From a virus: a DNA stretch of 29,552 nucleotides. The stretch's first letter is position 1, and each line of letters opens with the position of its first letter. The position numbers were made by a program, and so were the translations under genes. This document shows, piece by piece, positions 1 to 29,552 of the stretch. Under the pieces are notes generated by a model, which had not been told where the DNA came from, did not search any database, and saw only the letters and a program-made list of their open reading frames with translations. The DNA lies in the IMG/VR virus record IMGVR_UViG_3300007345_000172, positions 1-29,552 of that record. The stretch is one strand, 5' to 3'.

Positions 1-283
1 CTAACTTATCGTGAGTAACATTGTCATTTAGAATCTTTGCTGTAATAACAGAATCTGCTGCAAGTTTACCACTTGTAACACCTAAATTAGCTAAAGATAT
101 AGTTACTGCTCCTGTTGCTGAATCCCTTTCTATCGGTGCGGTTGCTGTTATACTGCCGACATCTCCTGCATCATCTGTATACAGTTCTGTAAAGTTGTCG
201 TTTACCTTGTCAAAGGCATCTCTGATAGGATCACCAGTACCATCGTTAGCGGTTGTTCCAATATTTATAACCTGTTTAGCCAT
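1..283 (-). CDS. Tail fibre protein, N-terminal part (cut by window edge)
   Basis: The first 94 codons are visible and the frame is open to base 1. The start reads MAKQVINIGTTANDGTG and continues through a D-P-I-R-D-A-F-D-K-V-N-D-N-F-T-E-L-Y segment, an N-terminal signature common in phage tail fibre and receptor-binding proteins, where it likely anchors the fibre to the tail. A short Ser/Thr/Ala-rich stretch with SGKLAADSVI and VTHDKL follows, typical of fibre shafts. It sits 10 bases after the 71-residue gene and is probably driven by the late promoter at 515-540. If the sequence is a circle, the frame runs without a stop into the gene at 28390-29552, giving a 481-residue fibre. The family call is from recognition of the N-terminal motif; the circular join is inference. 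Confidence 0.8.
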   Translation of the reverse strand, partial: MAKQVINIGTTANDGTGDPIRDAFDKVNDNFTELYTDDAGDVGSITATAPIERDSATGAVTISLANLGVTSGKLAADSVITAKILNDNVTHDKL

Positions 284-293
284 TGTTTAAATT

Positions 294-509
294 TTATATT
301 TGTGTTGCATCTGCTTTATATAATGTTGTATCGGCTAAAAATGGTGTACCAGATATTTGTGTTAAATCTGCTGTAAGTGCAAAAGTACCCCAACACGTTG
401 GTGCTGAAATATCAGGTATACTATTAGTTGAATAAGCTGTATCAGAACCAAATCCTGAATCAGTTATCATTTGACAATATATTGAACCCCAATTTATGTT
501 ATTAGCCAT
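294..509 (-). CDS. Small virion-associated protein of unknown function (71 aa)
   Basis: A 71-residue protein beginning MANNINWGSIYCQ, with two cysteines (one at position 12 and one in APTCWGTF), several Ser/Thr-Pro turns and no membrane segment or coiled coil. I do not recognise a named domain. It lies directly upstream of the tail fibre and downstream of the connector gene, so a role at the tail tip or in fibre attachment is plausible but only from position. The ATG is placed 5 bases after a late promoter-like element (515-522), with the same geometry as several head and tail genes. Confidence 0.65.
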   Translation of the reverse strand: MANNINWGSIYCQMITDSGFGSDTAYSTNSIPDISAPTCWGTFALTADLTQISGTPFLADTTLYKADATQI

Positions 510-514
510 ATATA

Positions 515-540
515 TATAATTACTTTTTTATGTTTTTGTT
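515..540 (-). promoter_or_regulatory. Late promoter-like element upstream of the 71-aa and tail fibre genes
   Basis: On the minus strand AACAA (536-540), 13 bases, then TAATTATA (515-522), then 5 bases to the ATG at 509. Two positions of the second box differ from the main form TTATTGTA. Spacing and distance to the start are the same as at 3390, 6970, 8066 and 17145. It would drive the tail fibre and, across the circular junction, the lysis cluster. Confidence 0.5.
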
Positions 541-621
541 ATACATCCTTTCTAAATAGTTTTTTAACTTAACTATGTTTTGTTGTTTAGGTTTGTATCT
601 TACTTTTATTATAGTACCCAT
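520..621 (-). CDS. Very small basic protein (33 aa)
   Basis: A 33-codon frame (MGTIIKVRYKPKQQ...) whose ATG lies inside the last codons of the connector gene (13-base overlap) and whose stop lies just before the next start. It is strongly basic (about ten Lys plus Arg), with a Leu/Tyr pattern LKNYLERMYNK that could form a short helix. The tight overlap and absence of any other gene in the interval favour a real gene, but a chance frame in Lys-rich sequence cannot be excluded. No function can be assigned. Confidence 0.45.
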   Translation of the reverse strand: MGTIIKVRYKPKQQNIVKLKNYLERMYNKNIKK

Positions 622-1112
622 CCAGAAAAATTAGCGTCTTTATCAGGGTATACATTATCATCATTATTAGTATAGTATTCAGCATATCTTTCTGCTGCAT
701 AAAAACTAAAATGTTCTATCATTCTATCAGTATAGTATTGTGCTGTTGTACGTTCTTTTTCTATTAAAAAATCAACTTCAGTTTTAGATACGTTTTCAGC
801 ATTTTCACTACTATGTTTGTAAACACCTTTATTAGATACAGTATAAGCAGCAAATGGTAAATACTCAACCATTGCCCAATGTACTAAACAAGGTTTAATG
901 TGTGTTTCAACTAATGTTGCATAATGTCCTGCTAAATTACCAGCTATAATATCTGTACTTATTTTATCATATAGCTTTGTACCTATATAATTTTGTATAT
1001 GTATGTTTTGGGCAATCTTAACGTATTGTATAAACTTATCAGTATCTACTCCACCTGATACATTGGTGTATTTTACAATATCTTTACGAGTAACAAATAA
1101 TGCTTCAGCCAT
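609..1112 (-). CDS. Head-tail connector / head completion protein (putative)
   Basis: A 167-residue, mostly helical protein (MAEALFVTRKDIVKYTN...). Its early segment (FIQYVKIAQNIHIQNYIGTKLYDKI) resembles the helical bundle of small connector or head-completion proteins (gp6-like), and similar proteins of Bacteroidetes phages are annotated as DUF6712 family. It starts 2 bases after the portal stop codon, the expected place for the ring that docks below the portal. The C-terminal half is rich in Tyr and His and ends in ANFSGWVL. The assignment rests on position plus family resemblance; no catalytic motif is expected. Confidence 0.55.
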   Translation of the reverse strand: MAEALFVTRKDIVKYTNVSGGVDTDKFIQYVKIAQNIHIQNYIGTKLYDKISTDIIAGNLAGHYATLVETHIKPCLVHWAMVEYLPFAAYTVSNKGVYKHSSENAENVSKTEVDFLIEKERTTAQYYTDRMIEHFSFYAAERYAEYYTNNDDNVYPDKDANFSGWVL

Positions 1113-1114
1113 AA

Positions 1115-3040
1115 CTATCGTGGTGTTGTAAAGTTTTTAGGTTTTATAAATCCCCTATTTTTCATATCTCTTGGTCGTTTTGCAACTTTAGCATCATTAG
1201 TTTCAGGTTTAAAACCTTCTTTCTTTGCTTCATTTACACTTATTTCTGCATTTGGGTTAGTAGCATCTGGTTTAACACCTTTAGCCATATACGTTTTACG
1301 CATCCAAAAATGCCTACACGATCCGCCTCCTTTGTAGAGCCAGACATCGTAAGTTGCAGCACCACCTTTACCCCAACCAGCATTAACAGGTTGTTTACTC
1401 ATTTGCATTATATCTTCTTTACGGTATATTTTTCTTGCTGATACCATTTTTCTACAAAACTCCCTGCTATTAGAAGAAACTGTTAATGGTGCATATTGAT
1501 AACGTACTTTAAACTTCATATCATCAGCCTCACCATCTTGTTCGCTTTTTGCATTTGATCTTGCACTACCTGTAGATGCTAAACCTACCATTTTATCTAA
1601 TGCTTCTTCTTGGTCGTAATCTACTTTGCGTTCATCTACTAAATCCCAGTTTTCTAAATCTTCATCTTCACCAAACTCATCAAGCAAATCAAATACTTTA
1701 TCATCTGTTTCAGCACTTAAATTACTTTGCTTATGTTCTTCGCAAGGCATAAACCATATCTTACCTTCGTATTCGTGTTCGTGGTAACCTTCGCATCCTA
1801 TATTTTTAGCACCTTCTATTGCCATTTCTTTTGTTGCGTATGCTAACCTGTCATCTATAATTGCAAAGTCTTTATCTACTACTTGGCTTTTTAAGGTAAA
1901 TTCTCTTTTTACACCTGTTTCTTCTTCACGTGCTTCATCTGTTATTGCATTATCTGTATCTAAAAATGCTAAAGGTTGAAGTGTTTTAAAATATAGTTTT
2001 AAACTAATACCATTAACAGCCAATATATCATCTATACAGTCCGTTATTAAGTCTTGATAGGGTTTAATAGTAATATTGTCAAAAAGTAACGCAGCGGTCT
2101 TTATTTCATCTGCATTTGATCCTAAACCATTGTTCTCGGTACGTATACCCAATAATAAAGGTGAGGTTACCCTATGTGCTACAATTAACTTATTACTACA
2201 TTCATTTGATAAATACTCATAGTGTTGAGGTGCATCGTTTAATGGTATATCATCAACTGTTGTTTTGCTTTCTGCATTGTTGTTAAATGCAATTACTACT
2301 TTTTCACCTCTTGCACCTGTAAGTTTTGACATTACATCATTCTTAACCTGCATTTGCTTTTCACGGTCTGGGATACCGTTGTTAAAGTTTACAACCTTCG
2401 TACCGCTGAAGCCATTCTGTACATCGTTTATTAGGTAATCACTTACTTCGCTTTCTAATTCAGCATATGCTAAACCACCTTGATAATCTACAGGACAATA
2501 GTAATCATATCCACTAACGTACTTTTTAACTATTTTTATTTCTGGTTCTTTACCGTTACCAAATCCAAATGCTGCTATGCGTTGAGGTTTATCTTTTGGT
2601 TTTATCTTTGTCCAATCTGGTGCATAATAGTAACCTTCTATCTCACCATCTTCATTACATTTTTCAGCACGTAGTGTTTGTCTTGGGAAGTGTTCTGCTT
2701 TATATACCTTATCATCTTTGTAAAGCACTTGAAAAGAACCTTCACCTAATAGTTTTAAATCTAATACAACCTTTTTTAAACAAGTGTTGCTTATAATAGA
2801 TCGCATTGCAGCATACTCGTTTGTTTTAGTGTTGCTATCTAAAGCATCTAACCCTTTACCGTATATCATATTAGATACACCGTTTATAATAGCGTTGTTA
2901 GTTGTAGAATTAGTATAAAGTTGTATTAAATAAGAATAGTAATCATTATCCTCACCGTAGTTTACCCAATCTTTTTGTTTGTCCTCGCTTATTTTAGGGC
3001 GGTTGTAAGAAGCTAAATTTACTATGTGTAAGTTATCCAT
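1115..3040 (-). CDS. Portal protein with C-terminal extra domain
   Basis: A 641-residue protein forming the DNA entry ring at the capsid vertex. Residues 1-360 look like the portal core: an N-terminal WVNYGEDNDYYSYLIQLY segment, then a helical clip region with HRVTSPLLLGIR (289-300) and NNGLGSNADEI (303-313), which I associate with portal proteins of Bacteroidetes phages. After an acidic linker (about 440-500) comes a second module (about 507-585) with SREFCRKMV and GGGSCRHFWMRKTY, followed by a basic tail. Portals are usually 400-550 residues, so this module is an addition. The start overlaps the previous stop by one base (TAATG). The connector follows 2 bases after its stop. The portal call is firm; the job of the extra domain is unknown. 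Confidence 0.8.
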   Translation of the reverse strand: MDNLHIVNLASYNRPKISEDKQKDWVNYGEDNDYYSYLIQLYTNSTTNNAIINGVSNMIYGKGLDALDSNTKTNEYAAMRSIISNTCLKKVVLDLKLLGEGSFQVLYKDDKVYKAEHFPRQTLRAEKCNEDGEIEGYYYAPDWTKIKPKDKPQRIAAFGFGNGKEPEIKIVKKYVSGYDYYCPVDYQGGLAYAELESEVSDYLINDVQNGFSGTKVVNFNNGIPDREKQMQVKNDVMSKLTGARGEKVVIAFNNNAESKTTVDDIPLNDAPQHYEYLSNECSNKLIVAHRVTSPLLLGIRTENNGLGSNADEIKTAALLFDNITIKPYQDLITDCIDDILAVNGISLKLYFKTLQPLAFLDTDNAITDEAREEETGVKREFTLKSQVVDKDFAIIDDRLAYATKEMAIEGAKNIGCEGYHEHEYEGKIWFMPCEEHKQSNLSAETDDKVFDLLDEFGEDEDLENWDLVDERKVDYDQEEALDKMVGLASTGSARSNAKSEQDGEADDMKFKVRYQYAPLTVSSNSREFCRKMVSARKIYRKEDIMQMSKQPVNAGWGKGGAATYDVWLYKGGGSCRHFWMRKTYMAKGVKPDATNPNAEISVNEAKKEGFKPETNDAKVAKRPRDMKNRGFIKPKNFTTPR

Positions 3041-3384
3041 TATATTGTGATAAATTCGTTTGTAGTGCTATTAGAAGTATACTCACCGCTGTTTATTGTG
3101 TAAGCTGGTAAATCTGTTTGGTTTGTACAGTATATTTTATCCATAAATACAACTGAACTACCTGAAAGTATTTTAAGTGTGTAATAAATATCTTGTTTTA
3201 CAGGAAACACCGCATTAAACCTATTGAAATATAAGTTTTGTGATATACTTGTTGTTGCTTGACTGTACACTTCTTTGTTTTGCGTTTCATCTGTTATCTT
3301 AACCGTGTAAGATGCGTTTGCAGTAAATTGTCTTGGTATAAAATCAATATTTTGTGCTGAACCACTTTCTTGTAATACTATCAT
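3040..3384 (-). CDS. Structural protein of unknown function, Ig-like (114 aa)
   Basis: A 114-residue beta-rich protein (MIVLQESGSAQNIDFIPRQF...) with alternating hydrophobic and Thr/Ser residues that suggest a small immunoglobulin-like sandwich. The ATG at 3384 is chosen over an upstream TTG at 3408, because it lies 5 bases after a late promoter element and because the longer form would read through that element. It sits between tail tube and portal genes, so a neck or head-tail joining role is possible, but I do not recognise the family. The preceding gene ends in an intrinsic terminator, so this gene, portal and connector form their own unit. Confidence 0.65.
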   Translation of the reverse strand: MIVLQESGSAQNIDFIPRQFTANASYTVKITDETQNKEVYSQATTSISQNLYFNRFNAVFPVKQDIYYTLKILSGSSVVFMDKIYCTNQTDLPAYTINSGEYTSNSTTNEFITI

Positions 3385-3389
3385 ATATA

Positions 3390-3415
3390 TACAATAAAAA
3401 AGTATCAAATTTGTT
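3390..3415 (-). promoter_or_regulatory. Late promoter-like element upstream of the 114-aa/portal unit
   Basis: Minus strand AACAA (3411-3415), 13 bases, TTATTGTA (3390-3397), 5 bases, ATG at 3384. It directly follows the intrinsic terminator at 3425-3454, so new initiation is expected exactly here. A perfect match to the main form. Confidence 0.65.
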
Positions 3416-3424
3416 ATTATTAAA

Positions 3425-3454
3425 ACAAAAAAAGGGCAGCATATTGCTACCCTT
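3425..3454 (-). terminator. Intrinsic terminator after the tail tube gene
   Basis: On the minus strand a 9-bp stem, AAGGGTAGC paired with GCTGCCCTT (one G-T pair), with the loop AATAT, runs straight into a T-rich tract. It begins about 20 bases past the stop of the tail tube gene. Confidence 0.85.
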
Positions 3455-3476
3455 AATTTACCAAATAAAAACCCTA

Positions 3477-4052
3477 TTAAGAATTTGTTCCTAAAGTAAT
3501 TGTTACAGTTCCATCTAAACCAGCGTAGTCTACTACACTAAATGGGAAGTCTATATCTTTTGTATCAGAATCCATAAAGTTAGCAGGAGCAAGTTCTGTT
3601 GCTGCCATCGTTAATGTATATCCTGATAAATCACCCATTGCAGCACCTGTGGAAATTGTTCCACCTGTTACTTCTGCACCGTGTTCTAATCCCATCATAA
3701 ACACATTACCATTATAATCCTCTACTGCAACGTGCGGTCTACCATAAGCCAACAGTTTTAACTCTTTATTATCTTCTTTAGTAAGTTTTTTCAAAGTTAA
3801 TGTTAAAGTCTGCTCAACAAAAGTTGTACCATTTTCACGTGAAGAAGTAATAGCTTGTTCAAAGCTACTATTTCCTTTTAATTCGTACTTAAATGCTGTT
3901 AAACTACCAGAACTTCCTGTCATATTTGTAATTTCATCATTACTTAAAGTTACCGTACCTAAATCACCAAAATCTACGAAATAAACATTTTTTAATCCCC
4001 CTACAACATCTTTGCAAGGTTCTTTTCTACCAAGTGTTAAATCACAAGCCAT
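3477..4052 (-). CDS. Major tail tube protein (putative)
   Basis: A 191-residue beta-rich protein. Features consistent with a siphophage tail tube subunit: Gly/Thr-rich strands (LTLTLKKLTKEDNKEL), a central AYGRPHVAVEDYNGN loop, and a terminal half (GLEHGAEVTGGTISTGAAM, then GYTLTMAATELAPANF) that I associate with tail tube proteins of Bacteroidetes phages. It has its own intrinsic terminator just downstream and another terminator just upstream (after the capsid gene), as expected for a protein needed in many copies. It follows the capsid gene rather than the chaperone, which is unusual. A capsid accessory protein is the main alternative. Confidence 0.6.
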   Translation of the reverse strand: MACDLTLGRKEPCKDVVGGLKNVYFVDFGDLGTVTLSNDEITNMTGSSGSLTAFKYELKGNSSFEQAITSSRENGTTFVEQTLTLTLKKLTKEDNKELKLLAYGRPHVAVEDYNGNVFMMGLEHGAEVTGGTISTGAAMGDLSGYTLTMAATELAPANFMDSDTKDIDFPFSVVDYAGLDGTVTITLGTNS

Positions 4053-4109
4053 AATCGTTAAAATTTTTTTTTAACTTATTGTAAATGAATAAGTTATTGT
4101 TATTTTTAA

Positions 4110-4148
4110 TAAAAAAAGGTGAGTAGGCACTTATTGGCTTACCCACCT
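4110..4148 (-). terminator. Intrinsic terminator after the major capsid gene
   Basis: The minus strand has AGGTGGGTAAGC pairing with GCCTACTCACCT (12 bp, one G-T pair and one A-C mismatch), an 8-base loop, then seven T residues. It starts about 20 bases past the capsid stop. The rest of the 117-base interval up to the tail tube start is A/T-rich leader. Confidence 0.85.
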
Positions 4149-4169
4149 AATTTATTGGTTAATTATCTA

Positions 4170-5093
4170 TTACGAATAAAGTACGATATCACTACCGATG
4201 CCATATTGTACACCTGCTGTAAATCTCATTACTACTCTTACATTCTGTGAACCATCAATATCAGCCATATCAATAACTTTTACTTCGTTATGGTCTGCTA
4301 AAAGACCTGTTCCAAAGAATAAGTTAGATTTTTCTGCTGCTACCATTGTGTTGTCAGCTAATCCATTTGCTACAGCAATCTTGATACCATCAAAAGATAA
4401 AGTACCACCTGTATACCATTGTGTACCATCAGCATTTATACCAGCAGCACCTACGTTAGTTGCAAATCCACCTAATGCTCTTACATATGCTCTTGCTACG
4501 TTTTGTGAAACATAGATGTACATATCTTCAGAAGTATAAAGTGAAGAACCGATAGCATCTACTACTGATCCAATTTGTGCTATAACGTTACCAGAAGTAA
4601 CACCAGCAGCAGCCACATCAGTAACATCAGCATCAGCTAAAAGTAATTCTTTAAAACCACCAAACTGACCTGCTGTTGCAGCAGCACCATTCCAAATAGA
4701 TTGTTCTGTACGTTGTGCAACTTTAGAAGCTACGTGTCCAATTAAAAAGTCAGCAAATGAAGGAGGTAAGCTATCAAAAGCACTATATCCCATTTGTACT
4801 GCTTCCCAATCGTTATGAAAGTCCGCTTTACATAGTTGTAAATTTACTTGCTGAAAATCAGGTTGTAAAATACGTTCTGTAAGCGTTAAAGTTGAAGTAG
4901 GATCAAAATCACAAGATGCATCTTTTACGATGTCATCACTTGCTACTTTTTTCATTACTTCTTTAAATTTAATGTTTGGCTTAATGGTAATTAATCCATT
5001 GTCCAAAGTTGAACCACTTAAAAGTGCAGCAGATATATATTGTCCTGCAAATTCACCAGCATAAGTAGTAGTTATAGAATTAGTTGTTGCCAT
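4170..5093 (-). CDS. Major capsid protein
   Basis: A 307-residue protein with the composition of an HK97-fold capsid subunit: an N-terminal arm (MATTNSITTTYAGEFAGQYI), a long segment with ERILQPDFQQVNLQLCKADF and a conserved-looking WEAVQMGYSAF, an Ala/Gly-rich middle with the MYIYVSQNVARAYVRALGG strand-helix unit of the A-domain, and a terminal YGIGSDIVLYS. Neighbours fit: protease, scaffold and decoration protein upstream and a strong terminator immediately downstream. No delta domain is fused, consistent with the separate scaffold gene. The mature length after proteolysis cannot be read from the sequence. Confidence 0.85.
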   Translation of the reverse strand: MATTNSITTTYAGEFAGQYISAALLSGSTLDNGLITIKPNIKFKEVMKKVASDDIVKDASCDFDPTSTLTLTERILQPDFQQVNLQLCKADFHNDWEAVQMGYSAFDSLPPSFADFLIGHVASKVAQRTEQSIWNGAAATAGQFGGFKELLLADADVTDVAAAGVTSGNVIAQIGSVVDAIGSSLYTSEDMYIYVSQNVARAYVRALGGFATNVGAAGINADGTQWYTGGTLSFDGIKIAVANGLADNTMVAAEKSNLFFGTGLLADHNEVKVIDMADIDGSQNVRVVMRFTAGVQYGIGSDIVLYS

Positions 5094-5118
5094 TTTATTT
5101 TATTTATAAGTTTATTTA

Positions 5119-5526
5119 TTAAGATTCACTTGCCCATACACCATCACCACCAGTTAAATACCAGTCAGTAAGTGCTACAGCTTTTAGTGAACACCAATCG
5201 CCTTTATTTGCAGTTGCTTTTGTGTTAATCCAATCTTTATCATCTACACCACCTGATGATATAGCAGCTACAGTACCGTGAATAGCATCTGTTGCAGCAG
5301 GTGAAATAGTAATAATGTTGTTACCATCAGCACCTGTATTACGGAATGTAAATTCCATTCCAATATTTTCAGATGTAATAGCTGGTAAAGACATTACTTT
5401 AGCATCTGTTGCTATGTTAAATTCAGTACCTGCTTTGTTTACAGGAATATCTTGAGTAGTAGTCAAAGTTTCTTGCTCTGATCTTGCTCTCAACACATCA
5501 TTTGAAGTTGTTATTGTTGTTGACAT
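5119..5526 (-). CDS. Capsid decoration / head fibre-like protein (putative)
   Basis: A 135-residue beta-rich protein with no membrane segment. It contains NTGADGNNIITISPAATD and ends in WYLTGGDGVWASES. This pattern (a small beta-sandwich ending near W-Y-L-T-G-G) is seen in phage head decoration proteins and in head-fibre-like proteins. It lies between scaffold and major capsid, separated by 8 and 25 bases, which is the classic place for a decoration protein. The call is by position and resemblance; a free soluble accessory protein is possible. Confidence 0.5.
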   Translation of the reverse strand: MSTTITTSNDVLRARSEQETLTTTQDIPVNKAGTEFNIATDAKVMSLPAITSENIGMEFTFRNTGADGNNIITISPAATDAIHGTVAAISSGGVDDKDWINTKATANKGDWCSLKAVALTDWYLTGGDGVWASES

Positions 5527-5533
5527 TATTTAT

Positions 5534-6142
5534 TTATTTAAAATTTGATATTTTATTTAAAACTCTATCTAATGTAGTATTCCCTCTTTTTTGTGAATAC
5601 AGGTTTAAATTAGGTTTGTTTTCTTTTTCTGGGTTATGAGTAACCTTTTGTACTGGTTCGCTTAATTCTTCTTTTTCAGCGTAAACAGTCTTTGTAGTTG
5701 TTTCTTCTGATTTAACAGAATTTTCACCTACAGGTTCTTCAGCCATTTCTTCTTCTTTTTTAGGTAAAAGGATAGCTTTAATTTCTTCAACCATTTCTTT
5801 AACCTCTTGAAGTTCTTCTTTAGTAGCGTAATTCATTTCTTCTTTTTCAGCTTCTACTTCTTCTTCTTCAGGTGCTTCTTCAACTGCACCGATAGAAGCA
5901 ATAATACCTTCTTCTTCTACAACTAAAGTTTCACCATCTATAAGTTTGTACTCGCCTACTGGTAGTGCTACTTTTTCATCTTCGGTAACAATAAAAACTT
6001 CTGCTCCAGCTTCAAAATTTTCACTTTCTATAATTGCACCGTTCTCAAGTTCAGCTTGTGCCAACTTTACTTCTACAGGTGCTTCGGATAATTCTACCCC
6101 AAGTACCTCTTTTACTTTGTTTAACATATCTGTTGCTTTCAT
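5534..6142 (-). CDS. Scaffold-like head assembly protein (putative)
   Basis: A 202-residue, very acidic protein. Residues 25-85 form a beta-type module (AELENGAIIESENFEAGAEV, then VALPVGEYKLIDGETLVVEE). Residues about 88-140 are a Glu-rich coiled coil (EEEEVEAEKEEMNYATKEEL), followed by a polar linker and a basic C-terminus (TTLDRVLNKISNFK). Acidic helix plus basic tail is the usual design of a capsid scaffold that is lost during assembly. It is placed between the protease-led head genes and the capsid gene. The beta module resembles one found in several phage head-assembly proteins. The start is 6 bases after a late promoter-like box. Confidence 0.6.
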   Translation of the reverse strand: MKATDMLNKVKEVLGVELSEAPVEVKLAQAELENGAIIESENFEAGAEVFIVTEDEKVALPVGEYKLIDGETLVVEEEGIIASIGAVEEAPEEEEVEAEKEEMNYATKEELQEVKEMVEEIKAILLPKKEEEMAEEPVGENSVKSEETTTKTVYAEKEELSEPVQKVTHNPEKENKPNLNLYSQKRGNTTLDRVLNKISNFK

Positions 6143-6148
6143 ATATAT

Positions 6149-6174
6149 TACAATAAATTAGTAATTAGTTTGTT
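6149..6174 (-). promoter_or_regulatory. Late promoter-like element upstream of the scaffold gene
   Basis: Minus strand AACAA (6170-6174), 13 bases, TTATTGTA (6149-6156), 6 bases, ATG at 6142. It lies in the 38-base gap after the 129-residue coiled-coil gene, so scaffold, decoration and capsid can be boosted from here. Confidence 0.6.
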
Positions 6175-6180
6175 GTGTTT

Positions 6181-6570
6181 TTATAGAGGTTTACCGTATA
6201 AGGTTCTTAAAGATTTAGAATCTTGTTCTATTTTATATACTATATCTTGTGCCATACCTAACTCCTTAACATTTGTAAAATCAACTCCTAAATCAGCTAA
6301 AGCATCCATAGTAAATCCAATATCAGTATTTATTTCATCTGCTGAACTTTCTGTTGTTCGCAGAAATTGTTGCCATTCATTGTAGGCTTTTTCATAAACA
6401 ATCCAAACCTTATTTATTTTGTTTTTTGCTTTGTCAATTTCAAGGTTTAATTTTTTAGCGTTTTTTAAAAGTGCTTGAGGCTTTCTTGCTGCTAATTCTA
6501 CCTTTACAGTTTCTAACTCAACTTTGTTTTCACTTAACTTGGTAAGTATTCTTTTTACGTCTGGTTTCAT
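6181..6570 (-). CDS. Helical/coiled-coil head-region protein, copy 2 (129 aa)
   Basis: A 129-residue, Lys/Glu-rich, almost wholly helical protein (MKPDVKRILTKLSENKVEL...). It starts 1 base after the stop of the 130-residue gene and resembles it in layout: an N-terminal K-x-x-I-L-x-K-x-S-x-x-K-V-x-L pattern, a long heptad-rich middle, and a closing DLGVDFTNVKELG / SLRTLYGK segment that lines up loosely with its neighbour. The pair may be diverged duplicates. It lies in the head module; function unknown, perhaps scaffold-assisting. Confidence 0.6.
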   Translation of the reverse strand: MKPDVKRILTKLSENKVELETVKVELAARKPQALLKNAKKLNLEIDKAKNKINKVWIVYEKAYNEWQQFLRTTESSADEINTDIGFTMDALADLGVDFTNVKELGMAQDIVYKIEQDSKSLRTLYGKPL

Positions 6571-6571
6571 A

Positions 6572-6964
6572 TTAATAATATTTATTATAATCGTTGTTAA
6601 TTTTTGTGCCTAATGATTTTAAATCATCTAATCCTTTAAAAGCATTTTGTAATAAACCATATTCTTTAGAAGCTGATGTACTTGCACCAAGTGATTTTAA
6701 TATATCTTCTAATTCTTTCATTTCTTGCTTGATATCAAATTGCATATCAGACATATCGCCAATGCTACCTTTAAGTTCTCTACCTTGTAATACTAAATCA
6801 TCAAAAGTTTTTTCAAATAATTTTAATTTAGAATCACTTTTATCTTGTATGCTTTCTGATTTATTCATTAATTTATTTGCAGAGTTAATAATTTGTGTAG
6901 ATCGTGCCAAATCAACCTTTTGTGCAGAAAACTTTTGTAGTATCTCTTTTGTTTTTGAATCCAT
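6572..6964 (-). CDS. Helical/coiled-coil head-region protein, copy 1 (130 aa)
   Basis: A 130-residue helical protein (MDSKTKEILQKFSAQKVDLA...) with heptad repeats through KLKLFEKTFDDLVLQGRELK and IKQEMKELEDILKSLGAS. The C-terminus is polar and ends NNDYNKYY. It is adjacent to, and loosely similar to, the 129-residue gene. There is no cysteine or membrane segment. The ATG is 5 bases after a late promoter-like box, supporting this start. I do not recognise a family. Confidence 0.6.
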   Translation of the reverse strand: MDSKTKEILQKFSAQKVDLARSTQIINSANKLMNKSESIQDKSDSKLKLFEKTFDDLVLQGRELKGSIGDMSDMQFDIKQEMKELEDILKSLGASTSASKEYGLLQNAFKGLDDLKSLGTKINNDYNKYY

Positions 6965-6969
6965 ATTTA

Positions 6970-6995
6970 TATAATAATATATTTAACTGTTTGTT
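6970..6995 (-). promoter_or_regulatory. Late promoter-like element upstream of the 130-aa gene
   Basis: Minus strand AACAA (6991-6995), 13 bases, TTATTATA (6970-6977; one change from TTATTGTA), 5 bases, ATG at 6964. It fills the 37-base gap after the Cys-rich gene. Confidence 0.55.
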
Positions 6996-7001
6996 ATGTT
7001 T

Positions 7002-7364
7002 TTAGTTTGCTGCTTGACACGCTGCACAATCATTATATAATGTTACAGCACTAAAATGATGTCCGTGTGCGTTTTGGTCTTGACTTAATACGGTATAGCA
7101 ACCATCGTGGTTATCGTGGTCTGCATTTATATAATATACATTGCCTACTACTAATTGTGTAGAACCGTAAAAGTGTTTTTTTTGGCTATGTCCACACTTT
7201 TGTACCCTATATCCGTATTCTCCTGCACTTGGTGTTTGTATTGTTGCTGTTACATTTCCTACGCCTTGCGCTTCAAAACTACCATCGCAACATTCTATAG
7301 AATATGTATCATCTTTACATAAGCAACCTCTACGACCTGATTGTGGACTTGGTATTCTACTCAT
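7002..7364 (-). CDS. Cysteine/histidine-rich small protein in the head module (120 aa)
   Basis: A 120-residue protein with eight cysteines (14, 16, 25, 26, 57, 89, 113, 116) and many histidines. The N-terminal block GCLCKDDTYSIECCDGS resembles a recurrent Cys cluster in small proteins of Bacteroidetes phages; the C-terminus has NDCAACQAAN. The Cys-x-Cys, Cys-Cys and Cys-x-x-Cys pairs suggest one or two metal sites or a disulphide-locked fold. The start follows the protease stop directly, with no spacer. The middle part looks beta-rich. It could be a decoration or structural protein. Function not known. Confidence 0.65.
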   Translation of the reverse strand: MSRIPSPQSGRRGCLCKDDTYSIECCDGSFEAQGVGNVTATIQTPSAGEYGYRVQKCGHSQKKHFYGSTQLVVGNVYYINADHDNHDGCYTVLSQDQNAHGHHFSAVTLYNDCAACQAAN

Positions 7365-8060
7365 TTATTCAGTACTAAATAATTGTTTTAGTTCTTCTAT
7401 TTTAGCTTTAGCTATTTCTTCTTTACTCATTTTAGATTGTTTTATTGGTACACAATTAGGTACTTTTTTACCGTTTTTTATTTTAGTGCCTATCATTTCA
7501 TATCCTGCTTCACAAGGTTCTTTCATTTCATCTTTTACAGGTTCGTTAGGTCTTTCTAATTTGTCAGCAAAGTAACCTTCTATTGAAAACCCTTTTACCT
7601 CACCTGCTTTTACTTTTTTCCAAACATCATCATTATTTACTTTCATAGATACCATCCAAGTACCAATAGGCACGTTTAAATCGTACATTCTACTTTTATC
7701 TTGTTCACTTTCTACTATCCAACTTTCTACAGCAGTTAAACCTTTAAGTTCTAATTGGTGTTCTAATGTTGAATTGCTTTGATTACCTTTTATAAAGAAT
7801 AATTCACTTGCTTTTCTTACAGTTGCTTGACTAAAATATATATAATACTCTTGCTCACCGTTTGTACGGTAGATAGGTTTGTTAGGTATTAAAGCAGCAC
7901 CCATAAGGATACGTTTTTCTTTATCTACTTCTGCAAGTTTAAACTCTTGGTTTTTAAGTGCTATAAAATTTTCTTCTATTGCTGGGTTTTCTACTACTGA
8001 TATTGCTTCAATTCCAGAAACCTCATCATTTTCATCTATAAAAAGTTCTACTATGTCCAT
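7365..8060 (-). CDS. Prohead maturation protease, XkdF-like serine protease
   Basis: A 231-residue protein matching the XkdF-type (S78-like) prohead protease family, which trims scaffold and capsid subunits during maturation. Visible signs: the early ISVVENPAIEENFIAL block typical of the family, GAALIPNKPIYR (54-65), STLEHQ with candidate catalytic His101, GTWMVSMKV (133-141), and VKGFSIEGYF with candidate Ser159. The C-terminal 50 residues are a polar, Lys-rich tail with CEAGYEMIG and PNCVPI. It opens the head gene group and its ATG lies 5 bases after a late promoter-like box. The family call is firm; the exact catalytic residues are inferred. Confidence 0.8.
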   Translation of the reverse strand: MDIVELFIDENDEVSGIEAISVVENPAIEENFIALKNQEFKLAEVDKEKRILMGAALIPNKPIYRTNGEQEYYIYFSQATVRKASELFFIKGNQSNSTLEHQLELKGLTAVESWIVESEQDKSRMYDLNVPIGTWMVSMKVNNDDVWKKVKAGEVKGFSIEGYFADKLERPNEPVKDEMKEPCEAGYEMIGTKIKNGKKVPNCVPIKQSKMSKEEIAKAKIEELKQLFSTE

Positions 8061-8065
8061 ATTAA

Positions 8066-8091
8066 TACAATAATTATTTATCTATTTTGTT
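8066..8091 (-). promoter_or_regulatory. Late promoter-like element upstream of the protease/head genes
   Basis: Minus strand AACAA (8087-8091), 13 bases, TTATTGTA (8066-8073), 5 bases, ATG at 8060. It overlaps the end of the tape measure gene, so head genes would be initiated separately from the tail genes. Confidence 0.65.
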
Positions 8092-9661
8092 ATCCTATTG
8101 AAGCACCTTCTACTATATTACGTTCTAATGCTTGTGCGTTAGTTACTTCATTACTTACTACAAATGCTTTTATAGGTTTTTCTTCTTGTTCACCTATTGC
8201 TTGTGCTAATTGGTTTTCTGGTGCTGCTCCTACAATATTAAATGATGGAGGTGCTGGTGTAGATGCTGCACCTCCTGCTCCGCCACCACCCATTTGTGAT
8301 GCTGAACCTTTAGCAGCACTTACTGCTGATTTAATTGCCATAATTATACCTGCTGCTTGTATTGCAAATGCAGCTAATAAAGGTATATTTTGTGGAAACC
8401 CTACTTTAGCTGTACCTGATGCACCTTTTGCTACATCTACAGAAGCTTCACTTGCTTTTAGTGTTATTCTTTGCAATGTTGCTTTAGCTTCCATTATTTG
8501 TTCTTTAATTAACATAGCTTGTTTAGCAATAAATAACGCTCTACCTAATTTTGTTTCTGCTCCTGCTGCATCTATTACAGCATCTAAAGCATCATTAACA
8601 GCTTGTTTCTTTTGTTCTTCTAATTCTATTTCTTTTTCAAGTAGTTCAATTTTTTGTTCACCTGCTTCACGTTCTAAAGAAATACGGTTTATTAATTGTT
8701 CAGATCTAAAACCTTCTATTTGTGCAAGTACTGCTGCTCTTTCATTTAATGCTTCTTGTAAAGCAATAGCATTTTCTTGATTTTGGTTTTTATCAAATTC
8801 TGCTTGTGCTGCTTTAATTGTTATATCAACATTTTGAAGCATTTTTTCACTTTGCTCATCAAGTATTTCTCCTAACTTATTGTTGGCAGCAATACGTTCT
8901 TCAATGGTTTTACTTTCATCATCTCTTATTTGTCTTTGTTGTTCTGCTTGTCTATCGTACTTTTCTATTAACCCTTGATTAATAACATTTGCTAATTCAG
9001 CTTGTTTATTTAAATCTACAGTATCTCTTGCTGCTTTTACAGTTGATTTAGCATATTCAGTTATTCCATTTACTGCTGTTTTTACAGATTCAGTTATTTT
9101 TTCAAACCCACCATCTTCTCCTGTTACTATATCAAATAATTCTTTTGATGCTTGTTTAGCAGTAAGTGCTGCACCAGCAAAATCACCTGCAAAAAACTTA
9201 ATAGCTGCTTTACCAAATAAACCTAATGCTTCTAACCCTTGTTTTAATCTATCTATAATACCTTGTTTAATAGATGAACCAAAATTTTTAATTGATTGTA
9301 CAGGATCATCAAAAATACCTTTAAAATAATCTATAACAGTACCAACGTTTGCATCAAGGAATTTAAAAAAGTCATTAAAAGCTAAACTTAATGCTTCAAA
9401 AGCAGTACTAAAAGCATCTGTTACTTTTTGGTTTTCATTAAATACTTCTGCAAGTTTAGAAAATGCTGCAATAGCTAAACCAATACCAGCAGCTTTAATG
9501 GCAGTACCAATACCTTTTACACCTTTAGAAACACCGCTTGTTGTGTCTTTAACATCTTCAAGGTTGTCATCTATGCGTTGTACACTTTTTGCTACACCAT
9601 CTAAATCTTTTTGAGCCTTGTCTACTTTAGCTTCTAACTCTATTGTTTTTTTTACTGCCAT
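8090..9661 (-). CDS. Tail tape measure protein
   Basis: A 523-residue protein that sets tail length and travels with the DNA. The N-terminus (ELEAKVDKAQKDLDGVAKSV) is a coiled coil. A hydrophobic stretch (GTAIKAAGIGLAIAAFSKLA) follows, then long Ala/Gln/Glu-rich helices (EERIAANNKLGEILDEQSEK and onward), a second hydrophobic patch (PLLAAFAIQAAGIIMAIKSA), a Gly-rich linker, and a closing AFVVSNEVTNAQALERNIVE, which I associate with tape measure proteins of Bacteroidetes phages. At roughly 1.5 angstrom per residue a tail near 75-80 nm would be expected. It overlaps the 46-residue gene upstream by 10 bases. It does not follow the chaperone directly, which is unusual. Confidence 0.85.
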   Translation of the reverse strand: MAVKKTIELEAKVDKAQKDLDGVAKSVQRIDDNLEDVKDTTSGVSKGVKGIGTAIKAAGIGLAIAAFSKLAEVFNENQKVTDAFSTAFEALSLAFNDFFKFLDANVGTVIDYFKGIFDDPVQSIKNFGSSIKQGIIDRLKQGLEALGLFGKAAIKFFAGDFAGAALTAKQASKELFDIVTGEDGGFEKITESVKTAVNGITEYAKSTVKAARDTVDLNKQAELANVINQGLIEKYDRQAEQQRQIRDDESKTIEERIAANNKLGEILDEQSEKMLQNVDITIKAAQAEFDKNQNQENAIALQEALNERAAVLAQIEGFRSEQLINRISLEREAGEQKIELLEKEIELEEQKKQAVNDALDAVIDAAGAETKLGRALFIAKQAMLIKEQIMEAKATLQRITLKASEASVDVAKGASGTAKVGFPQNIPLLAAFAIQAAGIIMAIKSAVSAAKGSASQMGGGGAGGAASTPAPPSFNIVGAAPENQLAQAIGEQEEKPIKAFVVSNEVTNAQALERNIVEGASIG

Positions 9662-9792
9662 TTCTTAAATTGTTTGTACGCTTCTCTTATTGATTCAGGG
9701 TACTTGTTTTTACCCATAGCTATATCCATATATTGTCCGTTCCATTTTTCGCTTCTTGCAAATTCTAATAAATCTAATATATTCTGTATCAT
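9652..9792 (-). CDS. Small protein before the tape measure (46 aa)
   Basis: A 46-residue protein, MIQNILDLLEFARSEKWNGQ..., ending REAYKQFKKWQ, whose stop lies inside the first codons of the tape measure gene. It is polar and helical, with three Trp/Tyr-containing motifs (KWNGQYMD, KYPESIREAY). The position just ahead of the tape measure is where phages often carry short chaperone-type partners; that role is inferred only. Its stop-start overlap with the tape measure and the lack of any other gene in the interval support it. Confidence 0.6.
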   Translation of the reverse strand: MIQNILDLLEFARSEKWNGQYMDIAMGKNKYPESIREAYKQFKKWQ

Positions 9793-9802
9793 ATCTTTTT
9801 GT

Positions 9803-12800
9803 TTATGAGGTGCTTTGTAAATCTGCAACTGTAAACGCTAATCCTAAAGAACCTCCACTAACAATAGTTCCTGTAACTGTACCACCTTTAATCATTACAA
9901 TAGGATATGCGTTTAAATACATATGGTATTTTACAAAGGCATTAGTTTTATTGCTAAAATTAAATACAGCAGAAAAATCTGCACCAAATCTATCTATTGC
10001 TTTGAATGTATGTGATACAGCATAATAAGTGCCTGCTGTTGGATTAGCAACACTTGACAACCATTCAACTATTTCTTTAACTGCTGTTTCGTTTGGTTGT
10101 ATAACATTTCCGATTATAATTCCATCTTGGTCTTCGCCACCATATAACGTAAAGTTGCCTTTTCTTAAGTTATGCTGTGGCGAACCTGCACTCATATATC
10201 CTGCTGTACCAACTATACCATAAAGGTTTTCACCACTTGCATTGTTGTATTGAGTTACTGCTGATGGTACTGTAGATGCAGTTACAACACTACTTATTGC
10301 ATCTGCTTTATCGTTTTGTACATCGGTGTTAGTTCTCGCATAGAATCTATAATAAAGTATTGCAGGATGTGTTAAACCTGCTTTCTTATAAGTACTGTTT
10401 ACTGATAAATTGTTATCTAATAAAACCTTAATAACTGCTAACGTAGGTGTAAACGGTACAGTAGTAACATCACCAAATGCTTTTAATGTATCAACATCAT
10501 CTGTAGAACTTAAATTAGTTAATGATGTAGAATATAAATAACCGTACTCATCTAATTTTTGTGTATTACCTACTTTGCCTATTGCAGTTATTTTATGACT
10601 AAAGAAAACCTCTGTAGTTGTAGATACTGGTATTTGATCCGTTGCTATTGTAGGTGGTGTTACCGTTAAACTTGTATCTGTAAATACACTTGCAGGATTA
10701 TTTACCGTTGCACTTGGTATTCCTGTTTTTATACTTGGCAATGTAAATTGGTTATTACATCCTGAATCTACTTTAACATCTATTGTATCAGAAGTAATTG
10801 TATCGGTGTCAACTGTTAAACAATTATCTTGTAATACTTTTAATGTTTTAAATACTGGTTCTTCAAATATGTTTGTTAATTCTAAACTACTTTGTTCTGT
10901 TTCAAAGTTTGTAGATATTTTATTTATTCTATACTCATTATTATTTAATATAAATCTATCTGCTAAATCAAGTTTAAAAATAATGTTCATTGGTAAATAC
11001 GCTTTTACGCTTGTTAGTCTTTTGCGTAAATCAAACATATCTTTTACATAGGTTTCATAATATGTTTTAAATAAACTTTTATTATTTACTTGTCTTGAAA
11101 ATTCATCAAATTCAGCATTAAAGTTTAAACTTTGTTTACCTGCTAAATACGTACTTCCTTTATCTTCACAATTTAAAGGTATATATGGGTTTGCTACTGA
11201 TGCACCAGAAGTATTAGCTAAATTTAAAGTTCGTATTGTTGCTGTAGATTTTGCAGCATAAAATATAAGAGGTTTACCAAGATAAGGACTTTGGCTTTCA
11301 TCAACAGAATAACCGTATTGCACACCACTATCATTAACGCTTACTACATTATTAGCTTGTACAAATAGATGTTCATATTTAAAATGTTCAAAAGGTAATT
11401 CTATATTATATACTTTACCATCAAATTTATTAGGTGCTTCGTAATCTAACGCACCCCATTTTGTATTTGCTATTTGGTAATGATTATTTGCTAAAAAACT
11501 TTCAGTTCCTTCATAACCAAAATCTATTTCTTTAAAAGGTAATACAGCATCTGTTATAGTTTCTGTTTTATCTACAAACGGTGTTATGTCGTGTACGGTT
11601 GTGCTACCTGCATAAAAGTTGTCTAATGTTTTAACTTGTATGATGCCATTGTTATCTTGAAATGCTGTTAAGTTAAACATTTTAAATATACCTGTAAGAA
11701 AGTCTATTACTTTTATGTCTGGTACTAATTGTAATGGGTTGGCAGGATCATCAGAAGTTTTTGCAGCAGTTAATTGGAATGAGCCTTTTGGTCTTGATAG
11801 TAATGTACCATCTTTATCTACTATTAATTCTACTGTAATTGTATAACTTGATACAGCTTCTGTTTCTATAAAAAATGTAAATACACCATCTTCGTGATCT
11901 AACCAATCTTTATATTTTAGTGTGCCTGTTTGCCCTAAAGAAGTAGTACCTGTTAAGCCTTCAAATCTTTGAAACTCTTGTCCATCCTTTTTAATTACTA
12001 AAGTATAAACAGCAGCACCTGATGGCACTACTATTACATTCATTCTCCTAAATATTTTAGAATGGTTTTTGCCTTTGTAATAATCCCTTGCAATTATATC
12101 ATCTAAAAAAGAAGAATAACTTGCATTTTTAAAACCTGTAAAGAATTGTTTTTTATCAACTACGTTAGTAATGTTTTTACCTTGATATTGTGCATCTTGG
12201 TTTGTTTGAAAATCACCTTCCTTGTTGTGCATCCACATATACAAATTAAAGAAAGCAGTATTTGTTTCATTAAAAAAGTCTGTACTAAATGTTAAATCAT
12301 ATTCTATTTCTATTGCTTGTATTATAGCAAGTAATCTAATTGCAGGTTTTAATTGACTATAAGGTACACCGTAATCTGTATTTGTACCTGCTGCTGGGTT
12401 TATGTTTTTAATAGTATCAGTATTTACTACTGCTGAATTACTATCAAATAAAAGTCTTGCGGTGTGTGTTATTAAAGGTACTATTACTGCATCGGTCATT
12501 GTACCTGTAGGTGTAACAACATCTAAACCGTTTGACATATATGTAGATATGTTAGTGTCAGTCCAATCAAAAGAATACTTACCTAACTGATCTAAAGCAC
12601 TTAACTTATCTTCACCTACTACATCTTTTAAGTTTATAGTATCACCATAAAAAGTTAGTTTGTATGTATGTGGTTCGTTATTTTTAAGTTGTACACCTTC
12701 AAGTTTTATTTTACCTTTTTTAAATAGCTTATAGTTAAGGTATAATTCAGATGGTGTTTTTTTACGTGCATCAAAACCTTCTATATTAAAATTATAAAAG

Positions 12801-12973
12801 TGTTGAAATATCTTGTTGTTTATTTTAGAAGCAGGTACATTAAAGGTTTGTGTAAAAGGTACAAACACTTTTTGTATATCTTTTATGTCTTGTATTGATT
12901 GTGTTAATACAATGCTTTCATCCTTAAACAGTTCAACCTGTTGACCATCAAAAAATATTTGTAGTTGCTGCAT
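9803..12973 (-). CDS. Large tail-tip / baseplate protein
   Basis: The longest gene, 1056 residues. The N-terminal 130 residues (MQQLQIFFDGQQVELFKDES..., FVPFTQTFNVPASKINNKIF, YKLTFYGDTINLKDVVGEDK) are characteristic of a tail-tip protein I have seen in Bacteroidetes phages. The middle is mixed alpha/beta with many aromatic residues. About residues 730-930 have fibronectin-like or Ig-like beta repeats (VNNPASVFTDTSLTV, FFSHKITAIGKVGN, LYYRFYARTNTD). The C-terminus is beta-rich. The start overlaps the previous stop by one base. The role is probably the central tail hub or tip that carries host-binding parts; exact equivalence to a known tail protein is not claimed. Confidence 0.7.
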   Translation of the reverse strand: MQQLQIFFDGQQVELFKDESIVLTQSIQDIKDIQKVFVPFTQTFNVPASKINNKIFQHFYNFNIEGFDARKKTPSELYLNYKLFKKGKIKLEGVQLKNNEPHTYKLTFYGDTINLKDVVGEDKLSALDQLGKYSFDWTDTNISTYMSNGLDVVTPTGTMTDAVIVPLITHTARLLFDSNSAVVNTDTIKNINPAAGTNTDYGVPYSQLKPAIRLLAIIQAIEIEYDLTFSTDFFNETNTAFFNLYMWMHNKEGDFQTNQDAQYQGKNITNVVDKKQFFTGFKNASYSSFLDDIIARDYYKGKNHSKIFRRMNVIVVPSGAAVYTLVIKKDGQEFQRFEGLTGTTSLGQTGTLKYKDWLDHEDGVFTFFIETEAVSSYTITVELIVDKDGTLLSRPKGSFQLTAAKTSDDPANPLQLVPDIKVIDFLTGIFKMFNLTAFQDNNGIIQVKTLDNFYAGSTTVHDITPFVDKTETITDAVLPFKEIDFGYEGTESFLANNHYQIANTKWGALDYEAPNKFDGKVYNIELPFEHFKYEHLFVQANNVVSVNDSGVQYGYSVDESQSPYLGKPLIFYAAKSTATIRTLNLANTSGASVANPYIPLNCEDKGSTYLAGKQSLNFNAEFDEFSRQVNNKSLFKTYYETYVKDMFDLRKRLTSVKAYLPMNIIFKLDLADRFILNNNEYRINKISTNFETEQSSLELTNIFEEPVFKTLKVLQDNCLTVDTDTITSDTIDVKVDSGCNNQFTLPSIKTGIPSATVNNPASVFTDTSLTVTPPTIATDQIPVSTTTEVFFSHKITAIGKVGNTQKLDEYGYLYSTSLTNLSSTDDVDTLKAFGDVTTVPFTPTLAVIKVLLDNNLSVNSTYKKAGLTHPAILYYRFYARTNTDVQNDKADAISSVVTASTVPSAVTQYNNASGENLYGIVGTAGYMSAGSPQHNLRKGNFTLYGGEDQDGIIIGNVIQPNETAVKEIVEWLSSVANPTAGTYYAVSHTFKAIDRFGADFSAVFNFSNKTNAFVKYHMYLNAYPIVMIKGGTVTGTIVSGGSLGLAFTVADLQSTS

Positions 12974-13953
12974 TATCTAACATTATTAATTCTATCAAAG
13001 GCAAAATCAAAGTTTACTGTATAATTTATTAGCTTGTCATTTAAAACTGTTTTGAATTGTAATGATTTAGATTTAGGTATTACTGCAAGTGTTTTGTTTT
13101 CGTATCTAATAAAAACGTTTTCACTATAAAATAGTTCTTCTATTGTTTGGTTCATATTTTCTTTTATAAAACCAGTATTCATTGTTAAAGAAGTTTGAGC
13201 GTTTACATTTATTCTACCTCTTTGGTTTTCGTAAGTGTTATATGTAGATGAAGTGTTTGTTATTATATTCTTTTTAAATAACTCATCTGTTACGTTTGTT
13301 ACTTCGCTTGTTTTCTTAAAGAAATACAAATCTTGGAATGCACCAAACTTATTTACAAAGGTTACTTTGAATGATGTGTATTTAGGTTCACAAATATTAG
13401 ATATTGTTATTGTTTTTTTAACCGTGCTATCATCTGTATCAAAAACTTGTATTGATGATTTATCTGCTGGTATTGTAACGTATTGTATTTTTTGGTTTGT
13501 ATTACCGTTATCTGTTATTTGTGTTGTTACACCATCTATTATAACTTTACCTACACCTTCTGCAAATATTGGAAACTTACCTGCTGTACCTTCTGGTAAA
13601 TATATATTGGTAGCACTCATCAAAGCGTGTCTATCTAATTCTGGGTTTGTGCCTTCTTCAAAATATCCATAACCATCTAAAGCAACGTAATCAGTTACAA
13701 TAGGGTTAGTATCAAAAGGTTCATCACTATCATCAAAAGAACTTACAACTGTTCTAACATATCTTGCAATAGAATTATAATCATCATTGAAAGTTATAAT
13801 TATAAAATCTCTAACAAGTTCTGCTATTTCTAAAGTAATATTTGTTTGTCCACTTATAACACTTTTATTTATTGTATATGCAGGTGATACAGGTTGATCG
13901 GAAATTGTACCATCCCATACATATAAATCTACTACTACGCTTTTTAAACTCAT
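12973..13953 (-). CDS. Tail protein, distal-tail-like (putative)
   Basis: A 326-residue beta-rich protein (MSLKSVVVDLYVWDGTISDQ...). Features: TNITLEIAELVRDFI, VALDGYGYFEEGTNPELDRH, a central strand-rich zone with KFGAFQDLYFFKKTSE, and an end KLINYTVNFDFAFDRINNV. It is immediately upstream of, and overlaps, the large tip protein, and I associate the pair with tail tips of Bacteroidetes phages. A distal tail ring or adaptor role is inferred from position and size. There is no signal peptide, membrane segment or catalytic motif. Confidence 0.6.
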   Translation of the reverse strand: MSLKSVVVDLYVWDGTISDQPVSPAYTINKSVISGQTNITLEIAELVRDFIIITFNDDYNSIARYVRTVVSSFDDSDEPFDTNPIVTDYVALDGYGYFEEGTNPELDRHALMSATNIYLPEGTAGKFPIFAEGVGKVIIDGVTTQITDNGNTNQKIQYVTIPADKSSIQVFDTDDSTVKKTITISNICEPKYTSFKVTFVNKFGAFQDLYFFKKTSEVTNVTDELFKKNIITNTSSTYNTYENQRGRINVNAQTSLTMNTGFIKENMNQTIEELFYSENVFIRYENKTLAVIPKSKSLQFKTVLNDKLINYTVNFDFAFDRINNVR

Positions 13954-13957
13954 AATT

Positions 13958-15439
13958 TTAAACTATTACACCTGCTCCACCGCCTGTTGTATTACACGAT
14001 ACTATTGCTAATTCGCTTACTATTCCTGTACTTTCTATTTTTATAACATAATAAGATGTACCTACTGCACCTATCGCACTTGATGCTGATGAAGTAAATA
14101 CACCATAATATAAACCATTACCATCAAAAGCTACACTTCCTTGACATACTTGACTATTTAATAACGCACCTAAACTTGCTGCTGTTGAGGTTATTGCCTT
14201 GTTAGCACCATAAGCTGCATCACAATGACCTTCTTGAGTTGTTTTACCAGAACTAATAAAATAATTATTTGCACCACATATACTTACTGTTGCTGGTTGT
14301 GTCATTGTTACACTACAATCTATCGTTGAACCTGCATTTGCAAACCCTGATGGTATTTCTACTTGATAAACTACAGTTCTTGAAGTATCAGTTGCTACAT
14401 CTGTAAAAGGTGTTGTAGGTGCTGTAAAACTTTTAACTGTTCCTTGAGCAGCAGTACCTAAAAATATAGCACCATTTCTTGCTATTGCTTGACCTGTAAG
14501 ATTAGCTAATGCACAAGTAAATGTAGGTGCTGCTGTTCCTGCTTGTGAAAAGGTTGCAGAACATTCTACGGTTGCTGCTGCATTAGAATATCCAGAAGGT
14601 ACTGTAATGTTAAAAAACAATGTAACGTTTTGTGCGTTTGTACCTGAATTTGCTGCTACACTTGTTATAGCACCTCCACCAGATGTTGCCATTATTTTTG
14701 TTATCGTACCTATTGTTGATGGGTTTGTAATTGCACCTGCCTGACTAATACCTCCACCTTGTAAAGCTGGGTTTGTAGGTGAGGTACAACTAAATGCAGT
14801 AGTGCTATCTGTTACTGTAACCGCTATACTTTGTGTTGCTTCACAAGTTGCTGGATAACTATTATCCCTACCAATACCATAAACCGTTGTTGATCCTGCT
14901 ATTACATTAGGTGATAATGTTAACACACTTCCACTTAATGCTGCTGTTACTAAATTAGGGTTTAGGTTAGAAAAAGCATAAGTAGTTTCACTTGTAAAGA
15001 ATCCAGCTAAATCAATATCAACACTTGAACCACCTACACTTAAACTTTGTCCACCAATAGAACCACTTGTTGCAGGATCGCCAGAACAAACAGTAGGCTG
15101 TACTACTGAACTTGTTGTACCTGCTTGTGTTGCAGTTACAGGACATTCTAAAAATATATCACTTGTATTAGCATAACCTACAGGTATAAGTAGTTTAACT
15201 TTTATTGTTCTTGATGTATCAGTACCTTCTGCAGGAAATTTGTTATTTGCAAAATCACCATCATCACTTGATATAGAATCTATTACACCAACAGCAGGAC
15301 TTGGCAAAGTAATAATACCTTGATTATCTACTGCAAAACCTACTAACCCTGCAACCGTACAATCAAAGTCTGGTAATGGTGGACTTGGTTCTACAAGGTG
15401 TAAATAAAAAGGGCTTCTTACGTTTATCTTTGTACTCAT
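13958..15439 (-). CDS. Tail protein with three tandem Ig-like (BACON-like) repeats
   Basis: A 493-residue protein built of repeats. Three copies of about 80-90 residues lie at roughly 25-107, 216-302 and 307-384, each starting F-x-C, passing an N/D-x-G-x-I turn, then (D/N)-x-(S/A)-x-(T/N)-V, (V/I)-P-(S/V)-G-(Y/F)-(A/S)-N-A, and ending (E/D)-C-(S/P)-(V/A)-T-x-(T/S)-Q. A different Ig-like insert occupies about 111-214. The last 105 residues (SICGANNYFISSGKTTQEGH...) form a separate Cys-containing end domain. Such repeats are common on phage tails and bind surface glycans weakly; this role is inferred. Its ATG overlaps the stop of the neighbouring gp10-like gene. Confidence 0.65.
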   Translation of the reverse strand: MSTKINVRSPFYLHLVEPSPPLPDFDCTVAGLVGFAVDNQGIITLPSPAVGVIDSISSDDGDFANNKFPAEGTDTSRTIKVKLLIPVGYANTSDIFLECPVTATQAGTTSSVVQPTVCSGDPATSGSIGGQSLSVGGSSVDIDLAGFFTSETTYAFSNLNPNLVTAALSGSVLTLSPNVIAGSTTVYGIGRDNSYPATCEATQSIAVTVTDSTTAFSCTSPTNPALQGGGISQAGAITNPSTIGTITKIMATSGGGAITSVAANSGTNAQNVTLFFNITVPSGYSNAAATVECSATFSQAGTAAPTFTCALANLTGQAIARNGAIFLGTAAQGTVKSFTAPTTPFTDVATDTSRTVVYQVEIPSGFANAGSTIDCSVTMTQPATVSICGANNYFISSGKTTQEGHCDAAYGANKAITSTAASLGALLNSQVCQGSVAFDGNGLYYGVFTSSASSAIGAVGTSYYVIKIESTGIVSELAIVSCNTTGGGAGVIV

Positions 15440-15957
15440 CTTAATCTATCTTCTTTTAATGTAAATGCTAAAAAATCTTCTACATCTAAACCAAAGTTTT
15501 TAATTAGTTCGTCAGGTAATTTTTTAAAACCTTGTTCAAATGGTTTAGTAAAAAACAAACTTGGCTTTATACCTTTTCTGTAAATGCTTCTTGCTATTAA
15601 ATATCCTATTGTATTATAGTTGCCTTTTTTAAACTTTCCTTCTTTATCTCTTAATCTTATGTTCTTGCTTTTTGCCCATTGTGCTAATGGTTTACTTGGA
15701 GGCATTTTGTTTGTATAACTATATGGTGTATTATATTTCTTTTTAGTACCACTTACACCTTTATCTTGAAACACACCGTAATCTTCCATTTGAAACTCTA
15801 CAGATATAGAATTAGGCATTTCTTTTACATTACCCTTTAAACTATTGTAAAGTTCTTTAGAAACGTTCTTACGCCCTTTAGATAACCTTGTACGTGATTG
15901 TTGTATTACAAAGTTTTTAAATGCTTCTAACGCTGCTTGTGTTTTTGTTAACTGCAT
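15436..15957 (-). CDS. Tail completion / neck protein, HK97 gp10-like
   Basis: A 173-residue basic protein. The segment SISVEFQMEDYGVFQDKGVSG is the family hallmark (strand, then an aromatic Y-x-x-F-Q-D-x-G loop), followed by a Pro/Lys-rich loop and IARSIYRKGIKPSLFFTKPF, which matches the closing helix and strand of HK97 gp10-like proteins. These proteins cap or join tail and head during assembly. It overlaps both neighbours by a few bases. The C-terminus ends in a short acidic helix. Confidence 0.7.
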   Translation of the reverse strand: MQLTKTQAALEAFKNFVIQQSRTRLSKGRKNVSKELYNSLKGNVKEMPNSISVEFQMEDYGVFQDKGVSGTKKKYNTPYSYTNKMPPSKPLAQWAKSKNIRLRDKEGKFKKGNYNTIGYLIARSIYRKGIKPSLFFTKPFEQGFKKLPDELIKNFGLDVEDFLAFTLKEDRLR

Positions 15958-16406
15958 ATTGTCATATCGTTTTGTACTACTACATCAAATGTTGCAGACC
16001 ATCCTGCTAACTTGTTTTCAAACCTATCTACAAATGGCTCACAACTTACATCACCTTGTACTTGATAAAGTTCTGTATATAGATCACCACGTTGTAAGAT
16101 GTTTATTATTCTTGTTAGTAATCCTAATTGTGTATTTAGCACATCCTGTTCGTTATCGTTTCCTACAAATATATCAGTAGTTGCAGCTTTGCTTATATCT
16201 ACAATATCCATTGCAAGAATAGAAATGTTAAACGTTAATGTTTTAGTTCCTACTGTAGTGTTGTTTACTATGATGTGTGATAATGGAAATATTGTTTGCT
16301 TGTTAAGGTCTACATCATCTAAACTTCCAAATGTAACTGTATTAACAAATGGTTCTGCTGCAAGTGCTGTTTTTAATTGTTCCGTTACGTTGTAAAAACC
16401 TTTCAT
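15948..16406 (-). CDS. Tail terminator-like protein (putative)
   Basis: A 152-residue alpha/beta protein (MKGFYNVTEQLKTALAAEPF...). The pattern of an N-terminal helix, FPLSHIIVNNTTVGTKTLTF strands, a central NTQLGLLTRIINILQRGD helix and a final GWSATFDVVVQND strand is that of the small tail-completion proteins that end the tail tube (gpU or gp37-like). It lies next to the gp10-like gene, as in other siphophages. Its ATG overlaps the stop of the frameshifted chaperone frame (ATGA), which supports that longer frame being translated. Confidence 0.55.
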   Translation of the reverse strand: MKGFYNVTEQLKTALAAEPFVNTVTFGSLDDVDLNKQTIFPLSHIIVNNTTVGTKTLTFNISILAMDIVDISKAATTDIFVGNDNEQDVLNTQLGLLTRIINILQRGDLYTELYQVQGDVSCEPFVDRFENKLAGWSATFDVVVQNDMTICS

Positions 16407-17139
16407 CGTTTTTTAATTAACTTCTTTTCTAATTCTACTTTATCTTTTTCAAATGCTAAATACATTAAACACTTGTGGACGTTAAGCTGGGTAACCGTGT
16501 CAAACTTGGTAGCATCTCCTTTAGCAATACCATAGACCGATTGATACCAACCCCACTTTGATCCAAAGCCTCCTTCTGTTGAATAGTCAGTTTGTTCGGC
16601 AACTCCTTCTGTAAATAGTTCAGGATAGTTTGTGTTAACTCGTTGCTTAAATTGTAAAAAAAAACCATAGAACCAAACACAATATCTAAAGGCATATACT
16701 TTAGCTTGTCATTCATTCCTTTGTATTCCTCTATGTTGTACTTCTTATCTTTCTTAAATTTAACTGGTCTATATAACACGCTCATTGCTTTGTGCATATT
16801 ATCCCACTTACCCAAGTTCTCATCAAGGTCTATAAACTCACCTAATGACATATCATCAAGTACAGGTATAAATCCATACTCTACATTACCTAAACTAAAC
16901 GTAGGTACTAAACTATGCTTCTGGTCAAATATCTTGTTGAGGTGTACTACTATCTCTTGTACTGATTTGTATTTTATGTTTGCAACATCTTTTAGGTTGA
17001 GGTTACAGAATATCTCTACCATCTTTTGTAGTAAGAATGTAGATTCTTTATTTTCTTCGGTGTTTAACTTTTCAAATCTTTGATATTGATCTAAAGTTAT
17101 TTCTTTAAGTGAATCAGGTACGTTTATTTCAACTTTCAT
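16403..17139 (-). CDS. Tail assembly chaperone, long form made by -1 frameshift
   Basis: A -1 slip at nine T residues (16656-16664) would join the first 161 residues to an 84-residue alternate end, giving 245 residues. The alternate end has GGFGSKWGWYQSVYGIAKGD and TQLNVHKCLMYLAFEKDKVE, which look like real conserved protein and end on the ATGA shared with the next gene. The -1 frame has a stop just upstream and no ATG, GTG or TTG before these motifs, so it can hardly be reached except by frameshifting. This is the G/GT arrangement of tail chaperones: the long form likely bridges tail tube subunits and tape measure. An indel error in the T run is an alternative, but both frames look coding. 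Confidence 0.65.
16465..17139 (-). CDS. Tail assembly chaperone, short (unshifted) form
   Basis: A 224-residue protein. The start MKVEINVPDSLKEITLDQYQ is chosen over an ATG at 17190, because that upstream ATG lies inside a terminator hairpin, and because the chosen ATG is 5 bases from a late promoter box. The body (LDQYQRFEKLN, YGFIPVLDDMSLGEFIDLDE, KYMPLDIVFGSMVFFYNLSN) is a helical protein family I associate with Bacteroidetes phage tail modules, between neck and tail genes. The unshifted end (ALDQSGVGINRSMVLLKEML) also looks conserved in style. It lies about 6.4 kb from the tape measure, whereas chaperones normally sit directly beside it. Confidence 0.65.
   Translation of the reverse strand: MKVEINVPDSLKEITLDQYQRFEKLNTEENKESTFLLQKMVEIFCNLNLKDVANIKYKSVQEIVVHLNKIFDQKHSLVPTFSLGNVEYGFIPVLDDMSLGEFIDLDENLGKWDNMHKAMSVLYRPVKFKKDKKYNIEEYKGMNDKLKYMPLDIVFGSMVFFYNLSNELTQTILNYLQKELPNKLTIQQKEALDQSGVGINRSMVLLKEMLPSLTRLPSLTSTSV
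16656..16664 (-). other. Slippery T9 run, candidate -1 ribosomal frameshift site
   Basis: In frame the minus strand reads G-GTT-TTT-TTT-TAC. A T-TTT-TTT heptamer allows both tRNAs to re-pair one base back, moving ribosomes to the frame TTA-CAA that stays open for 84 codons. RNA polymerase slippage on nine T residues would have the same effect. Confidence 0.65.
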
Positions 17140-17144
17140 ATTAA

Positions 17145-17170
17145 TACAATAAATTAATTGATGTTTTGTA
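17145..17170 (-). promoter_or_regulatory. Late promoter-like element upstream of the tail chaperone
   Basis: Minus strand TACAA (17166-17170; first base differs from AACAA), 13 bases, TTATTGTA (17145-17152), 5 bases, ATG at 17139. It directly follows the terminator at 17172-17201, so it is the only room for re-initiation of the tail operon. Confidence 0.6.
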
Positions 17171-17171
17171 T

Positions 17172-17201
17172 AAAAAGAAAAAGGTAACATTTCTGCTACC
17201 T
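17172..17201 (-). terminator. Intrinsic terminator closing the two-gene cassette
   Basis: Minus strand AGGTAGCA paired with TGTTACCT (8 bp, one G-T pair) around a GAAA tetraloop, followed by a T tract with one C. It lies 30 bases past the stop of the 68-residue gene. Confidence 0.85.
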
Positions 17202-17230
17202 AATTCCAATTAAACCAAATCAAAAAAAAA

Positions 17231-17437
17231 CTATTGTTTTAATATAAACCTTTTATAAGAATATCTATATGCTTCTTCTATTGTTTTTTCTAAATGTATG
17301 CTGTTTTGTTTGTACAGCTTCTTACCTTTTAGTATTTGACCTTTATAATCTATATCTAAATAAACATCAGATTTAGTACCACGTTTAGATGGTCTTTGTA
17401 CTATGTATATGTTTTCGTACCAGCAGGCTTCTTGCAT
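17231..17437 (-). CDS. Small basic protein of unknown function (68 aa)
   Basis: A 68-residue, Lys/Tyr-rich protein (MQEACWYENIYIVQRPSKRG...). The ATG at 17437 is one base past the stop of the membrane protein gene (TAAGATG); a TTG at 17452 would overlap that gene and is less likely. The beta-like start (NIYIVQ, KSDVYLDIDYKGQILKGKKL) and a helical end (LEKTIEEAYRYSYKRFILKQ) show no known motif. It forms a two-gene unit with the upstream membrane protein, between a host-type promoter and an intrinsic terminator. Confidence 0.6.
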   Translation of the reverse strand: MQEACWYENIYIVQRPSKRGTKSDVYLDIDYKGQILKGKKLYKQNSIHLEKTIEEAYRYSYKRFILKQ

Positions 17438-17438
17438 C

Positions 17439-17624
17439 TTAAAAATATCCAACTATTTTATCTGTTATTTCATTTGCCCACAATATAAAGAATAAAAAGA
17501 AATACATTGAAGCTATTGCAAATAATCCACATAATAATGCACCACCAAATATTCTGATGAGGTTGTTTCTATTTTCTTTTTTAGTTAATTCTTTTACCAT
17601 TATATACTCTACTTTGTTATTCAT
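17439..17624 (-). CDS. Small membrane protein (61 aa)
   Basis: A 61-residue protein with a polar, Lys-rich N-terminus (1-21) and a long hydrophobic segment at about 22-49 (LIRIFGGALLCGLFAIASMY and onward, FFLFFILWA), followed by a short tail. It probably crosses the inner membrane once with a kinked helix or twice as a hairpin. The start MNNKVEYIM at 17624 is preferred over an ATG at 17678, because that ATG falls inside the promoter. It is in a cassette that looks independent of the late operon, so an early or constitutive role such as blocking superinfection is possible but unproven. Confidence 0.6.
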   Translation of the reverse strand: MNNKVEYIMVKELTKKENRNNLIRIFGGALLCGLFAIASMYFFLFFILWANEITDKIVGYF

Positions 17625-17654
17625 AATTATAATTTTAATTAAACTTTGTTTATA

Positions 17655-17685
17655 CAAATATAAACATTTTTTTAACATTTACTAA
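17655..17685 (-). promoter_or_regulatory. Host-type (Bacteroidetes) promoter upstream of the membrane protein
   Basis: Minus strand TTAG (17682-17685), 19 bases, TATATTTG (17655-17662). The second box matches TAnnTTTG perfectly; the first differs from TTTG by one base and overlaps the terL stop codon. It shares the string AAAAAATGTTTATATT with the site at 21856, and the ATG follows 30 bases downstream. Confidence 0.65.
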
Positions 17686-18848
17686 TATATGTAGTATTCG
17701 CCCTTATTGGGGTTTTCTAATTGGTCTGTTAAAACGTACCTTAAACTATCTATGCAATCTGGGTGTTCACCTGATGGTTTATTTAGGGTATTACCATCTT
17801 TATCCTTTGCCCATATGTAACCTTGTAGTTCTCTTTTCAAGTTCCTGCTTCTTGATGTAATGTATATTTCATTTTGGTTTATTAGGTTAATACCAAAGTT
17901 TACACTATCCCTACCTTTTGTACACGGATATATATTATGCCCATCTCTACGCAAAGTTTCAATACTCTTTGGTTCTGCTGAATCTGCAATTAAGTTTTCT
18001 GTTATATTGTTTTGTCGTAAGAACATAGATAAATCCCTTAATACTGTATTTGATTTATAAAATACCTCATCTGCTATGTAGGCATCATTCCATTTATATA
18101 GAGATACAATAACTGTAGGATCAGTATAACCAAAATCTACACCGTGTGCTAATAAACGTGCTTCTTGTGGTATGTTATCTATTTCTTTCCAATCAGGTAT
18201 ACATACACCTTCTAAAGAACCTGTTTCACCAAGTCCGTACACCCTCCACCAATTTGACCAGTATGTTGAGGTTTTGCCTTTATCTCTTGCTTTCTCTATT
18301 TCTTTTACAATGCTTTCAGGTAGTGCATTATTATCTTTGTATGTTAGTGTAATGTAATCGGTGTCCTGCTTTCCTATCAGTTCTTTGTCTACCCAAAACA
18401 AATTAGATGGGTTGTAGTCAAGCCAAACTATTCCACTTGTTCTAACTGATAATTGGTTATAAGCATCAAAGGGTACATTGTTACATTCGTTAATATATAA
18501 ATCTGTTCTTCTTGCACCACGTAACTTATCTGGTTGATCTGTACTGAAAAACTCTATATAACTACCATTTGTAAAAGTGTATTTTAAAGTGCTTTTATTA
18601 AACTGAATATCCCTATACCTACCTAAACCCTTTAATATGCCTAAAAAGTCTTTTAAAGCACCTCTACGAAGGTGTGGTATAGATTCGGATACTACACTTA
18701 TTTCTTTACCGTCGTTTCTTATAGCGTAATCAATAAGCAAACAAAGTATTGATATAGTCTTGGAAGCTGATGTGCCACCTTTAACTATTCGTATCCTGCT
18801 TTGTAATTGCTTTAGCTTTTTAAATGCTATTGTTTTCTTTACTCGCAT
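17682..18848 (-). CDS. terL: Terminase large subunit
   Basis: A 388-residue DNA packaging motor with ATPase and nuclease domains. The Walker A-type loop is GGTSASKT (24-31) and the Walker B-type strand ends DLYINE (116-121). The nuclease half has GVDFGYTDP (236-244, D238), NLIADSAEPK (D289) and HPDCIDSLRY (362-371, D364 and D367), the three acidic clusters of the RNase H-like fold. The length is slightly short but complete for the PBSX-type group. It follows terS by 30 bases. A host-type promoter overlaps its stop codon. I am confident of the call. Confidence 0.93.
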   Translation of the reverse strand: MRVKKTIAFKKLKQLQSRIRIVKGGTSASKTISILCLLIDYAIRNDGKEISVVSESIPHLRRGALKDFLGILKGLGRYRDIQFNKSTLKYTFTNGSYIEFFSTDQPDKLRGARRTDLYINECNNVPFDAYNQLSVRTSGIVWLDYNPSNLFWVDKELIGKQDTDYITLTYKDNNALPESIVKEIEKARDKGKTSTYWSNWWRVYGLGETGSLEGVCIPDWKEIDNIPQEARLLAHGVDFGYTDPTVIVSLYKWNDAYIADEVFYKSNTVLRDLSMFLRQNNITENLIADSAEPKSIETLRRDGHNIYPCTKGRDSVNFGINLINQNEIYITSRSRNLKRELQGYIWAKDKDGNTLNKPSGEHPDCIDSLRYVLTDQLENPNKGEYYIY

Positions 18849-18878
18849 ATAGAATGAAGTGTAGGGTTTTAGTTATCC

Positions 18879-19112
18879 CTAATCCTCCATAAATAACGGA
18901 ATGTCCTCGTTAATGGTAATATCCCTTGTTTCTCTTGGTTTACCAGCATAATAGTTATAGTACAGTTGTACAAATTTAAAATCACCTTTTTCTACACCTG
19001 TTTTTAATGCTTGGAATGCTGCATCTTCTAATGGGCTTAATTTCTCTATTAAATTAACCTCATCTGCTTTAGAAGGTCTACCTGCTCCATCTCTTTTTCC
19101 ACCGTGTGCCAT
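18879..19112 (-). CDS. terS: Terminase small subunit (putative)
   Basis: A 77-residue protein starting MAHGGKRDGAGRPSKADE. The K-R-x-G-A-G-R-P-S-K signature is common at the start of small terminase subunits of Bacteroidetes and other phages and likely contacts DNA. The rest is helical (LSPLEDAAFQALKTGVEKGD) and ends in an acidic tail (NEDIPLFMED). It is shorter than most TerS proteins (120-180 residues), so it may be a minimal form. It directly precedes terL and is the first gene of the late block, 26 bases after a late promoter-like element. Confidence 0.7.
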   Translation of the reverse strand: MAHGGKRDGAGRPSKADEVNLIEKLSPLEDAAFQALKTGVEKGDFKFVQLYYNYYAGKPRETRDITINEDIPLFMED

Positions 19113-19138
19113 TTTGAAATAACTTGTTTATTCAATAG

Positions 19139-19164
19139 TACAATAAAAAAACTAACTAATTGTT
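19139..19164 (-). promoter_or_regulatory. Late promoter-like element upstream of terS
   Basis: Minus strand AACAA (19160-19164), 13 bases, TTATTGTA (19139-19146). Here the ATG follows after 26 bases rather than 5, which argues that the motif is a promoter and not a ribosome signal at fixed distance. It overlaps the end of the DnaA-like gene. Confidence 0.6.
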
Positions 19165-19168
19165 AATT
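19145..19168 (-). terminator. Possible weak terminator after the DnaA-like gene
   Basis: Minus strand AATTAAC, loop AATTA, GTTAGTT, then a run of T. The stem is seven pairs, nearly all A-T, and overlaps the stop codon of the gene, so it is weak. It would mark the end of the early block. Confidence 0.3.
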
Positions 19169-19547
19169 GGTCTTTATTAATTTGTTCTGTTAGCTTCTTT
19201 AGTTCTTTGTATTGTTTCTCATAGAAACCTTCTAAACTTTCTGCTGTTTTAAAATCTTCAGGGTTAGCATTAACTGCATCTTGTACCCTTTTGTTTATTT
19301 TATTATAATCTTCTTTTAATTGTATATCGTGTTTTAACCAATGTGGTATAAGCCTTTCAAAGTGTAGAACTGTTGAATGATCCCTGCCCATTGTTTTACC
19401 TATAGAAGATAATGACATCCTTGTGTATTGTCTTGTAAGGTAAAAGTATATTCCACGTGCTTCTACGTATTCACGTTTTCTTGTTTTTGTAGTTATATCT
19501 AACTTTAGATGTTGTTCTACTATTTCTTGTATTAGTGTTGCACTCAT
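19152..19547 (-). CDS. Free-standing DnaA domain IV-like DNA-binding protein
   Basis: A 131-residue protein. Residues about 22-70 match the C-terminal helix-turn-helix domain of DnaA: KREYVEARGIYFYLTRQYT, then MSLSSIGKTMGRDHSTVLHF, whose G-R-D-H-S-T-V-L-H (54-62) is the DnaA-box recognition signature. No ATPase domain is present, since host DnaA is about 450 residues and this begins right at domain IV. The rest is a helical, acidic tail that could oligomerise. It may steer host replication to phage DNA or block the host origin; this is inference. It closes the early block, next to terS. Confidence 0.8.
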   Translation of the reverse strand: MSATLIQEIVEQHLKLDITTKTRKREYVEARGIYFYLTRQYTRMSLSSIGKTMGRDHSTVLHFERLIPHWLKHDIQLKEDYNKINKRVQDAVNANPEDFKTAESLEGFYEKQYKELKKLTEQINKDQLTIS

Positions 19548-19556
19548 AATTAATTT

Positions 19557-19757
19557 TTATAATTTGTTTTTATGTATTATTTCTTTAATTGTTAAAAATC
19601 CTGATTCGTGTATTGCTTTTTTTATTCCAGCACACGCTTCGTACTGTTCTTCTTCTTCGTATAGTTTTATAGTTTCTTCAAGTTCATTAATATCTTTACC
19701 ATTTACTATATCTACTAAAGCAAGTAAATAAAATTCTTCTATTATTTTTTTATCCAT
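19557..19757 (-). CDS. Small acidic protein of unknown function (66 aa)
   Basis: A 66-residue helical protein, MDKKIIEEFYLLALVDIVNG..., with a Glu-rich centre (ELEETIKLYEEEEQYEACAG) and a basic end. The start overlaps the end of the nuclease gene by 16 bases and it stops 9 bases before the DnaA-like gene. The helix-turn-helix-like rhythm resembles small TPR-type hairpins, but I do not recognise the family. Confidence 0.6.
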   Translation of the reverse strand: MDKKIIEEFYLLALVDIVNGKDINELEETIKLYEEEEQYEACAGIKKAIHESGFLTIKEIIHKNKL

Positions 19758-20230
19758 TCAATTAAATCATATAAAGTTTTAATATGTTTTTTATTTACGA
19801 AATAAAACTCTTTAACATATCCTTTAATATTGTCTTTAATTGTTTTTTTAAACCAATATTCTTTTGATGTTACAGGTATAACAAAAGTAGATAAGGTTTT
19901 TTGTGATATATTTATTATAGCTGATGATTTGTGTTTTTTATTATCCCAATTTTCAACCATATCAACAATAACATCATTGTAAGGATAATCACTCATAGAT
20001 GTATAATGTCTTGATGAAGATTTTACTTCTAATGATATTTTATCTTTTCCTTTATATGTAAATAAATCTCCTTTATCTGTATAATCTATTCTATCTGCTC
20101 CTATTGGTCTAATTTTTAAATCATCTATAAAAACTTTTAATCCATTTTGTTCAAGTATTTCTTTTACTTTTAATTGATAATCATATCCTTTTTTTAATTG
20201 ATTTACAAAATCTTTATGTGTATAACTCAT
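19742..20230 (-). CDS. PD-(D/E)XK family nuclease (putative)
   Basis: A 162-residue protein. DKGDLFTY (with D55) and ISLEVKSSS (E68-x-K70) form the D...E-x-K core of a restriction-type nuclease fold, preceded by an N-terminal helix and followed by SDYPYNDVIVD. Lys-rich beta strands follow. Such phage proteins cut or resolve DNA. The gene and its upstream neighbour are more AT-rich than the rest (long runs of A and T in codons), which suggests recent acquisition. It starts 13 bases past the GIY-YIG gene. Substrate unknown. Confidence 0.6.
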   Translation of the reverse strand: MSYTHKDFVNQLKKGYDYQLKVKEILEQNGLKVFIDDLKIRPIGADRIDYTDKGDLFTYKGKDKISLEVKSSSRHYTSMSDYPYNDVIVDMVENWDNKKHKSSAIINISQKTLSTFVIPVTSKEYWFKKTIKDNIKGYVKEFYFVNKKHIKTLYDLIEWIKK

Positions 20231-20243
20231 AATTTATAACTAA

Positions 20244-20873
20244 TTATTTAAATTCTATAGTGTCGTATATTTGTTTGGCTAAACCATAATTTATATCACT
20301 TCCTTTTGATTTATTTAATTTTGGTTGATGTTTTATAATGTATAAAGATTCTATAGTTTTTCTTATATTTTCATTTTCTTCATAGTGTAATATTTTAAAA
20401 CCATCAAATTGTTTTTCAGTTTTATTTTTTTCAAGATTATGTGTATAAATTCTTTGCATTATGTTTGTTGTTTGACCTATATAAACACAACTGTTTTTTA
20501 AATATAAACCATATATACAAGCGTTGAGATGAGGTTTAAGTTTTATTATAGGATTTTTAGCATTTAAATTTACTTCTTTTTTTATTTTATTAATTAAATC
20601 AATATAATTGTTTAGATTTTGTTTTGGAGGATCAATTCTAAATGAACAATAATTATATCTATTATAATAATCATTTACTTTATATATTATATCTAAAAAT
20701 GATTTATACTTAAAAGTAAAATCTCTATTACCATTTATAACAAATAATATCCATTCATTTTTTTCAATATCCCTTGCTATAGACAAGCTTTTATATTCTA
20801 CAAGAGAATCATTTTCATAATTAAATATATATCCATCACGTAATTTTTTTACTTCATTAATTAATTCTTTCAT
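20244..20873 (-). CDS. GIY-YIG endonuclease with AT-rich N-terminal region
   Basis: A 209-residue protein. The C-terminal half is a GIY-YIG domain: IYGLY (120-124), VYIGQT (130-135), catalytic-type Arg141 and His145 (MQRIYTH), Glu175 in ESLYIIKHQPKLNK. The first 110 residues are Asn/Lys/Tyr-rich and unrecognised; they may bind DNA. Gene composition is strikingly AT-rich: the 60 bases at 20641-20700 contain only 6 G or C, against 22 in the 60 bases at 21181-21240 in the neighbouring exonuclease gene. The start overlaps the exonuclease stop (ATGA). A homing-type or defence-related nuclease is likely. Confidence 0.75.
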   Translation of the reverse strand: MKELINEVKKLRDGYIFNYENDSLVEYKSLSIARDIEKNEWILFVINGNRDFTFKYKSFLDIIYKVNDYYNRYNYCSFRIDPPKQNLNNYIDLINKIKKEVNLNAKNPIIKLKPHLNACIYGLYLKNSCVYIGQTTNIMQRIYTHNLEKNKTEKQFDGFKILHYEENENIRKTIESLYIIKHQPKLNKSKGSDINYGLAKQIYDTIEFK

Positions 20874-21637
20874 AGTATACCCCTCATTACATACTGATCT
20901 AAATCATTATCTTGTTCAAAGAAGTATTTGTAATTATCTACTGCTTGTTTAAATTTGTTTTCGCCTCTTGCTAAAAATTCATCTGTAGTTTCAAATATAC
21001 CTATATCAGTACTTGCTTTATCTATTACCAGAAACGTAAACTTTTTTTTATCAAATAGTTTTAAGTACAGCCAAGCCTGTAGATCATATCCAAACCTATC
21101 TGCACTATATTTAAAGGTGTTTAGTTCTGCTGTTGTTTTTAAGTCAATAATTGTATCACCTTGTATAATATCTGCTTTGCCACGAAAAGGTAACCCATCT
21201 AACATTTGCACTTGTGGTACTTCAAACTCACTTTTGTTTAGTAGTTTAATTGCTGCTTCATTTCTTAATACTGCATCTGTTAATCTTTCTGCTGCATTCT
21301 TTTCTTTTGTAAGAAAAACCTCACCATACTTTGCTTTTGCTTCTTTATATACTTTGGTGTTTTTTGTGGAAGCATCTACAAAGTGTAACTTATCTATTTT
21401 ATGGCTTTCAAGTATCATCCAATGCACTAACTTACCTGCTGCAAGTGCTGGACTATCAGAATTAGGATCACCATAATTTAATATGTTTCTATAGGTTTTT
21501 GGACTTTTAAGAATAGTTTTTAGTGATGAAGAACTTAATGCGTTCTTACCAAGATGACCATAATAAAATTCATCATCATATGCCATACCTACTATTTCTT
21601 CTTGTAAATAAGTTTCACCGTTTAGTAATGTTATCAT
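20870..21637 (-). CDS. RecE/YqaJ-like exonuclease (PD-(D/E)XK)
   Basis: A 255-residue protein of the phage-type exodeoxyribonuclease VIII group (PF12684-like). Motifs: ALAAGKLVHWMILE (64-77, with His72), FRGKADII (151-158, D156), DTIIDLKTT (161-169, D165-x-K167) and GYDLQAWLYL (183-192, Gln187). Such enzymes chew one strand of duplex DNA and hand it to an annealing protein. The ERF-type protein and SSB in the same early block are the natural partners. The start overlaps the previous stop (ATGA). Confident family call; polarity of digestion not deduced. Confidence 0.8.
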   Translation of the reverse strand: MITLLNGETYLQEEIVGMAYDDEFYYGHLGKNALSSSSLKTILKSPKTYRNILNYGDPNSDSPALAAGKLVHWMILESHKIDKLHFVDASTKNTKVYKEAKAKYGEVFLTKEKNAAERLTDAVLRNEAAIKLLNKSEFEVPQVQMLDGLPFRGKADIIQGDTIIDLKTTAELNTFKYSADRFGYDLQAWLYLKLFDKKKFTFLVIDKASTDIGIFETTDEFLARGENKFKQAVDNYKYFFEQDNDLDQYVMRGIL

Positions 21638-21837
21638 ATTATAGTTTTTAGTTTTGTAAGTGAATGCTTTCTAATTTTAGATGTTCTATCAAATATTAAA
21701 CGAGATTGCTCAACTGATGTAGAATCATCTTCTACAATATCTGTAATTATTGTGTGAATTAAATTTGCCATAATTAAATGGTCGTTTTCATTGTATGCCA
21801 TTTCATACAACTCAATTAGTTTATCTATATTTTTCAT
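21634..21837 (-). CDS. Small acidic helical protein (67 aa)
   Basis: A 67-residue protein, MKNIDKLIELYEMAYNENDH..., mainly two or three helices, ending in a basic segment (RKHSLTKLKTII). No known domain. It is the first gene behind the host-type promoter at 21856-21886, with a short leader, and its stop overlaps the exonuclease start, so the two are translationally coupled. The position suggests a regulator or partner of the exonuclease; this is inference only. Confidence 0.6.
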   Translation of the reverse strand: MKNIDKLIELYEMAYNENDHLIMANLIHTIITDIVEDDSTSVEQSRLIFDRTSKIRKHSLTKLKTII

Positions 21838-21855
21838 TGTTCTTTGTTTATTACG

Positions 21856-21886
21856 CTAATATAAACATTTTTTAAACAATTACAAA
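21856..21886 (-). promoter_or_regulatory. Host-type (Bacteroidetes) promoter upstream of the exonuclease unit
   Basis: Minus strand TTTG (21883-21886), 19 bases, TATATTAG (21856-21863), against the consensus TTTG-19 to 21-TAnnTTTG: the first box is exact and the second has two changes at its end. It shares AAAAAATGTTTATATT with the site at 17655. The leader is about 15 bases. Confidence 0.6.
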
Positions 21887-22194
21887 CCTAAACTTTTTTT
21901 GGTTTCAAGTTTTTCTAATTTCTGTTCAAGTTCTTTAATTGTTAATTCAGCTTTTCTTGCACGTTCTACTGCACGTATCTTATCACCCCTGTATTCGCTT
22001 AAAGAATCATTATACAGCTTTTCGTTCATTATATGGTTGTGTACATAAAACCCTACTTCTTGCCAAGCATAGTACATATCATTTAATGCTTCGTTGTCTG
22101 GTTTTAGTTTTCTTGATTTAACTATGTGTTCACCTACTAAATTAAAGTTAGTGTAGTATTCTATTTCTTTAAGGTTGTTTATTTTTTTGTTCAT
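21880..22194 (-). CDS. Hypothetical coiled-coil protein (104 aa)
   Basis: A 104-residue protein with an alpha-helical start (MNKKINNLKEIEYYTNFNLV), a central YYAWQEVGFYVHNHIMNEKL segment, and a C-terminal heptad-rich helix (VERARKAELTIKELEQKLEK). It has no cysteine and no membrane segment. It sits 11 bases after the nuclease-like gene. Its stop overlaps the -33 box of the downstream promoter. Unknown function. Confidence 0.6.
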   Translation of the reverse strand: MNKKINNLKEIEYYTNFNLVGEHIVKSRKLKPDNEALNDMYYAWQEVGFYVHNHIMNEKLYNDSLSEYRGDKIRAVERARKAELTIKELEQKLEKLETKKSLGL

Positions 22195-22205
22195 TGTTTC
22201 TTTGT

Positions 22206-22586
22206 TTAAATTATTTCTGCTTCGCTTACATTTAACAAAGCAATTTCTTTTGGTATCTTTTTATTGTTCTTAAATTCTGTTGTGGTATTATGGTATTGTA
22301 TTTCCCAAACAGGATCAACAATATACAAATTAAATCTATATACTCCAGAAGGTGTAGAATTAACATACATAGGTATATCTAAATTATCATCACACTTTGC
22401 TATCATAGCATCGTACTTCTTCTTTTCTATAAGTAAAGTATCGTAGTGTACTGTTCTACATTTTAACTCAATGCGGTGATAGGTTTTAGGACTGTAACAA
22501 TCCCACCTGCTCATTTGGCTTTTTGCTTTTACTAAATCAGGATAACAACAAGAAACTAAATACTCAAAAAGTTCCTTTTCTTTCAA
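22206..22586 (-). CDS. Small PD-(D/E)XK-like nuclease fold protein (putative)
   Basis: A 126-residue protein. W-D29-C followed by RIE40-L-K42-CR and a Lys-rich helix (LIEKKKYDAM) has the D...E-x-K pattern of a restriction-type nuclease; strands around it (VYRFNLYIVDPVWEIQ) fit. The start is read as TTG at 22586, whose TTGA overlap with the previous stop matches the helicase/membrane-protein junction; no ATG is available before residue 25. It may be a resolvase-like enzyme or an inactive relative. Moderate confidence in the fold, low in the activity. Confidence 0.5.
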   Translation of the reverse strand: MKEKELFEYLVSCCYPDLVKAKSQMSRWDCYSPKTYHRIELKCRTVHYDTLLIEKKKYDAMIAKCDDNLDIPMYVNSTPSGVYRFNLYIVDPVWEIQYHNTTTEFKNNKKIPKEIALLNVSEAEII

Positions 22587-22999
22587 TCGTTGTACTGTTT
22601 AAATATTTTATTTAGTTTATCATATACACCATTTAAAAAACAACTACCACAACTTGTTGCAACAGCAGTATCATTAAATACACGGTTGTATATTAATATT
22701 AGTTCGTTTTGTTGTACAGGTGTTACTGTTGATCTTTTTACACTAAAGAAAGTATCTAAATAGTTATACTCATCTTCTGTTAAGCATTCAATCTTTTTAC
22801 TTGGAAACATTTTGTTAAGCGTTTCTTTTCTTTCATCACATCCACAATCATCACCAAGTACAAACTTTGCTGCTTTATCAATGCCTACTTTTTTAAATGC
22901 TTTCTCAACTGTATCACCTAAACCACTACTTGCTGCTTCGTGGTTCTTTTTCCAAGCCTTATATTTTTTACTTCTTTTATCACCTTTAAATTCGTTCAT
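22583..22999 (-). CDS. Conserved Cys-pair protein of unknown function (138 aa)
   Basis: A 138-residue protein with a basic start (KGDKRSKKYKAWKKNH), then GLGDTVEKAFKKVGIDKAAK, a DDCGCDERKE block (C52, C54), ECLTEDEYNYL (C72) and TSCGSC (C117, C120) near the end. The two Cys pairs could bind zinc. I recall similar proteins in flavobacterial phages without assigned function. The ATG lies 5 bases past the sigma-like gene. The next gene begins with TTG overlapping its TGA. The role is possibly tied to the sigma-like factor or replication; unproven. Confidence 0.6.
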   Translation of the reverse strand: MNEFKGDKRSKKYKAWKKNHEAASSGLGDTVEKAFKKVGIDKAAKFVLGDDCGCDERKETLNKMFPSKKIECLTEDEYNYLDTFFSVKRSTVTPVQQNELILIYNRVFNDTAVATSCGSCFLNGVYDKLNKIFKQYND

Positions 23000-23004
23000 A
23001 GTCT

Positions 23005-23556
23005 TTATTTTATTTGCTCAAAATCATTATTAATATAGTCATCATAATCTTCTTGAAACTTTTCTTTTAATTCGTGTTTTGCGTTTTTTAATGTATTAAA
23101 TATACTTACCCAACTTATGTTAGTTTCTTTTGCTATTCCTCTTATGCTTAAATTTGAATCTCTATAAAGTTGAAAAAGTCTACGCTCATACCATCGCCAG
23201 TCTTGTATATGGTCATCAATCATTGTACAAATTTTGTTGTAGGCTATTTGCTCATCCATTTCCGTATCGTCTGGAATTTCGTAGGTATGCTCTTCATTGT
23301 CAAGTGAAACTTTTTTAATTTTTCTTTTATTCTTATAAAATTGAAAGTATAAACTGCGCAAAGAAAAAAATAAATACCCCCTGCTAACTTCACCATTCTT
23401 AATAATTTTTTCTTCATTTGCATACTTATATAACACAAGGTAACATTCCTGCACTAAATCTTCAGCGTATTCATATTCGCCAAAACCCTTTATTATATTA
23501 ACCCATTCAGTATGCCTTTCAGCTACCTTTTCTAACCATTGTGCGGATTTGCCCAT
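23005..23556 (-). CDS. Sigma-70/ECF-like transcription factor
   Basis: A 183-residue protein with two sigma regions. Region 2: YAEDLVQECYLVLYKY (30-45), the core-binding pattern, followed by RGYLFFSLRSLYFQFYKNKR (59-78), which fits the -10 reading helices. Region 4: the helix-turn-helix SIRGIAKETNISWVSIFNTL (137-156) preceded by an aromatic helix (WRWYERRLFQLY). The order and length fit an ECF-type sigma factor. It should bind host RNA polymerase and redirect it, most simply to the late promoter-like elements seen only before late genes. It overlaps the membrane-protein gene upstream by 25 bases. The domain call is good; the target is inference. Confidence 0.75.
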   Translation of the reverse strand: MGKSAQWLEKVAERHTEWVNIIKGFGEYEYAEDLVQECYLVLYKYANEEKIIKNGEVSRGYLFFSLRSLYFQFYKNKRKIKKVSLDNEEHTYEIPDDTEMDEQIAYNKICTMIDDHIQDWRWYERRLFQLYRDSNLSIRGIAKETNISWVSIFNTLKNAKHELKEKFQEDYDDYINNDFEQIK

Positions 23557-23747
23557 ATTACAGTAACACTAATTACACCTAACAAACATTGTAAGGTAAT
23601 CTCGTTACTTTCTTCTAATTCTTCTTTGCTGTATAAAAAACCAAACATCATACCAATTACAGGACTAATAAACACATCAGCATTTTTTACCTGACCTATA
23701 ATTAAATAGATAGCACATATAATTAATAAAGATATTATAAAAATCAA
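23532..23747 (-). CDS. Small membrane protein, TTG start (71 aa)
   Basis: A 71-residue protein with hydrophobic segments at about 1-18 (IFIISLLIICAIYLIIGQV), 26-38 and 50-65 (TLQCLLGVISVTVIWA) and a charged link (SKEELEESNE). It likely spans the membrane two or three times. The start is TTG at 23747, overlapping the helicase stop as TTGA; the next ATG is over 30 codons in. It overlaps the sigma-like gene by 25 bases. The family is not recognised; it could be a holin-like or exclusion protein. Confidence 0.6.
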   Translation of the reverse strand: MIFIISLLIICAIYLIIGQVKNADVFISPVIGMMFGFLYSKEELEESNEITLQCLLGVISVTVIWANPHNG

Positions 23748-24655
23748 ATCTCTAACTTTTCAACTGGTTTAACATTATGTATTAAATCTCTACCAAGAAA
23801 TTCAAAACCTATATTGTTCCTTGCCATTCTTAACTGTATTGGTTCTTCGTAAGGTGTGCATCTCCCACCTGTTTCATTTTCTTTAACCTTTAATACGTGC
23901 AGGTGTGAATACATCCAATTTTGAGCAGAGCCTGTATAACGGTGTATACATATTACATCATCAGCACGGTTTGCCCATTTACCTCCACCTTCTACTGATG
24001 CCATTCCTAAAGGTGTTGGTAGGTTTTCGTATTCGTGTCCTTTAACGTGGGTTCTTCTTAATGCTTCTGTTACACCGTGTGCATTCATAAATACACTTAC
24101 ATTTCTTTTTTTAGCAAATAATCTAAACTCACTTGCTACTTGGTAATCATATTCGTGTCCACCTACTGCTTTTAATAAACCTATATCTTTTGATAAACTG
24201 TTGTACGGATCAATAAGTAGTGCGTTGTAATCCCAAGCATCTTTTATTTGTCCAGCTTGTTTTAATAGTTGTTTATATGTAATTAGATCATCAACTTCTA
24301 TTATCTTAAAATAAGTATCACACCAATTTATTGTGTCGTTTATTAGTTCATCACTTGCTTCGTTTATGGTTTTACCCATTTTAAATTCTATTATTTTTCT
24401 TACAATACTTTGTGAAGTGTTTTCACTTGACCAAACAACAAACCTTAATTTGTGTTTAATTGCCCATATTGTAAACAGATACATTATTACAGTTGTTTTA
24501 CCTACGTTAGCGTGTCCTATTAGTACGTTAAAATTACCCTGCTTGTAACGCAAGTATTCATCTATTTCAGGTATATCTATTTTTAACCCTTCTTTTACTC
24601 TGCCATATTTTATGTCAAGTATTCTATCTTGTATGTTCTTTGCTTGTGCTATCAT
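23744..24655 (-). CDS. Replicative helicase, DnaB/RecA-fold ATPase
   Basis: A 303-residue protein with one RecA-type motor. Walker A is GHANVGKTT (47-55), Walker B ends ALLIDP (145-150), and an H-motif-like NAHGVTEALR (191-200) with a Gly/Ala-rich SVEGGGKWANRADD loop follows. The strand FVVWSSENT before the second helix is typical of the DnaB family. There is no N-terminal primase or Zn domain, so it may work with host DnaG or an unrecognised partner. It is preceded by a 46-residue gene that overlaps its start and followed by the membrane protein with a TTGA overlap. The DnaB C-terminal fold is well supported; 5'-3' direction is assumed. Confidence 0.85.
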   Translation of the reverse strand: MIAQAKNIQDRILDIKYGRVKEGLKIDIPEIDEYLRYKQGNFNVLIGHANVGKTTVIMYLFTIWAIKHKLRFVVWSSENTSQSIVRKIIEFKMGKTINEASDELINDTINWCDTYFKIIEVDDLITYKQLLKQAGQIKDAWDYNALLIDPYNSLSKDIGLLKAVGGHEYDYQVASEFRLFAKKRNVSVFMNAHGVTEALRRTHVKGHEYENLPTPLGMASVEGGGKWANRADDVICIHRYTGSAQNWMYSHLHVLKVKENETGGRCTPYEEPIQLRMARNNIGFEFLGRDLIHNVKPVEKLEI

Positions 24656-24792
24656 CTTTTGTGGTATTTTCTTGCTACTTTGTCGTTTTGTTCTTTACGT
24701 TGAGGTTCTATATAATATCCTGTTATTGGGTTTATATTATAATTCCAAAAATCTACTGGAAATGTTTCACCTTGTTTTAATTTTTTTAACAT
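24652..24792 (-). CDS. Small protein before the helicase (46 aa)
   Basis: A 46-residue, basic protein, MLKKLKQGETFPVDFWNYNI..., ending KVARKYHKR. Its TGA lies inside the helicase ATGA overlap, so translation is coupled. It contains NPITGYYIEPQRKEQ and no membrane part. It is separated from the SSB gene by a terminator. A loader-type or helicase-adaptor role fits the position but nothing in the sequence proves it. Confidence 0.6.
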   Translation of the reverse strand: MLKKLKQGETFPVDFWNYNINPITGYYIEPQRKEQNDKVARKYHKR

Positions 24793-24805
24793 TAATTAAA
24801 GATAT

Positions 24806-24830
24806 AAAAAAAGGGGGTAATTAAACCCCC
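24806..24830 (-). terminator. Intrinsic terminator after ssb
   Basis: Minus strand GGGGGT, loop TTAATT, ACCCCC, then seven T residues. It is the strongest G/C stem in the window. Only about 13 bases separate the T tract from the start of the 46-residue gene. Confidence 0.9.
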
Positions 24831-24847
24831 AATTAATGAACTATGTT

Positions 24848-25165
24848 CTAAAATGGTAAATCAGCTTCTTCACGTGCTGGTTGTTGTTGTTGATTAGTAA
24901 CCTCATTTCTTTCAGCTACTGTTATATCACCACCTAACCATCGTACCGCTCCATTGCCTAAAGATGTTGCTTTTGTTTTAGCTTCTCTTTCTTCTTGTGT
25001 TTGGCTTTGTGTAATCCAAATATTATTACCATACTGTGATTTGTCTTGTATCATCATAGTAATGTTTAAATATTGGTTACCATCTTTGCCTTTTACAATT
25101 TTTGTTTTATCAATCGCAGATAGATTTAAGCTGCCTGATAATATTGCTACGTTCTTTTTTTCCAT
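24848..25165 (-). CDS. ssb: Single-stranded DNA-binding protein
   Basis: A 105-residue protein with a small OB-fold body (VAILSGSLNLSAIDKTKIV, QYLNITMMIQDKSQYGNNIW) and a Gln-rich linker ending in the acidic tip EEADLPF, which resembles the D-D-D-L-P-F tip used by SSB to recruit partners. It is shorter than cellular SSB (about 170). It follows the ERF-type protein by about 50 bases. It protects single strands in replication and recombination. Its own terminator lies downstream. Confidence 0.75.
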   Translation of the reverse strand: MEKKNVAILSGSLNLSAIDKTKIVKGKDGNQYLNITMMIQDKSQYGNNIWITQSQTQEEREAKTKATSLGNGAVRWLGGDITVAERNEVTNQQQQPAREEADLPF

Positions 25166-25218
25166 AAATTATTATTTGATAATTCTTGTAATTAATTTTT
25201 ATATATACGTTATTTACT

Positions 25219-25728
25219 TTACAGTTTTGCAAGTTCATTTTCTATTTTACCTGAAACTTTATACTTGCTTTTAATAGCTTCTACACTACCACCACCTTTT
25301 ATAAATTCTATTGCTTTAGAATATTCAGGTGTGTTTTGGTTTAACCACTTTTTATCTACGGTTACACCACTCGCTACATTTGCATCATCGTCAACAGCTT
25401 GTAAGCCTAAAAGACTTGCCAAAGTGTATCTACGATAATAAGTTATACAACTACCTAACTTTTGTGGATCAGATATTTCTGGTAATTTAAGTGCTGATAT
25501 TACACCACCTGTACCATCAATACAAATTAACTTACTTACTACCATATCTTCTTCTATTGGTTGTAATAAAAGTAGTTTATGTTTTTTAAGTAAAGGTTGT
25601 AGTTGTTTAATTAATGAATTTATATCAAAGTATTTTGATTTATAAAAAGGATTTTTTGCATCCTTACTTATTGTACCTATTTCTTGTTGTAGGTTAAATA
25701 GTTTTATGTTAATGTTTGTTTCTTTCAT
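25219..25728 (-). CDS. erf: ERF-type single-strand annealing protein
   Basis: A 169-residue recombinase of the ERF superfamily. The hallmark is GSCITYYRRYTLASLLGL (92-109) followed by AVDDDAN, and the start has FYKSKYFDINSLIKQLQPLL, where family members place a conserved K-x-x-x-Y/F motif. It anneals complementary strands and, with the exonuclease at 20870-21637, makes a Red/RecET-like system. It overlaps a 39-residue gene upstream. No extra C-terminal domain, so this is a compact form. Confidence 0.85.
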   Translation of the reverse strand: MKETNINIKLFNLQQEIGTISKDAKNPFYKSKYFDINSLIKQLQPLLKKHKLLLLQPIEEDMVVSKLICIDGTGGVISALKLPEISDPQKLGSCITYYRRYTLASLLGLQAVDDDANVASGVTVDKKWLNQNTPEYSKAIEFIKGGGSVEAIKSKYKVSGKIENELAKL

Positions 25729-25828
25729 TGCTTTGTTGAGTTAAAATTAATTGGTTCTTTAATTGTTTTATATCGTATTGCAGTTCTTGTACCTTGCCAT
25801 AGAGTTCTGCTCTTGTATAATTGTTCAT
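25709..25828 (-). CDS. Very small coiled-coil protein (39 aa)
   Basis: A 39-residue protein, MNNYTRAELYGKVQELQYDI, then KQLKNQLILTQQSNE, ending RNKH. It is a single amphipathic helix with a Leu/Ile heptad pattern. Its end overlaps the start of the annealing protein gene by 20 bases. Short helical partners of recombinases occur, but there is no evidence beyond the overlap. It is the first gene after the terminator at 25867-25901. Confidence 0.55.
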   Translation of the reverse strand: MNNYTRAELYGKVQELQYDIKQLKNQLILTQQSNERNKH

Positions 25829-25866
25829 ATTGTAAAGATACAAAAAAATAATTTATGATAATTATA

Positions 25867-25901
25867 AACAAAAAAGAAGGGCATCATTTCTGACACCCTT
25901 C
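25867..25901 (-). terminator. Intrinsic terminator after the NinG-like gene
   Basis: Minus strand GAAGGGTGTC, loop AGAAAT, GATGCCCTTC (10 bp with two G-T pairs), followed by TTTTTTGTT. It lies 30 bases past the stop codon. Confidence 0.88.
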
Positions 25902-25930
25902 AAACAAAGAACAAAAATTACAAGAAAGAA

Positions 25931-26329
25931 TCAAGTAATACTTTTAAGCCTATCGTTATTTAACTTTGCTTCATAATCTTTTATCATTTCTTCCAGTTCG
26001 TAATTGGTAAACTTAACAGTTTCTTTACTTTTCAAATATAATACTTCTGAAGCATCTTTACCTAAAAAAAGTGAGTATTTATATTGCTCACCCTGTTTAA
26101 ACATATTGCATCCTATACATTGACTTTTAACATTACGTTCATCCCATCTTGTACTGTAATGTTTTCTACTCATAAAATGTCCAGCTTGTATTTCTTTCCA
26201 ATGTTTTACTACACCACAAGTTACACAAGTACAGTATCCATTTTTATCAGCACTACTTATTCTTATATATTTACTAAATACTGTATCAAGTTTCTTTACA
26301 AGTTTACTTCTTGAAAGTTTTTTAGGCAC
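25931..26329 (-). CDS. ninG: NinG-like recombination protein (HNH/Cys-type)
   Basis: A 132-residue protein with a Cys cluster C33-x-C35-x-x-C38, then QAGHFMSRKHYSTRWDERN (48-66, with H51) and QCIGCN (C71, C74), the pattern of the lambda NinG (Rap) family, thought to resolve or cut branched DNA. The start codon is GTG at 26329, because no ATG exists upstream of the Cys motif. It overlaps the 82-residue gene by 8 bases. A strong family match. Confidence 0.85.
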   Translation of the reverse strand: MPKKLSRSKLVKKLDTVFSKYIRISSADKNGYCTCVTCGVVKHWKEIQAGHFMSRKHYSTRWDERNVKSQCIGCNMFKQGEQYKYSLFLGKDASEVLYLKSKETVKFTNYELEEMIKDYEAKLNNDRLKSIT

Positions 26330-26570
26330 TTGTTAAATCTTTTTCATTCATATGTGCTTCTAATATATAACCATCTAAAGGACTTATAATAGATATTGCT
26401 TTATATATTTTTCTACTAATAGCTTTTACTTTTTTCTTTTCTGTAGTTGTTGAATCAATACCTAACATACAATACATATGAGCATCTTCCATTAGTAGTT
26501 CATCTACTTTTCTTTTAATACTCCAAGTTTTGTAACCTTGTATTTTTCTAATTTTATCTTCTGTAATCAT
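26322..26570 (-). CDS. Hypothetical basic protein (82 aa)
   Basis: An 82-residue, Lys-rich, helical protein (MITEDKIRKIQGYKTWSIKR...). The pattern GYKTWSIKRKVDELL then KKVKAISRKIYKAISI could bind nucleic acid. First gene of the early block, behind the host-type promoter at 26614-26645. Family not recognised. Confidence 0.6.
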   Translation of the reverse strand: MITEDKIRKIQGYKTWSIKRKVDELLMEDAHMYCMLGIDSTTTEKKKVKAISRKIYKAISIISPLDGYILEAHMNEKDLTSA

Positions 26571-26613
26571 TATTTATATATATACAAATATTATTTACAT
26601 TCCCACTACCCAC

Positions 26614-26645
26614 CAAAGGTACTCGCTTTTTTTTTAAGATGTAAA
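26614..26645 (-). promoter_or_regulatory. Host-type (Bacteroidetes) early promoter
   Basis: Minus strand TTTA (26642-26645), 20 bases, TACCTTTG (26614-26621): the second box matches TAnnTTTG perfectly, and the first differs by one base. The leader to the ATG at 26570 would be about 36 bases. A second, weaker candidate (TTTG-21-AATATTTG) lies just downstream. The region 26571-26670 holds no gene. Confidence 0.6.
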
Positions 26646-26670
26646 CCTTTTTGGAAATTAGTTTTACACA

Positions 26671-26802
26671 TTATCTGCCTTGACCACGATATTTCTTAAC
26701 GTAGTTTTTAGATGATTTAAGTTTAGATTGTTTGTTTTTACTATGTATACCCTTACGCTTAACCTTAACTTTTATATAGTTGATAACTATTTGCTTTGCC
26801 AT
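26671..26802 (-). CDS. Small highly basic protein (43 aa)
   Basis: A 43-residue protein with about 17 Lys/Arg: MAKQIVINYIKVKVKRKGIH, then KNKQSKLKSSKNYVKKYRGQ. It looks like a nucleic-acid-binding or ribosomal-protein-like tail; very similar short proteins occur in flavobacterial phages as I recall, without assigned function. Its ATG overlaps the holin stop (TAATG). It ends the late/lysis block. Confidence 0.6.
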   Translation of the reverse strand: MAKQIVINYIKVKVKRKGIHSKNKQSKLKSSKNYVKKYRGQGR

Positions 26803-27218
26803 TACTGGTGCTTGTTATTGCCAAATACTTTTTCTACTCCACGACTACCAAAATAACCGCCTATAACGATAGATAATAAACCTGTAATACTATCTAATGG
26901 ATAACCTAAATACCATCCTATAACATAGCTTACAGTTAAAAATACAAGTGTTAATGGACGTACATTAGAAGATAACCAAGAACCACTACGTGCATCAGCT
27001 ACCCACCTTCGTGTAGTACCATCTATTTCAGCACGTTCTATTTCAAGTTTTTTAAGTGCTATTTCTTTGTCAGCATCGCTCATACTTGAGCCACCTATAA
27101 TAGCTTGTATAACACTACCTACTGCTGTATTACCTGCAACTGCACCAACTACATCTGGTATTTTGTTTAGTAAGAATTTACCTACTTGTGTATCTTTAAA
27201 TTTCTTTTTTTCAGCCAT
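26802..27218 (-). CDS. Holin, 3TM-type family (putative)
   Basis: A 138-residue protein with an N-terminal weakly hydrophobic zone (GAVAGNTAVGSVIQAIIGGS), a polar middle (KKLEIERAEIDGTTRRWVAD), the signature SGSWLSSNVRPLTLVFLTV, and two membrane helices at about 88-105 and 110-124, ending GYFGSRGVEKVF. These motifs match a known phage holin superfamily (3TM type). It lies directly next to the M15 peptidase, as expected for a lysis pair: the holin opens the membrane so that the peptidase can reach the cell wall. The start ATG is 18 bases past the peptidase stop. Confidence 0.7.
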   Translation of the reverse strand: MAEKKKFKDTQVGKFLLNKIPDVVGAVAGNTAVGSVIQAIIGGSSMSDADKEIALKKLEIERAEIDGTTRRWVADARSGSWLSSNVRPLTLVFLTVSYVIGWYLGYPLDSITGLLSIVIGGYFGSRGVEKVFGNNKHQ

Positions 27219-27236
27219 AATGTACTTCCTACAGTA

Positions 27237-27587
27237 TTAGTATGTCCAGACTGAATTTGGTTTTGAGTTATCGGTATCGCAATGTATAAAGGTTTTAGCG
27301 ATTCCCAACCTTTTAAATCCTGCTTTAATAAGGGCATTAAGAACAATGTATCTTTCTTGTCCTGATCCAATACTAATATCGGCTGCAAGTCCGTTAAGGT
27401 GTGATGAGTTTTGCACACCGCCAACTTTTCGGTTATGGTCGGCTGTTCTATATCCACTTGTGATTTTAAATGGTATTCCTGCAATTTCACGTGCGTTGTT
27501 GAGCAACTCAAGAAAGTTACTATCCATATTAACGCCACTTCCTTTGTGATCAGGTGAATCAAATTCATCTAACGTGAAGTATTTCAT
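27237..27587 (-). CDS. Endolysin, peptidase M15-type
   Basis: A 116-residue Zn peptidase cutting peptidoglycan cross-links. TSGYRTADHNRK (43-54) includes the family's S-G-Y-R; SSHLNGLAADI (61-71) gives Zn ligands H63 and D70; FIHCDTD (100-106) gives H102 with catalytic-side residues. It is a single domain with no signal peptide or wall-binding part, so it needs a holin to exit. It matches the compact M15A (D-Ala-D-Ala carboxypeptidase or endopeptidase) group. Start overlaps the 59-residue gene (ATGA). Confidence 0.9.
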   Translation of the reverse strand: MKYFTLDEFDSPDHKGSGVNMDSNFLELLNNAREIAGIPFKITSGYRTADHNRKVGGVQNSSHLNGLAADISIGSGQERYIVLNALIKAGFKRLGIAKTFIHCDTDNSKPNSVWTY

Positions 27588-27763
27588 TTTTTAATCTTTT
27601 CAATTTCTTGTTTTATATCGCTTACTACTTGGTTAAATTTATCTTCTAAAGCATCAGGAATACCATCCTTATCTTTATCTGTAAATATACCGTAAACTGT
27701 TAATGCCATCATTAAGGCAGTTAAAAACATTACTATTGAAATTATAATTATAAAAGTTTGCAT
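27584..27763 (-). CDS. Membrane microprotein with Ca-binding-like loop (59 aa)
   Basis: A 59-residue protein: one membrane helix (3-26), then D29-K-D-K-D-G-I-P-D-A-L-E40, a perfect D-x-D-x-D-G-x-x-D-x-x-E calcium-loop pattern, and a helical end (FNQVVSDIKQEIEKIKK). It is coupled to the M15 peptidase by an ATGA overlap and sits in the lysis cluster, so a pinholin, spanin-like or lysis-regulator role is plausible. The motif is also seen in secreted thrombospondin-type Ca repeats. Function not established. Confidence 0.65.
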   Translation of the reverse strand: MQTFIIIISIVMFLTALMMALTVYGIFTDKDKDGIPDALEDKFNQVVSDIKQEIEKIKK

Positions 27764-27765
27764 AT

Positions 27766-27843
27766 TTATTTATTTAAATGGCTACCATCGCAGTAACCTT
27801 CTGGGTTATTTGTGCATCCGCACTTACATTTTACTTCTATCAT
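27766..27843 (-). CDS. CDGSH-like Cys/His microprotein (25 aa)
   Basis: A 25-residue frame: M-I-E-V-K-C6-K-C8-G-C10-T-N-N-P-E-G-Y-C18-D-G-S-H22-L-N-K. C-x-C...P...C-D-G-S-H resembles the CDGSH iron-sulphur motif of mitoNEET-type proteins, with slightly changed spacing and one extra Cys. Its start overlaps the stop of the upstream membrane protein (ATGA), supporting coupled translation. Too small to fold alone as a normal CDGSH domain, so it would need to dimerise or bind a partner. It could be chance, but C-D-G-S-H plus coupling is hard to dismiss. Confidence 0.55.
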   Translation of the reverse strand: MIEVKCKCGCTNNPEGYCDGSHLNK

Positions 27844-28250
27844 AACTTTCCTTTTGGGGGGTTATTTTTATTATCAAAGTCCATTGCTGCTTTAAGTATA
27901 ATTTTATCCATCATATTATCTTGGTTTTGCAACATTTCTCTTTGTAGGTTTATTACCATTTCTTCTAACCTATCTTTAGCCTCTACAAGCATTTGTATTT
28001 GATGGTCTTTTTTTTCTAATGTAGCTTTTAAGGCATTTACATCGTCTGGTCTTGTACCACTTATAGCACTTATAAGAACTGGTATTGAAGCAGCAATAGA
28101 ACCAATTAACATAAGCACAATTTCTTTATTAGATTCTAAAACAGGAAACTGTACAAAGGTAATAATAATACCGACAATAAATAGAAATACAAATAAACTA
28201 CCTGCATAACTTCTTATCTCTTTTGCTACTCCGTTTTTAGGTAACTGCAT
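27840..28250 (-). CDS. Two-membrane-segment protein with coiled coil (136 aa)
   Basis: A 136-residue protein: hydrophobic helices at about 17-36 and 44-63, then a long cytoplasmic or periplasmic coiled coil (about 70-118, ATLEKKDHQIQMLVEAKDRL) and a Lys/Pro tail. ATG at 28250 is used; a GTG one codon earlier is an alternative. The ATG overlaps the stop of the 46-residue gene (TGATG). In a lysis cluster this shape fits a holin/antiholin or spanin-type protein, but no family signature is clear. Confidence 0.6.
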   Translation of the reverse strand: MQLPKNGVAKEIRSYAGSLFVFLFIVGIIITFVQFPVLESNKEIVLMLIGSIAASIPVLISAISGTRPDDVNALKATLEKKDHQIQMLVEAKDRLEEMVINLQREMLQNQDNMMDKIILKAAMDFDNKNNPPKGKL

Positions 28251-28390
28251 CACTTTATCTTTTTATAAATGGATATAGATGTATATACTACTGCAAGTAC
28301 TAAACTGATTGACTGAAGCATAGGATTCGCCTCACTTATAGAAATGCCTAAAGCAAAAAAGTTAACAAATCCTATCTTTAAATCTTCCAT
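28250..28390 (-). CDS. Small membrane protein, holin-like (46 aa)
   Basis: A 46-residue protein, MEDLKIGFVNFFALGISISE, then NPMLQSISLVLAVVYTSISI, ending YKKIK. Two short hydrophobic helices joined by a polar turn. This size and shape are typical of small phage membrane proteins next to lysis genes. Its start overlaps the tail fibre stop (TAATG), and its stop overlaps the next start. Confidence 0.6.
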   Translation of the reverse strand: MEDLKIGFVNFFALGISISEANPMLQSISLVLAVVYTSISIYKKIK

Positions 28391-29552
28391 TATGCTATTG
28401 CTAAATAGATGTAAGTATCTCCGCTATAGTTTACATCTGCATTACTACCTAAAGTAAAACCATTGCTATCAAAAGAAGTTATATGCGTAGATGATGTAGG
28501 TTCTGAATTAGATAAATTAGGATATAAAAACTTGCTTGTACCCCTTGTTGAATCTTGCATAATCCAACTATAACCATTTGCAGTATTTTTCATTAAAACC
28601 CAACGTGGTTGGAATCCTGTAGTAATTGCATTTGTTCCACTATTTCCCGTATACTTATCCACCTTCTGATAACCTGCTATGTTTGCAAAGCAATACGCTA
28701 TGTAAGAATCACCACTTCTATTAACTACGTCCCATCCTCCTACATTAAAAGTTGTAGTTGTAGGTGCGCTATTCCATATTTTAGTAGAACCTCCTGGAGA
28801 ACTTTGACCACCAGATTCATTTAACACTAGATGTTGTCCATTTCCTGTTGTCCAAGAGTTGGTGGTTATTCCGTCTGCACCCACATACCAACTCGCTGGG
28901 TTATTAGTTTTTTTAATAATAATCAAAGATGGTGCAACCGACAGTCCGTGTCCAATGTTCCAACCAACTCCGCTGTTATTAGAACCATCACTTGTGGCAT
29001 TTGTAGCACCATTATAAGAAACAATACTAAATCCTGCTGCAACATTCTTTTTTATAGTAGAATTAATATCTCCATTTGTATTAGTTTCTGAAGTAGGAGC
29101 GTACCAACACCAAGCAACGTAATTTGGTGGAGTACCTGAACAGCTTCCACCTGCTGCTCCATTGACACTTGCACCACCACTTGAAACATCTGTTACAGTA
29201 AAGCCATTAGAATCAAAACTCGTTAACCCATTTGGTGATTGATTAACTTCTGCAGCGGTTGTGTTTGAACTTAAAAGTTCCTGAACACCCCTAACAGAAT
29301 CCGTTAAAGAATGGTCACAAGAAGCATTTCTTGATTTTATCCAAACAAAGTCTGGTTGAAACGCCATCCCAAGATAATTAATGTTTGTATCTGTACCGCC
29401 ATAAACACCACCTGCATAGGTTATACTTGTTTCTGTTCCGTTGTTACTTCCTACTGAATCTAAAGCGTTTCCATCTAACTTGTAATGTGCTGTTAAATTT
29501 GCTGTAGGTATTTGGCTTGATTCGTTGTAAAGTTTTGTTATGTCTGAACTAC
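28390..29552 (-). CDS. Tail fibre protein, C-terminal part (cut by window edge)
   Basis: The frame is open to the right edge, so the apparent ATG at 29367 is internal. The edge portion reads ITKLYNESSQIP, then LTAHYKLDGNALDSVGSNNG, a concanavalin/LamG-like opening common in tail fibres. After it come repeated units: FQPDFVWIKSRNAS...TDSVRG...FDSNGFTV...YVAWCWY, a middle SLIIIKK...YIAYCF, and FQPRWVLMKN...DSTRG...FDSNGFTLG...YIYLAIA; these resemble a fibre domain family of marine phages (DUF7483-like). Joined to 1-283 across a circular junction it is one 481-residue receptor-binding fibre in frame. Host-surface binding is inferred from the family. Confidence 0.75.
   Translation of the reverse strand, partial: SSDITKLYNESSQIPTANLTAHYKLDGNALDSVGSNNGTETSITYAGGVYGGTDTNINYLGMAFQPDFVWIKSRNASCDHSLTDSVRGVQELLSSNTTAAEVNQSPNGLTSFDSNGFTVTDVSSGGASVNGAAGGSCSGTPPNYVAWCWYAPTSETNTNGDINSTIKKNVAAGFSIVSYNGATNATSDGSNNSGVGWNIGHGLSVAPSLIIIKKTNNPASWYVGADGITTNSWTTGNGQHLVLNESGGQSSPGGSTKIWNSAPTTTTFNVGGWDVVNRSGDSYIAYCFANIAGYQKVDKYTGNSGTNAITTGFQPRWVLMKNTANGYSWIMQDSTRGTSKFLYPNLSNSEPTSSTHITSFDSNGFTLGSNADVNYSGDTYIYLAIA

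Follow-up and report, generated by a model that had tools for sequence, protein, structure and literature searches.

A phage-encoded ECF-type sigma factor as the probable reader of late promoters in a marine flavophage

The window analyzed here is a 29,552-nt IMG/VR virus record (31% GC) whose genes lie on the minus strand, and the locus at 23,005–23,556 raises the question of whether a small sigma-like protein encoded by the virus itself reads the two-part motif that precedes the late genes. The initial annotation had proposed this as a simple early-to-late switch in a 30-kb genome; the early-to-late split proved sound, but the window is a 29.5-kb contig without end repeats, and the relatives with end repeats (n = 5) are near-complete at 31.3–32.6 kb. 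The closest isolates are the Inhavirus phages P12024S and P12024L (marine Persicivirga/Nonlabens host; portal protein identity, 40%), so that the host of the window virus is very probably a flavobacterium. A big uncultured ‘group 1’ surrounding these two phages was described previously (Nishimura et al. 2017, PMC5332604), and the window virus probably belongs to it.

The sigma protein and its relatives

The ORF at 23,005–23,556 (minus strand) encodes a 183-aa protein with sigma-2 and sigma-4 domains only, as in ECF (group 4) sigma factors, for which 150–200 aa are expected. Region 2 covers residues about 12–80 and contains the region 2.2 motif YAEDLVQECYLVL, region 4 covers residues about 98–167, and the recognition helix ISWVSIFNTLK lies at residues about 147–157. 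Profile searches revealed a match to phrog_1740 ‘RNA polymerase sigma factor’ (1.3e-7), a PHROG family also matched by 18 of 20 relatives, and matches below the curated cut-offs to the NCBIfam families TIGR02985 Sig70_bacteroi1 (1.4e-12; 48 bits vs 126) and TIGR02937 sigma70-ECF (4.4e-8). The window sigma scored under the Pfam cut-off; its ortholog from the relative G007 cleared that of Sigma70_r2 (25.5 vs 24). Searches of PDB sequences with phmmer and hmmsearch returned antibody noise, a weak FliA match and nothing else, and therefore a comparison of folds was needed. The AlphaFold model consisted of two helical domains (pLDDT 74.5, pTM 0.44; inter-domain placement uncertain), and its top 20 Foldseek matches in the PDB were all ECF sigmas (sigmaL, sigmaH, sigmaE, SigW, AlgU and others) or sigma chains of M. 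tuberculosis initiation complexes. Whole-chain TM-scores were low (about 0.35) because of the uncertain domain placement; region 2 alone superposed on E. coli sigmaE region 2 at 3.4 A. Family and fold, both computed directly, bear out the small two-region sigma protein that had been recognized from visible motifs, as a two-domain ECF type, and we infer that it associates with core RNA polymerase. It is filed here as an ECF-type, phage-encoded late sigma.

Relatives of the sigma are encoded in at least 486 IMG/VR stretches; a peptide-pattern scan of bacterial genome contigs found none. Distinct full-length proteins (n = 138) were collected. Invariant residues of the sigma alignment clustered in the helix-turn-helix of region 4.2 (S137–R139, I141, A142, E144, T145, I147–V150, I152 and T155–K157), and the region 2.2-like motif AEDLVQE was conserved across relatives. 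G017 (L212/L213), L142 and G034 have a second, distant sigma-like frame in addition to the main sigma.

Late and early promoters in the window

The late motif reads [A/T]ACA-N17-TTGTA/TTATA, equivalently AAC-N18-TTGTA or WACAAA-N15-TTGTA. A weight matrix was trained on 27 sites of relatives, with the window and its close clade left out. Its seven best coding-strand matches in the window were all located directly upstream of late-block gene starts and none in the early block, and 7 coding-strand sites scored >12 bits, whereas Markov shuffles yielded 0.42. Another 3 sites >12 bits lay on the non-coding strand; therefore, the score alone does not discriminate, whereas position before gene starts does. 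Whole-genome dyad counts (AACA-Nk-4mer), which ignored gene starts, were tried and failed to make the motif stand out in the majority of genomes, so that its recognition needs position or a trained matrix.

AAC-N18-TTGTA is present at 3415, 6174, 8091 and 19,164, TAC replaces AAC at 17,170, and TTATA variants occur at 540 and 6995. The putative late promoters, all on the minus strand, are AACA-N17-TTGTA at 3390–3415 (5 nt before the ATG at 3384 of ORF 3040–3384), 6149–6174 (6 nt before the ATG of ORF 5534–6142) and 8066–8091 (5 nt; ORF 7365–8060); AACA-N17-TTATA at 515–540 (5 nt; ORF 294–509; 16.0 bits) and 6970–6995 (5 nt; ORF 6572–6964); TACA-N17-TTGTA at 17,145–17,170 (5 nt before the ATG at 17,139 of ORF 16,465–17,139); and AACA-N17-TTGTA at 19,139–19,164, which is separated by a 26-nt interval from the ATG of the putative small terminase gene terS (18,879–19,112). 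Thus the ATG lies 5–6 nt past the -10 at 6 of the 7 sites. The AAC of the upstream box, previously proposed as a -35 element about 18 nt from TTGTA, was found at the window sites and in relatives, with a spacing of N18 in the window that is exact across relatives. Such an AAC-type -35 about 16–18 nt from a -10 has the form of an ECF-like promoter, which the sigma would read.

Early starts carry a different box. The host-type box TACCTTTG, of the form TAnnTTTG, is located at 26,614–26,621 (minus strand) upstream of ORF 26,322–26,570, and TAnnTTTG precedes this gene in 42 of 49 distinct relatives, compared with 7.6% at random positions. A -7-like box, TATCTTTA, occurs on the same strand at 25,833–25,840, 4 nt before the ATG at 25,828 (TAHHTTTR in 36 of 40 distinct relatives), and at 24,797–24,804, where it heads the sigma operon (ORF start 24,792; strict form in 16 of 52 relatives) and is preceded by a terminator-like hairpin (24,813–24,830). 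TAnnTTTG is the -7 consensus of Bacteroidota hosts (PMC6847099, PMC9723704), and the late boxes lack it, in agreement with the earlier view that early promoters are host-like and late ones are not. Phage-specific promoters were found on late genes only and host-type ones on early genes; the host-type boxes at the 26,322, 25,828 and 24,792 starts make the early-host/late-phage split sound. A scan for sigma-70 TTGACA/TATAAT promoters was uninformative (47 found vs 59.9 expected). The segments 24,797–24,830 and 25,833–25,901 form compact modules of a terminator-like hairpin, the TATCTTTA box and an ATG 4 nt later, and their transcripts would also be leaderless. An AT-rich stretch is present in two copies (83% alike; 17,650–17,685 and 21,851–21,886) with TATATTTG/TATATTAG; the two copies may be host-type promoters, and one lies within the late block.

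Taken at the level of sequence, it is highly probable that the phage ECF-type sigma, expressed early from host-sigma-A-type promoters, drives the late operons with the host core enzyme. The sigma would be made early and join the host core RNA polymerase; its region 4.2 would read the -35 [A/T]ACAAA and its region 2 the -10 TTGTA/TTATA, 17 nt apart; and the sigma-bearing polymerase would then turn on the terminase, head, neck and tail operons. A further early protein could be needed as co-activator.

In another reading, the sigma A holoenzyme uses the late boxes with a phage activator, and the phage sigma is of minor importance. Two widely conserved companions of the sigma could supply such an activator. 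The first is the 138-aa Cys-containing ORF 22,583–22,999 (minus strand), a candidate partner immediately downstream, which showed only weak PHROG matches and adjoins the sigma (within 120 nt) in 168 of the 182 loci where it was found. The second is ORF 19,152–19,547, conserved and positioned upstream of the terS promoter. We regard this reading as unlikely, since the late boxes carry no host TAnnTTTG -7 but show the geometry of a -35/-10 pair at a fixed distance of 17 nt, and a dedicated sigma accounts for both boxes without extra parts. ORF 22,583–22,999 is absent from Inhavirus, and about 60 of its residues resemble proteins of a Microcystis phage; the 131-aa product of ORF 19,152–19,547 has a DnaA-domain-IV-like motif, GRDHSTVLH (by eye), and a weak PHROG replication match.

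Distribution of the late motif and its co-variation with the sigma

In the relatives, wherever TTGTW lay 4–7 nt before an ATG, ACA ended exactly 17 nt upstream in 67 of 67 distinct late upstream regions, and the pair was found in 0 of 313 early and 0 of 178 operon-internal upstream regions. The gap between the boxes is fixed while the spacer sequence drifts. Ahead of terS this 26-nt unit is found 23–31 nt from the ATG and is therefore not tied to the start codon. Its usual position 5–6 nt ahead of the ATG would suit a translation-start or RNA-level signal instead of a promoter, but the displaced terS unit and the fixed gap across a drifting spacer make this scarcely credible.

A motif-first scan of IMG/VR viral contigs was chosen to avoid sampling through the sigma only. 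It revealed that 104 of 109 motif sites precede orthologs of one and the same set of six late genes, 103 of these 104 aligning at residue 1–2, and that each of the 11 motif contigs at least 24 kb long encodes the sigma. Another 8 motif contigs, all of them partial, have no sigma gene, and 7 of these do not include the portion of the early block where it lies; in the fragment G051, 4.4 kb upstream of g20870 contain no sigma, possibly since the contig ends there. A scan of 257 Gb of bacterial and archaeal genomes for the same pattern gave 31 scattered matches, of which 4 were followed by an ORF of at least 60 aa, none homologous; this chance-like scatter gives no sign of a host regulon. Motif, spacing, late-gene restriction and co-occurrence with the sigma were all obtained by direct computation, and sequence comparison by itself gives good support to the previously suggested link between the sigma and the late promoters.

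Across relatives neither the -35 [A/T]ACA nor the gap of 17 nt (16 nt in Inhavirus) varies, and the recognition helix in region 4.2 is near-invariant alongside the constant AACA. The -10, in contrast to the near-fixed -35 and region 4.2, shifts by clade with the sigma, reading TTGTW, GTTTTATAAA, TTATTATAAA, GTTTATAYTA or CGTTA, which answers the co-variation check that had been proposed with the initial annotation. When these classes, defined by eye before labelling, were placed on the sigma tree, they required 4 changes, the minimum possible. Comparison of same-genome trees gave 6 changes for terL vs 4 for the sigma, 5 for terS vs 3, 4 for g16465 vs 4, and 4 for g22583 vs 3; the advantage of the sigma tree over terL and terS is thus small, and g16465 gives none. 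One relative, G008 (L081/L082), has a terL 85% identical to that of the window yet a sigma and promoters of another class; its other genes are about 27–56% identical, and terL has been exchanged between clades, as judged from these identities. This co-evolution of -10 and sigma, itself a computed result, is what direct reading would predict. As proof of direct reading it was rejected, because the relatives share ancestry and part of the co-variation is expected without direct contact.

A host alternative (ECF) sigma might instead read the late motif, with the phage sigma serving, for example, to redirect host transcription; several flavobacterial ECF sigmas indeed use a CGT -10 (PMC9723704), resembling the Inhavirus CGTTA. 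The scatter of the exact motif in cellular genomes, the presence of the phage sigma in every long contig that carries the motif and the tracking of the phage sigma tree by the -10 class make this very unlikely and favor recognition by the phage sigma.

Late transcript starts and known phage sigma factors

If TTGTA is the -10, the base that follows it is the earliest possible start of transcription, and the 5′ leader would be at most 5–6 nt at most late starts. In phiEco32 and 7-11 the start lies 6–9 nt from the promoter element (PMC8948821), and the same rule would place the late start at about the A of the ATG. ORFs 7365–8060 and 16,465–17,139 contain no further Met for 35 residues or more; therefore, translation of both must begin at the ATG given above. 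Most late mRNAs are expected to be leaderless or nearly so. Leaderless phage transcripts are already known (PMC5312081), and in F. psychrophilum just 5.5% of the mRNAs mapped lack a leader (PMC9723704); near-leaderless late mRNAs would nevertheless be unusual for hosts of this kind, in which the majority of mRNAs are leadered (PMC6847099).

The principle of such a switch is already known from phiEco32 and 7-11, and the window sigma is an independent, common marine instance. Salmonella phage 7-11 gp47 recognizes GTAAtg-(16)-aCTA in front of late genes (PMC8948821), and the two systems share a phage sigma on the host core, bipartite late promoters before structural genes, host-sigma early promoters and a similar distance from element to start. 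However, 7-11 belongs to much larger, unrelated enterobacterial phages with other boxes (WACAAA-N15-TTGTA in the window), whereas in the window the ATG follows 5–6 nt after the -10 and the sigma resembles Bacteroidota ECF sigmas. phiEco32 gp36 is likewise an ECF-like phage sigma for middle/late genes, and its tAATGTAtA resembles the window TATTGTATA, but it uses a single-element promoter and has no region 4 homology (PMC8948821); hhalign against the window sigma gave a probability of 4.5 over 35 columns of region 2.2 only, that is, no significant homology. Among curated profiles the Bacteroidota ECF family TIGR02985 matched best and shares the two-domain ECF architecture; unlike in that family, no anti-sigma or membrane partner was recognized for the window sigma.

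It seems rather likely that a very common marine flavophage group has independently acquired a Bacteroidota-type ECF sigma with a systematically leaderless late regulon, in which the -35/region-4 pair remained fixed through several changes of -10 specificity, so that matched sigma-2/-10 pairs form a series in nature. The joint drift of the -10 and of sigma region 2, against an unchanging -35, would provide a data set for decoding ECF specificity, and the sigma/promoter pair could serve as an orthogonal expression part for Bacteroidota. The switch would probably explain the timing of the life cycle in ~31-kb, widespread and largely uncultured marine Bacteroidota viruses, and with the motif and sigma as a reference point, early and late genes could be told apart in hundreds of contigs.

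The nearest counterparts are the Inhavirus gp33/gp35 proteins, annotated ‘Sigma-70 region 2’, which are homologous to the window sigma (hhalign probability 93). No published promoter work on Inhavirus was found in the literature searched. Its gene neighborhood is of a similar type and AACA-N16-CGTTA occurs upstream of late genes, whereas its sigma is shorter (159 aa), its -10 is CGTTA and its gap is 16.
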